Assembly (NCBI RefSeq): GCF_001426405.1
Contig: NZ_LMEP01000012.1
Location: 758,707 to 822,706 of the forward strand
DNA length: 64,000 nt
Reading direction: 5' to 3'
From: Streptomyces sp. Root1304
Lineage (GTDB): Bacteria > Actinomycetota > Actinomycetes > Streptomycetales > Streptomycetaceae
Positions 1 to 64,000 of this stretch are shown piece by piece. How positions within the stretch are numbered: the stretch's first letter is position 1; each line of letters begins with the position of its first letter. The notes below the pieces were generated by a model. It was not told where the DNA came from and ran no database searches. It worked only from the letters and a program-made list of their open reading frames with translations. Made by a program: the position numbers and the translations under genes.

Positions 1-268
1 TGGTCCCGTCGGCGTCGACGCGCTGGAGGCGCCAGACGGAGGCGGGGGAGCCGTCGGGGCGGACGACCGCCGGGGCGCGGTCGGTGCCCTCCGCGACGAC
101 GGTGTCCTGCGTGCCCTTCGCGGTGAGGCGGAAGCCCTGGTCCTCCCGGGTGACCAGCCATTCCACCGCCCCGGCCGGGTCGACGAGGAAGCCGACCAGG
201 GCTCCGTCCTCGATCCCGACCGGGGCGCCCTTCGCGTACAGCTTGACGACCTTGCCGGCGTTCGGCAT
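1..268 (-). CDS. Hypothetical protein, N-terminal part (cut by window start)
   Basis: The ATG at 268 is preceded by a strong ribosome binding site (AAGGAGGAG, six to seven bases before the start). The frame stays open for 89 codons to the window edge, so the C terminus is missing. The visible part has no signal peptide or membrane segment and alternates short beta-like stretches (VKLYAKGAPVG, WLVTREDQGFRL, SVWRLQRVDADG) with Gly/Asp turns. A repeated 'W-x-hydrophobic' pattern of this kind is seen in beta-trefoil proteins such as I66-type protease inhibitors. That assignment is only an inference from pattern; I do not firmly recognise the gene. Confidence 0.6.
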   Translation of the reverse strand, partial: MPNAGKVVKLYAKGAPVGIEDGALVGFLVDPAGAVEWLVTREDQGFRLTAKGTQDTVVAEGTDRAPAVVRPDGSPASVWRLQRVDADGT

Positions 269-404
269 CGCTCCTCCTTGGGTGGGTGCGGTTGCGGCAG
301 CCGTCCGAGCCTGCCCGGACGGCCCTGCACGAGGGCGCCGAACACGCAGGTCATAGGCTGTGTGGCGCTGATAAGTCGTCAGGGAGGGGAAGGTTCCGCG
401 CGTC

Positions 405-1631
405 GTGGAGCAGGATCGGGACGGTGGCAGAGGCCGTGACAGAGGTCGGGGCGAAGAGGCGAGCGGGGCTCGGGGCGGGGCTCCTGGTGGGGCCTCGTCC
501 GGTGGGCGGCCGAGGGTTTCGCTGAGCAAGGACGCCGGGGCGGCGGGCGGGGCGGCCGGGGGCTCGGACCGCGTGCCGGGACCGGCGCGGCCCGCGGGGC
601 CGGCCGGGTCCGGCGGGGAACGGTGGTGGCGGCAGCCCGGCTTCGTCGTCTTCTGTCTGTTCCTGATGCCGCCGGTCGGCATGGTGCTCGCCTGGCGGAC
701 CCGGTGGTCGCCGGGCCGGAAGGTGCTCGCCACCGTGCTGTCGGGCGTCTGGTTCGTCGCCGTGGGCACCAGTGACTCGCCGGCGGACAAGCCCGCGGTC
801 GCCGACGCGAAGCCGTCCCGGACGTTCCCGACGGGCTTCGCGCCGTACACCCCGCCCACGCCGACTCCGACGCCCACCGTGCGGCGGGTCGTCGCCGACT
901 ACGCCGGGCAGAACCTGGAGACGGCGTCGCGCGCGGCGTACGAGGCCGGGTTCCGGACGCGGTCGCACGACGCGACCGAGGACGACAGGATGCAGCTCGT
1001 GGACGGCAACTGGAAGGTCTGCTTCCAGGAGCCGGCGGCGGGGGAGACGGTGACGGCCGAGAAGGGGCGGCGGAGCAGGATCGAGTTCGCCGTGGTCGAG
1101 AAGAGCAGCCCGTGCCCGGTGCGGGACGGTGCGGCCGTGGTGTTCCCCAAGGTGCCGGACGTCGTCGGCAAGACCTTCGCCAAGGGGTCGGCGGAGCTGC
1201 GCGCGGTGGGCCTCACGGAGATCCGGGGCAGGTCGGTGTACACCGACGTGGACCTGTCGGCGCGTCACGAGGACTGGCGGATCTGCTTCCAGGACCCCGA
1301 GGCGGGCGAGGACGTGGAGCGCCCCGCGTCCATGTCCGTACACCTCTCCCTGGCCCGCCCGGGCCTCGCGTGCCCGAGCAAGGACTACGCCCACCTGAAC
1401 CCGGACCCGGACCGCCACGGCACCGGCACGGGAAGCGGTTCCGGCACGGGAAGCGGCACCGGAACCGGCAGCGGCAGCGGTTCGGGAGGCTCCGACGACG
1501 GGGGCTCGGCGTACTACAAGAACTGCGACGCCGTCCGCGCCGCGGGCAGGGCCCCGATCTACCGAGGCCAGCCCGGCTACCGCTCGGGCCTCGACCGGGA
1601 CAACGACGGCAAGGCCTGCGACTGGTCGTGA
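405..1631 (+). CDS. Membrane-anchored protein with two PASTA-like repeats and a C-terminal Excalibur domain
   Basis: 408 aa from a GTG start with a purine-rich stretch 11-12 bases upstream. Residues 1-75 are a Gly/Ala/Arg-rich cytoplasmic tail. Hydrophobic segments follow at about 80-97 and 107-122, then a Pro/Thr-rich linker. Two repeats (about 160-235 and 245-320) each carry the 'V-x-G-x(n)-A' opening of PASTA modules and end in a W-(K/R)-(V/I)-C-F-Q-(E/D)-P motif. A Gly-Ser-Thr spacer (about 340-363) leads to an Excalibur-type calcium-binding end (YYKNCDAVRAAG ... DRDNDGKACDW). PASTA modules bind cell-wall precursors and Excalibur modules bind calcium, so a wall-facing surface role is inferred. 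No kinase or enzyme domain is present. Confidence 0.85.
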   Translation: MEQDRDGGRGRDRGRGEEASGARGGAPGGASSGGRPRVSLSKDAGAAGGAAGGSDRVPGPARPAGPAGSGGERWWRQPGFVVFCLFLMPPVGMVLAWRTRWSPGRKVLATVLSGVWFVAVGTSDSPADKPAVADAKPSRTFPTGFAPYTPPTPTPTPTVRRVVADYAGQNLETASRAAYEAGFRTRSHDATEDDRMQLVDGNWKVCFQEPAAGETVTAEKGRRSRIEFAVVEKSSPCPVRDGAAVVFPKVPDVVGKTFAKGSAELRAVGLTEIRGRSVYTDVDLSARHEDWRICFQDPEAGEDVERPASMSVHLSLARPGLACPSKDYAHLNPDPDRHGTGTGSGSGTGSGTGTGSGSGSGGSDDGGSAYYKNCDAVRAAGRAPIYRGQPGYRSGLDRDNDGKACDWS

Positions 1632-1790
1632 CCGGGATGCGGCCACCGGCGAGCCGGTCCACGAGCGGGCCCTCGCGCCGCATGAGTCGGCCCGACTGCT
1701 GGCCCAGGTGGCCGAGTCCGTGCGCCGGTAGGTGGCATGCGGGCGGCCCCGTTCCCCGGGGCGGGGCCGCGCGCGGTGTACCGGTGGGGC

Positions 1791-2114
1791 ATGACCCTTC
1801 CCGTGAAGCAGCTCAGCGACCCCGCCGTGCGCGCCTTCGTCGCCGCCCTCAACGCCGGTGACGAGGCCGCCCTCTTCGAGGCCCTCACCCCCGCCGCGAC
1901 CATGTCCGACGACGGCTCCGACCGCGATCTGCGGCAGTGGCTCGACCGTGAGGTGCTCGCCTCGCGCGGGCACATGGACGTCGAGTCCGAGGCGGACGGC
2001 GGGCGCGCCCTCGTCGCCCGCTACCGCAACGACACCTGGGGCGAGATGCGCACCGCGTGGCGGTTCACCGTCGACGGCGGCAAGGTCTCCCGCTTCGAGA
2101 CCGGGCAGGCGTGA
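1791..2114 (+). CDS. Small NTF2/SnoaL-like fold protein
   Basis: 107 aa. The ATG at 1791 was chosen over an in-frame upstream ATG at 1737 because a GGTGGGG sequence lies just before it and the protein then starts directly at the conserved fold (QLSDPAVRAFVAALNAGDEAALFEAL). The pattern of two amphipathic N-terminal helices, then 'LTPAATMSDDG', a middle 'RYRNDTWGEMRTAWRFTVDGGKVSRFE' type sheet and a short C terminus is typical of nuclear transport factor 2-like proteins. These are often small-molecule enzymes or binding proteins. No catalytic residue can be assigned. The stop codon lies inside a 14-base tandem repeat. Confidence 0.75.
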   Translation: MTLPVKQLSDPAVRAFVAALNAGDEAALFEALTPAATMSDDGSDRDLRQWLDREVLASRGHMDVESEADGGRALVARYRNDTWGEMRTAWRFTVDGGKVSRFETGQA

Positions 2115-2166
2115 CCGGGCAGGCCTGACCGCGCGGACGTGACCGGGCGGACGTGACCGGCGCCGG
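2097..2166. repeat. 14-bp tandem repeat, five copies, containing a stop codon
   Basis: Five consecutive 14-base units with consensus GTGACCGGGCGGAC-like start at 2097, 2111, 2125, 2139 and 2153. Copies 1-2 and 3-4 are nearly identical; the last is degenerate. The array begins in the last codons of the NTF2-like gene, and the gene's TGA is formed by the second unit. Confidence 0.85.
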
Positions 2167-2175
2167 CCGGGGGCC

Positions 2176-2919
2176 TCACCCCCGGCCGATGTACGGCATC
2201 CCCGTCGCCATCACCGTCGCGAACTGCACGTTCGCCTCCAGCGGCAGTGCCGCCATGTGCACCACCGTCGCCGCCACGTCCGCCGCGTCCATCACCGGTT
2301 CCACCGCCATCCGCCCGTCGGCCTGGAGGATGCCCGTCTGCATGCGGGCCGTCATCTCCGTCGCCGCGTTGCCGATGTCGAGCTGGCCGCACGCGATCCG
2401 GTACGGGCGGCCGTCGAGCGACAGGGACTTCGTGAGGCCCGTCATCGCGTGCTTCGTCGCCGTGTACGCGATCGAGTGCGGGCGCGGCACATGCGCCGAG
2501 ATCGAGCCGTTGTTGATGATCCGGCCGCCCTGCGGGTCCTGTTCCTTCATGGTCCGGAAGGCCGCCTGGGCGCAGAGGAACGCGCCCGTCAGGTTGACGT
2601 CGACGACCGCACGCCAGGTCTCCGGGTCCAGGTCCTCGACGGGGACGCCGCCGCCCGCGAACGTACCGGCGTTGTTGAAGAGCAGGTCCACCCGGCCGTA
2701 GCGGTCCCGTACCGCCGTGAACAGCGCCGCGACCTCCCCGGCCGAGGTCACGTCCGCCGGCACGACCAGGAAGTCGCCGTCCGGGGCAGCCGCCGCCGTC
2801 TCCTCCAGCGCCGCCGCCCTGCGGCCCGCCAGGGCCACCGACCAGCCGGCCGCCGCCAGGGCCAGCGCCACGCTCCGGCCGATGCCCGATCCCGCTCCCG
2901 TCACCACTGCGATGCTCAT
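2176..2919 (-). CDS. Short-chain dehydrogenase/reductase (classical SDR)
   Basis: 247 aa from the ATG at 2919. The cofactor-binding motif TGAGSGIGR (residues about 7-15), the structural NNAG motif (about 88-91), a conserved N in the helix 'DVNLTGAF', the catalytic Ser in 'NGSISAHVP' and the Tyr-x3-Lys in 'AYTATKHAM' are all present, so it should be an active NAD(P)(H)-dependent oxidoreductase. An Arg-rich segment after beta-2 (GRRAAAL) favours NADPH. The substrate cannot be predicted. It is divergent from the PhoD-type phosphatase gene with a 135-base gap and is not in an operon. Confidence 0.9.
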
Positions 2920-3054
2920 GGGCGCGCAGCGTACGCGAGACGTGTGCCCCATGAACTCATCATTCCGACACGTGGATGTTCCGTACCCGCCCAGGGGACG
3001 TCGTCCGGTGCCCCTCGAATGACGGACGGACAGCATCCTTCTGGGGAGGGGCAC

Positions 3055-4695
3055 ATGAACCACGTACACGACGCATCCGCGCACTCCGAGGAACTCCGCG
3101 CCGCAGCACGCCACTTCGACCGGCGGCGGTTCCTCACCGTCACCGGGGCCGCCGCCGCGCTCGCCTTCGCCACCCAGCTGCCCGCGGCCGGCGCCGCGGC
3201 CGCCGCCGAGCTGGACGGCCGGCGTGTCACCGAGGACCCGTTCACCCTGGGGGTGGCGTCCGGCGACCCGCTGCCCGGCTCCGTCCTGCTCTGGACGCGG
3301 CTCGCGCCCCGCCCCTTCGAGCCCGACGGCGGGCTGCCGGCCGCCCGGCTCTCCGCGCACTGGGAGCTCGCCCGCGACGAGCACTTCACCCGGACGGTCC
3401 GGCGCGGCCGCGCCACCGCGCACCCGGAGTTCCGGCACTCCGTCCACGTCGAGGTCGAGCACCTGGACCCCGGCCGGGAGTTCTTCTACCGCTTCCGCGT
3501 CGGGGACTGGACGAGCCCCGTCGGCCGCACCCGTACGGCGCCCGCCCCCTGGGCCCGCAACTCCGCCCTCAAGCTCGCCGCCGTCTCCTGCCAGGCTTAC
3601 CACGACGGGTACTTCACGGCCTACCGCCACCTCGCGGACGAGGACGTCGACGTCGTCTTCCACCTCGGCGACTACCTGTACGAGTACGCCGTGAACGCCA
3701 CCGGCGGCGCCCGCGCCTACACCGACCGCACCCTCCCGGCCGTCTTCGACCGCGAGACGCTCACCCTGGAGGACTACCGGCTCCGCTACGCGCTCTACAA
3801 GTCGGACCCCGACCTGCGCGCCGCGCACGCCGCCCACCCCTTCGTCGTCACCTGGGACGACCACGAGACCGAGAACAACTACGCGGGCGACACCCCCGAG
3901 AACGGCGTCCCGCCGGAGGAGTTCCTGCTCCGCCGCGCCGCCGCCTACCGCGCCTACTGGGAGCACCAGCCGCTCCGCGCGCCCCAGCGGCCCGAGGGTG
4001 CCGACATGCGGCTCTACCGGCGGCTGCGCTTCGGGCAGCTCGCCCAGTTCGACATCCTCGACACCCGCCAGTACCGCTCCGACCAGGCGTACGGCGACGG
4101 CTGGAAGGTCCCGGGCCCGGAGTCGGAGGACCCCTCGCGCACCCTGACCGGAGCCGCCCAGGAGCGCTGGCTGCTGGACGGCTGGCGGCACTCGCGGGCC
4201 CGCTGGAACGTCCTGCCGCAGCAGGTCGTGTTCGCCGAGCGCCGCGACCGCTCCACCGCCGACTTCACGCTGTCGATGGACTCCTGGGACGGCTACCCGG
4301 CCTCCCGGCAGCGGGTGCTCGCGGGCGCGCGGGCGGCCGGCGTCGAGAACCTGATGGTGCTCACCGGCGACGTCCACGTCGGCTACGGCCTCGACATCAA
4401 GGCCGACTTCCGCGACCCGTCCTCGCGGACGGTCGGCACCGAGATCGTCGCCACCTCGATCACCAGCGGCAAGAACGGCTCCGACCGGCCGTCCAATTAC
4501 GACCGGCTCACCCAGGCCAACCCGCACCTGAAGTTCTACAACGGGCGGCGCGGCTACGTGACGGTGGCGCTCGGCGAGGACGGCGCCCGCGCCGACTTCC
4601 GTACGGTGCCGTACGTGACGACCCCGGGCGCCCCGGTGACCACGGCGGCCTCCTTCGTCACGGAGGCGGGCGACCCGGGCCTCGAGCCCGCCTGA
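3055..4695 (+). CDS. phoD: Tat-exported alkaline phosphatase D (PhoD family)
   Basis: 546 aa. The ATG at 3055 is preceded by GGGGAGGGG. The N terminus carries a twin-arginine signal ([16 protein letters not shown], about residues 22-37) ending after an Ala-rich stretch, so export is by the Tat pathway. The mature part has the PhoD N-terminal beta domain ('[23 protein letters not shown]') and the metallophosphoesterase core: '[19 protein letters not shown]', '[14 protein letters not shown]', '[12 protein letters not shown]' and '[11 protein letters not shown]', which hold the Ca/Fe ligands. It should release phosphate from phosphodiesters outside the cell. No obvious PHO box was seen, but the upstream 135 bases were not analysed quantitatively. 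Confidence 0.93.
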
Positions 4696-4728
4696 GCCGT
4701 CCTCGCGCCGGCGGGGCGCCGGGCCGGG

Positions 4729-5730
4729 TCAGCCCCGCCCGGCAGCCGTCTCCTGCGGATAGCGGACGCCGATGCGGTCCCGTACCGCGTCGAGCGTCCG
4801 CATCACCGCCAGCGAGCCTTCGAGGGGGACGAGCGGGGACTCCGTCTCGCCCGCCCGCAGGCAGCGCATCACCTCGGTGGCCTCGTGCCGGAAGGAGTGC
4901 GGGTCGTTCGCCGACACGAACTCCTCCGGCTCGTGGCCGTTGCGGTGCAGGGTGAAGCGCTCGGGGTAGAAGAAGCCGCGCGGCACGTCGATACGGCCGA
5001 GCGAGCCGGTCACCGAGGCCGTCAGCGGGGTGTCCGCGACGAGCGAGCAGGACAGCAGCGCCGACGCCCCCGAGTCCCAGCCGAGCAGCATGCCGGTGTT
5101 CAGGTCGACGCCCTCCGGCGAGAGGAGGGCGTGCGCGTGGACGGTGTCGGGCTCGCCGAGGAGCAGCTGCGCGAACGACACCGGGTACACCCCGAGGTCG
5201 AGCAGCGCCCCGCCGCCCACGGCCGGGTCCCGCAGCCGGTGGTCCGCGGCGAACGGGCCCGCGAGCCCGAAGTCGGCCTGTACGGTCCTGACCTCGCCGA
5301 TCGCCCCGTCGCGCACCAGCTCCGCGATCCGGCGGACCAGCGGGTTGCAGTACATCCACATGGCCTCCATCAGGAAGAGGCCGCGGTCCCGGGCGAGACC
5401 GACGAGTTCGCCCGCCTCGCGCGCGTTGAGCGTGAGCGCCTTCTCGCAGAGCACGGCCTTGCCCGCCTCCAGGGCGAGGCCCGCCGCCTCCCGGTGCGCG
5501 TGGTGCGGGGTGGCGACGTAGACGACGTCGACGTCCGCGTCGGCGAAGAGCCCGGCCCGGTCCCCGTACGCCCTCGGTATGCCGAACCGGTCGGCGAAGG
5601 CCTTCGCCGAGGTCTCGCTGCGGGAGGCCACGGCGACGACCTCCGCGTCGTCCAGCGTCAGCAGATCCGCCGTGAACCGCTCGGCGATGCCGCCCGTGGC
5701 CAGGATCCCCCAGCGCACCGTCTTCCCCAT
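4729..5730 (-). CDS. Gfo/Idh/MocA-family NAD(P)-dependent oxidoreductase
   Basis: 333 aa from ATG 5730. The N-terminal Rossmann fold starts at 'VRWGILATGGIAERF'. The family marker 'CEKALTLNAREAGEL' follows 'VYVATPHHAHREAAGLALEAGKAVL', and the C-terminal substrate domain contains 'GGGALLDLGVYPVSFA', typical of dimeric dihydrodiol dehydrogenase-like members. Substrates are usually sugars or trans-diols; none can be named here. The start is ambiguous: three in-frame ATGs (5730, 5748, 5766) each follow the same GGTGGGGAC sequence because of an 18-bp tandem repeat. I chose the innermost because the fold begins immediately after it. It is divergent from an exporter gene. Confidence 0.9.
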   Translation of the reverse strand: MGKTVRWGILATGGIAERFTADLLTLDDAEVVAVASRSETSAKAFADRFGIPRAYGDRAGLFADADVDVVYVATPHHAHREAAGLALEAGKAVLCEKALTLNAREAGELVGLARDRGLFLMEAMWMYCNPLVRRIAELVRDGAIGEVRTVQADFGLAGPFAADHRLRDPAVGGGALLDLGVYPVSFAQLLLGEPDTVHAHALLSPEGVDLNTGMLLGWDSGASALLSCSLVADTPLTASVTGSLGRIDVPRGFFYPERFTLHRNGHEPEEFVSANDPHSFRHEATEVMRCLRAGETESPLVPLEGSLAVMRTLDAVRDRIGVRYPQETAAGRG

Positions 5731-5778
5731 GTCCCCACCCGTCCCCATGTCCCCACCCGTCCCCATGTCCCCACCCGT
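5725..5778. repeat. 18-bp tandem repeat (three copies) carrying RBS-like sequence and ATG
   Basis: Three perfect copies of CCCCATGTCCCCACCCGT (plus-strand reading) at 5725-5742, 5743-5760 and 5761-5778. On the minus strand each copy supplies GGTGGGGAC followed by ATG, all in the same frame, so it triplicates the translation start of the oxidoreductase and would add an (MGTGGD)n leader. Confidence 0.95.
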
Positions 5779-5789
5779 CCCACAGAGGT

Positions 5790-5808
5790 CTCGACCTGTC
5801 CGGTCGAG
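5790..5808. promoter_or_regulatory. Inverted repeat in divergent promoter region (possible operator)
   Basis: CTCGACC-TGTCC-GGTCGAG: perfect 7-base arms around a 5-base centre, lying between the oxidoreductase (minus) and the exporter (plus). The position suits a regulator controlling both genes. No regulator gene is adjacent and the site is not matched to a known consensus. Confidence 0.4.
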
Positions 5809-5836
5809 CTGAGAGCATAGGCAAGGATTCAACGAG

Positions 5837-7165
5837 ATGGAGCTGTCGATGCCGGAGAGCGGCCAGAAAACAACACAAGGGCACATAACCGAAACTGCCG
5901 CCACGAGCGGTGCCACGGCCCCGGCCGTCACCGCCGCCCGGCGGACCGGGCTGCTGGTCACCCTCGTCCTGGGCGGCCTCACCGCCCTCCCGCCGCTCTC
6001 CATGGACATGTACCTCCCGGCACTGCCCGAGGTCACCGGAGCGCTGCACGCCCCCGCCGCCACCGTCCAGCTCACCCTGACCGCCTGCCTCACCGGCATG
6101 GCCCTCGGACAGCTCGTCGTCGGCCCCATGAGCGACAAGTGGGGGCGCCGCCGCCCGCTGCTCATCGGCATGATCGTGTACGTCCTCGCCACCGCCGTCT
6201 GCGCCCTCGCGCCCACCGCCGAACTCCTCATCGGCTTCCGGCTGCTCCAGGGCCTCGCCGGCGCCGCCGGCATCGTCATCGCCCGCGCCGTCGTCCGCGA
6301 CCTCTACGACGGCGTCGAGATGGCCCGCTTCTTCTCCACCCTGATGCTGATCTCCGGCGTCGCCCCGATCGTCGCGCCCCTCATCGGCGGCCAGATCCTG
6401 CGGCTCACCGACTGGCGGGGCGTCTTCCACGTCCTCACCGTGATCGGCATCCTCCTCACCCTCGTCGTCCACCGCTTCCTCCACGAGACGCTGCCGCCCG
6501 AGCGGCGGCACGAGGGCGGCGTCGGCCAGGCCCTGCGGACCATGAAGGGCCTCCTCGCCGACCGGGTCTTCGCCGGGTACACGCTCACCGGCGGGCTCGC
6601 CTTCGCCGCCCTCTTCGCGTACATCTCCGCCTCGCCGTACGTCATCCAGGAGATCTACGGCGCCTCGCCGCAGACCTTCAGCCTCCTCTTCGGCGTCAAC
6701 TCCGTCGGGCTCGTCGTCGTCGGCCAGATCAACGGCAAGCTGCTCGTCGGACGCGTCAGCCTCGACAAGGCGCTCGGCTGGGGCCTCGGCGTCATCGTGC
6801 TCGCCGGCCTCGCGCTGACCCTCATGACCACCGGCGTCTTCGGCGAGACCGGCCTCGTCCCCGTCGCCGCCGGGCTCTTCGTCCTGATGTCCGCGATGGG
6901 CCTCACCCTGCCGAACACCAACGCCCAGGCCCTGATGCGCACCCCGCACGCCGCCGGCTCCGCCTCCGCGCTGCTCGGCACCACCTCCTTCCTGATCGGC
7001 GCCGTGGCCTCCCCGCTGGTCGGCATCGCGGGCGAGCACACCGCCGTCCCGATGGCCGTCGTCCAGGTGAGCTGCGCCGTCCTCGCCACCGTCTGCTTCC
7101 TCGCCCTGTGCCGCCCCTGGCAGCGCACCCGAGGGGCCGCCGGTACCAAGGGCGCGGCGGCCTAG
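5837..7165 (+). CDS. MFS exporter, Bcr/CflA drug-resistance family (DHA1)
   Basis: 442 aa with twelve predicted hydrophobic segments. The family signature in TM1 ('LPPLSMDMYLPALPEV'), the motif A loop 'GPMSDKWGRRRPLL' and 'GFRLLQGLAGAAGIVIARAVVRD' in TM4-5 identify a Bcr/CflA-type proton-driven exporter. Members export bicyclomycin, chloramphenicol, sulfonamides or metabolites such as cysteine; the substrate here is unknown. ATG 5837 and ATG 5849 are both possible starts, with only a weak AAGGA upstream. It shares a short divergent promoter region with the oxidoreductase. Confidence 0.9.
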   Translation: MELSMPESGQKTTQGHITETAATSGATAPAVTAARRTGLLVTLVLGGLTALPPLSMDMYLPALPEVTGALHAPAATVQLTLTACLTGMALGQLVVGPMSDKWGRRRPLLIGMIVYVLATAVCALAPTAELLIGFRLLQGLAGAAGIVIARAVVRDLYDGVEMARFFSTLMLISGVAPIVAPLIGGQILRLTDWRGVFHVLTVIGILLTLVVHRFLHETLPPERRHEGGVGQALRTMKGLLADRVFAGYTLTGGLAFAALFAYISASPYVIQEIYGASPQTFSLLFGVNSVGLVVVGQINGKLLVGRVSLDKALGWGLGVIVLAGLALTLMTTGVFGETGLVPVAAGLFVLMSAMGLTLPNTNAQALMRTPHAAGSASALLGTTSFLIGAVASPLVGIAGEHTAVPMAVVQVSCAVLATVCFLALCRPWQRTRGAAGTKGAAA

Positions 7166-7174
7166 ACTGTCTCG

Positions 7175-8155
7175 GTGAACGCCTCTCCCTCCGCCGACAG
7201 CCTGCGCGCCGCCCTCGCCGGGCTCCTCGACGGGCTGCCGCCCCGCCAGGCCGGCCGCGCCGTCGAGCGACTGATCGCCAGCTACCGGGGCACGACCCCG
7301 ACGGACGCCCCCGTGCTGCGCGACCGCTCCGACGTCGCCGCGTACGCCGCGTACCGCATGCCGGCGACCTTCGAGGCGGTACGCGGCGCCCTCGGCGCCC
7401 TGCGCGAGGCCGCGCCCGACTGGGAGCCCCTCACCCACACCGACATCGGCGGCGGCACCGGCGCGGCGAGCTGGGCCGTCGCCGAGGCCTGGGAGGACGC
7501 GCCGCCCCGCACCACCGTCCTCGACTGGGCGGAGCCCGCGCTCGCGCTCGGCCGCGAACTGGCCGACGGCTTCCTGGACGCGCAGTGGCGGCGCGAACGG
7601 ATCGGCGCCGCCCTGCGCCTCGACGACACCGACCTCGTCACCGTCTCGTACGTCCTCAAGGAACTGACCGAGGCCGACCGGACGGCCCTCGTCGCCGAGG
7701 CCGCGCGGGCGGCGCGGACGGTCGTGATCGTCGAGCCCGGCACCCCCGACGGCTACGAGCGGATCATCGCCGCCCGCACCCTCCTCGTCGACGTCGGCTT
7801 CACCGTCGCCGCGCCCTGCCCGCACAGCGGGGCCTGCCCGATCGCACCGGGCACGGACTGGTGCCACTTCTCGGCCCGGGTGAGCCGGTCCTCGCTCCAC
7901 CGCCAGGTGAAGGGCGGCTCGCTGCCGTACGAGGACGAGAAGTACGCCTACGTCGCGGCGACCCGGGTGCCGGTGACGCCCGCGGCCTCCCGGGTCGTCC
8001 GCAGGCCGCAGATCCGCAAGGGCCTGGTCCAGCTGGAGCTCTGCGGGCCGGACGGCCTCGCCCGCGAGATGGTCACCAAGCGGCACGGACCCCTGTACAA
8101 GCAGGCCCGTGACGTGGAGTGGGGCGACGCGTGGCCGCCGGAGGACGAGGGCTGA
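7175..8155 (+). CDS. Rsm22-like small-ribosomal-subunit methyltransferase family protein
   Basis: 326 aa from GTG 7175, nine bases after the exporter stop. The SAM-binding motif is seen as 'HTDIGGGTGAASWAVAE' (about residues 89-105), followed by 'TVSYVLKELTEADR' and 'VIVEPGTPDGYERI'. The Cys-rich C-terminal signature of the Rsm22 family is present: CPHSGACP and DWCHFSARV, plausible metal or Fe-S ligands. The family is linked to mitochondrial and bacterial small-subunit maturation, probably rRNA methylation; the exact target is unproven. A TAGACT hexamer ends six bases before the GTG and no ribosome binding site is seen, suggesting a leaderless transcript. Confidence 0.85.
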   Translation: MNASPSADSLRAALAGLLDGLPPRQAGRAVERLIASYRGTTPTDAPVLRDRSDVAAYAAYRMPATFEAVRGALGALREAAPDWEPLTHTDIGGGTGAASWAVAEAWEDAPPRTTVLDWAEPALALGRELADGFLDAQWRRERIGAALRLDDTDLVTVSYVLKELTEADRTALVAEAARAARTVVIVEPGTPDGYERIIAARTLLVDVGFTVAAPCPHSGACPIAPGTDWCHFSARVSRSSLHRQVKGGSLPYEDEKYAYVAATRVPVTPAASRVVRRPQIRKGLVQLELCGPDGLAREMVTKRHGPLYKQARDVEWGDAWPPEDEG

Positions 8156-8212
8156 CCGGGCGACGAGGCCCGACCCGCTGAGGGACCCGGTCGAGCGCGG
8201 GGCGCCCCGCCG

Positions 8213-8863
8213 TCACGTACCGGCGGAGAGCGCCAGGCCCGCCGGGACGGCGAGGAAGGCGCGTTCCACGCGCGGGAGCAGGGTGCGCAGGCCGCCCCGC
8301 CCGCCCGAGCCGACCCAGTCGCGCGCCGCGATGCTCCACCCGGTGCCGGTCAGCTCCGCGAGGACCCGGGGCCGCAGGTCGTCCGCCGGCAGCCCCAGCC
8401 GCTCGGCCAGCAGGTCCCCGATCCGCTGCTCGGCCCCGGCGCGGTGGTGCGCCACCTGGGCCAGCAGCGCCGGTTCCCTCAGGACGAGCCGCCGGGTGGC
8501 GACGTAACGTTCCCCCCAGTCCGCGCCCAGGGCGGTGACGACACCGCACAGCACCTCCTGGAGCTCCGCGAGGACGGGGCCGGACAGCACGCGCTCCTCC
8601 AGCGCGGCGACGAGCGCCGCCCACAGCTCGGCCTCGGCCTCCACGGCCGCCGCCTCCTTGACCGGGAACGTGCGGAAGAACGTGCTCTTCGACACCTCCA
8701 CCGCGTCGACCAGGTCCTCCACCGTGGTCCCGTCGAGGCCCCGCTCGGTGAACATCCGCAGCGCGGTCGCGGCGAGCGCCTGACGGGTGCGCAGCTTCTT
8801 CCGCTCCCGGAGCGGCAGCGAACGGTCGTCGGCGGAGGCGGGTACGGGTACGGGGGCCATCAT
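8213..8863 (-). CDS. TetR/AcrR-family transcriptional regulator
   Basis: 216 aa. The N-terminal helix-turn-helix is clear: 'LRTRQALAATALRMFTERG' then 'TTVEDLVDAVEVSKSTFFRTFPVKEAAA' (about residues 24-70). The C-terminal ligand domain is Ala/Leu rich and diverges from any family I can name. It is convergent with the Rsm22-like gene and lies just beyond the dimethylargininase-like gene on the same strand (gap 63 bases). It may regulate itself or an unlinked exporter; no clear operator is visible nearby. Confidence 0.88.
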   Translation of the reverse strand: MMAPVPVPASADDRSLPLRERKKLRTRQALAATALRMFTERGLDGTTVEDLVDAVEVSKSTFFRTFPVKEAAAVEAEAELWAALVAALEERVLSGPVLAELQEVLCGVVTALGADWGERYVATRRLVLREPALLAQVAHHRAGAEQRIGDLLAERLGLPADDLRPRVLAELTGTGWSIAARDWVGSGGRGGLRTLLPRVERAFLAVPAGLALSAGT

Positions 8864-8926
8864 GGCGGCACCCTACCGACGGGGGACGGGCGGCGGACCC
8901 GTCCCCGCACGGCGACGACCGGCCGG

Positions 8927-9769
8927 TCAGGACACCGCCGGCGGCCTCAGCTCCTGGGTGCAGCACTTCACGCTGCCGCCGCCCTTGAGGAGTTCGCCCA
9001 GGTCCATGCCGAGCGGCTCGAAGCCCCGTTGCCGCAGGGGCTCGAAGAGGCCCACCGCCGCCTGCGGCAGCAGCACGTGGCGGCCGTCGCTCACCGCGTT
9101 GAGCCCGAGGGCCGCCGCGTCCGTGCCCGTCGCGATCAGGGCGTCCGGGAAGAGCCGGGCGAGCACCGCGCGACTGCCGGGGGAGAAGGCGTCCGGGTAG
9201 TACATGATCTCGTCGGCGGCGTCGTCCAGGACGCAGAGCGCCGTGTCCAGGTGGTAGTAGCGCGGGTCGACCAGTTCGAGGCCGATCACCGGGCGGCCGA
9301 AGAACTCCTGCGCCTCGTCGTGGGAGAGCGGGCTCGACCGGAAGCCGCGCCCGGCGAGGATCCAGGAGGCGGTGACGGCGAAGTCGCCCTCGCCCTCGTT
9401 CACGTGCTCCGGGGCCCGTACGGCGTCGTCCTCCCAGCCGTTCCCGCGGAACCAGGACAGGTGCGCGTCGGCCTCCGCCGCGCGCTCCGGGTGGGCGAAC
9501 TTCGCGCCGAGGACCCGGCCGTCGACGACGGTGGCGCCGTTCGCCGCGAAGACCATGTCCGGCAGCGCGGGGTCGGGGACGAGCAGTTCCACGGTGTGGC
9601 CGAGCGCCCGGTAGCGGTCGCGCAGGTCCTCCCACTGGGCGAGGGCCAGCGGCAGGTCGACCGGTTTCGTCGGGTCCATCCAGGGGTTGATGGAGTACGT
9701 CACCGTGAAGTGCGCGGGTGGGCACATCAGGTAGCGGCGGGGCGAGGGCGTGCGCGGAGTGGTGCGCAA
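8927..9769 (-). CDS. ddaH: Dimethylarginine dimethylaminohydrolase-type amidinotransferase
   Basis: 280 aa. The TTG at 9769 was chosen because GAGGAG lies eight bases upstream and the protein then begins with the family's usual 'RRYLMCPPAHFTVTYSINPW' opening; the first ATG (9727) has no binding site. The pentein-fold landmarks are 'MVFAANGATV', 'HVNEGEGDF', 'YYHLDTALCVL' (active His) and the C-terminal nucleophile in 'GGGSVKCCTQEL'. The expected reaction is hydrolysis of methylated arginines, or of arginine/ornithine-type guanidines, to citrulline plus amine in the cytoplasm. It is monocistronic and divergent from a TetR gene. Confidence 0.88.
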   Translation of the reverse strand: MRTTPRTPSPRRYLMCPPAHFTVTYSINPWMDPTKPVDLPLALAQWEDLRDRYRALGHTVELLVPDPALPDMVFAANGATVVDGRVLGAKFAHPERAAEADAHLSWFRGNGWEDDAVRAPEHVNEGEGDFAVTASWILAGRGFRSSPLSHDEAQEFFGRPVIGLELVDPRYYHLDTALCVLDDAADEIMYYPDAFSPGSRAVLARLFPDALIATGTDAAALGLNAVSDGRHVLLPQAAVGLFEPLRQRGFEPLGMDLGELLKGGGSVKCCTQELRPPAVS

Positions 9770-10002
9770 AGAGGGCTCCTCACGGATGTGCGGACGGAGT
9801 GACCGGCGGGTGAAGATCCGCCGGATCGGTGGACCCCATGGTGCGCCTTCCGGGCCCCGCGCGCTGTGGACCGTTCGGGTGGTTCGCGCCCCCCGCCGCG
9901 CCGGGTCGTGTCCCGCCGCGCCCCGCCCGCATCCCTGCTCCGCCCCCGCCCCGTCAGCGCCGTACCCCGCCCGCACCCCGCATCGCACCCCGTCCCACCT
10001 CG

Positions 10003-10019
10003 CGAGACGCCTCGTCTCG
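10003..10019. promoter_or_regulatory. Inverted repeat upstream of TetR gene (probable auto-operator)
   Basis: CGAGACG-CCT-CGTCTCG: perfect 7-base arms, ending 20 bases before the TetR start at 10040 and overlapping the likely promoter. TetR regulators commonly bind such palindromes in their own promoter. The GAGAC core resembles the palindrome at 29604-29632. Confidence 0.5.
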
Positions 10020-10039
10020 TGCGCTGTTAGATTGGGCCC

Positions 10040-10660
10040 ATGCCCGACACCAAGGCCCCCGACGCCTCCCGCCGCAGCGAGCGCTCCCGCAGCGCCATCT
10101 TCGCCGCCGCCCTCGCCCTCGTCTCCGAGAACGGCTACGCGAAGACCACCATCGAGGGCATCGCCGCCCGCGCCGGGGTCGGCAAGCAGACCATCTACCG
10201 CTGGTGGCCGTCCAAGGCGGCCGTCCTCCTCGACGCCTTCCTCGACCTCGCGGCAAGGGCCAACGAAGCCCTCGGCGGCGACGCCGACAGCGAGATCCCC
10301 GACACCGGGGACCTCGCCGCCGACCTCAGGTACGTCCTCCGCGCCACCGTCGACGAGATGAACGACCCCGCCTTCGACGCCCCCACCCGTGCCCTCGCCG
10401 CCGAGGGCGTCGTCGACCCCGAGCTGGGCGCCCGCTTCACCGAGGCCCTGCTCGAACCCCAGCTCCAGTACTACGTCCGCCGCATCGAGGCCGCCCAGCG
10501 CGCCGGTGACGTCGACCCGGACGTCGATCCGCGCGTCGCCGTGGAACTCCTCGTCGGCCCGCTCCACCACCGCTGGCTCCACCGGACCCTGCCCCTCACC
10601 CACGCCTACGCCGACACCCTCGTCGACCTGGCCCTGCGCGGCCTCGCCGCCGGGCGCTGA
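10040..10660 (+). CDS. TetR/AcrR-family transcriptional regulator
   Basis: 206 aa. The DNA-binding domain spans about residues 12-60 ('RSAIFAAALALVSENGYAK', 'TTIEGIAARAGVGKQTIYRWWPSKAAVLLDAF'). The C-terminal part ('DLRYVLRATVDEM ... GPLHHRWLHRTLPLTHAYADTLVDLALRG') matches the TetR_C_16-like group of Streptomyces regulators. No ribosome binding site precedes the ATG; instead TAGATT ends eight bases upstream, so a leaderless transcript is likely. A palindrome at 10003-10019 suggests autoregulation. The target is not evident because the neighbouring genes are an amidinohydrolase and a primase-like protein. Confidence 0.9.
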   Translation: MPDTKAPDASRRSERSRSAIFAAALALVSENGYAKTTIEGIAARAGVGKQTIYRWWPSKAAVLLDAFLDLAARANEALGGDADSEIPDTGDLAADLRYVLRATVDEMNDPAFDAPTRALAAEGVVDPELGARFTEALLEPQLQYYVRRIEAAQRAGDVDPDVDPRVAVELLVGPLHHRWLHRTLPLTHAYADTLVDLALRGLAAGR

Positions 10661-10784
10661 CGCATCTCACAGGGAGGCCGGGACATCTCACAGCCCCCCG
10701 GTTCCGCACTCCGGTCACCCGAGGCGCAGGATGGTGGGACCATGGGCAGAGCCGAACGGGCGAGCATGAGGTGTGAGGGGATAG

Positions 10785-11564
10785 ATGGGCGACGGCATCG
10801 GCCGCTACCGCGGCACGGAGAGCAAACTCGCACAGTGGCTGCGCAGGCGCCCGAAACGCACCGCGGCCGACGACGAGAACGACCGCGAGAAGCTGCTCCT
10901 GGCCGTCGCCGCCGCCGGGCTGCCCCTGGCCCCCGCCGCGTACCCCGTGGGCTACAGCTGTTCCTGTGAGCGGATCGGCTGTCCCACCCCCGCCCGGCAC
11001 CCCGTCTCCTTCGCCTGGCAGACGCAGTCGACCACCGACCGCGCCCAGATCGAGCGCTGGGCGCGCAACGAGCCCGAGGCGAACTTCATCACCGCCACCG
11101 GCATGGTCCACGACGTCCTCGACGTACCGCTCGCCGCCGGCCGGGCCGCGCTGGAGCGGCTCCTCGCGGAGGGCGTGGAGGTCGGTCCGGTCGCCGAGGC
11201 GGCCGACATCGACACCGTCGGCGGGCGCATGCTCTTCTTCACCGCCACCCGCGGCACCCCCGAGGACGAGGACGAGTGGTGGCCGTGTGAGCTGGACTGC
11301 CACCCGGAGACGATGGACGAGCACCCGGGGCTCCGCTGGCACTGCCGCGGCAGCTATGTGCTCGTACCCCCCGCCCGGCTCCCCGGCGACGAGGGCGCCC
11401 GCCCGGTCGTGGCCTGGCTCCGCGGCCCCGAGCACCCGCTGCCCGACCCGCTGAACCTCCTGGAGACCCTCCAGGACGCCTGCGCCCGCCACGCGGCGGC
11501 GCGCGAGGCGGACGGGGACGGGGAGCACACGGCCCACGAGATCGCGTGGCCGCTGACCCGTTGA
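10785..11564 (+). CDS. Stand-alone protein with bifunctional DNA primase/polymerase (prim-pol) N-terminal-type domain
   Basis: 259 aa, ATG preceded by GTGAGGGG. It resembles the archaeo-eukaryotic primase-like domain proteins common in actinomycetes: 'LLLAVAAAGLPLAPAAYPVG', a Cys cluster 'CSCERIGCPTPARHP', 'NFITATGMVHDVLDVP' and a late 'WHCRGSYVLVPPARLPG'. In active prim-pols two acidic metal ligands sit in a D-x-D motif; here the equivalent is only 'VLDVP', so catalysis is uncertain. No helicase domain or replication gene is adjacent. A chromosomal role in repair or regulation is possible, but the function is unknown. Confidence 0.75.
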   Translation: MGDGIGRYRGTESKLAQWLRRRPKRTAADDENDREKLLLAVAAAGLPLAPAAYPVGYSCSCERIGCPTPARHPVSFAWQTQSTTDRAQIERWARNEPEANFITATGMVHDVLDVPLAAGRAALERLLAEGVEVGPVAEAADIDTVGGRMLFFTATRGTPEDEDEWWPCELDCHPETMDEHPGLRWHCRGSYVLVPPARLPGDEGARPVVAWLRGPEHPLPDPLNLLETLQDACARHAAAREADGDGEHTAHEIAWPLTR

Positions 11565-11567
11565 CTT

Positions 11568-11599
11568 GCTGACCCGCTGACCCGCTGACCCGCTGACCC
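11568..11599. repeat. 8-bp tandem repeat, four copies, just after a stop codon
   Basis: Four perfect GCTGACCC units directly follow the stop of the primase-like gene (11562-11564). A fifth copy lies inside its last codons (about 11552). The array adds extra TGA stops in several frames. Confidence 0.85.
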
Positions 11600-11611
11600 G
11601 GTGACGGGTCG

Positions 11612-11632
11612 GCCGCCCCGCCGAGAGGCGGC
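11612..11632. terminator. GC hairpin between convergent genes
   Basis: GCCGCC...GGCGGC six-base arms with an alternative inner stem CCGCC-GAGA-GGCGG. It sits between the primase-like gene (plus) and the lipoprotein gene (minus), as expected for a bidirectional Streptomyces terminator without a T-run. Confidence 0.4.
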
Positions 11633-11711
11633 CCCGCGGCAGGGCCGGCCGCCGCGTCGACGAGCCGGTCACCTCCCCGAGGAGCGGCCGGCCGGGCGCC
11701 CGGCGGCCCGG

Positions 11712-12752
11712 CTACGACCCCTGCGCCCCCACCACGCCCTGCAGCCGGGACTTGACGGCGACCGCGTCGCCGTCCGTGCCCGCCGGCCGCACCAGCGCCA
11801 CCTGGTCGGACACCCACTCCTTGGTGACGGTGTTCTTGACCTCGCCGGTCAGCAGCGCCTTGATCTCGGGGTCGACCTTCGGCCGGTAACCCGGCGCCGC
11901 CGTCTGCCGCTCGAAGAACCGGGTCGAGAAGAAGACGAACGCGCCGCCGTCCTTCGTCCGCAGCCCGAACGGCGTGAAGTCCCCCTGGTCCGTGACCCGG
12001 TCGAGGTACTGGGTGGCGAGCCCCGGCCGCTTGGCGCTCTTCTGCCGCTGCTCCCGCCAGGCCGTCGTGTGCGGCCCCGCCGCGAACGGCCCCGGCCGCC
12101 CGTCCTGGAGGTACGCGACGTACGCCGTGCCGAGGTCCTTCGGCGCGACCGCCAGGGTGTCGGTGTCCGCGGCGACCGGCACCGCGTACCCGTCCTCCTC
12201 GGCGAACTCGGGCACCTGCGAAGGGCCGAGTATCACCAGGTGCGCGGCCTCCCACGGCTGCTGGGGTCCGTTGCGGACGAAGAGCAGCAGCCAGCGCTGG
12301 TCGCCGGGACCCCCGTCGGTGTCCAGGTCGGGATCGGTGTCCGCGAGGAACCAGCGCGGCCAGCCCGCCTTGCGGGGCAGCGTGAACCGCGCGTCCGTGA
12401 GGGCGAGCGGCCGGTGGTTCGCGTTGCCGCCGGGGCTGGTGACCGCCCGCGCGCGCAGCCCCGCCTGGTTGATCTCCCCGAACGGGCCGGTGACCCGGCC
12501 CGCGTCCTGGGCCGGGTCGTACGTCTTGTCGGCGCGGTTGTAGGCCGCCGTGAAGTCGGCGAGCGCCTTCGCCGCCTCGGCCGGGGTCGCCGGGGGCAGC
12601 AGCGCGCTCTCACCGTGCACGGTCACGCAGCCGCTCGCCGTCAGCGCCAGCACGGCGGCGGCCGCCGTCGCTCCCAGGAGTCTCGTGGGCCGCCGTGCCG
12701 ACGACCGCTCAAGCGGTCTTGCCGGCGCTCGCCCCAGCCTCAGCCTTCTCAT
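11712..12752 (-). CDS. Putative lipoprotein, last gene of the efe iron-uptake operon
   Basis: 346 aa. An Arg-rich N terminus, hydrophobic stretch and lipobox LTASGC (Cys at about residue 42) show lipidation and an extracytoplasmic location. The rest is soluble, with two W-rich halves ('PRWFLADTDPDL', 'WLLLFVRNGPQQPWEAAHLVIL' and 'DFTPFGLRTKDGGAFVFFSTRFFERQTA'). I recognise no named domain. The ATG lies inside the last codons of efeU (44-base overlap), with AGAAGGCG just upstream, so translation is probably coupled. This context points to a role with EfeUOB, such as an accessory binding protein or assembly factor; that is an inference. Confidence 0.85.
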   Translation of the reverse strand: MRRLRLGRAPARPLERSSARRPTRLLGATAAAAVLALTASGCVTVHGESALLPPATPAEAAKALADFTAAYNRADKTYDPAQDAGRVTGPFGEINQAGLRARAVTSPGGNANHRPLALTDARFTLPRKAGWPRWFLADTDPDLDTDGGPGDQRWLLLFVRNGPQQPWEAAHLVILGPSQVPEFAEEDGYAVPVAADTDTLAVAPKDLGTAYVAYLQDGRPGPFAAGPHTTAWREQRQKSAKRPGLATQYLDRVTDQGDFTPFGLRTKDGGAFVFFSTRFFERQTAAPGYRPKVDPEIKALLTGEVKNTVTKEWVSDQVALVRPAGTDGDAVAVKSRLQGVVGAQGS

Positions 12753-13590
12753 CGGTCGCCTTCTGCTTCTTCACCCGCGCGGACGGACCCGACCCTATCG
12801 GGGCCAGGAACAGCGCGAGTGTCGGGACCAGATACAGCGTCCACACCGTGACCTGAAGGACCGTCGGGTCCGGCTGGAAGTTGAAGACGCCCTTGAGGAG
12901 CGTGCCGAGCCATTTGTCCGGCGGGATCGTCGCCGAGATGTCGAAGGCCTTGTCCGCGAGGCCGCCGAGGAAGCGCGCCTCCTGGAGGTCGTGGACGCCG
13001 TAGGCCAGCACGCCCGCCGCCACCACGACCAGCATCCCGCCGGTCCAGGTGAAGAACTTCGCCAGGTTGATCTTCAGCGCGCCCCGGTAGAACAGCCAGC
13101 CGAGCAGCACCGCCGTGAGCAGGCCGAGGAGGACGCCGGCCAGCGGCGCGTACGTACCGTCGGAGGAGGCGCGGACCGAGGCCCACACGAAGAGCGCCGT
13201 CTCCAGGCCCTCGCGGCCCACCGCGAGGAAGGCGGTGGCGACCAGCGCGCCGGTGCCCATCTGGAGGGCCGCGTCCAGCTTGCCGTGCAGCTCCGACTTG
13301 AGGTGCCGGGCCGTGCGCCGCATCCAGAAGACCATCCAGGTCACCAGGACCACGGCGACGATCGACAGCGAGCCGCCGAGCAGCTCCTGCGCCTCGAAGG
13401 TCAGCTCCTGGGAGCCGAACTCCAGGCCGGCGCCGAAGGCGAGGGCCACGGCGACGGCCACCCCGATGCCGATCCAGATCGGCTTCAGGGCGTCCCGGCG
13501 GCCGGTCTTCACCAGGTACGCGATGAGGATGCTGACGACGAGGCTGGCTTCCAGGCCCTCGCGCAGGCCGATCAGATAGTTACCGAACAC
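12709..13590 (-). CDS. efeU: EfeU/FTR1-family ferric/ferrous iron permease
   Basis: 293 aa from GTG 13590 (GGGAGGG upstream). Seven hydrophobic segments are visible. The two REGLE iron-exchange motifs needed for transport are intact: 'GLREGLEASLVVSIL' in TM1 and 'VGREGLETALFVWA' in TM4. The C terminus is a short charged Lys/Ala tail. EfeU is the inner-membrane channel of the EfeUOB system, taking up ferrous iron after oxidation by EfeB. It follows efeB by 30 bases and overlaps the downstream lipoprotein gene, so all are one transcript. It is probably iron-repressed from the box at 16124. Confidence 0.95.
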   Translation of the reverse strand: MFGNYLIGLREGLEASLVVSILIAYLVKTGRRDALKPIWIGIGVAVAVALAFGAGLEFGSQELTFEAQELLGGSLSIVAVVLVTWMVFWMRRTARHLKSELHGKLDAALQMGTGALVATAFLAVGREGLETALFVWASVRASSDGTYAPLAGVLLGLLTAVLLGWLFYRGALKINLAKFFTWTGGMLVVVAAGVLAYGVHDLQEARFLGGLADKAFDISATIPPDKWLGTLLKGVFNFQPDPTVLQVTVWTLYLVPTLALFLAPIGSGPSARVKKQKATDEKAEAGASAGKTA

Positions 13591-13620
13591 GTCGGTTCCC
13601 TCCCTGGGGTGCGTGCGGAG

Positions 13621-14892
13621 TCATGAGAACAGTCCCCGGCCCCACCAGTCGCCCTTGTCGCGGACGCCCGGCGGGATCGCGAACAGCGCCGAACCCACGT
13701 GCTGGATGTATTCGTTGAGGGCGTCGGTCGCCAGCGAGGTCTGCACCGGGATGAAGCCGGTCCTGACGTCCTTCTGGTACGCCAGGAAGAACAGGCCCGC
13801 CTCCAGACGGCCGAGGCCGTCCGTGCCGTCCGTGAAGGAGTAGCCGCGGCGCAGGATCGTCGCCCCGTTGTTGCTGTCGGGGTGGGCGAGCCGGACGTGC
13901 GCGTCCGGCTTCATCGCCTTCAGGAACGGCTCGTCGTGCTCCTTGGGCTTGCCCATGGGCGCGCCCTCGCGCTTGTCGCGGCCGAAGACGTCCTCCTGCT
14001 CGGCCAGCGGCGTACGGTCCCAGGTCTCGATGTTCATCCGGATGCGGCGGGCGACCAGGTACGAGCCGCCGTCCATCCAGGCGGCACCGCCGGCGGCGTC
14101 CTTGCCGGAGACCCAGACGTGCTTCGCGAGCCGGTCGGTCTCGGTGCCCGCGATGTTGCGGGTGCCGTCCTTGAAGCCGAAGAGGTTGCGCGGGGTCTGG
14201 GCGTCCGGGGTCGTCGAGGACGTCTTGCCGAAGCCCAGCTGCGACCAGCGCACCGCGACCTTGCCGAAGCCGATCCGGGCCAGGTTGCGGATGGCGTGCA
14301 CGGCGACCTGCGGGTCGTCGGCGCAGGCCTGGACGCACAGGTCGCCGCCGCTGCGCGCCGGATCGAGGTTGTCGCCCGGGAACTTGGGCAGCTCCACCAG
14401 GGCCCCGGGCCGCCTGTCCTTCAGCCCGAAACGCCCGTCGAAGAGCGAGGGGCCGAAGCCGATGGTGAGGGTGAGACGGGAGGGCTTGAGGCCCAGGGCC
14501 TCGCCGGTGTCGTCCGGCGGCGCCTCCGGCAGACCGCCGTAGGCGCCCTCGCCGACCTCGGCGCCGGCCGTCATGCGCTCGGCGGCCCGCGTCCAGTCCT
14601 TGAGGAGCTGGACCAGCTCGGCGCGGTCCTTCGTCGTCACGTCGAAGGCGGCGAAGTGCAGCCGGTCCTGTACGGCGGTGGCGATGCCGGCCTGGTGCGG
14701 GCCGTGGAACGGCACGGCCGCCCCGCTGTCCGCGACCGGCACGGGGGTGTCCCCGTCCCGGGTCAGCGCCACGGCGCCGCCGGCCGCGGCGGCGCCGAGG
14801 GCGAGCCCTGCACCGCCCCAGCCGATGACCGTGCGGCGGGAGGGCGCGGCCGCCTCGGTGGCCGCGGTCTGCTCCTGGGTGTCCTCGGACAT
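13621..14892 (-). CDS. efeB: EfeB, Tat-exported DyP-type heme peroxidase/deferrochelatase
   Basis: 423 aa. The Tat signal is 'APSRRTVIGWGGAGLALGAA' (about residues 16-35). The DyP landmarks are the distal 'GFKDGTRN' (Asp/Arg), the heme-ligand His in 'HVRLAHPDSNNG' and the 'RRGYSFTDG' loop. The enzyme uses heme and peroxide; in EfeUOB it is thought to oxidise Fe2+ or help release iron from heme. It lies between efeO (31-base gap) and efeU (30-base gap). Some Streptomyces genomes carry a second unlinked DyP; this one is clearly the efe paralogue. Confidence 0.95.
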   Translation of the reverse strand: MSEDTQEQTAATEAAAPSRRTVIGWGGAGLALGAAAAGGAVALTRDGDTPVPVADSGAAVPFHGPHQAGIATAVQDRLHFAAFDVTTKDRAELVQLLKDWTRAAERMTAGAEVGEGAYGGLPEAPPDDTGEALGLKPSRLTLTIGFGPSLFDGRFGLKDRRPGALVELPKFPGDNLDPARSGGDLCVQACADDPQVAVHAIRNLARIGFGKVAVRWSQLGFGKTSSTTPDAQTPRNLFGFKDGTRNIAGTETDRLAKHVWVSGKDAAGGAAWMDGGSYLVARRIRMNIETWDRTPLAEQEDVFGRDKREGAPMGKPKEHDEPFLKAMKPDAHVRLAHPDSNNGATILRRGYSFTDGTDGLGRLEAGLFFLAYQKDVRTGFIPVQTSLATDALNEYIQHVGSALFAIPPGVRDKGDWWGRGLFS

Positions 14893-14923
14893 GTCCGTAT
14901 CCCCGTCCCTGCTGACTCGGCGA

Positions 14924-16081
14924 CTACTTGACGACGGCGGCGGCGAGCTTGGAGAGCGGCTCGGCCAGCGCGTTGACGCCGTCCGACAGCTCCTTGCGCT
15001 CCGGCTTGCCGACCTTGTCGTACGAGGTGAAGACGTAACCGGTCTTGTCCGCGCGGTACTTGTCGAGCAGCGTGTTCAGTGCGGCGAACTGCTTGTCCAG
15101 GTCCGCGACGAGCCTCGGGTCGTTCTTGGCGGCGACCGGCTTGAGCAGCTCGAAGGACTTCTGGGCGCCCTCGACGTTCGCCTTGAAGTCGACGAGGTCG
15201 GTGTGCGAGTAGCGCTCCTCCTCGCCGGTGACCTTGCCGCTGGCGACCTCGTCCAGGAGCTCCTTGGCGCCGTTGGCCATGGAGGTGGGGGTGATCTCGG
15301 CCTTGCCGACCCGCTTCACCCAGTCCGCGAGGTCCTTGTCGAGGAGGTCGGCGAGCTGCTTCTCGCGGGCGCCGAGCTTCTTGTCCTGCCAGAGCGCCTT
15401 CTCCAGGCGGTGCCAGCCGGTCCAGTCCGTGGCGGGGTCCTGGCCCGCCTCCAGGCCGTCCTCGCGGACGTCGACCTTGGGGTCGATGTCACCGAAGGAC
15501 TCGGCGACGGGCTCGGTGCGCTCCCAGCCGATGCGGGACTCGGCGTAGGCCTTCTTCGCGGCCTCGACGTCACCGGCGCGGACGGCGTCGGTGAAGACCT
15601 TCACCTTGGGGAGGGTCGCGTCGGCCTGCGCCTGGACGTACTGGCGGTAGGCGGCGACGGCCGCGTCCATCTCGGGGGAGCGCTTGGCGGTCGCGGTGCC
15701 CTTGCCGACGGCCTTGACCTGCTGGCGGATGCCCTCGCCCTTCATGCCGGGCTTGCAGGCGATCGCGTAGTCGCCGGCCTTGATCTCGGCGGTGAGCGTG
15801 GCCTTGATGCCGGGGCCGATGTTCTCGCGCTCGGTCACGATCCGGTCGTCCGGGTAGAGGACGTAGACCTCGGTGATCGTGGAGCCGCGGTTCTCGACGG
15901 CCAGCTTGACGTGGCCGGCCGGGAACTCCTTCTTCGAGACCTCGCAGGAGTCGTCCTTGGCGACCACGGTGATGGTGCCGTCGTCCGCCTTGGCGTCGCT
16001 CTTCTCGGCGCAGCCCGTGACGGCGGCCAGAGTCGCCGCGGTCGCGGCGGCGGTGACGACGGACAGACGGACGGCTCGCAT
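14924..16081 (-). CDS. efeO: EfeO, lipoprotein iron-binding component (cupredoxin + M75/imelysin domain)
   Basis: 385 aa. Signal peptide with lipobox AAVTGC (Cys about residue 24). The N-terminal cupredoxin-like domain (about 35-125: 'TITVVAKDDSCEVSKKEF', 'GDYAIACKPGM') is joined to the all-helical M75 domain carrying the metal-binding HxxE motif in 'GWHRLEKALW'. EfeO captures iron and hands it to EfeU. It is the first gene of the operon, and an IdeR/DmdR-like iron box is centred about 52 bases upstream of its ATG. Confidence 0.95.
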   Translation of the reverse strand: MRAVRLSVVTAAATAATLAAVTGCAEKSDAKADDGTITVVAKDDSCEVSKKEFPAGHVKLAVENRGSTITEVYVLYPDDRIVTERENIGPGIKATLTAEIKAGDYAIACKPGMKGEGIRQQVKAVGKGTATAKRSPEMDAAVAAYRQYVQAQADATLPKVKVFTDAVRAGDVEAAKKAYAESRIGWERTEPVAESFGDIDPKVDVREDGLEAGQDPATDWTGWHRLEKALWQDKKLGAREKQLADLLDKDLADWVKRVGKAEITPTSMANGAKELLDEVASGKVTGEEERYSHTDLVDFKANVEGAQKSFELLKPVAAKNDPRLVADLDKQFAALNTLLDKYRADKTGYVFTSYDKVGKPERKELSDGVNALAEPLSKLAAAVVK

Positions 16082-16123
16082 GAGGACTCCAGGGACGCGG
16101 GGACGGACTGAGGCGGACCTAAC

Positions 16124-16142
16124 TTAACCGAGGCTTACCTCA
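16124..16142. promoter_or_regulatory. IdeR/DmdR-like iron box upstream of efeO
   Basis: TTAACCGAGGCTTACCTCA matches 13 of 19 positions of the actinobacterial iron box TTAGGTTAGGCTCACCTAA, including the core AGGCT-N-ACCT. It lies 43-61 bases upstream of the efeO start, where a bound Fe2+-repressor would cover the promoter. Expected effect: repression of efeOBU and the lipoprotein gene in iron-rich medium. Confidence 0.75.
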
Positions 16143-16394
16143 GCAATACCCACTCGTCCAGTGATTCAGCTCTCAACCCCGGCAGGCTGGACACGACGGG
16201 ATCACAGGGATTTCATGGGCTTCTCATGACTCGGTCAAGGGCGAGTCAAGAGCGGGTGGTTGGGTGGCGATTGTCAGCATGTGCCTTGTTCGGCGATGCG
16301 CTTCGGTGCGCTTCGGCGCGACGAGGGGTACGCGCCGGTCCCCGGGTACGGGAACGCCTCCACCGGCACGCCTCCGGATGTTTCAATTTCCGGC
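16143..16394. other. Intergenic region between efeO and phzF-like gene
   Basis: About 250 bases with lower GC than the surroundings. I see no convincing ORF, hairpin or repeat. It should hold the phzF-like promoter and possibly the distal part of the efeO promoter. Confidence 0.5.
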
Positions 16395-17081
16395 ATGAAC
16401 ACGACCGTGCACAGCACCGCCATCGCCACCGACATCGACGTCCTCAGGGTCTTCTGCGCGGGCGACGGCCGGCACGGCAACCGGCTCGGAGTCGTCAGGG
16501 ACGCCCGCACCCACCCCGACGAGGCCTCCCGGCAGGCGCTCGCCAAGGAACTCGGCTTCAGCGAGACGGTGTTCGTGGACGACCCGGAGCGCGGCACCGT
16601 GGACATCTACACCCCGGGGCTGCGGCTGCCGTTCGCCGGACACCCGCTCGTCGGCACCGCCTGGCTGCTCGACCTGGAGGTCATCTGCCCGCCGGCCGGT
16701 GAGGTGTGGGTGCGCGGCGACGGGGAGTTCACCTGGATCGAGGCGCGCGCCGAGTGGGCGCCGCCGCGGACCCTGCGCCAGTACGGCTCCGCCGCCGAGG
16801 TGGACGCCCTCGACGTGCCCGAGCCGGGGGAGTGGATCTACGCCTGGGCCTGGGAGGAGGAGGCGGCGGGCCGGATCAGGGCGCGGGCGTTCCCCGGGCG
16901 CGGCGACGGCATCGACGAGGACGAGGCGACCGGCGCGGCGGCGCTGCTGCTCACGGCGGAGCTGGGGCGGGCCCTGAACATCACGCAGGGCCGGGGTTCG
17001 CAGCTGCTCACCGCTCCCGGCCCCGACGGCATCGTGGAACTGGGTGGACGGGTCCGCCTGGAGGGCACGCTCACGCGCTGA
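16395..17081 (+). CDS. PhzF-family isomerase/epimerase-like protein
   Basis: 228 aa from ATG 16395; longer in-frame starts only add low-complexity sequence. The family pattern is clear: 'DVLRVFCAGDGRHGNRLGVV', the catalytic Glu in 'LGFSETVFVDDP', 'FAGHPLVGTAWLL' and a C-terminal 'EDEATGAAALLLTAELG' (usual form EDPATGSA). It is shorter than typical PhzF (about 260-300 aa), with the second half compressed. PhzF enzymes are cofactor-free isomerases; most actinomycete members have unknown substrates. The 3' end overlaps the heme oxygenase gene by 11 bases. Confidence 0.85.
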   Translation: MNTTVHSTAIATDIDVLRVFCAGDGRHGNRLGVVRDARTHPDEASRQALAKELGFSETVFVDDPERGTVDIYTPGLRLPFAGHPLVGTAWLLDLEVICPPAGEVWVRGDGEFTWIEARAEWAPPRTLRQYGSAAEVDALDVPEPGEWIYAWAWEEEAAGRIRARAFPGRGDGIDEDEATGAAALLLTAELGRALNITQGRGSQLLTAPGPDGIVELGGRVRLEGTLTR

Positions 17082-17721
17082 GCGGGAACTCGCCCCCCAG
17101 CTGGTGGAAGACCGCGCTGTTGAAGGCGAACGCCCGCTTGCACTCGTCGACGATCCGCTGCTTCTCCAGGTCGTCCGCGTTCACCCCGTCGAGCAGCTCC
17201 CGGTACGTCCGCTTGAACGCGGCCGGGTTGCCGATCGCGTCGAACACGTAGAAGCGGACGCCGTCGCCCTTGCGTGTGAAGCCCCAGGTGCGCTCCGCCT
17301 TGTCGCGGATGATCTGGCCGCCCGACAGGTCGCCCAGATAGCGCGTGTAGTGGTGCGCCACGTATCCGGCGGGCCAGTCGCGGGCGCACTCGGCGACCCG
17401 TTCGGCGTACGCCGCGGTGGCGGGCAGCGGGGAGGCGGCGGCGCGCCAGCCGGGGCCCCGCAGATGGGAGAGGTCCTGCTCCAGGGCGGCCGTGCGGAAC
17501 AGCTCCGGCTGTATGAAGGGCCCGGCGACCGGGTCCTCGCGCAGGGCCTCCGCACCCTCCTCCAGGGCCCGGTACACGAACCACAGCTGCTCCGTGTAGC
17601 GGGCGTAGGCGTCGACGGCGAGCCGTCCGCCGAGGAGGTCGCTCATGAAGGACGACGTCTCCGCCTCCGTGTGCTGCTCGTGCGAGGCCGTACGGATGAG
17701 CGTGGAGAAGGGCGTGTCCAA
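17071..17721 (-). CDS. Biliverdin-producing heme oxygenase
   Basis: 216 aa. The proximal heme-ligand His lies in 'TASHEQHTEAETSSFM' (about residues 12-27), and the distal helix signature 'YLGDLSGGQII' with its flexible Gly pair is intact. The expected reaction is O2-dependent cleavage of heme to biliverdin, CO and Fe2+, for iron recovery in the cytoplasm. A near-perfect iron box lies 46 bases upstream, which fits induction by iron starvation together with efeOBU. The 3' end overlaps the phzF-like gene tail to tail. Confidence 0.95.
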   Translation of the reverse strand: MDTPFSTLIRTASHEQHTEAETSSFMSDLLGGRLAVDAYARYTEQLWFVYRALEEGAEALREDPVAGPFIQPELFRTAALEQDLSHLRGPGWRAAASPLPATAAYAERVAECARDWPAGYVAHHYTRYLGDLSGGQIIRDKAERTWGFTRKGDGVRFYVFDAIGNPAAFKRTYRELLDGVNADDLEKQRIVDECKRAFAFNSAVFHQLGGEFPLSA

Positions 17722-17766
17722 GGCGTGCCTCCGGGACCGATGGGACGGGAACCAGTGACGATCCTG

Positions 17767-17785
17767 CCGAGTTAGGCTTACCTAA
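17767..17785. promoter_or_regulatory. IdeR/DmdR iron box upstream of heme oxygenase
   Basis: The stretch 17772-17785 reads TTAGGCTTACCTAA, matching the core of the consensus at all but the variable centre; 14 of 19 positions match overall. It lies 46-64 bases upstream of the heme oxygenase ATG. Confidence 0.85.
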
Positions 17786-17835
17786 GTCAACTGGTTCCCG
17801 ACGTCCTGTCGGTAAGAAGCTACCCACCCGGGGGG

Positions 17836-18693
17836 TCAGGGCAACGTAAGGATTTCAGCCCCGGTCTCGGTCACCACGAGCGTGTGCTCGAACTGCGCGG
17901 TCCGCTTCCGGTCCTTGGTCACCACGGTCCAGCCGTCGTCCCACATGTCGTAGTCGTGGGTGCCGAGGGTCAGCATCGGCTCGATCGTGAAGGTCATGCC
18001 GGTCTTGATCTCGGTGGTGTGGTGGGGGGAGTCGTAGTGCGGGACGATCAGGCCCGAGTGGAAGGACGAGTTGATGCCGTGACCGGTGAAGTCGCGGACG
18101 ACGCCGTAGCCGAAGCGCTTGGCGTACGACTCGATGACCCGCCCGATGATGTTGATCTGGCGGCCCGGCTTCACCGCCTTGATCGCCCGGTTCAGGGACT
18201 CCCTGGTGCGCTCCACGAGCAGCCGCGACTCCTCGTCGACGTCGCCGCAGAGGTAGGTGGCGTTGTTGTCGCCGTGGACGCCGTTGATGTACGCGGTGAC
18301 GTCCAGGTTCACGATGTCGCCGTCCCGCAGGACGGTGGAGTCCGGGATCCCGTGGCAGATGACCTCGTTGACCGAGGCGCACAGCGACTTCGGGAACCCG
18401 CGGTAGCCGAGGGTCGAGGGATAGGCGCCGTGGTCGCACATGTACTCGTGGGCGACCCGGTCGAGCTCGTCGGTGGTGACGCCCGGGGCGATGTGCTTGG
18501 CGGCCTCCTCCATCGCCCGGGCGGCGATGCGGCCGGCGATCCGCATCCGCTCGACGGTGTCGGAGTCCTGCACCTCGGGCCCGGTGTACGGCGTCGGGGC
18601 GGGCTTCCCGACGTACTCGGGGCGGCGGATGGAGCCCGGAACGGAACGATGGGGGGAGAGCTCCCCCGGTACGAGAAGCGACTGGCCAGACAT
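17836..18693 (-). CDS. map: Type I methionine aminopeptidase
   Basis: 285 aa from ATG 18693. The five metal ligands fit the family: '[16 protein letters not shown]' (two Asp), 'GHGINSSFH' (His), '[10 protein letters not shown]' (Glu) and '[11 protein letters not shown]' (Glu); the substrate-side His is in 'ICHGIPD'. An N-terminal extension of about 45 residues with Pro-rich stretches ('[19 protein letters not shown]') marks the MetAP-Ic subtype of actinobacteria, which is thought to dock on the ribosome. It removes N-terminal Met from nascent proteins. It is divergent from the small SPOR-like gene. Confidence 0.96.
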
Positions 18694-18754
18694 GCCAGCG
18701 AGTCTAACGACCTGGTCTGGGGCAGCATGGTCTCGGAGGAAGGAGCCGACGACG

Positions 18755-18985
18755 ATGGCTTTGTTCAAGAAGCGCACCGTGGGCAAACCGGGCGAGTGGT
18801 ACTACTGCCTGGAGCACAAGAAGGTCGAAGAGGGCCCCGAGTGCCCGGCGAAGAACCGCTTCGGCCCGTACGCCAGCCGTGAGGAGGCCTCCCACGCCAT
18901 GGACACCGCGCGCGAGCGGAACCTGGAGTGGGAGACCGATCCCCGCTGGCACGACAAGGGGCGCACGGAAGAGAACCCCGACTGA
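18755..18985 (+). CDS. Small SPOR-like actinobacterial protein
   Basis: 76 aa; ATG 18755 with GGAGGAAGGAG upstream. Highly charged and compact: '[44 protein letters not shown]'. The 'fGPY.sr.eA..al..a.erN' pattern resembles a short SPOR-type fold seen in many Streptomyces genomes next to map. Two Cys residues (C20 and C29) may bind a metal or form a disulfide. Function unknown. Confidence 0.85.
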
Positions 18986-19022
18986 GCCGGACGCCGGGGC
19001 GGACACGCGGCCGGGACCGGCC

Positions 19023-20381
19023 TCAGACGGTCCCGGCCGCCTCGCGCGTCTCCGGTTCCCCGGCGGACTCCCGGGGCGCCCGCTCCCCGGCCGCCCCCTC
19101 GCCGCCCGCCCGCTGCTGGGCCTTGCGCCGCAGCGAGTCCTCGTCGGTGTCGGAGTCGTACGTCAGGAGCTTCGGCAGCGCCAGACAGAGCAGCCCCACC
19201 GAGGCCACGCAGGCCACGCCACCCGTCCAGACCGCCGACCGGGTGCCGGTCCAGCCCGCCATCACGCCCGCCCTGACCTGGCCCAGCTGCGGGCCGACGC
19301 TGTACGAGAGCACCTCGATGCCGGCCAGCCGGCCGCGCAGTTCCTCCGGGATCGTCTGGTTCCAGATCGTGGCGCGGCCGAGCCCGCTCAGCATGTCGCC
19401 CGCACCCGCGAAGGCCAGGCACAGCAGCACCGGCCAGACGTTCCCGAACCAGCCGGCCGCCGCGACGGCCAGACCCCAGCCGGCCGCGCCGCCGACCACG
19501 AGCAGCCCGTGCCGCCGCACCTTCGAGGTCCAGCCGCTGGTCAGACCGAGGACGAGCGAACCGACCGAGCCCGCCGCGTACATCAGACCGAGCGACCAGT
19601 CGGCGTCCAGCTCGTCCGCGAGGAACGGGAAGATCGTGTTCGGGAAGGCGAAGAACATCGCCGCCAGGTCGATCGCGTACGTGCCGAGCAGCACCGGCCG
19701 CGACCAGGCGTACCGGGCGCCCTCCGCGATGCCCCGCAGCGAGGGCTTCTCGGCGTCGTGCGCGGGCGGGGCCGGGGAGAGCCCGCGGCACAGCAGCACC
19801 GATACGGCGAAGCCCGCGAGCGTCACGCCGTACGCGGGCGCGTGGCCCGCGTAGGCGACGACGAGACCCGCGAGCGCCGGGCCCGCGATCGAGCCCATCT
19901 GCCAGCGCAGTGAGTTCAGCGCGGCCGCCGCCGTCTGGTGCTCGTGCGGCACGATCCGGGCGAGCAGCGAGTCCAGGGCCGGGCGCTGGAGACCGGCGAG
20001 CGCGGAGACGCCCGCCGCGACCACGTACAGCGGCCAGAGCATCGGGTCCGGCAGCAGGGCGTTGAGCAGCAGGATCAGGGCGAGCAGCCCGAGGCCCGCC
20101 TCGGTCGCGAGGATCACCTTCCGCCGGTCGACCGCGTCGGCGAGCGCCCCGCCGTACAGCCCGAACACCACGAGCGGCACCAGCTCCACCGCGCCCATCG
20201 CGCCGACGGCGAGCGGCGAACCCGTCATCTCCTTGATCTGGAGCGGCAGGGCGATCATCGCCATCGCGCTGCTGAAGTACGTGACGAGCCCCTGCACCCA
20301 GAGCAGCCGGAAGTCGGCGGAGGCGCGCCAGGGCGCCAGGTCGGGCAGCAGAGCGGAGATCTTCGCGAGGGGGGAGGACAC
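19023..20381 (-). CDS. MFS exporter, EntS-like/MFS_3 type
   Basis: 452 aa from GTG 20381. About twelve hydrophobic segments. 'ADFRLLWVQGLVTYFSSAMAMIALPLQIKEMTGSPLAVG' at the N terminus, 'GGALADAVDRRKVI' as motif A and 'GPALAGLVVAYAGHAPAYG' match the DHA3 drug/siderophore exporter group. A charged cytoplasmic tail (about residues 405-452) is rich in Glu, Ala and Arg. It is convergent with the SPOR-like gene. A role in siderophore or drug export is a family-level inference; no biosynthetic cluster or iron box is next to it. Confidence 0.88.
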   Translation of the reverse strand: MSSPLAKISALLPDLAPWRASADFRLLWVQGLVTYFSSAMAMIALPLQIKEMTGSPLAVGAMGAVELVPLVVFGLYGGALADAVDRRKVILATEAGLGLLALILLLNALLPDPMLWPLYVVAAGVSALAGLQRPALDSLLARIVPHEHQTAAAALNSLRWQMGSIAGPALAGLVVAYAGHAPAYGVTLAGFAVSVLLCRGLSPAPPAHDAEKPSLRGIAEGARYAWSRPVLLGTYAIDLAAMFFAFPNTIFPFLADELDADWSLGLMYAAGSVGSLVLGLTSGWTSKVRRHGLLVVGGAAGWGLAVAAAGWFGNVWPVLLCLAFAGAGDMLSGLGRATIWNQTIPEELRGRLAGIEVLSYSVGPQLGQVRAGVMAGWTGTRSAVWTGGVACVASVGLLCLALPKLLTYDSDTDEDSLRRKAQQRAGGEGAAGERAPRESAGEPETREAAGTV

Positions 20382-20462
20382 GAGGTGCCATGCTCCGGCG
20401 AGGGGACGGCCCGGGCAACCGAATTTGCGGGGGCGTGAGGCCGCCCGCGGGGCCCGCCGCTC

Positions 20463-21065
20463 CTACCAGCGCGCCGGAGGCGGCGCCGTCAGCCGGTCCG
20501 CCAGGGCCGAGAGGCGGTCCCGGAAGCGGCGCTCGCCCCGCGGGGACGGCAGGCTGTTCTCGCCCGCCGCCGCGCTCACCAGGTGCTGCACCGTGTCCAG
20601 GTCCACCTCCGCCCCCTCCGCCACCGTCAGCGTCTCGTGCGCGAGACCCCGCACCTCCGCGTCACCCCCGTCGAGCGAGAGCACCGTCGCCCCCGCCCGC
20701 CGGGCGTCGTGCACCCGCTGGAGCAGCCCCGCGTCCGGCCGCTCCGGCGCCACCATCAGCAGCGTCGCCCCGCGCCCCGCCGCCTCCAGCCGCCCCAGGC
20801 CGACCCCCAGGTGCGCCGGGGCACCCGGCCGCACCCGGTGCCGCACCAGCGTCGGCGCCAGCTCCGGCAGCCCCGACCAGGCGGACTCGTCCACCAGGTG
20901 CGCCGCCAGGTGCCAGGGCTCGTACTCCTCCGTGCCGACCAGCAGCAGCCCGCCCCGGTGCGGGACGACCGAGGACCGGAGCGCGCCCGCGAACCTGCGG
21001 GCCGCCCCCGGCCACTCCGTCCCGGCGAGCACTTCCCGCAGCAACGCGACCCGTACGGCATCCAT
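20463..21065 (-). CDS. Hypothetical protein, possibly SIS-like fold
   Basis: 200 aa from ATG 21065. Alternating helices and strands: 'MDAVRVALLREVLAGTEW', 'GGLLLVGTEEYEPWHLAAHLVDES', 'GATLLMVAPERPDAGLLQRVHDARRAGATVLSLDGGDAEVRGLAHETLTV'. The last stretch resembles the 'VISLT ... ladh.l.v' part of SIS (sugar isomerase) domains, but no other motif confirms it. It is divergent from the F420 reductase gene. No signal peptide or membrane segment. Confidence 0.7.
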   Translation of the reverse strand: MDAVRVALLREVLAGTEWPGAARRFAGALRSSVVPHRGGLLLVGTEEYEPWHLAAHLVDESAWSGLPELAPTLVRHRVRPGAPAHLGVGLGRLEAAGRGATLLMVAPERPDAGLLQRVHDARRAGATVLSLDGGDAEVRGLAHETLTVAEGAEVDLDTVQHLVSAAAGENSLPSPRGERRFRDRLSALADRLTAPPPARW

Positions 21066-21168
21066 GGGCCCGCATTCTGCACCGCTCCGGGGCCCGCGCG
21101 AGGGCGGTCGCGAGGGTTCCACCCGTACGGGGCTCCCGGCACCCCGACCGGTCGGTAATGTCGGGGCC

Positions 21169-21891
21169 ATGACTTCCTCCAGCGCACCCCAGGACCCCGC
21201 CGCCGCGCCCAAGGCCGCCCCCAAGGACCCGTGGGACCTCCCCGACGTCTCCGGGCTCGTCGTCGGCGTCCTCGGCGGCACCGGCGACCAGGGCCGCGGC
21301 CTCGCCTACCGGCTCGCCAAGGCCGGCCAGCAGGTGATCATCGGCTCCCGCTCCGCCGACCGCGCCGAGGACGTGGCCGCGGAGATCGGCCACGGCGTCG
21401 AGGGCGCCGACAATGCCGAGACCGCCCGCCGCAGCGACGTCGTGATCGTCGCCGTGCCCTGGGAGGGGCACGCCAAGACCCTGGAGTCCCTGCGCGAGGA
21501 ACTCACGGGCAAGCTGGTCGTCGACTGCGTCAACCCGCTCGGCTTCGACAAGAAGGGCGCCTACGCCCTCAAGCCCGAGGAGGGCTCCGCCGCCGAGCAG
21601 GCCGCCGCACTCCTCCCCGGCTCGCGGGTCGCCGCCGCCTTCCACCACCTCTCCGCCGTCCTCCTCAAGGACACCTCCGTCGAGGAGATCGACACCGACG
21701 TGATGGTCCTCGGCGAGGAGCGCGCCGACGTCGAGATCGTCCAGGCCCTCGCCGGCCGCATCGCCGGCATGCGCGGCGTCTTCGCCGGCCGGCTGCGCAA
21801 CGCCCACCAGGTCGAGTCGCTCGTCGCCAACCTGATCTCGGTGAACCGCCGCTACAAGGCCCACGCCGGGCTCCGCGTCACCGACATCTGA
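21169..21891 (+). CDS. npdG: NADPH-dependent F420 reductase (F420:NADP oxidoreductase)
   Basis: 240 aa. The Rossmann motif 'VVGVLGGTGDQGRGLAYRLAKAG' (about residues 31-53), the NADP-phosphate site 'IIGSRSADRAEDVAAEI', 'VIVAVPWEGHAKTLESL', 'VVDCVNPLGFDKKG' and a helical C-terminal F420 part ending 'RRYKAHAGLRVTDI' match the Fno/NpdG family. The enzyme reduces cofactor F420 with NADPH in the cytoplasm, supplying F420-dependent reductases. No SD is visible; TAATGT ends seven bases before the ATG, so the mRNA may be leaderless. Confidence 0.93.
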   Translation: MTSSSAPQDPAAAPKAAPKDPWDLPDVSGLVVGVLGGTGDQGRGLAYRLAKAGQQVIIGSRSADRAEDVAAEIGHGVEGADNAETARRSDVVIVAVPWEGHAKTLESLREELTGKLVVDCVNPLGFDKKGAYALKPEEGSAAEQAAALLPGSRVAAAFHHLSAVLLKDTSVEEIDTDVMVLGEERADVEIVQALAGRIAGMRGVFAGRLRNAHQVESLVANLISVNRRYKAHAGLRVTDI

Positions 21892-21979
21892 GCCGGCCCC
21901 GAGCCGGTCCCTCCGGGGCGGAGCGCATGGGGGACACTGGACGGGCACAGCAGCCGTACCCGGACAGGAGCCGACCCCC

Positions 21980-22165
21980 ATGCCCCGCCTCGCCCTCTAC
22001 GCCCTCGTGGTCTGCGCCCTGGCCGTCACCGCGGCCGTCGTCTCCTTCGTCGAGGGCAGCTTCCTCGGCGTCGTCTGGATCCTGCTCGCCGGCCTCTCCT
22101 CGAACATGGCCTGGTACTACGTCCGCCGCGCCAGGATGGAGAAGGCCGCCGCCGCGGAGGGCTAG
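21980..22165 (+). CDS. Small two-helix membrane protein
   Basis: 61 aa; AGGAG 11 bases before ATG 21980. Two hydrophobic segments (about residues 3-22 and 28-46, the latter 'LGVVWILLAGLSSNMAWYYV') are followed by a basic 'RRARMEK' stop-transfer and a short Ala tail. It is codon-biased like its neighbours, so it is a real gene. Function unknown. Confidence 0.75.
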   Translation: MPRLALYALVVCALAVTAAVVSFVEGSFLGVVWILLAGLSSNMAWYYVRRARMEKAAAAEG

Positions 22166-22197
22166 ACACCGCGGAGGACCAGACACCGCGGAGGACC
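22164..22197. repeat. 17-bp tandem duplication at a stop codon
   Basis: Two perfect copies of AGACACCGCGGAGGACC (22164-22180 and 22181-22197). The first overlaps the TAG of the small membrane protein gene; a partial third copy (CCGCGGAGG) lies inside its last codons. Confidence 0.9.
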
Positions 22198-22205
22198 GCA
22201 CGGCC

Positions 22206-23000
22206 TCAGACCTTGCAGAACTCCGGCGTCTCCTGCCAGAACCGGAACAGCTGCGAGCCGCAGTAGCGGCTCGCCTCCGGCACCCCGAGCGACCGCAGCA
22301 GCGCGTCGATCGCGTCGAAGAAGGCCGCGTTGAGCGCGGGCACGAACAGCAGCGCGATCACGATGAAGAAGCCGTACGGCGCGTACGGCTCGATCTGCCG
22401 CTTCACCTTGTACGACAGCCAGGGCTCCACCACCCCGTAGCCGTCGAGGCCCGGCACCGGCAGGAAGTTCAGCAGCGCCGCCGTCACCTGGAGGAACGCC
22501 AGGAACGCCAGCGCGAACCGGAACATCAGGGGCACGCCGTCGAGCGCGCCCAGCCAGAACGGCGCCGTGCAGACCAGCGCGAACAGCGCGTTCGTCAGCG
22601 GGCCCGCCGCCGAGATCAGGCTGTGCTTCCAGCGGCCCTTGATCCGGTTCTGGTCGATGAAGACCGCGCCGCCCGGCAGCCCGATCCCGCCCATGATCAC
22701 GAAGAGCACCGGCAGCACGATGCTCAGCAGCGCGTGGGTGTACGCGAGCGGGTTCAGCGTCAGATAGCCCTTCGCGCCCACCGTGATGTCCCCGCCGTGC
22801 AGGGCCGTCCGGGCGTGCGCGTACTCGTGGAGACAGAGCGACACCACCCACGCCGAGGTCACGAAGAGGAAGACCGCGAGGCCGGGCAGGGCGGCGAAGT
22901 CCGTCCACACCGCCCAGCCGGTGACGGCCATGACGGCGAGGATCGCCAGGAAGACGGGACTGATCCGCCGTTCGTGGTGCCGGGTGGTGGCCGTGGTCAT
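22206..23000 (-). CDS. Site-2 protease-family membrane metalloprotease (M50)
   Basis: 264 aa from ATG 23000. The zinc motif 'CLHEYAHARTAL' (HExxH, about residues 59-63) and the third-ligand motif 'NFLPVPGLDGYGVV' (Asp) are both within hydrophobic segments, giving the compact Rip3-like topology without a PDZ or CBS domain. Such enzymes cleave transmembrane substrates within the membrane, often anti-sigma factors. No anti-sigma gene is adjacent, so the substrate is unknown. It is divergent from the AfsR-type regulator gene. Confidence 0.92.
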   Translation of the reverse strand: MTTATTRHHERRISPVFLAILAVMAVTGWAVWTDFAALPGLAVFLFVTSAWVVSLCLHEYAHARTALHGGDITVGAKGYLTLNPLAYTHALLSIVLPVLFVIMGGIGLPGGAVFIDQNRIKGRWKHSLISAAGPLTNALFALVCTAPFWLGALDGVPLMFRFALAFLAFLQVTAALLNFLPVPGLDGYGVVEPWLSYKVKRQIEPYAPYGFFIVIALLFVPALNAAFFDAIDALLRSLGVPEASRYCGSQLFRFWQETPEFCKV

Positions 23001-23136
23001 CGCGGAAGCTCCCAGGGGACGAAGGCGGGACGGAGGCGGTACGGAGACGGGGTCGTGCGCTGCCTGACGTGCGGGAAACGTACCGGGTGACGGGGCGAGT
23101 TCCGGAGCCGGGGACCTTCTCACGGAGAATGGGCCC

Positions 23137-26100
23137 GTGCGCTACTCCGTCCTCGGCCCGACCCTCGCCCGCACCCCCGAAGGCACCGACGTGTCCGTCG
23201 GCGGCCCGCGGGTCCGTGCGCTGCTCACCGTCCTCGCCCTGAGGGCGGGCCGGACCGTGCCCGTGCCCGACCTCGTCGACGAGGTCTGGCACGGCGACGA
23301 GCCGCCCGCCGACGCCGTCGCCGCGCTCCAGGCCCTCGTCGGACGGCTCCGCAAGGCCCTCGGACGCGACCGGATCGTCTCCGCCGAGGGCGGCTACCGG
23401 CTCGAAGCCCGGCCCGAGGACGTCGACGCCCGCCGCTTCGAGCACCTCGCCGTCGAAGGAGTCGCCGCGCTCGCCGCCGGCGACCCGGCCGGAGCCGCCG
23501 CCCTCCTCGACGAGGCCCTGGGCCTGTGGCGCGGGCCCGCCCTCGCCGACCTGCCCGACCGGGACGCGGAGGCCGCCCGCTGGGAGGCCCGCCGCCTCGA
23601 CGCCCGGCGCGCCCGGCTCGGCGCGGCCCTCGCCCTCGGCGAGGCGCACGCCGCGCTCCCCGAGCTGACCTCCCTCTGCGCCGCCCACCCGCTGGACGAG
23701 CCCCTCCAGGCCCTGCGGATCCGGGCCCTGCGGGACACCGGGCGCGCGGCCGAGGCGCTCGCGGCGTACGACGTGGTCCGCCGCGCCCTCGCCACCCGCC
23801 TCGGCACCGACCCGTCCCCGGCCCTGCGCGCCCTCCACGCCGAACTCCTGGCCGCGCCCGCCGCCCCGCCCGAGCCCCCGACCACGGCCCCGCCCGCCGC
23901 CGCCGCTCCTCCGGCGGCGCGCCCGCCGGCCCGCGGCAACCTCCGGGCCCGGCTCACCAGCTTCGTCGGCCGCGACGAGGAGATCGCCCTGGTCCGCGAG
24001 GACCTGCGCCGCGCCCGGCTCGTGACGCTCCTCGGACCCGGCGGGGCCGGGAAGACCCGGCTGTCGCAGGAGGCGGCCGAGCGGGGCGCCGAGGACTGGA
24101 CGGACGGCGTCTGGGTCGCGGAACTCGCGCCCGTACGGGACCCGGAGGCCGTCGCCGAAGTGGTCCTGGCCGCGGTCGGCGCCCGCGAGACCGTGCTGCG
24201 CGGCGCCGGAGCCGAGGAGCTGCGCGGCGGGGGCGACCCCGTCGCCCGGCTCGTCGAGCACTGCTCCGGGCGGCGGATGCTCCTCCTCCTCGACAACTGC
24301 GAACACCTCGTCGGCGCCGCCGCCGAACTGGCCGAGATGCTGCTCGCGCGCTGCCCGGAGCTGCGGGTCCTCGCGACGAGCCGGGAGCCGCTGGGCGTCC
24401 CCGGGGAGGCGGTCCGGCCCCTCGGCCCGCTGCCGACCGGGATGGCGCTGCGGCTGCTCGGTGAGCGGGGGGCGGCGGTCCGCCCGGGGTTCGTGGTCGA
24501 GGACGACCCGGTCGCCGCGGGCGAGGTCGTACGCCGCCTGGACGGCCTGCCGCTGGCCATCGAACTGGCGGCGGCGCGGCTGCGGATGCTGACCCTGCGC
24601 CAGATCGCGGACCGGCTCGACGACCGGTTCCGGCTGCTGACCTCGGGGGCGCGCACGGTGCTGCCCCGGCAGCAGACGCTGCGGGCGGTCGTGGACTGGT
24701 CGTGGGAGCTCCTCGACGAGGCCGAACGGTCCCTCCTGCGCCGCCTGGCGGTCTTCACCGGCGGCTGCGGCCTGGAGGCGGCGGAGGCGGTCTGCGCGGG
24801 GCGGGGGGACGCGGACGAGGAGCGCTCCGGCGGGCCCGCCGTGCTCGACCTGCTCGGTGCCCTTGTCGACAAGTCGCTCGTGGTCGCCGCTCCCGGCGAC
24901 ACCGGCATGCGGTTCCGTCTCCTCGAGACCGTCGCCGAGTACGCCGGGGAACGGCTCGACGAGGCGGGGGAGCGGGCCGCCGTAGAGCGCCGGCACCTCA
25001 CGTACTACCGCGAACTCGCCCGCCGTTCCGACCCCGAGCTGCGCGGCTCCCGGCAGGTCGAGGCCATGGCCCGGTTCGGCGTCGAGTACGGGAACATCCG
25101 CTCCGCGATGCGCCGCGCCGTCGACGCCCGCGACGAGGACGAGGCGCTCGTCCTCGTCCACTCGCTGCTCTGGTACTGGCAGATGCGCGACCTGCGCGCC
25201 GACGCCCTCCACTGGGCCGAGTCCGTCGCCGCGCTCGGCCCCGACCCCTTCGGGACGCCCGCCGCCCCCGTCGTACCGCTGCACGAGCCGTGCACCGTCT
25301 CGCCGCTGCCGCTCTCCGAGGAGCAGCGCTGGGAGGCCCGGCGCGGGGTGCGGCTCATCGAGCTGCTCAACATGGACTACGACACCGGCCGCTGGACCAG
25401 CCCCGCCGGGGTCGAGCGGCTGCGGCGGATCAACGAGATCTACCCGCCGGGGCTCCCGCAGACCTGCCGGCTGCCCGGCTCCTTCACGGTCTTCGCCGTC
25501 CTCCTCATCGGCGAACCGGGCCGCATGGGCCAGGCCCTGGAGGATCACGTCACCGCCTGCCGCCGCCACGGCAGCGAGTGGGAGCTCGCCAACGCCCTCC
25601 AGCTGCGCGCCAACATGCTCGCCAACCGGGCCGACCTGGCCGAGCGGGCGAGCGCCGACGCCGAGGAGAGCCTGGAGATCTTCGTCCGCCTCGGGGACGC
25701 CTGGGGCGCGGCCGAGGCGCTGTCCTCGCGCGCCGAGGCCCGCGAGCGGCGGCTCGAGTTCGAGGGCGCCGCGCAGGACTTCGCCGACGCCATCGCGTAC
25801 GCGGAACGGATCGGCGCCCAGTCGCAGATGGCCCTGCTGCGGGCCCGTTACGCCGACATGCTGATCGAGACCGGTCGCGCCGCCGAGGCGGAACTCATCC
25901 TGCGGGCGGTGGTGGAGGGGGAGCACGGCCGGGGCCACGAACCGATGCTGGCCGGGCGGATCTTCCTGGCGCTGCTGCTCGGCCGGACCGGCCGGACGGC
26001 CGAGGCGCGGGTGCATCTGGAGCGGCTGCTCGACGAGTTCAGCTCGCAGAAGCTGTTCAGCTCGGAGACCTTCTCCATCTTCGAGGGCTTCGCGCTGGGC

Positions 26101-26505
26101 AGCCTCGGCTGGGTGGAGAACCTGGACGGACGGCACGCGTCGGCGCTCGTGCTGTCCCGGCGGGCGTTCGACCGTTCCCTCGGCGGACTGTCGCTGATGG
26201 TCGCGCCGCAGATGCCGTCGATCCACCTGGTCATGGCCGCCTGGGCGCTCGCCGGGCTCGGCGGTCCCTCGGCCCGTACCGCCGGGGTCCTGCTCGGCGC
26301 GTACGAGGGGCTGACGCCGCCCGGGCACCTGTCTCCGCCCCTGGAGCGGGAGAACCGGGAGCGGGCGACGGAACTGTGCCGGTCCGCCCTCGGGGACGGG
26401 GAGTTCGAGGCCGCGTACGCCGAGGGCGGCGGCCTCTCCCTCGGGGAGGCCGCCGCCCTGCTCGGTCGCGCCGCCGACGCGATCAGTGAGCGCGCCGAGT
26501 CATGA
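23137..26505 (+). CDS. Large AfsR/SARP-type transcriptional regulator (DNA-binding + BTAD + NB-ARC + TPR)
   Basis: 1,122 aa from GTG 23137. Domains in order: OmpR-like winged helix (about 1-93: 'LGPTLARTPEGTDVSVGGPRVRALLTVLAL'); bacterial transcriptional activator domain (about 95-245); Ala/Pro linker; NB-ARC/STAND ATPase (about 265-560) with Walker A GPGGAGKTRLS near residue 300, 'LLLLDNCEHLVGAAAELAE' as Walker B and 'TSREPLGVPGE'; then helical TPR-like repeats to the end. This is an AfsR-like activator, classically controlling antibiotic or secondary metabolism in response to a signal. The neighbouring ABC exporter is a possible target. GAGAAT ends six bases before the GTG and no SD is seen, so leaderless translation is likely. 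Confidence 0.94.
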   Translation: MRYSVLGPTLARTPEGTDVSVGGPRVRALLTVLALRAGRTVPVPDLVDEVWHGDEPPADAVAALQALVGRLRKALGRDRIVSAEGGYRLEARPEDVDARRFEHLAVEGVAALAAGDPAGAAALLDEALGLWRGPALADLPDRDAEAARWEARRLDARRARLGAALALGEAHAALPELTSLCAAHPLDEPLQALRIRALRDTGRAAEALAAYDVVRRALATRLGTDPSPALRALHAELLAAPAAPPEPPTTAPPAAAAPPAARPPARGNLRARLTSFVGRDEEIALVREDLRRARLVTLLGPGGAGKTRLSQEAAERGAEDWTDGVWVAELAPVRDPEAVAEVVLAAVGARETVLRGAGAEELRGGGDPVARLVEHCSGRRMLLLLDNCEHLVGAAAELAEMLLARCPELRVLATSREPLGVPGEAVRPLGPLPTGMALRLLGERGAAVRPGFVVEDDPVAAGEVVRRLDGLPLAIELAAARLRMLTLRQIADRLDDRFRLLTSGARTVLPRQQTLRAVVDWSWELLDEAERSLLRRLAVFTGGCGLEAAEAVCAGRGDADEERSGGPAVLDLLGALVDKSLVVAAPGDTGMRFRLLETVAEYAGERLDEAGERAAVERRHLTYYRELARRSDPELRGSRQVEAMARFGVEYGNIRSAMRRAVDARDEDEALVLVHSLLWYWQMRDLRADALHWAESVAALGPDPFGTPAAPVVPLHEPCTVSPLPLSEEQRWEARRGVRLIELLNMDYDTGRWTSPAGVERLRRINEIYPPGLPQTCRLPGSFTVFAVLLIGEPGRMGQALEDHVTACRRHGSEWELANALQLRANMLANRADLAERASADAEESLEIFVRLGDAWGAAEALSSRAEARERRLEFEGAAQDFADAIAYAERIGAQSQMALLRARYADMLIETGRAAEAELILRAVVEGEHGRGHEPMLAGRIFLALLLGRTGRTAEARVHLERLLDEFSSQKLFSSETFSIFEGFALGSLGWVENLDGRHASALVLSRRAFDRSLGGLSLMVAPQMPSIHLVMAAWALAGLGGPSARTAGVLLGAYEGLTPPGHLSPPLERENRERATELCRSALGDGEFEAAYAEGGGLSLGEAAALLGRAADAISERAES

Positions 26506-26520
26506 TCCCCCGGTCGGGAC

Positions 26521-27375
26521 TCAGGTCTTCTTGCGGAACTTGGCGACCGCGAGCGGTGCCGTCACGACGGTGATCAGCGCCGCCCAGCCGAGGACCATCC
26601 ACACCGAGTGGGCGACCGGGCCGCCGTTGATCAGGTTGCGGGCGGCGTCGGCGAGGTTGGACAGCGGGTTGTAGTCGGTGAAGGTCTCCAGCCAGCCGGG
26701 CATCGAGGTCGGCGGGGCGAAGATCGACGAGCCGAACTGGAGCGGCATCAGGACGAGCATGGCCATGCCCTGGACGGCCTGGGCGGTCTTCAGGGTGAGG
26801 CCGAGCAGGATGAAGATCCACATCAGCGACGCTCCGAAGACCATCGACAGGCCGATCGCGGCGAAGAGGTGCAGGACCGAGGTGTGGATCGTCAGACCGA
26901 GCAGGAAGCCCATGCCGAGCAGGATCGCGGTGGCGATGAGCATGCGGCCCACCTCGACGACGATCTTCGCGATGAGGACGGAGGACCGGGCGATCGGCAT
27001 CGTCCGGAACCGGTCCATGACCCCCTTCTTGAAGTCGTCGTTGATGCCGACTCCCACGGCCATCGCGATGTTCATGCCCATCATCGCCATCAGGCCGGGC
27101 GTCACGTAGTTGACGTAGACCTCGTTGTTGCCCTTGCCGGCGATGGCGCCGCCGAAGACGTACACGAACAGCAGGATGAAGATGATCGGCATCAGGACGG
27201 CGTCGAACATCGACTCCGGGTCCTGCTTGATCTGCAGGGCGTTGCGGCGGGCCAGGGCGCCGATGTGGCGCAGGTTGCCGCGCAGGCCGATCCGGCCCTC
27301 GGCGACGGGTACGCGCCGTGCTGCCGCCGGACTCGGTGTGCCGACGGGGGACTTGGTGACCGTGGTCGTGCTCAT
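26521..27375 (-). CDS. ABC-2 type exporter permease (DrrB-like)
   Basis: 284 aa. About six hydrophobic segments; 'NALQIKQDPESMFDAVLMPIIFILLFVYVFGGAI' at the N-terminal end and 'FRTMPIARSSVLIAKIVVEVGRMLIA' are hallmarks of the DrrB/ABC2_membrane daunorubicin-type permeases. The ATG overlaps the stop of the ATPase gene (TCAT on the plus strand, 4 bases), showing translational coupling. With the ATPase it forms a drug or lipid exporter; the substrate is unknown. It ends 15 bases from the AfsR-type gene, convergent. Confidence 0.93.
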   Translation of the reverse strand: MSTTTVTKSPVGTPSPAAARRVPVAEGRIGLRGNLRHIGALARRNALQIKQDPESMFDAVLMPIIFILLFVYVFGGAIAGKGNNEVYVNYVTPGLMAMMGMNIAMAVGVGINDDFKKGVMDRFRTMPIARSSVLIAKIVVEVGRMLIATAILLGMGFLLGLTIHTSVLHLFAAIGLSMVFGASLMWIFILLGLTLKTAQAVQGMAMLVLMPLQFGSSIFAPPTSMPGWLETFTDYNPLSNLADAARNLINGGPVAHSVWMVLGWAALITVVTAPLAVAKFRKKT

Positions 27376-28364
27376 GCGGCGACCTCCTCGTGGGTCTCGA
27401 CGGAATCGGCGGTCTTCTCGCCGGTGATGGCGAGGAACACCTCGTCCAGGCTGGGCAGATGGGTGCCGATGTGGGCGATGCCGAAACCGCGCGCGCCGAG
27501 CAGGCCCACGACGGCCGTCAGCTGCTCGTCGGTGAGGATCGGCACGTACAGCGCGCCCTCGTCGGCCACGACCGTCGCGCCGGCGATCCCGTCGAGCCCG
27601 GTCTCGCGGAGCGCGGCGGCCATCTCCGGCAGCCGGTCCGGGTCCACCGGGCGGACCTTCAGGGTCCGGCCGCCGACCTTGGCCTTCAGCTCGTCCACGC
27701 CGCCCCGGGCGATGACCTTGCCCCGGTCGATGACGGTCAGCTCGCTCGCGAGCTGCTCCGCCTCCTCCATGTACTGGGTGGTGAGGAGGACGGTGACGCC
27801 CTCGGAGACCATCCGCTGGACCTCGTCCCACACCTCGTTGCGGGTGCGGGGGTCGAGGCCGGTGGTCGGCTCGTCCAGGTAGAGGACGGCCGGCTGTCCG
27901 ATCATCGAGGCGGCGAGGTCGAGGCGCCGCCGCATGCCGCCGGAGTAGTTCATCGCGGGCCGCTTGGCGGCCTCGGTGAGGGAGAAGCGCTCCAGCATCT
28001 CGTCCGCGCGGCGGCGGGCGTCGGCCCGGGAGAGGTCGAGCAGCCGCCCGATCATGTACAGGTTCTCCCAGCCGGACAGCTTCTCGTCGACCGAGGCGTA
28101 CTGACCGGTGAGCCCTATGGTGCGGCGCAGCTGGCGGGGGTGCTTCACCACGTCGTAGCCGGCGACGGTGGCGTGCCCGGAGTCCGGGACGAGGAGGGTG
28201 GACAGGCAGCGGACGAGGGTGGTCTTCCCGGCGCCGTTCGGGCCGAGCACGCCGAGGACGGTGCCCTCCCGCACGTCCAGGTCGACCCCGTCGAGGGCCC
28301 TGGTGGCGCCGAAGTGCTTCACGAGGCCCCGGACCTCGATGGCGTTGGTGTGTGATCGCGTCAT
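27372..28364 (-). CDS. ABC transporter ATP-binding protein (DrrA-like)
   Basis: 330 aa from ATG 28364. Walker A 'GPNGAGKTTLVRCL' (about residues 41-54), Q-loop 'TGQYASVDEKLSG', signature 'YSGGMRRRLDLAASMIG', Walker B 'LYLDEPTTGLDPRTRN' and the switch His region 'TTQYMEEAE' (Gln-Tyr in place of His) are as in DrrA-type daunorubicin-resistance ATPases. A C-terminal DrrA-specific domain ('RTLKVRPVDPDRL ... LDEVFLAITGE') is present. It energises the downstream permease. The switch motif TTQYMEEA is normal for this subfamily. Confidence 0.94.
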   Translation of the reverse strand: MTRSHTNAIEVRGLVKHFGATRALDGVDLDVREGTVLGVLGPNGAGKTTLVRCLSTLLVPDSGHATVAGYDVVKHPRQLRRTIGLTGQYASVDEKLSGWENLYMIGRLLDLSRADARRRADEMLERFSLTEAAKRPAMNYSGGMRRRLDLAASMIGQPAVLYLDEPTTGLDPRTRNEVWDEVQRMVSEGVTVLLTTQYMEEAEQLASELTVIDRGKVIARGGVDELKAKVGGRTLKVRPVDPDRLPEMAAALRETGLDGIAGATVVADEGALYVPILTDEQLTAVVGLLGARGFGIAHIGTHLPSLDEVFLAITGEKTADSVETHEEVAA

Positions 28365-28409
28365 GTCCACCACTAGACCAGCCGCCACCGACAATCCCCC
28401 GACAGACGG

Positions 28410-28447
28410 CCGACAGCCCCGCCGACACCGGTCGGCGGGGCTGTCGG
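28410..28447 (-). terminator. Perfect 17-bp hairpin downstream of panB
   Basis: Arms CCGACAGCCCCGCCGAC / GTCGGCGGGGCTGTCGG around a 4-base ACCG loop, about 47 bases beyond the panB stop. It is the strongest stem in the window and suits a Rho-independent-like terminator without T-run. It also precedes the ABC operon and is followed by further CCGACA motifs, so an operator role cannot be excluded. Confidence 0.7.
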
Positions 28448-28493
28448 TTCACACGTAGGTACGGGGATCCCGCACCTCAGGACCCGGTGGGCC

Positions 28494-29357
28494 TCAGTGG
28501 AAGGTGTGCTCCTCGGCGGGGAACGCCCCGCCGCTGACGTCCTCCGCGAAGGCGCGCGCGGCGTCGCCGAGCGTCTCGCGGAGGTTGGCGTACTGCTTGG
28601 TGAAGCGCGGGACCTTGCCCCCGGTCAGACCGGCCATGTCGGTCCAGACGAGGACCTGGGCGTCGGTGCCGGCGCCCGCGCCGATGCCGATGGTCGGGAT
28701 GTGCAGGGAGCGGGTGACCTCGGCGGCCAGCTCGGCCGGCACCAGCTCCAGGACGACCGCGAACGCGCCCGCGTCCTGCGCCGCCTTGGCGTCGCGGAGC
28801 AGCTTGTGCGCGGCCTCGTCGGAGCGGCCCTGCACCCGGTAGCCCATGGTGTTCACGGACTGCGGGGTGAGGCCCAGGTGGGACATGACGGGGATGCCGG
28901 CCTGGACGAGCAGCTCGGTCTGCGGCAGCGAGCGCTCGCCGCCCTCCAGCTTGATCGCGCCGACACCGGCGTCCTTCACGAGCCGGGTGGCGTTGCGCAG
29001 GGCCTGTACGGGCCCTTCCTGGTACGAACCGAAGGGCAGGTCGCCGACGACGAGGGCGCGCCTGGTGCCCCGGACGACGGCGGCGGACAGGAAGGTCATC
29101 TCGTCCATCGTGACGGGCACGGTGGTCTCGTAGCCGAGGTGACAGTTGCCCATGGAGTCACCGACGAGGATCACCGGGATGCCGGCCTCGTCGAAGACCG
29201 AGGCGGTCATGGCGTCGTAGGCGGTGAGCATGGGCCACTTCTCGCCGCGGGTCTTGGCGGCGGCGATGTCGTGGACGGTGAGACGGCGCGTGCCCTTGCC
29301 GCCGTACAGCGCCTTGCTGCTGTCGGCGGGCGGATTCTGGGCAGCCTGAAGCGTCAT
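28494..29357 (-). CDS. panB: 3-methyl-2-oxobutanoate hydroxymethyltransferase
   Basis: 287 aa. The TIM-barrel signatures are intact: 'LTAYDAMTASVFDEAGI', 'ILVGDSMGNCHLGYETTVPV' (Mg-binding Asp), 'LPFGSYQEGP', 'IKLEGGE', 'PVMSHLGLTPQSVNTMGGY-like' segment and 'GIGAGAGTDAQVLVWTD'. It makes ketopantoate from alpha-ketoisovalerate and methylene-tetrahydrofolate, the first step to pantothenate and CoA. panC and panD are not adjacent. Upstream lies a 13-bp tandem repeat in a GC-rich leader, and a strong hairpin follows the gene. Confidence 0.96.
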   Translation of the reverse strand: MTLQAAQNPPADSSKALYGGKGTRRLTVHDIAAAKTRGEKWPMLTAYDAMTASVFDEAGIPVILVGDSMGNCHLGYETTVPVTMDEMTFLSAAVVRGTRRALVVGDLPFGSYQEGPVQALRNATRLVKDAGVGAIKLEGGERSLPQTELLVQAGIPVMSHLGLTPQSVNTMGYRVQGRSDEAAHKLLRDAKAAQDAGAFAVVLELVPAELAAEVTRSLHIPTIGIGAGAGTDAQVLVWTDMAGLTGGKVPRFTKQYANLRETLGDAARAFAEDVSGGAFPAEEHTFH

Positions 29358-29465
29358 GGTGCACGGCTCCTTGTGTCATCTCGAGGCGCCCTGACGGCGT
29401 CCCCGGACCACATCCATGGTGGCACTTCGCCGGGCGGACGGGGAAGTGGGCCGGAGTGGTGCTGT

Positions 29466-29517
29466 TCACACGGGCGTGTCACACGGGCGCGTCACACGGG
29501 CGCGTCCCGCGGGCGCG
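29466..29517. repeat. 13-bp tandem repeat (three good copies plus one degenerate)
   Basis: Units starting at 29466, 29479, 29492 and 29505 with consensus TCACACGGGCGCG; the second and third are identical, the first differs by one base and the fourth is partly degraded. The array lies in the 294-base region between panB and the DHA2 exporter and is followed by more irregular GCGGGCGTCC-type sequence. Confidence 0.8.
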
Positions 29518-29603
29518 GCACGTGCGCGTCCTGCGCGGGCGTCACCTGCGGGCGTCCCGCGCCCGCGTCCCGCGCGGCCGCTTCGTAAAGCCTCCGTCAT
29601 CTT

Positions 29604-29632
29604 TTTCGATACGAGACGGTCTCGTATCGAAA
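29604..29632. promoter_or_regulatory. Perfect 29-bp palindromic operator for the DHA2 exporter/TetR operon
   Basis: Arms TTTCGATACGAGAC and GTCTCGTATCGAAA around a single G. It ends 20 bases before the exporter ATG and so overlaps or follows the promoter. Operators with an ATACGAGAC-type half-site are characteristic of TetR regulators of efflux pumps, and a TetR gene lies directly downstream of the exporter. Confidence 0.85.
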
Positions 29633-29651
29633 TACCTCTAGGGTGGTGCTC

Positions 29652-31304
29652 ATGTCACAGCCGTCCACCGCACCCACCGCGCCCGCCGGGCCCCGCATAC
29701 CCGAGGCCGTCCACCGGCGCCGCTGGGCCGTCCTCGGCGTCCTGATGCTCAGCCTGCTGATCGTCGTCCTCGACAACTCGATCCTGAACGTCGCCGTCAA
29801 GACCATCGCCGCCCCCGCCCCCACCGGCATCGGCGCCACCCAGAGCGAGCTGGAGTGGTCGATCAACTCCTACACGCTCGTCTTCGCCGGCCTCCTCTTC
29901 ACCTCCGGCCTCCTCGGCGACCGCCTCGGCCGCAAGAAGGTGCTGCTCTTCGGCATCACCGTCTTCGGCATCGGCTCCGCCCTCGCCGCGATGTCCGGCT
30001 CCCCGGGCGAGCTCATCGCCTTCCGGGCCCTCATGGGCCTCGGCGCCGCCTTCGTCATGCCCGCCACCCTCGCCGTCCTCATGAACGTCTTCGAGCGCGA
30101 CGAGCAGCCCAAGGCCATCGGCATCTGGGCCGGCAGCGTCGGCCTCGCCATCGCGATCGGCCCGATCACCGGCGGCATCCTGCTCGAACACTTCTGGTGG
30201 GGCTCGATCTTCCTGATCAACGTGCCCGTCGTGCTCCTCGCCCTCGCGCTGATGGTGTGGCTCGTCCCCGACTCCCGGGACCCCGCGCCGGGCCGCATCG
30301 ACGTACCCGGTGTGCTGCTCTCCGTCCTCGGCCTGGTCCTCCTCGTGTACGGGATCATCCGCGGCGGCGAACTGGCGAGCTTCACCGACCCCACCGTCCT
30401 CGCCCCGGTCCTCGGCGGCCTCGCGGTCCTCGTCGTCTTCGTCCTCCACGAGCGGCGCAGCGACCACCCCGCGATCGACATGTCGTACTTCAAGCGGCCC
30501 GCGTTCTCCGCCGCCGTGGCCGCCATCGCGCTGGTCTTCTTCGCGCTCATGGGCGTGACCTTCTTCTCCGCCTTCTACCTGCAGAGCGTCCGCGGCTACA
30601 GCGCGCTCCAGTCCGGCCTGCTGATCCTGCCGCTGGCCGTCGCGCAGATGGTCTTCGCGCCGCGGGCGCGGCTCGTCGTCGAGCGCTTCGGCGCCCGCGC
30701 CGTCTGCACCGTCGGCATGCTGCTCGTCGCCCTCGGCCTCGCCGCCTTCGCCTTCTTCGACGCCGGCACCCCGGTCTGGGTCATGGAGGTCGTCTTCTTC
30801 CTCCAGGGCGCGGGCATGGCGCACATCATGCCGCCGGTGACCGTCGCGATCATGCAGGCGCTGCCCCGTGAGAAGGCGGGCTCCGGCTCCGCGATCAACA
30901 ACACCTTCCGGCAGGTCGGTGGCGCGCTCGGCGTGGCCGTCCTCGGCTCGGTGCTCTCCTCCACCTACCGGGGGGAGATCGAGGGGCACCTCGGCGGTGT
31001 GCCGGCCGCCCTGCGCGACACGGCGGGCGAGTCCGTCGAGGCGACGCTCGCGGTCGCCGAGAAGCTCGGCCCGGCGGGCCGGGACCTGGTGACCCCCGCG
31101 TACGACGCCTTCCTGAGCGCCATGCACGTCACGGCGCTCGCCTCCGCCGTGATCGGCGTCGTCGGCGCGGTCGTGGTCGCGCTCTTCCTTCCCGGCCGCG
31201 CCCCGGCGGCCGCCGCACCGGCCGGTCCCGGTCCGGACGGCGAGGCCCGGCGGGGCTCGGTGCCCACGCCCGGCGCCGAGGCGGGAGAATCGGCCCGACG
31301 GTAG
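29652..31304 (+). CDS. DHA2-family (EmrB/QacA type, 14-TM) MFS exporter
   Basis: 550 aa from ATG 29652 (the in-frame GTG at 29643 is less likely). Fourteen hydrophobic segments. Motif D1 in TM1 is '[17 protein letters not shown]', motif A is '[16 protein letters not shown]', and motif C-like '[16 protein letters not shown]' marks drug:H+ antiporters. It should confer efflux of cationic or amphipathic drugs. It lies 26 bases before a TetR gene and behind a perfect palindrome, so it is very probably repressed by that regulator and induced by its own substrate. Confidence 0.94.
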
Positions 31305-31330
31305 TCATCCGAACGAGAGGTGGAGCGCAC

Positions 31331-32035
31331 GTGTCGCGGCAGGACGGCGGGACCCCCCAACCCCACGGTGCCGGACACCCGATGCCCGTACCGTGCGGAG
31401 CCGCGACGCCGGCGCCGGCGCCGGGGCCGGGGGCGACCGCCCCCGCCCCGGGCGCCCGGCGGGGGCGGCCGCGCAGCGAAGGGGTCGAGCGGGCCGTCTT
31501 CGACGCGGTCGTCGGGCTCCTCGACGAGGGCGCTCCGCTCGCCGAGCTGTCCATCGAGCGGATCGCCCGCACCGCCGGGGTCGGCAAGGCCACCATCTAC
31601 CGGCGCTGGGCCGGCAAGGAGGAGCTCTTCATCGACCTGATCCGCTCGGTGGAGCCCCCGGACCCGGTCCTGCCCGGCACCTCGCTCCGGGACGACCTCG
31701 TCGCCCTCCTGGAGTCCATGCGCGAACGCGGCCTCGCCAAGCGGAACTCCGCGCTGGTCCACAACGTGTTCGCGCAGATGCAGCTGTACCCGACGCTCTG
31801 GGACGCGTACCACCTCACCGTCATCGAACCGCGCCGCCGCCTCGGCCTGGACACCGTGCGCCGCGGCATGGAACGGGGCGAGATCCGCGCCGACCTCGAC
31901 GTCGAGCTCGTCAACGACCTCTTCACCGGCCCGCTGCTGCTGCGCACCGTGATCCGCCCCGGCGCGCCCCTGGAGCCCGGCCTCGCCGAGCGGGTCGTCG
32001 ACACGGTCCTGGAAGGCCTGCGCCCGCGCGACTGA
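31331..32035 (+). CDS. TetR-family repressor of the adjacent DHA2 exporter
   Basis: 234 aa from GTG 31331 with GAGAGGTGGAG upstream. An N-terminal Pro/Ala-rich extension of about 45 residues precedes the DNA-binding domain ('GRPRSEGVERAVFDAVVGLLDEG', 'LSIERIARTAGVGKATIYRRWAGKEELF', about 48-102). The C-terminal part ('LVNDLFTGPLLLRTVIRPG') matches the TetR_C_16-like dimer domain. Co-transcription with the exporter and the palindrome at 29604-29632 imply it represses both. Confidence 0.92.
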   Translation: MSRQDGGTPQPHGAGHPMPVPCGAATPAPAPGPGATAPAPGARRGRPRSEGVERAVFDAVVGLLDEGAPLAELSIERIARTAGVGKATIYRRWAGKEELFIDLIRSVEPPDPVLPGTSLRDDLVALLESMRERGLAKRNSALVHNVFAQMQLYPTLWDAYHLTVIEPRRRLGLDTVRRGMERGEIRADLDVELVNDLFTGPLLLRTVIRPGAPLEPGLAERVVDTVLEGLRPRD

Positions 32036-32119
32036 CCGCGCGCCCGCCCGACGGCGTCCGGTCGGCGTGATCCGCCCGGTCCGCCCGCCCCGCCCGGTCG
32101 GCCCCGGCCCGCCCGGTCG

Positions 32120-32183
32120 GCCCGCCCCGCGTGGCCGATACCGCCCCGCCCGGTCCGCCCGCCCCGCGTGGCCGATACCGCCC
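32120..32183. repeat. 27-bp direct repeat, two copies, 37-bp period
   Basis: Identical 27-base blocks at 32120-32146 and 32157-32183 (each runs from GCCCGCCCCGCG through GGCCGATACCGCCC). The spacer (CGCCCGGTCC) is similar to sequence before the first copy, so the true unit is about 37 bases. Confidence 0.9.
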
Positions 32184-32339
32184 GTCGACGGCACGGACCC
32201 GTACGAATGTGCGCGTTCTGTCACAGCCCTCCCGTACGTGCCACCTGCAGGAACCCGCCACGCGGCCGTGTCGTCCCTGGGGGAGTACGAGTGACCCGTC
32301 ATCGCCTAGTGTCGACGTCGGGTCACGGAGCAACACGGC

Positions 32340-32363
32340 ACGGCAAGACGGCAAGACGGCAAG
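32340..32363. repeat. 8-bp tandem repeat, three copies, before a gene start
   Basis: Three perfect ACGGCAAG units, followed by degenerate ACAGCACGGCGGCAAGG, end about 20 bases before the ribosome binding site of the next gene. Confidence 0.8.
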
Positions 32364-32396
32364 ACAGCACGGCGGCAAGGCAGTGAGGACAGTGCG

Positions 32397-33419
32397 ATGG
32401 CGCGGGTGGACATGACGGAGACCGAGCACGGCGGCACCGGGAGCGAGCCTCCCGCCTCCCGCCTCCGGACCGCCCTCGGCCGGCTCCGCGGCGACCGCGG
32501 GATCTGGCGCCGCGGCATCCTGATCGCCGCCTGCGCGGTGGCCCTCACCCTGCTGATGGTCTTCCACTCCGACATCCCCAACCGGATCGGCAACCTGGGC
32601 AGCCTGACCGAGACCTTCCTGCCCTGGCTGGGCCTCTTCGTCCCCCTGCTGCTCGTCCTCGCCCTGGTCCGCCGCTCCGCCACCGCCCTGATCGCCCTGC
32701 TGCTCCCGGCCGTGGTCTGGCTGAACCTCTTCGGCGGACTCGTCGCCGACAAGTCCGCCGGCGGCGGTGACCTGACGGTCGCCACCCACAACGTGAACGC
32801 CGACAACCCGGACCCCGCGGGCACCGCCCGGAAGCTCGCCGCGTCCGGCGCCGACGTCCTCGCCCTGGAGGAACTCAAGGGCGACCTGGTCCCGGCGTAC
32901 GAGAAGGGCCTGGCGAAGGAGTACCCGCACCACTCCGTCCAGGGCACCGTCGGACTCTGGAGCAAGCTGCCCCTGCGCGCCGCGCAGCCCGTCGACATCC
33001 GGATGGGCTGGACCCGCGCGATGCGGGCCACCGTCGTCACCCCGAAGGGCGACATCGCGGTGTACGTCGCCCACCTGCCGTCGGTACGGGTCAAGCTGAA
33101 CGCCGGCTTCACCGCCAACCAGCGCGACAGCAGCGCCAACGCCCTCGGTGAGGCCATCGCCCACGACCCGAACGAGCGGATCGTGCTCCTCGGCGACCTC
33201 AACGGCACCATGAACGACCGCGCCCTGCGCGCCGTCACCTCGCAGCTCCGCTCCACCCAGGGCGCGGCGGGCGACGGCTTCGGCTTCAGCTGGCCGGCCT
33301 CGTTCCCGATGGCCCGCATCGACCAGATCATGGTCAAGGGCGTCGAACCGATGTCGTCCTGGGCGCTGCCGGCGACGGGGAGCGACCACCTCCCGGTCGC
33401 CGCCCGCGTCCGCCTCTGA
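32397..33419 (+). CDS. Membrane-anchored endonuclease/exonuclease/phosphatase-family protein
   Basis: 340 aa from ATG 32397 (GAGGAC upstream). Three hydrophobic segments (about residues 40-56, 76-96 and 98-117) are followed by an extracytoplasmic EEP fold: 'LTVATHNVNADNPDPAG' (metal Asn), 'VLALEELKGDLVPAY' (metal Glu), 'VLLGDLNGTMNDRALR' (Asp/Asn pair), 'MARIDQIMVKG' and 'TGSDHLPVAARVRL' (catalytic Asp-His). All catalytic residues of the family are present, so a secreted phosphodiesterase or lipid/sugar phosphatase is likely. The substrate is unknown. Confidence 0.9.
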   Translation: MARVDMTETEHGGTGSEPPASRLRTALGRLRGDRGIWRRGILIAACAVALTLLMVFHSDIPNRIGNLGSLTETFLPWLGLFVPLLLVLALVRRSATALIALLLPAVVWLNLFGGLVADKSAGGGDLTVATHNVNADNPDPAGTARKLAASGADVLALEELKGDLVPAYEKGLAKEYPHHSVQGTVGLWSKLPLRAAQPVDIRMGWTRAMRATVVTPKGDIAVYVAHLPSVRVKLNAGFTANQRDSSANALGEAIAHDPNERIVLLGDLNGTMNDRALRAVTSQLRSTQGAAGDGFGFSWPASFPMARIDQIMVKGVEPMSSWALPATGSDHLPVAARVRL

Positions 33420-33518
33420 GGCGAAACCTGCCCTTCATCCCCCGGAAGCCGACGGGAACAACGCACCTGAGAGTCTTTGTTCCGTCGAAGAACTAACTTC
33501 CGGAAAGGCTCTCCCCCC

Positions 33519-34778
33519 ATGCCCCTGGCGTTGCTCGCCCTGGCCGTCTCCGCCTTCGGCATCGGCACCGCCGAATTCGTGATGATGGGCCTGCTTCCGC
33601 AGGTCGCCGACGACCTCGGCACCTCCGTCCCCACCGCCGGGTACCTCGTCTCGGCGTACGCGATCGGCGTCGTCGTCGGCGCCCCGCTGCTCACCGCGCT
33701 CGGCTCCCGCATCCCCCGCAAGCGGATGCTGCTCCTGCTGATGGTCCTCTTCACGGTCGGCAACCTCGCCTCCGCGCTGGCCCCCGGCTTCGGCTGGCTG
33801 ATCGCGGGGCGGGTCCTCGCCGGACTCCCGCACGGCGCGTTCTTCGGCCTCGGCGCGGTCGTCGCCGCCCGGCTGGTCCGCGAGGACCGGCAGGCGCGGG
33901 CGGTGGCCACGATGTTCCTCGGCCTCACCGTCGCCAACATCCTCGGCGTCCCGGCCGCGACCCTGCTCGGCCAGCACCTCGGCTGGCGGGCCACCTTCCT
34001 CGTCGTCTCCGTCATCGGCCTGCTCGCCGTGGCCGCGCTCGCCCGCCTCGTGCCGCACGTCCCCGTCGACGAGCGGCAGGGCCTGGGCCGCGAGATCCGC
34101 GCCCTCGGCCGCCCGCAGGTCCTCCTCGGCCTGCTCACCGCCGTGTTCGGCTTCGCGGGCGTCTTCGCCGTCTACTCGTACCTGGCCTCGATGACCACCG
34201 AGGTGATGGGCTTCGGCGACTCCACCGTCACCGTCGTCCTGGCGCTCTTCGGCGTCGGCATGACCGGCGGGGCGCTCGCCGCCGGGCCGCTGACCGACCG
34301 GGCGCTGCGACCCACCCTGTACGGCTCGCTCGCCGCGCTCGTCCTCGCCCTGGTCGCCTTCCGCTTCACCGTCCACGTGCCCTGGCTGGCGCTGGTCACG
34401 GTCGTGGTGCTCGGCGCGGTCGGCTTCATGACCACCACCCCGCTCCAGATGCTGGTCATGAACAAGGCCAAGGACGCCCCGACCCTCGCCTCCGCCTCCA
34501 ACCACTCCGCCTTCAACCTGGCCAACGCGGGCGGCGCCTGGGCCGGCGGCGCGGCCGTCGCCGCCGGCTGGGGCTGGACCTCACCGGCCCTCGTCGGCGC
34601 GGGCCTCACGGTGATCGGCCTGGCGGTCGCCGCGGTCGCGGGACTGCTCGACCGCGACGGCGGTACGGGCGAGGGGACCTCCCGCGTGGTCGCGGGAAGC
34701 CCCCTCAGGACGACGGAACCGGCCGAGGGCCGGACGGCGGAGGCCGAAGCCGGAGCCGGGGTCGGCGGGACGGGCTGA
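33519..34778 (+). CDS. MFS exporter, DHA1 family (AraJ/Cmx-like)
   Basis: 419 aa from ATG 33519. Twelve hydrophobic segments; 'FGIGTAEFVMMGLLPQVADDLG' in TM1, 'APLLTALGSRIPRKRMLLLLM' as motif A and 'GLPHGAFFGLGAVVAARLV' are typical of the sugar-efflux/chloramphenicol-exporter branch. A Thr/Glu/Gly-rich tail (about 390-419) is low complexity. It is convergent with nadE and is monocistronic. Confidence 0.9.
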   Translation: MPLALLALAVSAFGIGTAEFVMMGLLPQVADDLGTSVPTAGYLVSAYAIGVVVGAPLLTALGSRIPRKRMLLLLMVLFTVGNLASALAPGFGWLIAGRVLAGLPHGAFFGLGAVVAARLVREDRQARAVATMFLGLTVANILGVPAATLLGQHLGWRATFLVVSVIGLLAVAALARLVPHVPVDERQGLGREIRALGRPQVLLGLLTAVFGFAGVFAVYSYLASMTTEVMGFGDSTVTVVLALFGVGMTGGALAAGPLTDRALRPTLYGSLAALVLALVAFRFTVHVPWLALVTVVVLGAVGFMTTTPLQMLVMNKAKDAPTLASASNHSAFNLANAGGAWAGGAAVAAGWGWTSPALVGAGLTVIGLAVAAVAGLLDRDGGTGEGTSRVVAGSPLRTTEPAEGRTAEAEAGAGVGGTG

Positions 34779-34811
34779 GCCGCCCGGCTTCGGCCCGGCC
34801 CGCAGCCGCCG

Positions 34812-36581
34812 TCAGCCGGACGGTGTCTCCCGCCAGCGGTTCGTGATCGGCAGGCGTCGGTCCTTGCCGAAGCCCTTCGCCGAGATCTTGGTGCCCGGCG
34901 GGTACTGGCGCCGCTTGTACTCCGCCGCGTCCACCATCCGCAGCGTCCGCGTCACCAGCTCCTCGTCGAACCCGGCCGCCACGATGGCGTCCTTGCCGAG
35001 GTCCCGGTCCACGTACAGGTCGAGGATCGCGTCCAGCACGTCGTAGTCCGGCAGCGAGTCCGTGTCCACCTGCCCCGGGCGCAGTTCCGCGCTCGGCGGC
35101 TTGCTGATCGAGCTCTCCGGGATCGGCGGGGTCTGGCCCCGCTCCTCCGCCGCCCGGTTCCGCCAGCGCGCGAGCCGGAACACGGTCGACTTGTAGACGT
35201 CCTTGATGGGACCGAACGCGCCGACGGAGTCCCCGTACAGCGTCGAGTACCCCACCGCGAGCTCGGACTTGTTGCCGGGCGCCAGGACGATCTGGCCCTC
35301 CTGGTTGGAGATCGCCATCAGCGTCGTCCCGCGCAGCCGCGACTGGAGGTTCTCCTCGGCGAGGCCGGTGAGGCCGAGCGCCCCCATGTACGCGTCGAAC
35401 ATCGGCTCGATCGACACCGTGCGGTAGTGCAGCCCGGTCCGGCGGGCCAGCTCGGCCGCGTCGTCGCGCGAGTGGGCGGAGGAGTACTTGGAGGGCATCG
35501 ACACCCCGTACACCTGGTCCGCGCCCAGCGCGTCGCAGGCGATGGCGGCGACGAGCGCCGAGTCGATGCCGCCGGACAGTCCGACGAGCACCGAGCGGAA
35601 ACCGTTCTTCGCGACATAGGCGCGGAGCCCGATCACCAGCGCGGAGTACACCTCCTCGTCGTCGTCGAGCCGGTTCGCCCAGCCGCCCGTCAGCTCCGGC
35701 TCGTAGGCGGGAAGCGGCTCCTCCGACAGCACCACGCGGTCGATCCGCAGCCCGTCGTCCACCAGCTGTCCCTGGGCGACCTCGTCGCCGACCTCCGCCG
35801 CGGGCAGCTCCAGATCGAGGATCACGCTGCCCTCGACGAACTGCGGCGCCCGCGCGATCACCTCGCCCTCGGCGTCGACGACGATCGAGTCGCCGTCGAA
35901 GACCAGCTCGTCCTGACCGCCCGTCGTCGCCAGGTACGCGGTCACGCACCCCGCCTCCCGGGCCCGCCCGCGGACCAGGTCGAGCCGGGTGTCGTCCTTG
36001 TTCCGCTCGTACGGCGAGGCGTTGACCGACAGCAGCAGCCCGGCCCGCGCGCTGCGCGCCGCCGGGACCCGGCCGCCGTCCTGCCACAGGTCCTCGCAGA
36101 TGGCCAGGGCCACGTCGACGCCGTGCACCCGCACGACCGGCAGCGTGTCGCCCGGCACGAAGTAGCGGTACTCGTCGAAGACGCCGTAGTTGGGGAGGTG
36201 GTGCTTGGCGAACCGCAGCACCACCTCGCCGCGGTGCAGCACGGCGGCGGCGTTCTCCGGCGAACCGGCCGGCCGGCCGAGCTTCGGCACGTCCCGCTCG
36301 GAACGGTCCAGATAGCCGACGACCACCGGCAGTTCCCCGAACCCCTCCTCGGCGAGCCGCCGGGCGAGACCGCGCAGGGCCGCGCGGGACGCCTCCACGA
36401 AGGAGGCGCGCAGGGCGAGGTCCTCCACGGGATATCCGGTCAGCGCCATCTCGGGGAACGCGACGAGATGCGCGCCCTGTCCGGCGGCGTGCCGGGTCCA
36501 GTGCACGATCGCCTCGGCGTTCCCGGCGATGTCTCCGACGGTCGAGTCGATCTGATTCAGGGCGAGGCGTAGTTGAGGCAC
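34812..36581 (-). CDS. nadE: Glutamine-dependent NAD+ synthetase
   Basis: 589 aa. The N-terminal nitrilase-type glutaminase domain has its Glu ('VAFPEMALTGYP'), Lys ('RFAKHHLPNYGVFDE') and Cys ('LAICEDLWQDG') triad. The C-terminal ATP-pyrophosphatase domain carries 'GLSGGIDSALVAAI' and 'APGNKSELAVGYSTLYGD'. The enzyme amidates nicotinic acid adenine dinucleotide to NAD+ using ammonia channelled from glutamine. Length and order fit the two-domain actinobacterial NadE. Upstream is the DUF4190-like gene on the same strand (65-base gap). Confidence 0.97.
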   Translation of the reverse strand: MPQLRLALNQIDSTVGDIAGNAEAIVHWTRHAAGQGAHLVAFPEMALTGYPVEDLALRASFVEASRAALRGLARRLAEEGFGELPVVVGYLDRSERDVPKLGRPAGSPENAAAVLHRGEVVLRFAKHHLPNYGVFDEYRYFVPGDTLPVVRVHGVDVALAICEDLWQDGGRVPAARSARAGLLLSVNASPYERNKDDTRLDLVRGRAREAGCVTAYLATTGGQDELVFDGDSIVVDAEGEVIARAPQFVEGSVILDLELPAAEVGDEVAQGQLVDDGLRIDRVVLSEEPLPAYEPELTGGWANRLDDDEEVYSALVIGLRAYVAKNGFRSVLVGLSGGIDSALVAAIACDALGADQVYGVSMPSKYSSAHSRDDAAELARRTGLHYRTVSIEPMFDAYMGALGLTGLAEENLQSRLRGTTLMAISNQEGQIVLAPGNKSELAVGYSTLYGDSVGAFGPIKDVYKSTVFRLARWRNRAAEERGQTPPIPESSISKPPSAELRPGQVDTDSLPDYDVLDAILDLYVDRDLGKDAIVAAGFDEELVTRTLRMVDAAEYKRRQYPPGTKISAKGFGKDRRLPITNRWRETPSG

Positions 36582-36646
36582 CCGCCCAGTGTAATCGTCA
36601 GACCGACGCTATGTCCTGGGATCGGCGACGGAAGCGCGTCCGCCCG

Positions 36647-37684
36647 TCACTGCTTCACCGGGCCGGTCCAGATCACCGAGTCGTACTTCGCGAGCTGCGG
36701 CGCCAGTTCCAGCTGCATCTCGCCGTCCGCGCCGGCCGGCAGCGCGAAGACGTATCCGGCCTTGGCCTGCTTGCCGGGAAGGACCTTCCCCCGGAACATC
36801 TCGGTCCCCCTGGAGCCGTCGAAGACCGTGCCCGCCGTCGCGCCCTCCGCGTCCCGCGCGCCCGGGAGCGCGGTGGTGACGTCGATGGTCCTGTCGCTGC
36901 CGTTGACGATCGTGATCGTCAGGCGGACCGTCGTGTCGCCCTTCTCGTACCCGGCGGCGAACCGGTCCGGCGTGTAGGGCCGGGGCGCGGAGACGGTGAC
37001 CTTCACCCCGTCGCCGTACGTGTACGTCTCGCCGAACGCCCGTACCGCCGGGGCGGTCTCGGTGGGCTCCGGCGCGGGGGCGGAGCGGGTGCCGCGGGGA
37101 GCGGGGGCCGACGACTCGATCTCGAGAACCGAGTCGTTCGTGTCGCTCACCGTGTTCGCCGCGAGGAGGAAGAGAACCAGCCAGGCCGCCGAGACGACGA
37201 TCGTCACGGCGCCGAGCACGATGCCGGCGACCGCCTGCCCCCGGTCGGTCGCCTCGCCCCGGCCGGCGCGGCCGTGACCGACGATGCCGAGGACGAGCGC
37301 CAGGACGCCCATGATCCCGCCGAGCCAGAAGAGGAACGGGACGATCCCGAAGAGCAGCCCCACGATGCCGATGACGAGCGCGCCCACGCCGAGCCCGGAG
37401 CGGGCGGGCGGCATGCCGTACGGAGGCATCCCGGGCGGGCCGGGCTGTCCGGGCATCCCGGGGTGTCCGGGCATCCCGGCCGTGGCGTGCTTCCCGAGTC
37501 CGTCGGCCGTCCCGAGTCCGTCGCCGGTCCCGGATGCGGCCGAGGTGACCGACGCGGTCGACGGGTCAGACGCGGCCGAGGTGCCCGACGCGGCGGACGC
37601 GCCCGACCCGACCGGCGCGTCGGCTTCCCCCGGCTGCGGCGGAGCCCACGGGTTCGGTTCGGGCTTGTCCGTGGGCGTGGTCAT
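36647..37684 (-). CDS. DUF4190/DUF4352-like membrane protein with Pro/Gly-rich N terminus
   Basis: 345 aa from ATG 37684 (GGAGGACC seven bases upstream), preferred over a longer in-frame start at 37813 without a binding site. Residues 1-95 are Pro/Ser/Ala-rich with a collagen-like G-M-P-G-H-P run. Two hydrophobic segments follow (about 98-130 and 148-175, DUF4190 type with 'GRGEATDRGQAVAGIVLGAV'), then an exported beta-rich domain ('YTYGDGVKVTVSAPRPYTP ... TIVNGSDRTIDVTTALPGARDAEG ... PGKQAKAGYVFALP') of DUF4352/telomeric-repeat-binding-factor-2-like type. Probably a cell-surface protein of unknown role. Confidence 0.85.
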   Translation of the reverse strand: MTTPTDKPEPNPWAPPQPGEADAPVGSGASAASGTSAASDPSTASVTSAASGTGDGLGTADGLGKHATAGMPGHPGMPGQPGPPGMPPYGMPPARSGLGVGALVIGIVGLLFGIVPFLFWLGGIMGVLALVLGIVGHGRAGRGEATDRGQAVAGIVLGAVTIVVSAAWLVLFLLAANTVSDTNDSVLEIESSAPAPRGTRSAPAPEPTETAPAVRAFGETYTYGDGVKVTVSAPRPYTPDRFAAGYEKGDTTVRLTITIVNGSDRTIDVTTALPGARDAEGATAGTVFDGSRGTEMFRGKVLPGKQAKAGYVFALPAGADGEMQLELAPQLAKYDSVIWTGPVKQ

Positions 37685-37862
37685 GCGGGGTCCTCCGAGC
37701 TGTTCCGAAACGTCGACGTTAGACCGGCCGAACAGCCTCTGGCCAGCGGATTCATGGGGAGACGGGGAGTCGACACCCATCCGTGACCGGCACGGCCCCC
37801 ACCCCGCCGCCACCCCCTCCGCTCGACATGCGGCCCCGCGCCCGCCCGCTGATCATGACCCC

Positions 37863-39341
37863 ATGACGACCACTGACGACCCGGCAGAGTCGGCACGGCC
37901 CACCGCGACCGATCCGGCGGCCTCCCATGACGACGGCACCAAGAGGCAGTTCATCTCCTGGCTGACCCTCGCCTTCATGACCACCGCGTCCGTCGCCAGC
38001 CTGCGGCCCTCGCCGGCCATGGCCATCTACGGCCTCGCCGCGATCTTCCTCTACCTGCTCCCGGCCCTCGTCTTCCTGCTCCCCACCGCCCTCGTCGGCG
38101 CCGAGCTGGCCTCCGGCTGGAACGGCGGCATCTACCGCTGGGTGAGCGAGGCGCTCGGCAAGCCGCTCGGCTTCCTCGCGGTCTGGTGCCAGTTCGCCAT
38201 GACCATCGCCTACTACCCGAGCCTCCTCGCGTACGTCGCCTCGACCTTCGCGTACGTCATCGACCCGTCCCTCGCCGAGAACGGCCTGTACGTCGCGATC
38301 GTCATCATCGTCATCTACTGGTCCGGGGTCCTGATCTCCTCGCGCGGCACGAAGACGATCGCCGGCCTCTCCTCCTTCGGCCTGATCGTCGGCACCCTCA
38401 TCCCCGGCGTGCTCCTCGTCGTCCTCGGCATGGTCTTCCTCGGCCAGGGCAACCCGTCCGCGCAGCCCATGAGCGCCGACCACTGGCTGCCGCCGTGGAC
38501 CGGCCTCGCCAGCCTGGTCCTCATCGTCAACAACTTCCTGTCCTACGCGGGCATGGAGATGAACGGCGTCCACGTGTCCTCGCTGCGCGACCCCAAGCGC
38601 GAGTACCCCAAGTCGATGTTCCTGGCGACCGGCCTCGTCCTGCTGATCTTCATCCTTCCGGCCCTGGCCATCGCCTGGGTCATGCCCTCGGCGCAGCTCA
38701 GCCTCACCGCCGGGCTGATGCAGGCCTTCCAGGCCTTCTTCGACCACTTCTCCATCGGCTGGATGACCAAGGTCGTCGGCATCATGCTGGTCTGCGCCGC
38801 CCTCGGCGGCATGCTCACCTGGCTCGCCGGACCCGCCAAGGGCCTGGTGCTGCTCTCCCGTCAGGAGGGCTACCTGCCACCCGCGCTGCAGAAGTTCAAC
38901 AAGGACGGCGCCCCGCAGAACATCATGATCGCGCAGGGCGTCGTCACCACCCTGATCGGCATCCTCTACGCGTTCAGCGACAACGTCTCCAGCGCGTACT
39001 GGATGTTCTCCGTCATCACCGTGCAGATCTACCTGATCGCGTACCTGCTGATGTTCGTGGCCGTCGTCAAGCTCCGCAGGACCCAGCCCGGCGTCGAACG
39101 CGGCTTCCGCGTCCCCGCCGTCGAATGGGTCGCCGGCGTCGGCTTCGTCGCCTCGGTCGCGGCGCTCGTCATCGGCTTCGTCCCGCCGGACCAGTTCGGC
39201 GACCAGCCGCTCTGGCGCTATCTGCTGATCGTCGGCGGCGGTCTGCTGCTCCTCGGCATCGTCATCCCGGCCGCGCTCCTCAAGTACCGCAAGCCCGGCT
39301 GGGTGCACCCGGACCACCGGGAACCTTCCTCCACGACCTAG
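37863..39341 (+). CDS. APC-superfamily amino acid permease, GadC-like antiporter
   Basis: 492 aa from ATG 37863. After a hydrophilic N-terminal 30 residues there are about twelve hydrophobic segments. 'FMTTASVASLRPSPAMAIYGLAAIFLYLLPALVFLLPTALVGAELA' and 'WNGGIYRWVSEALGKPLGFLAVWCQF' match the glutamate:GABA antiporter group, as do 'FLSYAGMEMNGVHVSSLRDP' and 'WLAGPAKGLVLLSRQ'. Such proteins exchange glutamate for GABA or related amines. No glutamate decarboxylase gene is adjacent. It lies 13 bases before the DUF998 gene and may be co-transcribed with it. Confidence 0.92.
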   Translation: MTTTDDPAESARPTATDPAASHDDGTKRQFISWLTLAFMTTASVASLRPSPAMAIYGLAAIFLYLLPALVFLLPTALVGAELASGWNGGIYRWVSEALGKPLGFLAVWCQFAMTIAYYPSLLAYVASTFAYVIDPSLAENGLYVAIVIIVIYWSGVLISSRGTKTIAGLSSFGLIVGTLIPGVLLVVLGMVFLGQGNPSAQPMSADHWLPPWTGLASLVLIVNNFLSYAGMEMNGVHVSSLRDPKREYPKSMFLATGLVLLIFILPALAIAWVMPSAQLSLTAGLMQAFQAFFDHFSIGWMTKVVGIMLVCAALGGMLTWLAGPAKGLVLLSRQEGYLPPALQKFNKDGAPQNIMIAQGVVTTLIGILYAFSDNVSSAYWMFSVITVQIYLIAYLLMFVAVVKLRRTQPGVERGFRVPAVEWVAGVGFVASVAALVIGFVPPDQFGDQPLWRYLLIVGGGLLLLGIVIPAALLKYRKPGWVHPDHREPSSTT

Positions 39342-39354
39342 CGTTCGACCCGGT

Positions 39355-40056
39355 ATGTCCAGGAGTGCCACGCGAACGGCCGCCGTGCTGCTGGCCCTCG
39401 GCGCGCTCGCGTACACCGCCTGGGTCCTCGAAGTCCTCGTCCGGACCGGCCTCGACCCGGTCCGGACGTACGTCTCCGAGCTCGCGGCGGCGGACCAGCC
39501 GCTCGGCGGCCTCTTCCGGGCGACGGACCTGGCGGCGGGGGCGCTGGTCCTCGCGGGCGCGGTGGCCGGCGCCTGGGGGACCCTCACCGGTCCCTCCCGC
39601 CTCTCCCGTCCCTCCCGTGACCCCTGGGAGGCCGTCGGCTGGGTCGCCCTCGCCGTCTTCGGGGCCGCCACCGTCGCCGACTCGCGCCTCCCGCTCAGCT
39701 GCGCCCCCACCGTCGACCCCGAGTGCGCGGCGCGCGAGACCGCCGGACTCGTCCCCGCCACCCATACGGCCCATGCCGTCAGTTCGAGCTTCGCCATGAC
39801 CGGCGCCCTCGTCGCCCTGGTCGCGCTGACCGTCGCCGCCCGCCGCCACGGCCGCCGCCGCGCCCTCGCCCGTACCGGCCCCGCCCTCGTCGTCCTGGAG
39901 TTCGCCGCCACCGCCTGGACGCTGGCCGCCGTCGCCGCCTTCGAGGCGGGGAAGGGCATCTGGTCGCTCGGCGCGGGGCAGCGGCTCCAGGTGCTCCTGG
40001 TGGCCGTGTGGCTCGCGGTCCTCGCGTACTCCCTGGCGAGGGAGGGGGAGCGGTGA
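39355..40056 (+). CDS. DUF998-family membrane protein
   Basis: 233 aa. Six hydrophobic segments with the DUF998 markers: 'RTYVSELAAADQPLGGLFRATD' in the first loop and 'HTAHAVSSSFAMTGAL' in the fourth segment; two Cys residues ('LSCAPTVDPECAA') are probably outside and may pair. The function of DUF998 is unknown. Its stop overlaps the GTG of the hydrolase gene (GTGA), so the two are translationally coupled. Confidence 0.9.
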   Translation: MSRSATRTAAVLLALGALAYTAWVLEVLVRTGLDPVRTYVSELAAADQPLGGLFRATDLAAGALVLAGAVAGAWGTLTGPSRLSRPSRDPWEAVGWVALAVFGAATVADSRLPLSCAPTVDPECAARETAGLVPATHTAHAVSSSFAMTGALVALVALTVAARRHGRRRALARTGPALVVLEFAATAWTLAAVAAFEAGKGIWSLGAGQRLQVLLVAVWLAVLAYSLAREGER

Positions 40057-40868
40057 CCCCGTTCGTACGGATCGGCGGAGTGGCCCATCACGTGACCGTC
40101 GAAGGATCGGGCCCGGTCTGCGTCCTGAGCGCCGGCCTCGGCCTGAGCTGGTTCGACTGGGACCCGGTCGTCCCGCTCCTCGCCCCGCACCGCACGGTCG
40201 TCCGCTTCGACCGCCCGGGACACGGCCTCTCCGCGCCCGCCGCCGTCCCGCCCACCGCCACCGGCGAGGGCGACCGGATCGCCGCCGTCCTCGACGCCCT
40301 CGGGCACCCCGCCACCGACCCCGTCACCGTCGTCGGGCACTCGATCGCCGGGTTCCACGCCGAGGCCTTCGCCCGGCTCCACTCCGGCCGGACCGCCGCC
40401 CTCGTGCTCGTCGACTCCTCGGTGGAGGAGCGCCCCCGCCCCGCCCGTACGACCGCCGTGTCCCGGGCCCTCGGCGCGGTCCTGTGCGCCGCCGGGGTCC
40501 CCGCCGCGCTCGGCCCCGCCGTCCGCCGCGCGACCGTACGCCCCGACCCGGCCCCCGCCGCCCTGGTCCGCCGGGTCTACGGCACCTCACGCGTCCTGCG
40601 CGGCGCGCTCCTGGAGAACGCCCACTACGGGGCCGTGGCCGCCGGACTCCTCGCCCTGCGCGCCACGCACCCGCTCCCGCCGGGCCTCCCCGTCACGGTC
40701 CTCGCCGCCCCCGACGGGTCCGCCCGCTGGGAGCGGCGCCAACGCGCGCTGGCCCGCCGGCTCGGCGCCCGCTACGAGGCGGCCGTGCCGTCGGGCCATC
40801 TGGTCATGCTCGACCGCCCGGACGCGGTGGCCCGGGCGGTCCTGCGCACGGCTCAGGAAGCGGCGTAG
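40053..40868 (+). CDS. Alpha/beta-fold hydrolase
   Basis: 271 aa from GTG 40053, overlapping the DUF998 stop by 4 bases. The nucleophile elbow is 'VVGHSIAGFHAEAFA' (Ser about residue 97), the oxyanion strand is 'CVLSAGLGLSWFDWDPVVPLL', the acid Asp probably lies in 'TVLAAPDGS', and the catalytic His is in 'PSGHLVMLDRPD'. No signal peptide. The coupling with a DUF998 membrane protein is a conserved-looking arrangement; the substrate is unknown. The 3' end overlaps the CBS protein gene by 16 bases. Confidence 0.9.
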   Translation: MTPFVRIGGVAHHVTVEGSGPVCVLSAGLGLSWFDWDPVVPLLAPHRTVVRFDRPGHGLSAPAAVPPTATGEGDRIAAVLDALGHPATDPVTVVGHSIAGFHAEAFARLHSGRTAALVLVDSSVEERPRPARTTAVSRALGAVLCAAGVPAALGPAVRRATVRPDPAPAALVRRVYGTSRVLRGALLENAHYGAVAAGLLALRATHPLPPGLPVTVLAAPDGSARWERRQRALARRLGARYEAAVPSGHLVMLDRPDAVARAVLRTAQEAA

Positions 40869-41272
40869 ACGCTCGTACAGAACGCCTTGATCTGCTCGTC
40901 CGACAGATGCTGGGCCAGATCGGCCTCGCTGATCATGCCGACGAGCCTCTTGCCCTCGATGACGGGGAGCCGGCGGATCTGGTGGCTCTGCATCTCCTCC
41001 AGGACGGCGCCGACGTCCGCGCCCGACTCGACCCAGCGCGGGGTGCCCTTCGCCATCTCGCCACAGGTGACCTTGGCCGGGTCGTGCCCCATGGCCACAC
41101 AGCCGACCACGATGTCGCGGTCCGTGAGGATGCCGCAGAGACGTTCGTTCTCGTCGGCGATGGGGAGGGCGCCCACGTTCAGATTGCGCATCAGCTGGGC
41201 GGCGCGGTCGAGCGTCTCGTGTGCCGGGATCCACTGGGCCCCGGGGTGCATGATGTCCTTCGCCGTGGTCAT
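40853..41272 (-). CDS. Stand-alone CBS-pair protein
   Basis: 139 aa made of two CBS domains: residues about 7-62 ('DIMHPGAQWIPAHETLDRAAQLMRNLNVGALPI ... ILTDRDIVVG') and about 72-128 ('TPRWVESGADVGAVLEEMQSHQIRRLPVIEGKRLVGMISEADLA'). CBS pairs bind adenosine nucleotides and sense energy state or ionic strength. Stand-alone versions are common in Streptomyces dormancy/stress sets. The AAAGG upstream of ATG 41272 supports the start. Confidence 0.93.
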   Translation of the reverse strand: MTTAKDIMHPGAQWIPAHETLDRAAQLMRNLNVGALPIADENERLCGILTDRDIVVGCVAMGHDPAKVTCGEMAKGTPRWVESGADVGAVLEEMQSHQIRRLPVIEGKRLVGMISEADLAQHLSDEQIKAFCTSVYAAS

Positions 41273-41343
41273 GAGGTGCGTACCTTTCGTCGAACGCGGT
41301 CACACGTACGTCCCCGAGCCCACTCATTGTCGGCGCACGACGA

Positions 41344-41374
41344 GGCCCCCGCGACCGCAGGGGTCACGGGGGCC
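41344..41374 (-). terminator. Hairpin downstream of the DUF305 operon
   Basis: GGCCCCCG-C-GACC / GGTC-A-CGGGGGCC: 8 + 4 paired bases with one mismatch and a 5-base loop, about 67 bases after the DUF305 stop on the minus strand. Confidence 0.6.
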
Positions 41375-41440
41375 GTGAACGTCCGGCGCTCAGCCCGCGT
41401 CGAGCGTCAGGTGACGCCGAGCTTCAGCCGGCGTGACGCC

Positions 41441-42112
41441 TCACGCCGCGCCGCGCTTCTTCAGCATGTCCGCCATCAGCAGGATCTCGGACTGCTGCGC
41501 GTCGACCATGCCCTGCGCGAGGTTCCGCTCGATGTCCACCGAGCACTTCTGGACGCAGCCCTCGGCCATGTGGACCCCGCCCTTGTGGTGGGCGGTCATG
41601 AGCTGCAGGTACAGGATCTCGGCCTCGCGGCCGCCGGCCTTCCGCAGCTGGTCCAGCTGCGCGTTGGTCGCCATGCCCGGCATCAGGGCCCCGTCGAGGG
41701 GACCCGTGTCGCCGGAACCGCCCATGCCCATCCAGGTCATCGGCTCGACGCCGGACTCGGTCTTGGGCAGCCCCCACAGGTCGAGCCAGCCGAGCATCAT
41801 GCCCCGCTGGTTGGCCTGGGTGTTGGCGATGTCGTACGCCAGCCGGCGCACCTCCTCGTCCTGGGTGCGGTCCCGGACGATGAACGACATCTCGACGGCC
41901 TGCTGGTGGTGGACGGACATGTCCCGGGCGAAGCCGGCGTCCGCGGAGAGGGAGGCGGGGGTGCTCGGCGCCTCCTCGCGATCGGCCGAGGCGACGGTGA
42001 CGGCGCCCCCGGCGAAGAGCAGCGCGAGCGCGACGGCGGTGACCGCCGCCCACTGCGTCCGGTTCGGCCGCCGGGCGGGGGGCGTCGGGAACTCCTCGTC
42101 GGCGGCGCTCAC
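41441..42112 (-). CDS. DUF305-family exported four-helix protein (His/Met rich)
   Basis: 223 aa. One N-terminal hydrophobic anchor (about residues 22-42) is followed by the DUF305 ferritin-like helices: 'FARDMSVHHQQAVEMSFIV' (His pair near 68) and 'QLMTAHHKGGVHMAEGCVQKC' (His pair near 170). A Met-rich insert ('MTWMGMGGSGD ... ALMPGMATN') and a C-x3-C resemble copper-binding members such as CopM; metal binding is inferred. It overlaps the DUF3105 gene by 4 bases (ATGA), so they are co-translated. Confidence 0.92.
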   Translation of the reverse strand: MSAADEEFPTPPARRPNRTQWAAVTAVALALLFAGGAVTVASADREEAPSTPASLSADAGFARDMSVHHQQAVEMSFIVRDRTQDEEVRRLAYDIANTQANQRGMMLGWLDLWGLPKTESGVEPMTWMGMGGSGDTGPLDGALMPGMATNAQLDQLRKAGGREAEILYLQLMTAHHKGGVHMAEGCVQKCSVDIERNLAQGMVDAQQSEILLMADMLKKRGAA

Positions 42113-42756
42113 TGGTCGAGCCCGCCGGTGCAGGCCGCGCCGGGCTCGGGGGTCTGCGGGCCCTGGACGTACTTCGTGAAGAAGGCGTCGATGCGGGGGT
42201 CGCTCGCGTTGTCCACGGTGACCTGCTTGCCCCAGGCGGACAGCATGATCGCCCCGGCCTGGTCGTCCACGGGGCTCATCAGCGTGTACTTGGTCTTGCC
42301 GACCTTGTCCTCGAGCTTCTTGACGTCGTCGGCGGAGGCCTTCTTGTTGTACGTCACCCAGACGGCGCCGTGCTCCAGGGAGTGCACCGCGTTCACCTCG
42401 GGGAGGGCCTTCTTGTAGACCACGCCGTCGCAGTTCATCCAGACCGGGTTGTGGTCACCGCCGACCGGCGGCTTCATGTCGTACTTCACGGCCGTCTCGA
42501 CGTGGTTGCGGCCGAGCTTCGCCGCGTCCCAGGACTTCTCGGCCGTGATGGGGGCCTTCGCGGCGGCGTCCTTCTGGTCCTGCTCGTCGGACTTCTTCAT
42601 CAGCACGAAGCTGCCGAAGCCGACGAGACCCAGGACGACGACGCCCGAGATGCCGATCGTGAGGAAGCGGTTGCGGCGCTCACGGGCCTGCTCGGCGCGG
42701 CGCATCTCCTCTATTCGGGCGCGGCGGTCGGCGGTGGCGGAGCGGTTGGCGGCCAT
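42109..42756 (-). CDS. DUF3105-family membrane-anchored protein
   Basis: 215 aa from ATG 42756 (AAGGACG upstream). A basic N terminus ('RRARIEEMRRAEQARERRNR') and a single hydrophobic segment (about residues 31-52) anchor it; the outer domain has the DUF3105 signature 'VKYDMKPPVGGDHNPVWMNCDGVVY' and 'NAVHSLEHGAVWVTYNKKA'. His and Cys residues in this signature are conserved and could bind metal. Stop and start overlap with the DUF305 gene show the two proteins work together, probably at the outer face of the membrane. Confidence 0.92.
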   Translation of the reverse strand: MAANRSATADRRARIEEMRRAEQARERRNRFLTIGISGVVVLGLVGFGSFVLMKKSDEQDQKDAAAKAPITAEKSWDAAKLGRNHVETAVKYDMKPPVGGDHNPVWMNCDGVVYKKALPEVNAVHSLEHGAVWVTYNKKASADDVKKLEDKVGKTKYTLMSPVDDQAGAIMLSAWGKQVTVDNASDPRIDAFFTKYVQGPQTPEPGAACTGGLDQ

Positions 42757-42829
42757 GGTGGTGTCGTCCTTCTTCAGGGATGGGGTGGAGTTCGGTGCTG
42801 GACGTGCGGGGGCGGGACGCCCGCCGCCG

Positions 42830-43276
42830 CTACGTCCGGAGAACTTGAAGGACGTGCAGGTCCGGCGCGCGGGGCTGGGCGCCGGTGCGGCCCGCCGGGT
42901 CGTCGGCGGGCGGCGGGAAGAGGCGCGGGAGCCCGCCCTCCGCGTGCAGCGGCGGGTCGAGCGGGGGTGCGCTGAGGACGGCGGGGGAGAGCGAGGGGAA
43001 GAGCGAGCAGCCGCCGCGGTCGTAGGGACAGACGTACTCGCCGACGGCGGTGCCGGCGGCGAGGGCGGTGGCGGCGGTCGTCCGTACGGACTGCTCGGTC
43101 CGTACGGTTCCCCCGCCCTGTGCGGTCCCTCCGGCGGCGCGCTCCGGATGATGCCTCGCGGAGTCGGGCCCGGCCCCCAGACAGAAGAAGAGCGCGGCGA
43201 GGAGCGTCGCCACGGCACTCACCAGTGCCATGGGACGCGCGTGCCGGGACGGGCGTACGAGCCGTGTGGCCCCCAT
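42830..43276 (-). CDS. Small exported protein with paired cysteines, first gene of DUF3105/DUF305 operon
   Basis: 148 aa from ATG 43276. A basic start and hydrophobic segment (about residues 16-36, 'MALVSAVATLLAALFFCLGAG') form a signal peptide or anchor. The mature part is Pro/Gly/Ala rich with one distinctive motif, 'GEYVCPYDRGGCSLFPSL', whose two Cys are six residues apart. I do not recognise the family. It precedes the DUF3105 gene by 73 bases on the same strand. Confidence 0.7.
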   Translation of the reverse strand: MGATRLVRPSRHARPMALVSAVATLLAALFFCLGAGPDSARHHPERAAGGTAQGGGTVRTEQSVRTTAATALAAGTAVGEYVCPYDRGGCSLFPSLSPAVLSAPPLDPPLHAEGGLPRLFPPPADDPAGRTGAQPRAPDLHVLQVLRT

Positions 43277-43547
43277 GGGCGCAGATCGTAGTGGGCGCGG
43301 AGCCTCTGTGGGCCGAACGGGGTACCACTCGGTACCGACGGGCGGGCGGCGGAGGGGCGAACGGGCACCCGGAGCGCACCGGCCGGACACCCTCGCGCGG
43401 CCGTTCTCGCGTTACCTGAGTCACACCGGAGCGGGCACTATGGGTGTGCAACGTGCGCGAAACCATGTGGTGGGATGCTCAGGTGCCCCCCGACGTTGCC
43501 CGAGGCGGTGGGAGCAGGCGGCCTGACCAGCGAGGATGGGTGTGGAA

Positions 43548-44909
43548 ATGGACAAGCAGCAGGAATTCGTGCTCCGTACGCTCGAGGAGCGCGACATCCG
43601 CTTCGTACGTCTGTGGTTCACCGACGTGCTCGGCTTCCTCAAGTCGGTCGCCGTGGCGCCGGCCGAGCTGGAGCAGGCCTTCGACGAGGGCATCGGCTTC
43701 GACGGCTCCGCGATCGAGGGCTTCGCCCGGGTCTACGAGTCCGACATGATCGCCAAGCCGGACCCGGGGACCTTCCAGATCCTGCCGTGGCGGGCCGAGG
43801 CGCCGGGGACGGCCCGGATGTTCTGCGACATCCTCATGCCGGACGGCTCGCCGTCCTTCGCGGACCCGCGCTACGTCCTCAAGCGGGCGCTCGCCAAGAC
43901 CTCGGACCTGGGCTTCACCTTCTACACGCACCCCGAGATCGAGTTCTTCCTCCTCAAGGACAAGCCGCTCGACGGCACCCGCCCGACCCCGGCGGACAAC
44001 TCGGGCTACTTCGACCACACCCCGCAGAACGTGGGCATGGACTTCCGCCGCCAGGCGATCACGATGCTCGAATCGATGGGCATCTCGGTGGAGTTCAGCC
44101 ACCACGAGGGCGCGCCGGGCCAGCAGGAGATCGACCTCCGGTACGCGGACGCGCTCTCCACCGCGGACAACATCATGACGTTCCGCCTGGTCATGAAGCA
44201 GGTGGCGCTGGAGCAGGGCGTGCAGGCCACGTTCATGCCGAAGCCGTTCTCGGACTACCCGGGCTCGGGCATGCACACCCACCTGTCGCTGTTCGAGGGC
44301 GACCGGAACGCGTTCTACGAGTCGGGTGCCGAGTACCAGCTGTCGAAGGTGGGCCGCTCGTTCATCGCGGGCCTGCTGAAGCACGCGGGCGAGATCTCGG
44401 CCGTCACCAACCAGTGGGTCAACTCGTACAAGCGGATCTGGGGCGGCTCCTCGCGCACGGCCGGCTCCGGCGGCGAGGCCCCCTCGTACATCTGCTGGGG
44501 CCACAACAACCGCTCGGCGCTGATCCGCGTCCCCATGTACAAGCCGGGCAAGACGGGCTCCTCGCGGGTCGAGGTCCGCTCGATCGACTCGGGCGCCAAC
44601 CCGTACCTGACGTACGCGGTACTCCTCGCGGCGGGCCTGAAGGGCATCGAGGAGGGCTACGAACTCCCGGCCGGCGCGGACGACGACGTCTGGGCCCTCT
44701 CCGACGCGGAACGCCGCGCCATGGGCATCGAGCCGCTCCCGCAGAACCTGGGCGAGGCGATCACCCTGATGGAGAAGAGCGAACTGGTCGCGGAGACGCT
44801 GGGAGAGCACGTCTTCGACTTCTTCCTGCGCAACAAGAAGCAGGAGTGGGAGGAGTACCGCAGCGAGGTCACGGCCTTCGAACTGCGGAAGAACCTGCCG
44901 GTGCTGTGA
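43548..44909 (+). CDS. glnA2: GlnA2, glutamine synthetase-like gamma-glutamylpolyamine synthetase
   Basis: 453 aa from ATG 43548 (an in-frame ATG at 43536 would add four residues). The GS-I fold is complete: 'WFTDVLGFLKSVAVAP', metal Glu residues in 'HPEIEFFLL' and 'GAPGQQEIDLRYAD', 'GSGMHTHLSLFEGD', 'NNRSALIRVPMYKPG' and 'EVRSIDSGANPYLTYAVLL'. The sequence matches, from memory, S. coelicolor GlnA2 (SCO2241), which glutamylates putrescine and other polyamines as the first step of their catabolism rather than making glutamine. The adenylylation loop differs from true GlnA ('GYELPAGADDDVW'). Monocistronic; the downstream hairpin separates it from a convergent gene. Confidence 0.9.
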   Translation: MDKQQEFVLRTLEERDIRFVRLWFTDVLGFLKSVAVAPAELEQAFDEGIGFDGSAIEGFARVYESDMIAKPDPGTFQILPWRAEAPGTARMFCDILMPDGSPSFADPRYVLKRALAKTSDLGFTFYTHPEIEFFLLKDKPLDGTRPTPADNSGYFDHTPQNVGMDFRRQAITMLESMGISVEFSHHEGAPGQQEIDLRYADALSTADNIMTFRLVMKQVALEQGVQATFMPKPFSDYPGSGMHTHLSLFEGDRNAFYESGAEYQLSKVGRSFIAGLLKHAGEISAVTNQWVNSYKRIWGGSSRTAGSGGEAPSYICWGHNNRSALIRVPMYKPGKTGSSRVEVRSIDSGANPYLTYAVLLAAGLKGIEEGYELPAGADDDVWALSDAERRAMGIEPLPQNLGEAITLMEKSELVAETLGEHVFDFFLRNKKQEWEEYRSEVTAFELRKNLPVL

Positions 44910-44941
44910 GCGCGGGTCGGAGCGTGTCCGTACGGGTCATC

Positions 44942-44977
44942 GGCCTGTGGACGGCCGACTGCGGCAGTCCACAGGCC
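44942..44977. terminator. Bidirectional hairpin between glnA2 and the serine hydrolase gene
   Basis: Outer arms GGCCTGTGGAC / GTCCACAGGCC (11 perfect pairs), one mismatch, then inner stem GCCG-ACTG-CGGC. It lies 32 bases after the glnA2 stop and 31 bases after the stop of the convergent gene. Confidence 0.8.
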
Positions 44978-45008
44978 CGTGACCGGCAGGGTTCGCGTGA
45001 TCGCGGCG

Positions 45009-45938
45009 TCAGCCCTGGGGCACCGCGATGTGCGCCTCCATGGGCATGACGGTCGGCGTGTAGCGGGACGCGGTGCGCACGTCCGGGGTCAGGTCCCGGT
45101 GGATCACCTTCGAGACGGCCTGGATCGTGGCCACGCCGTAGTTCATCGTGCTGTTGCCGTCGGTGAGCACGGAGATGGTGTAGTCGTGGCCGCCGCCCTT
45201 GAACGCGCCGATGCTGTGTACGCGCCAGCCGCGCGTGGCGCGCTGCAGCCAGCCGTTCTTGACGTGCACCGACACCGAGGAGGGCGCGCCGGCCGGGGTG
45301 CCCCACTTCTGTGAGGTGACGACGTTCTTCATGAGCTTGAGGACGTAGGCGCGGGAGGTGTCGCGCAGGACGGTGTTCCTGGTGGTGATCAGCGAGAGCA
45401 GCCGCTGCTCGTCGGTGACGTTGATCTGGGTGAGCCCCCAGTAGCCGCCGGACCCCGGCACCGTCCGGCTCATGCGGGCGGCCGACAGGAAGCCCTTCAC
45501 CTTGGTGACGCCGAGCTGCCTCCACAGGGTCGAGGTGGCCGTGTTGTCGGACTTGGTGATCATGGCGGTGGCCAGGCCGGCCTCGCGTGAGGTCAGGCTC
45601 CGGTTGGTCTTCTGGGCGTCCCAGAGGAGCGTGGCGAGGACGGTCACCTTCACGACGCTGGCCGAGTCGTACGAGCCCGTGGCGCGCAGGGTGCAGGTGG
45701 TGTTCGTGGCGCGGTCGTACAGGCCGACGGCCACGGTGCCGGAGCGCGTGGCGAGGACGGCGGCGATGTCCTTCTTGAGCCTGGCGGCGAGCCCGGTCTG
45801 GCTCGACGTACAGCTGACCTGCGGCGCGGTGGCGGCGGAAGCGGGCGCCGCGCCCGCGACGACGGGCACGAGCATTCCGGCGGCGGCAGCGGCCACGACC
45901 GGGAGCGCGCGGGCGCGCTGGGATATGCGGTGAGTCAT
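45009..45938 (-). CDS. Secreted serine hydrolase with class A beta-lactamase fold
   Basis: 309 aa. Signal peptide with AxA cleavage near residue 36 ('VVAGAAPASAATAPQ'). The active-site SxxK is 'YDSASVVKVTVLATLL' (Ser about residue 92), the SDN motif is in 'MITKSDNTATSTLW', and the KTG box is represented by 'VHVKNGWLQ'. The omega loop Glu (ExxLN) needed for beta-lactam hydrolysis is not found; 'WGLTQINVTDEQRLL' stands in its place. A D,D-peptidase-like or penicillin-binding role on the cell wall is therefore more likely than resistance. It is divergent from a PH-domain protein gene. Confidence 0.88.
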   Translation of the reverse strand: MTHRISQRARALPVVAAAAAGMLVPVVAGAAPASAATAPQVSCTSSQTGLAARLKKDIAAVLATRSGTVAVGLYDRATNTTCTLRATGSYDSASVVKVTVLATLLWDAQKTNRSLTSREAGLATAMITKSDNTATSTLWRQLGVTKVKGFLSAARMSRTVPGSGGYWGLTQINVTDEQRLLSLITTRNTVLRDTSRAYVLKLMKNVVTSQKWGTPAGAPSSVSVHVKNGWLQRATRGWRVHSIGAFKGGGHDYTISVLTDGNSTMNYGVATIQAVSKVIHRDLTPDVRTASRYTPTVMPMEAHIAVPQG

Positions 45939-46055
45939 GTGGGTCCCCCTGGAAACGGTCCGGCGAGCACGCCCGGGGCGCGCTCGCCCTGGACGACTCC
46001 TCGGGCGCGCATATGGTTGTACGAATCCAGCGGAACCGGGGGAGAGGGGGACGAC

Positions 46056-46466
46056 ATGGAGCTTGTGCCCACGCTCGTCAACCGGTTGGCCAACACGGGG
46101 CTCGGGCTCGCGCCGGGAGTCGGCTTCGCCGTGTACGCGGTGGAGGCCGGGGCCGCCCGGCAGCGGGCGGCGGCGGTGGCCGCCGTCCTGGCCTGCGCGA
46201 TCGTCGCCGTGCGGGGCTTCCGCGCGGGGGTCCGCTGCGAGGCCGGGCGACTGGTGGTCCGCGGCTTCGTGTGGACCCGGTCGATACCGCGATCGTCCGT
46301 CACCGAGGTCACCCCCTTCCCGGCCGTCCGCTGGACCACCCCCGGCGGACGCCGCCGCTGGACACCGCTCTGGGCCTTCACCGAACCGACGGAGGGAACC
46401 AGAGGCGCGCAGTCACGCAAACGAACCAACACCACGCGCCTGCGACGCTGGGCGGCCGGGGGGTAG
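46056..46466 (+). CDS. Small membrane protein with bacterial PH-like domain
   Basis: 136 aa from ATG 46056, with GGGGGAGAGGGGG upstream. Two hydrophobic segments (about residues 10-27 and 38-53) precede a short PH-type beta domain ('RCEAGRLVVRGFVWTRSIPRSSVTEV') and a basic tail. PH-like domains in this arrangement are common in actinomycetes but have no known ligand. It is divergent from the serine hydrolase gene. Confidence 0.8.
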   Translation: MELVPTLVNRLANTGLGLAPGVGFAVYAVEAGAARQRAAAVAAVLACAIVAVRGFRAGVRCEAGRLVVRGFVWTRSIPRSSVTEVTPFPAVRWTTPGGRRRWTPLWAFTEPTEGTRGAQSRKRTNTTRLRRWAAGG

Positions 46467-46600
46467 CGGGGCTCGGCGGGCGCCGGGGCGTCTCGGTGGT
46501 GCCGAACTGCCGGTCCACGGGACCTCGTAGCGTCGGGGACGGGTCGTCCGGAGCGGTGGGTCGGCATCCCGGGACCTCCTGGGAGGACTGCGGGGTCTGG

Positions 46601-46798
46601 GAGACGGACGGGGCCGCCGTGTTGATGGACTCCGCCGAGGCCGGGGTCGATCTCGGGGTTCCGTACCCGGGCGGCACACGGATGCCGCAGCAGGCCGATG
46701 TCGACGTTCCCGCCGGGTGCTGGCGGGTCCGCGCCTGCTGTTCGAGCGGTGTGGACCCCTCGGTCGGGGTGGTCCGCCTGCTTCCGGTGACTGCCTGA
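46601..46798 (+). pseudogene. 3' remnant of a protein-coding gene
   Basis: In frame with the TGA at 46796-46798 there is a stretch with strong third-position GC bias that reads '...AVLMDSAEAGVDLGVPYPGG' and ends 'DVDVPAGCWRVRACCSSG ... VVRLLPVTA'. The ending resembles the beta-sheet C termini of small Streptomyces proteins. No start codon with binding site is present and the upstream frame is not protein-like, so it is probably a truncated gene. The exact left end is uncertain; the 373-base gap between genes holds nothing else I can support. Confidence 0.4.
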
Positions 46799-46839
46799 AC
46801 TCCGTTGCCCCCGCTCGGCGGTCGGTTCAGACTGGTCTC

Positions 46840-47334
46840 GTGAGGATCTCTTCCGTCGCCACCGCGCGGCTTGTCCTGCATCCCCTCAGCGTCGGTGAGG
46901 CCGAGCGGATCGTGGCCCGGGAAGCCGGGCCGGGGGATCTGTGGGGGGCCGGCTATCCCGCCGACGGGGACGTCTCCGGGGCCGGGACGTTTCTGCGGGT
47001 GTGGGCCTCCTCCGGGGATCCCGGGGTGTTCGGGATCTACGAGATACGGCTCCGCGACACCGGTGTCGCCGTCGGGGGGATCGGGTTCCACGGGCCGCCC
47101 GACGAGATCGGGGTCGCCACCGTGGGATACGGGCTGGTGCCCGACGCGCAGGGGCGGGGGTACGCCTCCGAGGCTCTGCGCGCGCTCCTCGGGATCGCCC
47201 GCACGGCCGGTGTCTCCGGAGTGAAGGGGGACGCCGACCTCGACAACCTCGGCTCCCACCGGGTGATGGAGGCCGCCGGGATGGCCTGCGTGGCCGAGGA
47301 CGCCCGACTCCGGCATTTCTACGTGGGGTTCTAG
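46840..47334 (+). CDS. GNAT-family N-acetyltransferase
   Basis: 164 aa from GTG 46840. 'TARLVLHPLSVGEAERIVA' at the N terminus and the acetyl-CoA pyrophosphate loop 'YGLVPDAQGRGYASEALRALL' (Q-x-x-G-x-G/A) followed by 'DADLDNLGSHRVMEAAGM' are the RimJ/RimL-like GNAT signatures. It probably acetylates an amine or protein N terminus; the substrate is unknown. A CAGACT hexamer six bases before GTG and no SD suggest a leaderless mRNA. Third-position GC is slightly lower than in neighbours, consistent with an accessory gene. Confidence 0.88.
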   Translation: MRISSVATARLVLHPLSVGEAERIVAREAGPGDLWGAGYPADGDVSGAGTFLRVWASSGDPGVFGIYEIRLRDTGVAVGGIGFHGPPDEIGVATVGYGLVPDAQGRGYASEALRALLGIARTAGVSGVKGDADLDNLGSHRVMEAAGMACVAEDARLRHFYVGF

Positions 47335-47344
47335 CTCTCCCCGC

Positions 47345-47776
47345 TCAGCGTTCCGACAGTTCCGACGGGGCCTCCTGGACCACCCAGCCGTTGCCGTCCG
47401 GGTCCTCGAAGGTCATGAAGGAGTTCCACGTACCGCCCTTGCCCTCCTCCCAGCCCGTCGCCCCGACGTGCCGGATCGGCGAGGCCTCCACGCCTCGGGC
47501 CACGAGTTCCTTCCGTGCCGCCTCGATGTCCGTGACGCAGAGCTGGAGGCCCTGCAGATCGCCCGGCGCCATGTTCCTCGTGCCCGGCAGGTCCGGCATC
47601 CCGCTCATCATCGCGATCGAGCAGCGCGAGCCCGGCGGCGTCGCCTGGATGATGCGCGTGCCCGGCGCCACCTCGTCGTCCAGGTCGATCCTGAAGCCGC
47701 ACCGCTCGCCGTAGAACTCCTTCGCCCGGTCCAGGTCGGTCACGGGGACCGGGACGACTTCCAGTGTCCAGTTCAT
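47345..47776 (-). CDS. VOC-family (glyoxalase/bleomycin-resistance fold) protein
   Basis: 143 aa. Two beta-alpha-beta-beta-beta modules: 'LEVVPVPVTDLDRAKEFYGERCGF' (residues 4-27) and 'GLQLCVTDIEAARKELVARGVEASPI', ending with 'FMTFEDPDGNGWVVQE'. It resembles actinomycete glyoxalase-like lactoylglutathione lyase/dioxygenase-superfamily members. Metal ligands are not all obvious (the first His is replaced by V-P-V near the start), so a binding role is as likely as catalysis. Confidence 0.9.
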   Translation of the reverse strand: MNWTLEVVPVPVTDLDRAKEFYGERCGFRIDLDDEVAPGTRIIQATPPGSRCSIAMMSGMPDLPGTRNMAPGDLQGLQLCVTDIEAARKELVARGVEASPIRHVGATGWEEGKGGTWNSFMTFEDPDGNGWVVQEAPSELSER

Positions 47777-48081
47777 GGGTTCCTCTTCCTCTGTCGCGCG
47801 TGAGCCCTGCCGCCCGCGCCGCCCTGCAAGCTCCGCCCGCAGGCCCGGACCTGACGGAAAACCGTCGTCCCTCGCGGCCGGTTCCGGTGTGCATCGTCCC
47901 CGCCGGGGTGCCGAACGCGCGCTTGGACGCGGGAATGCTCCCCTGTTGTTCCGTCTGTTCCGTTCCAGGTTTGAAATCGACCGTCATTGACGGCTTCTTC
48001 GACACGCAACGTCCTTATAGTGAGCCTGCTTTGATCACATGACCGCGACGCGTGCGACTGTCGCCACAGGATCCAGGACAC
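47777..48081. other. Divergent promoter region between VOC gene and P450 pair
   Basis: 305 bases. The right half has lower GC (TTGAAATCGACC ... CCTTATAGTGAGCC), with a TATAGT -10-like hexamer near 48015 and a TTGACG hexamer, but they are separated by about 23 bases, too far for a standard promoter. No ORF and no clear palindrome were found. Confidence 0.5.
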
Positions 48082-49401
48082 ATGACGCGCCCTTCCTCCG
48101 CAGAGCCCGCGCCCGCTCCGACTCCGAACTCCCCGCCCCCCGGGTGCCCGGCGCACGCCGGCCCGGCGGCCGTGGCGCTGAGCGGGCCCGAGTTCCAGAC
48201 CGACCCCCACGCCGTCCACCGCGCCATGCGCCGCGACCACGGCCCCGTCGTCCCCGTGGAACTGCCCGGCGGCATCCCCGCCTGGCTGGTCATCGGCTAC
48301 CGCGAGGTCCACCGGGTCACCAGCGACGGGGAGTTGTTCCCGCGCGACGTGAGCCTGTGGAACCAGTGGCCGAACATCCCCGACGACTGGCCGCTGCTCC
48401 CGATGGTCGGGCGACCCCTGCCCTCCATCTACTTCACCGCCGGGCAGGAACACCGCCGGCACGTCCGGATGGTCGTCCCCGCCCTCGAAGGCGCCGACCC
48501 CTTCGAGACCCGCGGGCACTGCGAGGAACTGGCCGACCGGCTGATCGACGCCGTGTGCGGCCGCGGCACGGCCGACCTCGTGGCCGACTTCTGCGAGCCC
48601 CTCCCCGTCCTCGTCCTCGCCCGCCTCGTCGGCTTCCCCGACGGCGAGGGCGCCGACATCGCCCGGGTGCTGAAGGACCTGGCCGACGGCGGCCCGGAGG
48701 CGCAGAGCGCCCACCTGCGGTTCGCCGAACACATGGCGAAGCTGGTCGCCGCGAAGCATGCCGAGCCCGGGAACGACATCACCTCGCGCATGCTCGCCTT
48801 CCCCGAGGCGTTCACCGACGAGGAGTACATGCTCGACCTGATGGCCATCACGGCCGCCGGGCACCTCACCACCGCCGACTGGATCAGCAACTCCCTGCGC
48901 CTGATGCTCACCGAGACCGAGCTGGCCGACTCGATGGCCGGCGGCCGGCGCAGCGTCGGCGAGGCCACGACCGAGGTGCTGTGGGAGGACACCCCGACCC
49001 AGATCCTCGCCGGACGCTGGGCCGTCCGGGACACCCGGCTCGGCGAACGGCTCATCAAGGCCGGGGACATGCTGCTCCTCGGCCTCGGCGCCGCCAACAC
49101 CGACCCGCTGATCCGGCAGGGCGCCGCGGTGGCGGACACGGGCGCCGACGCCGCCGCCCGCAGCGGCGCCGGCGCGCACCTGGCGTTCAGCCACGGCGAG
49201 TACCGGTGCCCCTTCCCCGCCCAGGAGATCGCCGAGACCATCGTCCGCACCGGCATCGAGGTCCTGCTCGACCGGCTGCCCGACCTCGAACTCGCCGTCG
49301 CCACCGAGGATCTCGTACGGCGGCCCTCCGCCTTCCTGCGCGGCACCACCTCGCTTCCCGTCCGGTTCACCCCCGTCCGCACGTCAGGAGATCCCTCGTG
49401 A
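48082..49401 (+). CDS. Cytochrome P450, CYP157-like with altered K-helix motif
   Basis: 439 aa from ATG 48082. The P450 fold is recognisable, with the heme-ligand Cys at about residue 376 in 'HLAFSHGEYRCPFPAQEIAE'. Conserved motifs are altered: the K-helix ExxR reads E298-V-L-W301 (Arg to Trp), the I-helix acid-Thr pair reads 'AAGHLTTADW' (acid to Leu), and the heme loop lacks the usual H/R-x-C-x-G. Loss of the ExxR Arg with Trp in its place is the hallmark of the Streptomyces CYP157 family. The stop overlaps the CYP154-like start by 4 bases. Substrate unknown. Confidence 0.88.
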   Translation: MTRPSSAEPAPAPTPNSPPPGCPAHAGPAAVALSGPEFQTDPHAVHRAMRRDHGPVVPVELPGGIPAWLVIGYREVHRVTSDGELFPRDVSLWNQWPNIPDDWPLLPMVGRPLPSIYFTAGQEHRRHVRMVVPALEGADPFETRGHCEELADRLIDAVCGRGTADLVADFCEPLPVLVLARLVGFPDGEGADIARVLKDLADGGPEAQSAHLRFAEHMAKLVAAKHAEPGNDITSRMLAFPEAFTDEEYMLDLMAITAAGHLTTADWISNSLRLMLTETELADSMAGGRRSVGEATTEVLWEDTPTQILAGRWAVRDTRLGERLIKAGDMLLLGLGAANTDPLIRQGAAVADTGADAAARSGAGAHLAFSHGEYRCPFPAQEIAETIVRTGIEVLLDRLPDLELAVATEDLVRRPSAFLRGTTSLPVRFTPVRTSGDPS

Positions 49402-50645
49402 ACTGCCCCCACGCCTCCGCCGCCCAGGGCGGCGGGCCCGTCGTCATCGACCCGATGGTGCAGGACCTGGACGGCGAGACGGCGCGGCTGCGCGACGCCG
49501 GAGCGCTGGCGACGATCGATCTCCTCGGGGTGCCCGCCCGGGCCGTCACCCGGCACGCCGACGCCCGGCGGCTCCTCGTCGACCCCCGCCTGGTGAAGGA
49601 CCTCGACGCCTGGAGCCTGTGGCGCAGCGGCGAGGTGACGCACGCCTGGCCGCTCATCGGGATGATCGACGCCGGACGGTCCATGTTCACCGTCGACGGC
49701 GCCGAACACCGCCGCCTGCGCACCAAGACCTCCCAGGCGCTCACCCCGCGCCGCCTCGAAGCGATACGCCCCGACATCGAGAAGTTCACCGGCGAACTCC
49801 TCGACGCGCTCGCGGACGGCGGCCGGGACGGGGCCGTCGTCGACCTCAAGTCCGTGTTCGCGCAGCCGCTGCCGATGCGGGTCGTGGGCATGCTGATGGG
49901 CGTCGACCCGGCCGCGAACGCCATGCTGACCCGCCAGTACAAGGCCTTCTTCTCGATGCTCACCCCGCAGGACGAACGACTGGCCCTGCTGGCCGAACTG
50001 GACGTCTTCTACGCCGGTCTCGTCCGCGAGAAGACCGCGCGGCCCACCGACGACCTGACCTCCGCGCTGATCCTCGCCGACGAGGGCGGCGAGCCGCTCA
50101 CCGAGGAGGAGGTGATCGGCAACCTCAAGGCGATGGTCGCCGCCGGGCACGAGACCACGATCGGCCTCATCCTCAACGCCGTACGCGCCCTGCTCGCCCA
50201 CCCCGACCAGCTGCGGATGGTCCTGGACGGCGAGGTCTCCTGGGAGACGGTGATCGAGGAGACCCTCCGGTGGGACACCCCCACCACCCATCTGCTGATG
50301 CGTTTCGCCACCGAGGACATCGAGGTGGGCGAGGACGTCATCGCCGCCGGCGAGGGCGTCGTCATCTCCTACCGGGCGATCGGCCGCGACCCCGAGCAGC
50401 ACGGCCCCGACGCCGACGCGTTCGACATCACCCGGCCGACCGCCGCCCGGCACATGACCTTCGGCCACGGCCCGCACATCTGCCCCGGCGCGGCCCTGTC
50501 CCGCGTCGAGGCGGGCATCGCCCTGCCCGCCCTCTTCGCGCGCTTCCCCCGCCTGCGGCTCGCGGTGCCGGACGCGGACCTCCGCAAGCTGCCGGTGATG
50601 ACGCAGAACGACATGGAGGCGTTCCCCGTACTCCTGGACGCCTGA
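49398..50645 (+). CDS. Cytochrome P450, CYP154-like
   Basis: 415 aa from GTG 49398, overlapping the CYP157-like stop (GTGA). All canonical motifs are present: I-helix 'MVAAGHETTIGLILNAV', K-helix E288-T-L-R291 in 'IEETLRWDTPTTHLL', and heme loop 'MTFGHGPHICPGAALSRVEAG' with Cys about 362. The C terminus 'LAVPDADLRKLPVMTQNDMEAFPVLL' is typical of CYP154. CYP154 enzymes oxidise small or macrocyclic substrates with external ferredoxin; no ferredoxin gene is adjacent. Pairing with a CYP157 is a known Streptomyces theme, usually inside conservons. Confidence 0.92.
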   Translation: MNCPHASAAQGGGPVVIDPMVQDLDGETARLRDAGALATIDLLGVPARAVTRHADARRLLVDPRLVKDLDAWSLWRSGEVTHAWPLIGMIDAGRSMFTVDGAEHRRLRTKTSQALTPRRLEAIRPDIEKFTGELLDALADGGRDGAVVDLKSVFAQPLPMRVVGMLMGVDPAANAMLTRQYKAFFSMLTPQDERLALLAELDVFYAGLVREKTARPTDDLTSALILADEGGEPLTEEEVIGNLKAMVAAGHETTIGLILNAVRALLAHPDQLRMVLDGEVSWETVIEETLRWDTPTTHLLMRFATEDIEVGEDVIAAGEGVVISYRAIGRDPEQHGPDADAFDITRPTAARHMTFGHGPHICPGAALSRVEAGIALPALFARFPRLRLAVPDADLRKLPVMTQNDMEAFPVLLDA

Positions 50646-50690
50646 GCGGTACGGGGACCCGGCCGGGCGCGGGTCATCGGGGAGGCGGGG

Positions 50691-50770
50691 GAGCGGGACG
50701 GCCGGCCGAGCCGGGGGACGGCCAGCGGGAGAGCGGAACGGCCGGCCGGGGGAGCCGGAACGGTCAGCGG
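50691..50770. repeat. Imperfect tandem duplication (about 40 bp) at a gene end
   Basis: Copies at 50691-50728 and 50731-50770 share GAGCGG(G/A)ACGGCCGGCCG and end in ACGG(C/T)CAGCGG. The second copy supplies the stop codon of the PIG-L gene (50764-50766). It lies between two convergent genes. Confidence 0.65.
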
Positions 50771-52899
50771 ACCGCCGGCGTCCAGTGCAGCCGGCCGTCC
50801 AGGCCGATCGCCGCCACCCCGTCCGTCCCCGCGTCCGGCGCCCCCGCGAAGAGGAACTTCTCCAGCCGCCACGCCGGGCCGCCCGCCGCCCTGCCGTGCG
50901 GCGCCGTCGCCAGGAATCCCGTCCGCGACCGGACCGCGAGGACGCCGTCGCCGCCGCTCACCGGGCCGAAGCCGGCCACCCCGCCGGGAAGTTCGGTGAT
51001 CGGGGAGACCGGTCCCGCGCCCGAGAAGTCGGCGCTCCGCAGGTCGCCGGAGGCCGGCTTGCGGAACCAGAGCCGTACCCCGTCGCCGTCCGGCGCCGTG
51101 CTCGCGCTCAGCGCGAGGGTCGTCGCCGGGAGACCGGTCCGCACCGGGCCCACCAGCGGGCCACCGGGGCCCTGCCCCGCCCAGGCCAGGACGGTGCGCG
51201 GGGTGCTCGCGAAGACGTGCACCCGGCCGGTCCCGTCCGTCGCCGCGACCGGGTCGCCGTACACATCGGTGCCGCCGAGCGTCCGCCACGGCCCCCAGCC
51301 GCCGTCCGCGCGCTGCTCGCGCGCCGTGAGCCGGTGCCGGCTGTCCCGCAGGAGCACGGTCGCCCGGCCCCCGCCGTCCACGGTCACGGCGGGCGCGCTG
51401 ATGTCCGAGGTGCCGCTCGTGTCGTCCCGCTCGGGCGTGCCGAGCGAGCGCCACGGGCCGAAGGAGCCGCCCGGCGCCGACTGCGCGGTGGTCACCACCT
51501 CCCGGCGGTAGCCGGTGGGGCCGTCGCCGGTGAGCCCGGAGAGCGTCGTCCGGGTGCCGTAGACCGCGAGGCGGCCGTCCGGCAGCGCCACGGACGTGAC
51601 CCCGCTGTCCAGGCCGCCGCCGGGCAGCAGCACCGGGCCGCGCCACGCGCCGCCGCCGGCCGGCCGGCGCCAGGCCGCGAGGTGCCCGTCGAGCACGGAG
51701 AAGGCGCGCAGACCGCCGTCCCCGTCCCGCTGCACCCAGGAGGTGGAGGTGCCCCGGGCGTAGCGGACGGTCTGCGACCAGCCCCGCCCGGCGGGCCGCG
51801 CGGCCACCTTCAGGTCGCCGCAGCCCGCGGCCGTCCCGCAGTCGTTGACGCCGTCGAGCCAGGCGTAGGTCTCGAGGGTCTTCAGCTTGGCGCCGGCCGT
51901 CTCGGGGTCGAGGGTGTGCGGCAGCACGCTGGTGGGGTAGCCGAGGTAGTTCTGCACGCCGACGTGCGGGTGCCCGGGGACGCCCGCGTACCGGGCCAGG
52001 GCGGCCTGCGCGAACCGTGCCCCGTACAGGTGGTCCTGGTGGTCCCTGAGCTTCCCCGTCTTCGGGTACGTGCCCGGCGTCGGGTCCTGCATCCGGACGA
52101 AGGTCGGCCGGAAGCGGTCGAGCAGCCCGGTGACCGTGGCGACGACCTCCTCCTTCGTGTACGTGAAGTCGGCGGCGACCGGGGTGCCGGCGGACCGCTG
52201 CGACTCGAGCGCGCCGATCCGGCCGTGCCACAGGCCGCTGAGGCTGTGCGGGCGGTCGTCGCTGATCGAACCGGCCTCGCGCAGCTGCAGCCACACGAGC
52301 CTGACCTGCGGCTTCGCGCGCAGCGTGTCCAGCTCGGCATACGCGCCGCCGGCCGTGGGGAGCGCGGTCCGGTCCCAGGCGCTCGTCCGGTGGCCGGTCG
52401 CCATCTCGGCGTACGCGGCCCGGATGCCGTTCTGCCGGGCCTCGGCGTACCCCGCCTTGTCGGGCTCGGTCGCGGCGGCGTCCACCGGGCGGGCGTTGAC
52501 GCCGTCGGACTCGCCGGCGGTGAGGTAGACGGAGGTCAGGGGGGTGCCGGAGCGCAGGGTCTGGGAGACGTCCGGGTTCATGAAGTACAGGTCGTCGTCG
52601 GGGTGGGCGACGATCTGGACGACGGAGGCGGGGGCCTTCGCCTTCGGCGCGGAGGCCGCCGGGGGCCGTCCCGGCCGCGCGGCCCCCGTGGTCCCGGCGG
52701 TCCCGGCGGCGTTCGAGGCCGCCTTGGCCGCCGCGCCCGAGCCCTTCCCCTCCGGCACCGCGTGCGCCGTCGGAGTCCTCGGCGCGCCCGTCACCGAGAG
52801 CAGCCCGGCGAAGGTGCCGCCCACGAGGACGGCCGTCACGGCCGTGGACAGGGTCCTGCGGCGGGACGGGAGGAGACGGCGGCGGGGGCGGACGGGCAT
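50764..52899 (-). CDS. Secreted PIG-L (LmbE-like) deacetylase with C-terminal beta-propeller-like region
   Basis: 711 aa from ATG 52899, giving a proper signal peptide ('RRRLLPSRRRTLSTAVTAVL' to 'THAVPEGKG'); longer in-frame starts only extend the basic segment. The PIG-L domain (about residues 85-330) has the zinc motif 'VQIVAHPDDDLYFMNPD' and the late 'KLRDHQDHLYGARF'. Residues about 360-711 form repeated 'DG-x-G-x-hydrophobic' blades with 'WVQRDGDGGLRAFSVLDGHL' and 'GRVHVFASTPRTVLAW', a sialidase-like propeller probably binding polysaccharide. PIG-L enzymes remove N-acetyl groups from sugars; a cell-wall or extracellular glycan substrate is inferred. Confidence 0.9.
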   Translation of the reverse strand: MPVRPRRRLLPSRRRTLSTAVTAVLVGGTFAGLLSVTGAPRTPTAHAVPEGKGSGAAAKAASNAAGTAGTTGAARPGRPPAASAPKAKAPASVVQIVAHPDDDLYFMNPDVSQTLRSGTPLTSVYLTAGESDGVNARPVDAAATEPDKAGYAEARQNGIRAAYAEMATGHRTSAWDRTALPTAGGAYAELDTLRAKPQVRLVWLQLREAGSISDDRPHSLSGLWHGRIGALESQRSAGTPVAADFTYTKEEVVATVTGLLDRFRPTFVRMQDPTPGTYPKTGKLRDHQDHLYGARFAQAALARYAGVPGHPHVGVQNYLGYPTSVLPHTLDPETAGAKLKTLETYAWLDGVNDCGTAAGCGDLKVAARPAGRGWSQTVRYARGTSTSWVQRDGDGGLRAFSVLDGHLAAWRRPAGGGAWRGPVLLPGGGLDSGVTSVALPDGRLAVYGTRTTLSGLTGDGPTGYRREVVTTAQSAPGGSFGPWRSLGTPERDDTSGTSDISAPAVTVDGGGRATVLLRDSRHRLTAREQRADGGWGPWRTLGGTDVYGDPVAATDGTGRVHVFASTPRTVLAWAGQGPGGPLVGPVRTGLPATTLALSASTAPDGDGVRLWFRKPASGDLRSADFSGAGPVSPITELPGGVAGFGPVSGGDGVLAVRSRTGFLATAPHGRAAGGPAWRLEKFLFAGAPDAGTDGVAAIGLDGRLHWTPAVR

Positions 52900-53152
52900 G
52901 TTCGGCGGCGCGCTTTCAACAGAGGGTCGGGCGGGGCCCCGGCGGGAGCCGGGCAGGCGGAAGGGGTCCGCCCCGAGCAAGACGGACTTTCAAGGAATAC
53001 GGTTCATCCGCTCCGAAAAGCGATCAATGTGCGAGACATCACGTGTGATCCGCTGCGAACCGAAGGCCCGCACACCCCCGTCCGCCGCTCCGGATAGGCT
53101 CGATCCACCCCGGCTCCACCACGGGGCGGACCTGCTCGGAGGGAGCGGCGGA

Positions 53153-56149
53153 ATGACGGTGCCGGGACGCAGGAGCAGCACGTTCTCACGTCTGCTGCGG
53201 CACGGATTCACCGACCCTTCCGGGGCCGAGCGGCTGCTCGACGTACCCGAGCTGTCCGAACTGCGCGGCGACTCCGTCCTCCTCGACGCGCTCGGCGCCA
53301 CCGCCGACCCCGACCTCGCCCTGCGCGGCCTGGTCCGGCTGGTCGAGGCGCAGCCGGACACCGAGCGGCAGACCTTCACGACCACCCTGCTGGCCGCCAA
53401 GCCGTTCAGGGACCGGCTCCTCGGGGTGCTCGGCGCCTCGGAGGCGCTCGGCGACCATCTGGCCCGGCACCCGCGCGACTGGGAGTCCCTGGTCACCTAC
53501 GAGGCGGCCGACCTGCACCCGGGGGTCGCCGAGTTCGAGCGGGGCCTCGCGGAGGCCGTCGACGCGGTGTCGCTGCGGGTCGCCTACCGGCGCTGCCTGC
53601 TCGCCATAGCGGCCCGTGACGTGTGCGGCACCACCGACGTCGCCGAGACCGCCGCCGAGCTGGCCGACCTGGCGACGGCGACCCTGCGCGCCGCGCTCGC
53701 CATCGCCCGTACGGCCGCACCCGCCGACGCCGCGATGTGCCGGCTCGCGGTGATCGCGATGGGCAAGTGCGGCGGCCACGAGCTGAACTACGTCTCCGAC
53801 GTGGACGTGATCTTCGTGGCGGAGCCCACCGACGGCACGGAGGCCGCCGACGAGGGCAAGGCCCTCCAGGCCGCGACCCGGCTCGCCTCCCATCTGATGC
53901 GGATCTGCTCCGAGACCAACATCGAGGGCACCATCTGGCCGGTGGACGCCAATCTGCGCCCCGAGGGCCGCAACGGACCCCTGGTCCGTACGCTCTCCTC
54001 CCACCTCGCGTACTACCAGCGCTGGGCGAAGACCTGGGAGTTCCAGGCCCTCCTGAAGGCGCGCGCGGTGGCGGGCGACCCGGAACTGGGCGCCCAGTAC
54101 GTCGACGCCGTCTCCCCGCTCGTCTGGCAGGCCGCCGAGCGCGAGAACTTCGTCCCCGACGTGCAGAAGATGCGCCGCCGGGTCGTCGACAACATCCCGG
54201 CCGCCCAGGTCGACCGCGAACTGAAGCTCGGTCCCGGTGGACTCCGGGACGTCGAGTTCGCCGTCCAGCTGCTCCAGCTGGTGCACGGCCGCAGCGACGC
54301 CACCCTGCACAGCGGCACCACCCTCGACGCGCTGGCCGCCCTCGCCGCCGGCGGTTACGTCGGCCGGGCCGACGCCTCCCAGCTCGACGAGGCCTACCGC
54401 TTTCTGCGGGCGATGGAGCACCGCATCCAGCTGTACCGGCTGCGCCGCACGCATCTGGTCCCCGAGGACGAGGCCGATCTGCGCCGCCTCGGCCGCTCCC
54501 TCGGACTGCGCACCGACCCGGTCACCGAGCTGAACCGGACGTGGAAGCGGCACGCGGCCGTCGTCCGCCGGCTGCACGAGAAGATCTTCTACCGCCCGCT
54601 GCTCGACGCGGTCGCCCAGCTCGCCCCCGGCGAGATCCGGCTCAGCCCGAAGGCGGCCGGACAGCGCCTGGAGGCACTGGGGTACGCGGACCCCGCCGCC
54701 GCCCTGCGGCACCTGGAGGCGCTGGCCTCCGGGGTCAGCCGCAAGGCCGCGATCCAGCGGACGCTGCTCCCGGTGCTGCTCGGCTGGTTCGCGGACTCGG
54801 CCGACCCGGACGCCGGACTGCTCGGCTTCCGCAAGGTCTCCGACGCCCTCGGCAAGACCCCGTGGTACCTGCGGCTGCTCCGCGACGAGGGCGCCGCCGC
54901 CGAGAACCTGGCGCGGGTCCTCTCCGCCGGGCGGCTCGCCCCCGACCTGCTGCTCCGCGCCCCCGAGGCGGTCGCGCTGCTCGGCGACCCGGAGGGCCTG
55001 AAGCCGCGCGGCCGGGAGCACCTGGAGCAGGAGGTCCTCGCGGCGGTGGGCCGCGCGGACGACGCCGAGCAGGCCGTCGCGGCGGCCCGAGGGGTACGGC
55101 GCCGGGAGCTGTTCCGTACCGCCGCGGCCGATCTCATCGGCTCGTACGGCACCGAGGACAGCCCCCGCGAGCCCGACCCGGGCGCGCTGGTCGACCGGGT
55201 GGGGGAGGCCGTCACCGACCTCAACGCGGCGACGATCGCGGGCGCCCTCCGGGCCGCCGTGCGCGCCGAGTGGGGCGACGAACTGCCGACCCGCTTCGCG
55301 GTCATCGGGATGGGCCGCTTCGGCGGCCACGAGGTGGGTTACGGCTCCGACGCCGACGTCCTGTTCGTGCACGAGCCGCGCGAGGGAGTCGACGAGCAGG
55401 AGGCCGCGCGGGCCGCGAACCGGGTGGTCGGCGAGATGCGGCGGCTGCTCCAGCTGCCCACCGCCGACCCGCCGTTGCTGATCGACGCGGACCTCAGGCC
55501 GGAGGGCAAGAGCGGACCCATGGTCCGCACCCTGAAGTCGTACGCGGCCTACTACCACCGCTGGTCGCTGGTCTGGGAGAGCCAGGCGCTGCTGCGCGCC
55601 GCGCCGATGGCCGGGGACGCCGAGCTGGGGGCGCGGTTCGTCGAGCTCGTCGACCCGCTGCGCTACCCGGCGGAGGGCCTCGGCGAGGACGCCGTCCGCG
55701 AGATCCGCCGCCTCAAGGCCCGGATGGAGTCCGAGCGGCTGCCGCGCGGCGCCGACCCGACGCTCCACGCCAAGCTGGGGCGCGGCGGCCTCAGCGACGT
55801 CGAATGGACGGTCCAGCTGCTCCAGATGCGGCACGGCTGGGCGGAGCCGGGGCTGCGGACCACCCGTACCCGCGAGGCGCTCGCCGCCGCGCACGCGGCC
55901 GGTCTGATCCCGACGGAGGAGGCCCAGACCCTGGACGAGGCGTGGGTCCTGGCGAGCCGCGTCCGCAACGCGGTGATGCTGGTCCGCGGCCGCGCCGGGG
56001 ACACCTTCCCCTCGGACCCGAGGGAACTCGCGGCGGTGGGGCGCTACCTGGGGTACGAGACCGGGCACGTCGGCGAGATGGTCGACGACTACCGCCGGAT
56101 CACCCGCCGGGCGAGGGCGGTCGTCGAGGAGTACTTCTACGGGGCGTAG
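53153..56149 (+). CDS. glnE: Bifunctional glutamine synthetase adenylyltransferase/adenylyl-removing enzyme
   Basis: 998 aa from ATG 53153 with GGAGGGAG upstream. Two nucleotidyltransferase domains carry the G-x-G/D-x-D pattern: the N-terminal deadenylylase ('GKCGGHELNYVSDVDVIFVAEP', about residue 203) and the C-terminal adenylyltransferase ('GMGRFGGHEVGYGSDADVLFVHEP', about residue 718), each followed by a helical GlnD/PII-type regulatory block ('KLGPGGLRDVEFAVQLLQL', 'KLGRGGLSDVEWTVQLLQM'). It modifies GlnA-type glutamine synthetase in response to nitrogen state. It is divergent from the PIG-L gene and separated from the PAP2 gene by a hairpin. Confidence 0.96.
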   Translation: MTVPGRRSSTFSRLLRHGFTDPSGAERLLDVPELSELRGDSVLLDALGATADPDLALRGLVRLVEAQPDTERQTFTTTLLAAKPFRDRLLGVLGASEALGDHLARHPRDWESLVTYEAADLHPGVAEFERGLAEAVDAVSLRVAYRRCLLAIAARDVCGTTDVAETAAELADLATATLRAALAIARTAAPADAAMCRLAVIAMGKCGGHELNYVSDVDVIFVAEPTDGTEAADEGKALQAATRLASHLMRICSETNIEGTIWPVDANLRPEGRNGPLVRTLSSHLAYYQRWAKTWEFQALLKARAVAGDPELGAQYVDAVSPLVWQAAERENFVPDVQKMRRRVVDNIPAAQVDRELKLGPGGLRDVEFAVQLLQLVHGRSDATLHSGTTLDALAALAAGGYVGRADASQLDEAYRFLRAMEHRIQLYRLRRTHLVPEDEADLRRLGRSLGLRTDPVTELNRTWKRHAAVVRRLHEKIFYRPLLDAVAQLAPGEIRLSPKAAGQRLEALGYADPAAALRHLEALASGVSRKAAIQRTLLPVLLGWFADSADPDAGLLGFRKVSDALGKTPWYLRLLRDEGAAAENLARVLSAGRLAPDLLLRAPEAVALLGDPEGLKPRGREHLEQEVLAAVGRADDAEQAVAAARGVRRRELFRTAAADLIGSYGTEDSPREPDPGALVDRVGEAVTDLNAATIAGALRAAVRAEWGDELPTRFAVIGMGRFGGHEVGYGSDADVLFVHEPREGVDEQEAARAANRVVGEMRRLLQLPTADPPLLIDADLRPEGKSGPMVRTLKSYAAYYHRWSLVWESQALLRAAPMAGDAELGARFVELVDPLRYPAEGLGEDAVREIRRLKARMESERLPRGADPTLHAKLGRGGLSDVEWTVQLLQMRHGWAEPGLRTTRTREALAAAHAAGLIPTEEAQTLDEAWVLASRVRNAVMLVRGRAGDTFPSDPRELAAVGRYLGYETGHVGEMVDDYRRITRRARAVVEEYFYGA

Positions 56150-56161
56150 CCCGCGGCTTCC

Positions 56162-56184
56162 GGGGCCCCGCGCGGCGGGGCCCC
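56162..56184 (+). terminator. Hairpin after glnE
   Basis: GGGGCCCCGC-GCG-GCGGGGCCCC: ten perfect GC pairs with a 3-base loop, 13 bases after the glnE stop. It lies between convergent genes (PAP2 stop at 56261), so it may act in both directions. Confidence 0.75.
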
Positions 56185-56260
56185 CGGCCCGGGCTCACCG
56201 GCGTGACGGCCCTGGAGGCCGAGCGGGCCCCGGTCCGGCTCGCCGTCGCCGGCGGCCCGG

Positions 56261-57205
56261 TCACCGACCGGATCTGACCGGGCGCTCCGTGTCGCCGGAC
56301 GGGGCCTTCTCGCCCTCGCGGTCCGTCTCCTCCTCGCGGTCCGTCCCCTTCGCCGGGGGCGGTCCGCTCCGCTGCGCCGTCGAGGCCGCCGGTTCCACCA
56401 GCTTGGGCAGGCGGTGCGGGCGGGAGCCGTACCAGAAGTACGAGACGGCGAAGCCGAAGGCGAGGCAGAGCATGCCGCCGACCGCGTCCAGCCAGAAGTG
56501 GTTGGCGGTGGAGACGATCACGACGAGCGTCGCCGCCGGGTAGAGCAGTCCCAGGATCCTCGCCCAGGGGGCCTTGGCGAGGAGGAAGATCGTCACACCG
56601 CACCAGAGCGACCAGCCGATGTGCATCGACGGCATCGCCGCGTACTGGTTGGAGACGTGCTTGAGGTTGCCCGAGGCCATCGAGCCCCAGGTGTGGTGGA
56701 CCAGGACGGTGTCGACGAAGTCCACGCCGTTCATCAGCCGCGGCGGGGCGAGCGGGAACAGGTAGTAACCGACCAGCGCCACACCGGTGGTGGCGAACAG
56801 CACCGTACGGAACGCCGCGTAACGGCCCGGGTGCCATCGGTACAGCCACACGAGCACACCGATGGTCACGATGAAGTGCAGCGTCGCGTAGTAGTAGTTC
56901 ATCGACACGATCAGCCAGGTCACCGAGTTCACGGCGTGGTTGACGGCGTGCTCGAAGGCGAGGCCGAGGGACGACTCGATCTTCCAGATCCAGTCGGCGT
57001 TCTTCAGCGCCTCGGTCTTCTGCTCCGGCACCGCGTTGCGGGTCAGGGAGTACAGCCAGTAGCTGACGCCGATGAGGGCGACCTCGAACCAGATCGTGGG
57101 GCGCCGGGGCGCGCGCGCACGCAGGCGTGCGAACCTGCCGCCGGCCACGATGGGTGACGACGGGGTCGTCCGGTCGTCCAAACTCTTCACGGTCGTTTCA
57201 CCCAT
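56261..57205 (-). CDS. PAP2-superfamily membrane phosphatase/inositol phosphotransferase-like protein
   Basis: 314 aa from ATG 57205. Six hydrophobic segments and the PAP2_3 active-site motifs: 'PPRLMNGVDFVDT' (Arg of motif 1), 'AAMPSMHIGWSLW' (motif 2, His) and 'STANHFWLDAVGGM' (motif 3, His-Asp). A charged C-terminal tail (about 275-314) is cytoplasmic. Members hydrolyse or transfer lipid phosphates; some actinobacterial ones act in inositol-lipid or phosphatidate metabolism. It lies on the same strand as malR, 75 bases downstream. Confidence 0.93.
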   Translation of the reverse strand: MGETTVKSLDDRTTPSSPIVAGGRFARLRARAPRRPTIWFEVALIGVSYWLYSLTRNAVPEQKTEALKNADWIWKIESSLGLAFEHAVNHAVNSVTWLIVSMNYYYATLHFIVTIGVLVWLYRWHPGRYAAFRTVLFATTGVALVGYYLFPLAPPRLMNGVDFVDTVLVHHTWGSMASGNLKHVSNQYAAMPSMHIGWSLWCGVTIFLLAKAPWARILGLLYPAATLVVIVSTANHFWLDAVGGMLCLAFGFAVSYFWYGSRPHRLPKLVEPAASTAQRSGPPPAKGTDREEETDREGEKAPSGDTERPVRSGR

Positions 57206-57280
57206 AGGGAGAGAGTCTGCCAGATCCCTTCCCCCCGACCGATCATCCCTCGGACGGGTTCGGGACGCACCCGGTCCACC

Positions 57281-58315
57281 TCAGGAAGGAGACCGCGAGG
57301 TGGACGGGGCGGACGCGGTCGAACCGCGAACGACCAGCTCAGGCATGAAGACGAACTCGGAATGCGGGGCCGGGGTGCCCCCGACCTCCTCAAGGAGCGC
57401 ACGGACCGCGGCCTGCCCCATCGCCTGCACGGGCTGCCGGATGGTGGTCAGCGGCGGATCGGTGAACGCTATGAGGGGGGAGTCGTCGAAACCGACGACG
57501 GAGACGTCCTTCGGCACGTCGAGGCCCTGCTGCCGGGCGGCCCTGATCGCGCCGAGCGCCATCATGTCGCTCGCGCAGACGACCGCCGTGCAGCCCCGGG
57601 AGATCAGCGCCCCGGCCGCCGCCTGGCCGCCCTCCAGGGTGTAGAGCGAGTGCTGGATCAGCGCCTCGGACTCCTCGGGGGAGAGGCCGAGCCGCTCCGC
57701 CATGCCCTGCTGGAAGCCCTCTATCTTGCGGAGCACCGGCACGAACCGCTTCGGGCCGACGGCGAGGCCGATCCGGGTGTGCCCGAGCGCCGCGAGGTGC
57801 GTCACCGCGAGCCGCATCGCCGCCCGGTCGTCGGGCGAGACGAACGGCGCCTGCACCTTGGGGGAGAAGCCGTTGAGGAGGACGTACGGGACGCCCTTGC
57901 CGCGCAGCTGGTCGTAGCGCGTCATGTCGGCGGTGGTGTCGGCGTGCAGCCCCGAGACGAAGATGATGCCGGCGACGCCGCGCTCCACCAGCATGTCGGT
58001 CAGCTCGTCCTCGGTGGACCCGCCGGGGGTCTGGGTGGCGAGCACCGGCGTGTACCCCTGCCGGGTCAGGGCCTGCCCGATGACCTGCGCGAGCGCGGGG
58101 AAGATCGGGTTGTCGAGTTCGGGGGTGATGAGGCCGACGAGTCCCGCGCTGCGCCGGCGCAGTCGTACGGGCCGCTCGTAGCCGAGCACGTCGAGTGCGG
58201 CGAGAACGGATTCACGGGTGGCCGTCGCCACGCCGGGTTTGCCGTTGAGCACGCGGCTGACTGTGGCCTCACTGACCCCCGCCTGGGCTGCGATGTCGGA
58301 GAGCCGCGCGGTCAT
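57281..58315 (-). CDS. malR: MalR, LacI-family repressor of the maltose operon
   Basis: 344 aa. The LacI helix-turn-helix opens the protein ('RLSDIAAQAGVSEATVSRVLNGKPGVATATR', about residues 4-34), followed by a hinge with 'RRSAGLVGLITPELDNPIFPALAQ' and the periplasmic-binding-like sensor with 'GFDDSPLIAFTDPPLTTIRQPVQAMG'. It lies divergent from malE with a 348-base region containing CTTGC/GCAAG palindromes, the expected MalR operators. In S. coelicolor, MalR represses malEFG until maltose or maltodextrin is present. TACAGT ends eight bases before the ATG, suggesting leaderless translation. Confidence 0.95.
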   Translation of the reverse strand: MTARLSDIAAQAGVSEATVSRVLNGKPGVATATRESVLAALDVLGYERPVRLRRRSAGLVGLITPELDNPIFPALAQVIGQALTRQGYTPVLATQTPGGSTEDELTDMLVERGVAGIIFVSGLHADTTADMTRYDQLRGKGVPYVLLNGFSPKVQAPFVSPDDRAAMRLAVTHLAALGHTRIGLAVGPKRFVPVLRKIEGFQQGMAERLGLSPEESEALIQHSLYTLEGGQAAAGALISRGCTAVVCASDMMALGAIRAARQQGLDVPKDVSVVGFDDSPLIAFTDPPLTTIRQPVQAMGQAAVRALLEEVGGTPAPHSEFVFMPELVVRGSTASAPSTSRSPS

Positions 58316-58371
58316 GAGGATGGACTGTACCGGTCACAGCGCGTATTGCCCACCGGACAGGTGATGCAAGC

Positions 58372-58404
58372 CACCCCGCAAGGTCTTGCAGGACTTGCGG
58401 GGTG
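58372..58404. promoter_or_regulatory. Putative MalR operator 1 (palindrome)
   Basis: Arms CACCCCGCAAG and CTTGCGGGGTG (11 perfect pairs) around the centre GTCTTGCAGGA, which itself carries CTTGCAG. It lies 57 bases upstream of the malR ATG. CTTGC/GCAAG elements fit the half-sites of LacI-type repressors of this branch. Confidence 0.7.
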
Positions 58405-58523
58405 CGCGGGGGCCACCGGGGGCGTGCGCGCGGGGTCGTGCGGCGCCCGGGGGGCGCGTGTCATCTGCTGTCAAGCGACCCGACGGCAACCTTAGGGACA
58501 CGCGGATGTAACGATCGCCGGTC

Positions 58524-58544
58524 CTTGCAGAAAGTTCCCGCAAG
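58524..58544. promoter_or_regulatory. Putative MalR operator 2 near malE
   Basis: CTTGC-AGAAAGTTCCC-GCAAG: five-base arms with an 11-base centre, like operator 1 in spacing. It lies about 120 bases upstream of the malE ATG and would cover the malE promoter. Confidence 0.6.
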
Positions 58545-58663
58545 GTCTTTCGGCGCGTTTTCATCCCTGTTACGTTCCTGGCAACCCGGAGCGCCGCGAG
58601 GGAGCGGTCGCATGAGGAAGGTTCCAGCCCCTCGTCCCCCCGGGATCAGTTGAAGGAGTTCAC

Positions 58664-59941
58664 ATGCGGCGTGGCATAGCGGCCACCGCTCTGGTCGCGG
58701 CCCTGGGCGTGACCCTGGCGGCGTGCGGTAGTGACAGCGGTTCGGACGGCGGCGGCTCCAAGAGCTCGGGCGAGCTCTCCGGCACCGTCACCTGGTGGGA
58801 CACCTCCACGGTCGGCTCCGAGGACAAGGTCTTCAAGAAGGTCGCCGAGGACTTCAAGAAGAAGTACCCGAAGGTCACCGTCAAGTACGTGAACGTGCCG
58901 TTCGGTGAGGCGCAGAACAAGTTCAAGAACGCCGCGCAGTCCGGCTCCGGCGCCCCCGACGTCATCCGCTCCGAGGTCGCCTGGACCCCCGAGTTCGCGG
59001 ACCTCGGCTACCTCGCCCCGCTGGACGGCACCCCGGCCCTCAAGGACCAGGGCGACTTCCTGGAGCAGGCCGCCGCCTCCACCAAGTACAACGGCAAGAC
59101 CTACGCCGTCCCGCAGGTCATCGACTCGATGGGCATCTTCTACAACAAGAAGATGCTCAAGGCCGCCGGCGTCGAGGTGCCCAAGAGCATCGCCGAGCTG
59201 AAGACCGCCTCCGCCACGATCAAGCAGAAGACCGGCAAGACCGGCCTGTACCTGCGCGGCGACGACCCGTACTGGTTCCTCTCCTTCCTGTACGGCGAGG
59301 GCGGCGACCTCGTCGACGCCGAGCAGAAGAAGATCACCATCGACGGCCCGGCCGGCGTGAAGGCGCTCAAGACCGTCAAGGACCTGGTCGACTCGAAGGC
59401 CGCGATCACCGACGCGACCAACGGCTGGGACAACATGCAGGCGTCCTTCAAGGACGGCAAGGTCGCGATGATGATCAACGGCCCGTGGGCCGTCTCCGAC
59501 ACCTTCGCGGGCAAGGAGTTCGCCGACAAGGCCAACCTGGGCATCGCCCCGGTCCCGGCCGGTTCGGCCGGCCAGGGCGCCCCGCAGGGCGGTCACAACC
59601 TCGCCGTCTACGCGGGCTCCAAGAACCTCGCCGCCTCCTACGCCTTCGCCGAGTACATGACCTCGGCCGAGACCCAGGCGACGGTCGCGAAGGAGCTGAG
59701 CCTCCTCCCGACCCGTCAGTCCGTCTACATCAAGCCGGACGTGGCGACCAACGAGATGATCACCTTCTTCAAGCCGGTCGTCGACAAGGCCGTCCAGCGC
59801 CCCTGGATCCCCGAGGGCGGCAGCCTCTTCGAGCCGGTCAAGGTCGAGTACACCAAGGTGCTCACCGGCCAGACCACCCCGGAGGCCGGCGCCAAGGCGA
59901 TCGGTGACTCCTACCGCAAGCTCCTGAAGGACTGGAAGTAA
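58664..59941 (+). CDS. malE: MalE, maltose/maltodextrin-binding lipoprotein
   Basis: 425 aa from ATG 58664 with GAAGGAG upstream. Lipobox 'VTLAACGSD' (Cys about 21) anchors it to the outer face of the membrane. The mature protein is a type-I sugar-binding protein ('GTVTWWDTSTVGSEDKVFKKVAEDF', 'APDVIRSEVAWTPEFADLGYLAPL', 'KVAMMINGPWAVSDTF', 'RPWIPEGGSLFEPVKVEYTK'). It delivers maltose and maltodextrins to MalFG. First gene of malEFG-aglA; a MalK ATPase is not encoded here, and in Streptomyces the shared ATPase MsiK serves this role. Confidence 0.95.
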   Translation: MRRGIAATALVAALGVTLAACGSDSGSDGGGSKSSGELSGTVTWWDTSTVGSEDKVFKKVAEDFKKKYPKVTVKYVNVPFGEAQNKFKNAAQSGSGAPDVIRSEVAWTPEFADLGYLAPLDGTPALKDQGDFLEQAAASTKYNGKTYAVPQVIDSMGIFYNKKMLKAAGVEVPKSIAELKTASATIKQKTGKTGLYLRGDDPYWFLSFLYGEGGDLVDAEQKKITIDGPAGVKALKTVKDLVDSKAAITDATNGWDNMQASFKDGKVAMMINGPWAVSDTFAGKEFADKANLGIAPVPAGSAGQGAPQGGHNLAVYAGSKNLAASYAFAEYMTSAETQATVAKELSLLPTRQSVYIKPDVATNEMITFFKPVVDKAVQRPWIPEGGSLFEPVKVEYTKVLTGQTTPEAGAKAIGDSYRKLLKDWK

Positions 59942-59961
59942 GAAAGAAGGCTGGCCGGCTC

Positions 59962-60975
59962 ATGGCTGTGGACACTCCCAGCCAGTCGGTGGCGAAGGCC
60001 GCGGGTGACGGTGTCACCCGCGGCCGGCGCCGCGGTACTGGTGACAACGGCGGCGCGGTGCGCCGTTCCTTCTCCACCCACTGGTACGCCTGGGCCATGG
60101 TGGCCCCGGTCGTCGTCGTCATCGGCGTGATCATCGGCTACCCGCTGGTCCGTGGCGTCTACCTGTCGTTCACCGACGCCAACGAGCGCAACGTCGCGCG
60201 CAGCATCGGCGTCAACGAGATCCCGGCCACCTACGAGTTCGTCGGCCTGGACAACTACGTCGACGCGGTCAGCGGCAGCCAGTTCCTCGCCACCCTGGGG
60301 TGGACGGTCGTCTGGACCGTCTCCTGCGTGGCCGTCACCTTCGCCCTGGGACTGGCCCTCGCCAACGTCCTCAACCGCAGGATCGCCGGCCGCTCCGTCT
60401 ACCGGATGCTGCTGATCCTGCCCTGGGCCGTGCCCGGCTTCGTCTCCGTCTTCGCCTGGCGCTTCCTCTACGACGAGCGCCGCGGCATGCTCAACCAGAT
60501 CCTCTCGGGCGTCGGCATGGACGGCGTCCCGTGGCTGAACGACCCCACCTGGGCCAAGTTCTCGGTCATCGCCGTCAACGTCTGGCTCGGCATCCCCTTC
60601 ATGATGGTCGCCCTCCTCGGCGGACTCCAGTCCATCCCGAGCGAGATGTACGAGGCGGCCGAGATGGACGGCGCCAACGCCTGGCAGCGCTTCCGGCACA
60701 TCACGATGCCCGGACTGCGCACGGTGTCGACGACGGTCATCCTGCTCTCGACCATCTGGACCTTCAACATGTTCCCGGTGATCTTCCTGCTCACCCGGGG
60801 CGGACCCGGCGAGGCCACCCAGATCCTCGTCACCCAGGCGTACAAGTTCTCCTTCGAGATCAGCCCGCGCGACTTCGCCCAGTCGTCCACGTGGGGCGTC
60901 CTCATCCTGATCCTCCTGATGGTCTTCGCCGCGTTCTACCGGCGCGTCCTCCGCAAGCAGGGAGAAGTCTGGTGA
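59962..60975 (+). CDS. malF: MalF, maltose ABC transporter permease
   Basis: 337 aa from ATG 59962, 20 bases after malE. Hydrophilic N terminus, then about six hydrophobic segments. 'YRMLLILPWAVPGFVSVFAWRFLYDERRGMLNQIL' and the EAA coupling loop 'EMYEAAEMDGANAWQRFRHITMPGL' are typical. It couples to the ATPase MsiK through the EAA loop. The stop overlaps the malG start (GTGA). Confidence 0.95.
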   Translation: MAVDTPSQSVAKAAGDGVTRGRRRGTGDNGGAVRRSFSTHWYAWAMVAPVVVVIGVIIGYPLVRGVYLSFTDANERNVARSIGVNEIPATYEFVGLDNYVDAVSGSQFLATLGWTVVWTVSCVAVTFALGLALANVLNRRIAGRSVYRMLLILPWAVPGFVSVFAWRFLYDERRGMLNQILSGVGMDGVPWLNDPTWAKFSVIAVNVWLGIPFMMVALLGGLQSIPSEMYEAAEMDGANAWQRFRHITMPGLRTVSTTVILLSTIWTFNMFPVIFLLTRGGPGEATQILVTQAYKFSFEISPRDFAQSSTWGVLILILLMVFAAFYRRVLRKQGEVW

Positions 60976-61856
60976 CCACCACGACGCCCACCACCCGGGC
61001 CGCGCACGCCCGGACCACGAACACCCCGATCCGGGGCCGCCGGTCGCCCCTCGCCTCGGTGGGGCTGCACGTCACCCTGATCGTGGCGTCCGTGATCGCC
61101 GTCTTCCCGGTGCTCTGGGTCCTGCTGACCTCGCTCAAGCCGGCGAAGTACGCGAGCACCACGGACTTCGTCAAGGAGACGACGTTCGAGAACTACACGA
61201 ACCTGCTGAAGGACACCCCGTTCCTCACCTGGTTCGGCAACTCGCTCCTCGTCGCCGGCCTCACCACCGTCATCGGCGTCTTCATCGCCGCCACCACCGG
61301 CTACGCCGTCAGCCGCTTCCGGTTCCCCGGCAAGCGCGGCCTGATGTGGACGCTGCTCATCACCCAGATGTTCCCGGTCGCCGTCCTCATCGTGCCGATC
61401 TACAACATCATGGCGACGATGGGCCTGCTCAACCAGCCGCTCGGCCTGGTCATCACCTACCTGACCATCGCCGTCCCGTTCTGCGCCTGGATGATGAAGG
61501 GCTTCTTCGACACCATCCCGCGCGAGATCGACGAGTCCGGCTACGTCGACGGCCTGACCCCCTTCGGCACCTTCTGGCGGCTCATCCTGCCGCTCGCCAA
61601 GCCGGGCATCGCGGTGACCGCGTTCTACTCCTTCATCACCGCCTGGGGCGAGGTCGCCTACGCCTCCGCCTTCATGGTCGGCGACGAGAACCTCACGCTG
61701 GCCGGCGGACTGCAGAAGTTCGTCAACCAGTACGGCGCCCAGTGGGGTCCGATGTCCGCGGCCTCCGTGCTCATCGCCATCCCCGCCGCCCTGGTGTTCC
61801 TCTTCGCCCAGCGGCACCTGGTCACCGGCATGTCCGCCGGTGCCGTCAAGGGCTGA
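60972..61856 (+). CDS. malG: MalG, maltose ABC transporter permease
   Basis: 294 aa from GTG 60972, overlapping the malF stop by 4 bases. Six hydrophobic segments; the EAA loop is 'EIDESGYVDGLTPFGTFWRLILPLAKPGI'-like and 'NSLLVAGLTTVIGVFIAATTGYAVSRF' marks the MalG branch. Second half of the membrane channel. Confidence 0.95.
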   Translation: MTTTTPTTRAAHARTTNTPIRGRRSPLASVGLHVTLIVASVIAVFPVLWVLLTSLKPAKYASTTDFVKETTFENYTNLLKDTPFLTWFGNSLLVAGLTTVIGVFIAATTGYAVSRFRFPGKRGLMWTLLITQMFPVAVLIVPIYNIMATMGLLNQPLGLVITYLTIAVPFCAWMMKGFFDTIPREIDESGYVDGLTPFGTFWRLILPLAKPGIAVTAFYSFITAWGEVAYASAFMVGDENLTLAGGLQKFVNQYGAQWGPMSAASVLIAIPAALVFLFAQRHLVTGMSAGAVKG

Positions 61857-61903
61857 GCCCGATCACCGTCCCCGTACGCCCCTCCTTACCTCTCAGGGAA
61901 GAC

Positions 61904-63580
61904 ATGACCCAGCATCTCGCCACCCCGGCCGACGCCCCGACCACCGGCACGCACACGGGCTGGTGGAGAGACGCCGTGATCTACCAGGTCTACCCGCGCA
62001 GCTTCGCCGACGGCAACGGTGACGGCATGGGCGACCTGGAGGGCATCCGCAGCCGGCTGCCGTACCTCAAGGACCTGGGCGTCGACGCCGTCTGGCTCTC
62101 CCCGTTCTACGCCTCGCCGCAGGCCGACGCCGGATACGACGTCGCCGACTACCGGGCCATCGACCCCATGTTCGGCTCGCTCCTCGACGCCGACGCGGTG
62201 ATCCGCGAGGCCCACGACCTGGGCCTGCGCATCATCGTCGACCTGGTCCCCAACCACTCCTCCGACCAGCACGAGTGGTTCCAGCGCGCCCTGCGCGAGG
62301 GCCCCGGGTCGCCGCTCCGCGAGCGCTACCACTTCCGCCCCGGCCAGGGCGAGGACGGCGAACTGCCCCCCAACGACTGGGAGTCCATCTTCGGCGGCCC
62401 CGCCTGGACCCGTACGGAGAACCCGGACGGCACCCCCGGCGAGTGGTACCTCCACCTCTTCGCCCCGGAGCAGCCCGACTTCAACTGGGAACACCCCGCC
62501 GTCCGCGACGAGTTCCGCTCCATCCTGCGCTTCTGGCTCGACATGGGCGTCGACGGCTTCCGCGTCGACGTCGCCCACGGCCTCGTCAAGGCCGAGGGCC
62601 TGCCCGACCTCGGCGCCCACGACCAGCTGAAGCTGCTCGGCAACGACGTCATGCCCTTCTTCGACCAGGACGGCGTCCACGAGATCTACCGCACCTGGCG
62701 CAAGGTCCTCGCCGAGTACGACGGCGAGCGCATCCTCGTCGCCGAGGCCTGGACCCCGACCGTCGAGCGCACCGCGCACTACGTCCGCGCCGACGAGATG
62801 CACCAGGCCTTCAACTTCCAGTACCTGGGCACCCACTGGGACGCCGCCGAGCTGCGCCGTGTCATCGACGACTCGCTCGACGCGATGCGCCCGGTCGGCG
62901 CCCCCGCCACCTGGGTCCTCTCCAACCACGACGTCACCCGGCACGCCACCCGCTTCGCCAACCCGGCGGGCCTCGGCACCCAGCTCCGCGAGGCCGGCGA
63001 CCGCGCACTCGGCCTGCGCCGGGCCCGCGCCGCGACCCTGCTGATGCTGGCGCTGCCCGGCTCCGCGTACGTCTACCAGGGCGAGGAGCTCGGCCTGCCG
63101 GACGTCACCGACCTGCCCGACGAGGTCCGCCAGGACCCGTCGTTCTGGCGGGCCAGCGGCCAGGACGGCTTCCGCGACGGCTGCCGGGTCCCGATCCCGT
63201 GGACCGTCGAGGGCTCCTCGTACGGCTTCGGCGACGGCGGCTCCTGGCTGCCGCAGCCCACCACCTGGGGCGCCCTCAGCGTCGAGGCGCAGACCGGCGA
63301 CCCCGGCTCCACCCTGGAGCTGTACCGCAGCGCGCTCGCCGTGCGCCGCGAGCGCCCCGAACTCGGTGCGGGCGAGGCCGTCGAGTGGCTGGAGGCACCC
63401 GAGGGTGTGCTCTCCTTCCGCCGCGACGGCTTCGTCTGCACCGCCAACACCACCGGCCGGGCCATCTCCGTCCCGCTGCCCGGCCGGTACCTCCTCTCCA
63501 ACGAGGACGTCAGGATCGCCGCCGACGGCGAAGGCACGGTCGAGGTGCCCGCGGACACCACCGTCTGGTGGGCGGTGTGA
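61904..63580 (+). CDS. aglA: AglA, GH13 alpha-glucosidase (maltodextrin-degrading)
   Basis: 558 aa from ATG 61904 (CTCAGGGAAGAC upstream), 47 bases after malG. The GH13 barrel motifs are 'VIYQVYPRSFADGNGDGMGDL', 'IIVDLVPNHSSDQHEWF', 'GFRVDVAHGLVK' (nucleophile Asp about 222), 'ILVAEAWTPT' (acid Glu about 280) and 'LSNHDVTRHATR' (Asp about 340). No signal peptide, so it acts in the cytoplasm on imported maltose and maltodextrins, releasing glucose. It belongs to the oligo-1,6-glucosidase/alpha-glucosidase subgroup. The stop overlaps the start of the second regulator (GTGTGA). Confidence 0.95.
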   Translation: MTQHLATPADAPTTGTHTGWWRDAVIYQVYPRSFADGNGDGMGDLEGIRSRLPYLKDLGVDAVWLSPFYASPQADAGYDVADYRAIDPMFGSLLDADAVIREAHDLGLRIIVDLVPNHSSDQHEWFQRALREGPGSPLRERYHFRPGQGEDGELPPNDWESIFGGPAWTRTENPDGTPGEWYLHLFAPEQPDFNWEHPAVRDEFRSILRFWLDMGVDGFRVDVAHGLVKAEGLPDLGAHDQLKLLGNDVMPFFDQDGVHEIYRTWRKVLAEYDGERILVAEAWTPTVERTAHYVRADEMHQAFNFQYLGTHWDAAELRRVIDDSLDAMRPVGAPATWVLSNHDVTRHATRFANPAGLGTQLREAGDRALGLRRARAATLLMLALPGSAYVYQGEELGLPDVTDLPDEVRQDPSFWRASGQDGFRDGCRVPIPWTVEGSSYGFGDGGSWLPQPTTWGALSVEAQTGDPGSTLELYRSALAVRRERPELGAGEAVEWLEAPEGVLSFRRDGFVCTANTTGRAISVPLPGRYLLSNEDVRIAADGEGTVEVPADTTVWWAV

Positions 63581-64000
63581 CGATCCCCCTGCCGCGGGGC
63601 GCCGGGAACGGCGCCCCGCGGCTCGCGGACATCGCGGCCCAGTCCGGCGTCAGCGAGGCCACCGTCAGCCGGGTGCTCAACGGCAAGGCGGGGGTGGCCG
63701 GCGCGACCCGGCACAAGGTGCTCGCCGCGCTGGACGTGCTGGGCTACGAGCGTCCCGTACGCCTGAAACGGCGCAGCGCGGGCCTCGTCGGACTCGTGGT
63801 GCCCGAGCTGACCAACCCGATCTTCCCGGCCTTCGCACAGGTCGTCGAACAGGTCCTCGCCGGGCACGGCTACACCCCGGTGCTCTGCACCCAGATGCCC
63901 GGCGGCGCCACCGAGGACGAGCTCGTCGAGCAGCTCGTGGAGCGCGGGGTGGCCGGCATCGTCTTCCTCTCCGGGCTGCACGCGGACGCCACCGCCGACC
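63577..64000 (+). CDS. LacI-family regulator paralogous to MalR (N-terminal part, cut by window end)
   Basis: 141 codons visible from GTG 63577, overlapping the aglA stop by 4 bases (translational coupling). The HTH 'RLADIAAQSGVSEATVSRVLNGKAGV' and the following 'GLVGLVVPELTNPIFPAFAQ' and 'EDELVEQLVERGVAGIVFLSG' follow MalR almost residue by residue, with a 14-residue N-terminal extension. This suggests a duplication. Located at the 3' end of the maltose operon, it may sense a related sugar or fine-tune aglA. Confidence 0.92.
   Translation, partial: MTIPLPRGAGNGAPRLADIAAQSGVSEATVSRVLNGKAGVAGATRHKVLAALDVLGYERPVRLKRRSAGLVGLVVPELTNPIFPAFAQVVEQVLAGHGYTPVLCTQMPGGATEDELVEQLVERGVAGIVFLSGLHADATAD

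Follow-up and report, generated by a model that had tools for sequence, protein, structure and literature searches.

Two overlapping cytochrome P450 genes lie on the forward strand of the window, a 64,000-nucleotide stretch of Streptomyces sp. Root1304 (contig NZ_LMEP01000012.1). The upstream gene encodes a CYP157-type protein and the downstream gene a CYP154C. An earlier note, made from the DNA letters alone, had read the pair as CYP157-like and CYP154-like, and both the assignment and the positions it gave to the two reading frames stand. The features of the locus are as follows.

48001..48047, forward strand: predicted promoter-like element GACACGCAACGTCCTTATAGTGAGCCTGCTTTGATCACATGACCGCG, 5' of the CYP157 start, conserved across loci
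48082..49401, forward strand: CYP157-type P450, 439 aa (translation, CYP154C1 alignment, tree, motif table, AF2 model)
49398..49401, forward strand: stop/start overlap GTGA, 4 bp, seen in the sequence; an NTGA overlap also occurs in other pairs
49398..50645, forward strand: CYP154C P450, 415 aa, GTG start (translation, PDB sequence search, residue comparison)

The genes overlap, as the earlier note had seen: the GTG that starts CYP154C shares letters with the TGA that ends CYP157. Translational coupling of the two at this overlap is likely. The pair is flanked by genes for glutamine synthetase, a beta-lactamase-like protein, a GNAT acetyltransferase, a glyoxalase, a PIG-L protein, and GlnE. 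In a conservon the genes cvnA to cvnD adjoin the P450 genes. No cvnA-D homologue was found among the window neighbourhood genes checked, and none adjoins the pair anywhere in the related Streptomyces clade described below. The claim that the pair sits outside a conservon thus extends to its whole clade, whose pairs are here called standalone.

The two P450 proteins

The K-helix of the CYP157 product reads E298-V-L-W301 and its heme loop F369SHGEYRC376PF. W301 aligns with the Arg of the CYP154 ExxR motif, and the loss of this residue reported in the earlier note is real. The Trp is invariant in 128/128 CYP157 sequences from five groups, and therefore the lost Arg is an old trait of the family that did not arise at the window locus. 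The published motifs are EVLW for CYP157A and EQSLW for CYP157C, with CYP157A2 and CYP157C1 sharing the K-helix Trp of the window protein (PMC3599690). A second conservon CYP157 of the same genome (L096) reads EQVLW, like the CYP157C type. Whereas the published CYP157s have been described as linked to upstream conservons, those of the window clade are not.

The best PDB sequence match of the CYP157 product is CYP154C1 (E 1e-46), and no CYP157 structure is among the PDB matches listed. Its AF2 model (mean pLDDT 88.5) has a P450 fold, with TM scores of 0.79/0.86 to CYP154C1. It is 57-59% identical to the CYP157s that adjoin close orthologues (89%) of the named CYP154C1, a comparison that runs via these neighbours and bears only indirectly on the identity of at least 40% to named members expected of a CYP157. 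The Pfam P450 model did not reach E 0.001 on the window protein. Sequence and fold comparison nevertheless leave no doubt that it is a P450. Because of this miss, censuses that use the Pfam P450 model alone, or an ExxR filter, can overlook CYP157-like proteins.

Residues that lie around the heme in P450s (H124, R312, F369, G372, and C376, the heme Cys ligand) are kept in 69/69 aligned CYP157s. Other P450 hallmarks are gone. The ExxR Arg is Trp in 69/69, the I-helix acid is missing in 68/69, the catalytic Thr is missing in 44/69 (Pro in 39), the meander Arg varies among the 69, and the Gly of CxG is lost, mostly to Phe. Since the heme-holding residues are kept and most oxygen-activating residues are not, the likeliest role of CYP157 is that of a heme-thiolate pseudo-monooxygenase that binds a ligand; its heme binding and its ligand, like any contact with CYP154C and any regulation, are predictions. 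Thr occupies the catalytic position in 56/66 CYP157s of the window clade, and therefore the protein may retain some chemistry.

The downstream neighbour is a canonical CYP154, in agreement with the earlier note. It has an AGHETT acid-alcohol pair at 249, ETLR at 288, and CPG at 362 (Cys362), all conserved across the group. Its identity is 68% with CYP154C5 and 58% with CYP154C1, above the 55% that delimits CYP154C. CYP154C5 of N. farcinica is a crystallised steroid 16alpha-hydroxylase and a member of a Nocardia-type conservon. Its four steroid-contact residues are M84, F92, Q239, and Q398 (PMC8048783). Equivalents of M84, F92, and Q398 are kept in 66/66 CYP154Cs of the clade, and Q239 is Lys. 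CYP154C is the catalytic member of the pair and, from this likeness and the conserved contact residues, probably hydroxylates a small molecule that resembles a steroid, terpenoid or macrolide.

Distribution and ancestry of the pair

One genome per species was scanned, and 80 loci were retained. Streptomyces loci with a CYP157 at least 70% identical to that of the window carry the pair without cvnA-D, as does S. beijiangensis (L076). The overlapping, conservon-less pair that the earlier note proposed to look for in other genomes thus recurs, being maintained in dozens of Streptomyces species with the 4-bp overlap in standalone loci. The NTGA overlap also occurs in most conservon-linked pairs. 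Recurrence of the overlap in standalone loci, together with W301 in every CYP157, shows that neither is due to chance or sequencing error. Both traits also occur in conservon-linked pairs, and they are therefore ancestral rather than special to the window. The earlier note had counted conservon genes in related strains against its reading. Within the clade there are none; outside it cvnA-D, or the part of it that is on the contig, lies directly 5' of the pair in Nocardia loci, in S. aidingensis, in Streptomyces sp. YIM 98790, and in three further genomes (G047, G105, G113).

The two genes travel together. Window-type CYP157 is present in 17/121 Streptomyces genomes and window-type CYP154C in exactly those 17, with no genome holding only one. 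The idea of the earlier note that the two form one unit holds for inheritance; that one P450 may support the other, as it also proposed, has gene linkage and selection as its evidence. Across the 121 genomes, 74/76 CYP154C genes lie directly 3' of a CYP157; one exception is a match of 48% identity, and the other is on a different contig from the CYP157 of its genome. Standalone pairs sit in at least four chromosomal contexts, always with both genes. The contexts inspected contain genes for phospholipase C, a LacI-type regulator, glycosidases, a two-component system, VMAP-C, and aldehyde dehydrogenase. A neighbouring gene as the true partner was considered and rejected, as no gene is common to these contexts, nor did they yield a redox partner or a gene of a shared pathway. 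These results bear on the view that the two are ordinary, independent P450s of one pathway that are merely co-transcribed. The P450 fold, the heme Cys, most heme-contact residues, and the catalytic-position Thr of the window clade are in keeping with it, but it has to accommodate a CYP157 that lacks the I-helix acid, the ExxR Arg, the meander Arg, and the CxG Gly, contexts free of a redox partner or pathway gene, and a CYP154C that is almost always accompanied by CYP157. We regard it as improbable.

In a CYP157 tree with CYP154 as root, all 27 rows of standalone CYP157s fall into a single clade (SH-aLRT 99), which is nested within the conservon-linked pairs. The same 27 rows form a clade in the CYP154 tree (97), where the conservon-less L076 branches next (98). 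L076 adjoins the clade in the CYP154 tree, and its place is not settled by the CYP157 tree. A single loss of cvnA-D explains the standalone clade if L076 is its sister. Within the clade, tree distances of CYP157 and CYP154C are only moderately correlated (r 0.56), a point against the coupling preferred below. Two further conservon-less pairs are of separate origin. L146, the pair of genome G088, has an interrupted CYP157. L137 (genome G012, contig C1, 4751-7203) lies inside the cvn9 clade; here cvnA-D was lost independently, both P450 genes were kept, and the upstream element is absent. A pair in Microtetraspora glauca NRRL B-3735 (L027) has Streptomyces-like glnA-glnE synteny and clusters inside Streptomyces, and this genome is possibly misnamed.

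Two conservon types resemble the pair. The cvn9-type conservon of Streptomyces has the same P450 genes in the same order, usually the same 4-bp overlap, and a related element 5' of its first gene. The window pair differs in the absence of cvnA-D, and its CYP157 and CYP154C are 57% and 59% identical to the cvn9-type proteins of its own genome. That conservon (L095, contig C23) reads cvnA-B-C-D, CYP157, CYP154C with the same 4-bp overlap; it is this ordinary arrangement that indicates that overlap and pairing were inherited from conservons. Nocardia-type conservons are the closest conservon-linked relatives, with an identical order and identities of 66% for CYP157 and 67-68% for CYP154C, but they carry cvnA-D directly 5', and a comparable element shows up in only 4/39 Nocardia loci. 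The N. farcinica locus (L175; genome G141, contig C2, 3992-9625) is a complete conservon with cvnA-D, CYP157, and a protein 99% identical to CYP154C5. The CYP157 of the Nocardia-type conservon was also seen in NZ_LN868939.1. Relocation of the cognate cvnA-D elsewhere in the genome was considered and rejected; the sole close CvnA/CvnD belongs to the cvn9-type conservon, which has its own P450s.

Each of the 66 standalone-clade loci, and L076 as well, has a TATAGTG element 5' of CYP157, modally 67 nt before the start. The exact core is present in 66/67 loci, and L048 has CTATAGTT. The consensus is TCAC-N2-AA-N2-TCCyTATAGTG-N5-GCGTTGATCG, conserved while the flanks differ among the contexts. The pattern AANNTCNYTATAGTG at up to one mismatch has a single site in the genome, which is that of the window; the element of the genome's own cvn9-type conservon is too diverged for it. 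A position weight matrix of the element has its best whole-locus match at the cvnA start in 29/31 Streptomyces CYP157/CYP154C conservons, where 0.85 are expected. The conservon version has the consensus AAnTCTCcTATAGTGaCCgnGAcTTGA. Only one of six conservons without CYP154 gave such a match. Since conservon matches score well below the training set, and the match may partly be a core promoter, common control of standalone pairs and conservons is something that we infer. In the simplest reading, the conservon's promoter would have been retained when cvnA-D was lost. A leader RNA hairpin was no more stable than its shuffles, and sigma-70 promoter and terminator scans gave no match.

Descent from a conservon, and not separate invention, follows from the outside relatives that carry cvnA-D directly 5' of the pair. 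Loss of cvnA-D with retention of the element and both P450 genes follows from the nested clade, the several contexts, and the shared element. It is thus very probable that the pair is a two-gene operon from a CYP157/CYP154C conservon, that cvnA-D was lost once in an ancestor of the Streptomyces clade, and that the element and both P450 genes were kept and now occupy several sites. What is new is this history of the pair, the Trp and the overlap being already ancestral.

Selection on CYP157 after the probable conservon loss

By a counting method, in which the sequence pairs are not independent, the standalone clade has a dN/dS of 0.26 for CYP157 and 0.19 for CYP154C. The corresponding values are 0.24 and 0.27 in the Nocardia-type set, which is mostly Nocardia plus two Streptomyces loci, and 0.29 and 0.32 in the cvn9-type set. 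Because the CYP157 value is like those of the conservon clades, conservon loss did not relax CYP157, and purifying selection persists. After the loss, constraint loosened at only 7 of the roughly 400 positions in CYP157. With so few sites, a pattern of surface change expected from a lost CvnA interface is uninformative.

CYP157 could in principle be left over from the lost conservon and in decay, persisting only because it overlaps CYP154C. The interrupted CYP157 of G088 and one frameshifted copy are what such decay would look like, but 65/66 standalone CYP157s are intact, dN/dS is low, and W301 and Cys376 are invariant save for the Cys of that frameshifted copy. The dN/dS values and the invariant motifs led us to reject decay, which is extremely improbable. 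The frameshifted copy (L090, Streptomyces sp. RKAG290, 9977-11211) is disrupted near the heme loop and is either a sequencing error or a young pseudogene.

Possible roles of CYP157 beside CYP154C

P450-type CvnE proteins accompany CvnA kinases that are without a sensory domain, and CvnE11 has been modelled on the ATPase domains of CvnA11 (PMC13343842). P450 accessories of CvnA kinases are also described in PMC8510531. In conservons, CYP157 would be an accessory through which the kinase CvnA senses. A heme-thiolate protein without oxygen-activating residues fits a ligand sensor. Once cvnA-D was lost and the promoter-like element and the overlapping P450 genes were retained together, the job of the freed CYP157 would be with CYP154C, either in sensing the same ligand or in binding and modulating CYP154C. 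In this clade CYP154C appears to be the partner that matters, because CYP157 is still selected after the loss of CvnA-D and stays with CYP154C throughout the 121 genomes, and CYP157 occurs elsewhere without CYP154C. The 7 loosened sites are a counterpoint, as they fit equally well whether the partner is new or the original one. With moderate confidence, our overall best reading is a conservon-derived pair in which a pseudo-monooxygenase CYP157 is coupled to a catalytic CYP154C. That the remaining role of CYP157 is with CYP154C, by ligand sensing or direct modulation, has a little less than an even chance. Still more tentative is the proposal that CYP154C has CYP157 as an obligate partner, which modulates it or shares its ligand, the two P450s making up one unit that is both regulatory and catalytic.

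The main rival holds that CYP157 still serves a conservon. The standalone pair would then act in trans on the kinase CvnA that the cvn9-type conservon encodes, or on some other kinase, adding a second sensory input from a separate locus. In each of the 17 genomes that have the pair there is also a cvn9-type CYP157, the CvnA and CvnD of the window's own genome are 64% and 71% identical to Nocardia-type proteins and hence close to the lost ones, the pair keeps a conservon-like upstream element, and few CYP157 sites loosened. However, the cvn9-type conservon is already equipped with a CYP157 and a CYP154C of its own, and the two types of CYP157 are only 57% identical. We judge action in trans to be unlikely, though less so than independent P450s of one pathway.

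Coupling of CYP157 to CYP154C would have a partial parallel in the P450-derived glycosyltransferase activators (TIGR04515), in which a protein of P450 fold helps an adjoining enzyme. The window CYP157 is a weak match (69 bits against a cut-off of 343 bits) and not a member; its partner is a P450, and it keeps the heme Cys.

The standalone clade bears on the function of P450 accessory proteins in conservons. According to a 2026 study, neither type of conservon accessory had been assessed biochemically before; that study tested the GAF type and not the P450 type (PMC13343842). Since the signalling genes are gone and both P450 genes are kept, the clade allows a function tied to CvnA to be told apart from one tied to CYP154C and is a natural test of what the odd CYP157 partner does. 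Well-studied CYP154C biocatalysts stem from operons in which a P450-like partner is conserved, and the two are worth testing jointly. If CYP157 is an obligate partner, CYP154C steroid hydroxylases, including CYP154C5, have been studied without their natural partner.

Some loci depart from the paired arrangement. A Nocardia CYP154C (L185, genome G234, 3995-5224) has neither CYP157 nor a conservon within 7 kb upstream, and four CYP157 genes (L150, L151, L155, L157) stand without an adjoining conservon or CYP154C. Genome G096 has 11 CYP157-like matches at E <1e-60.
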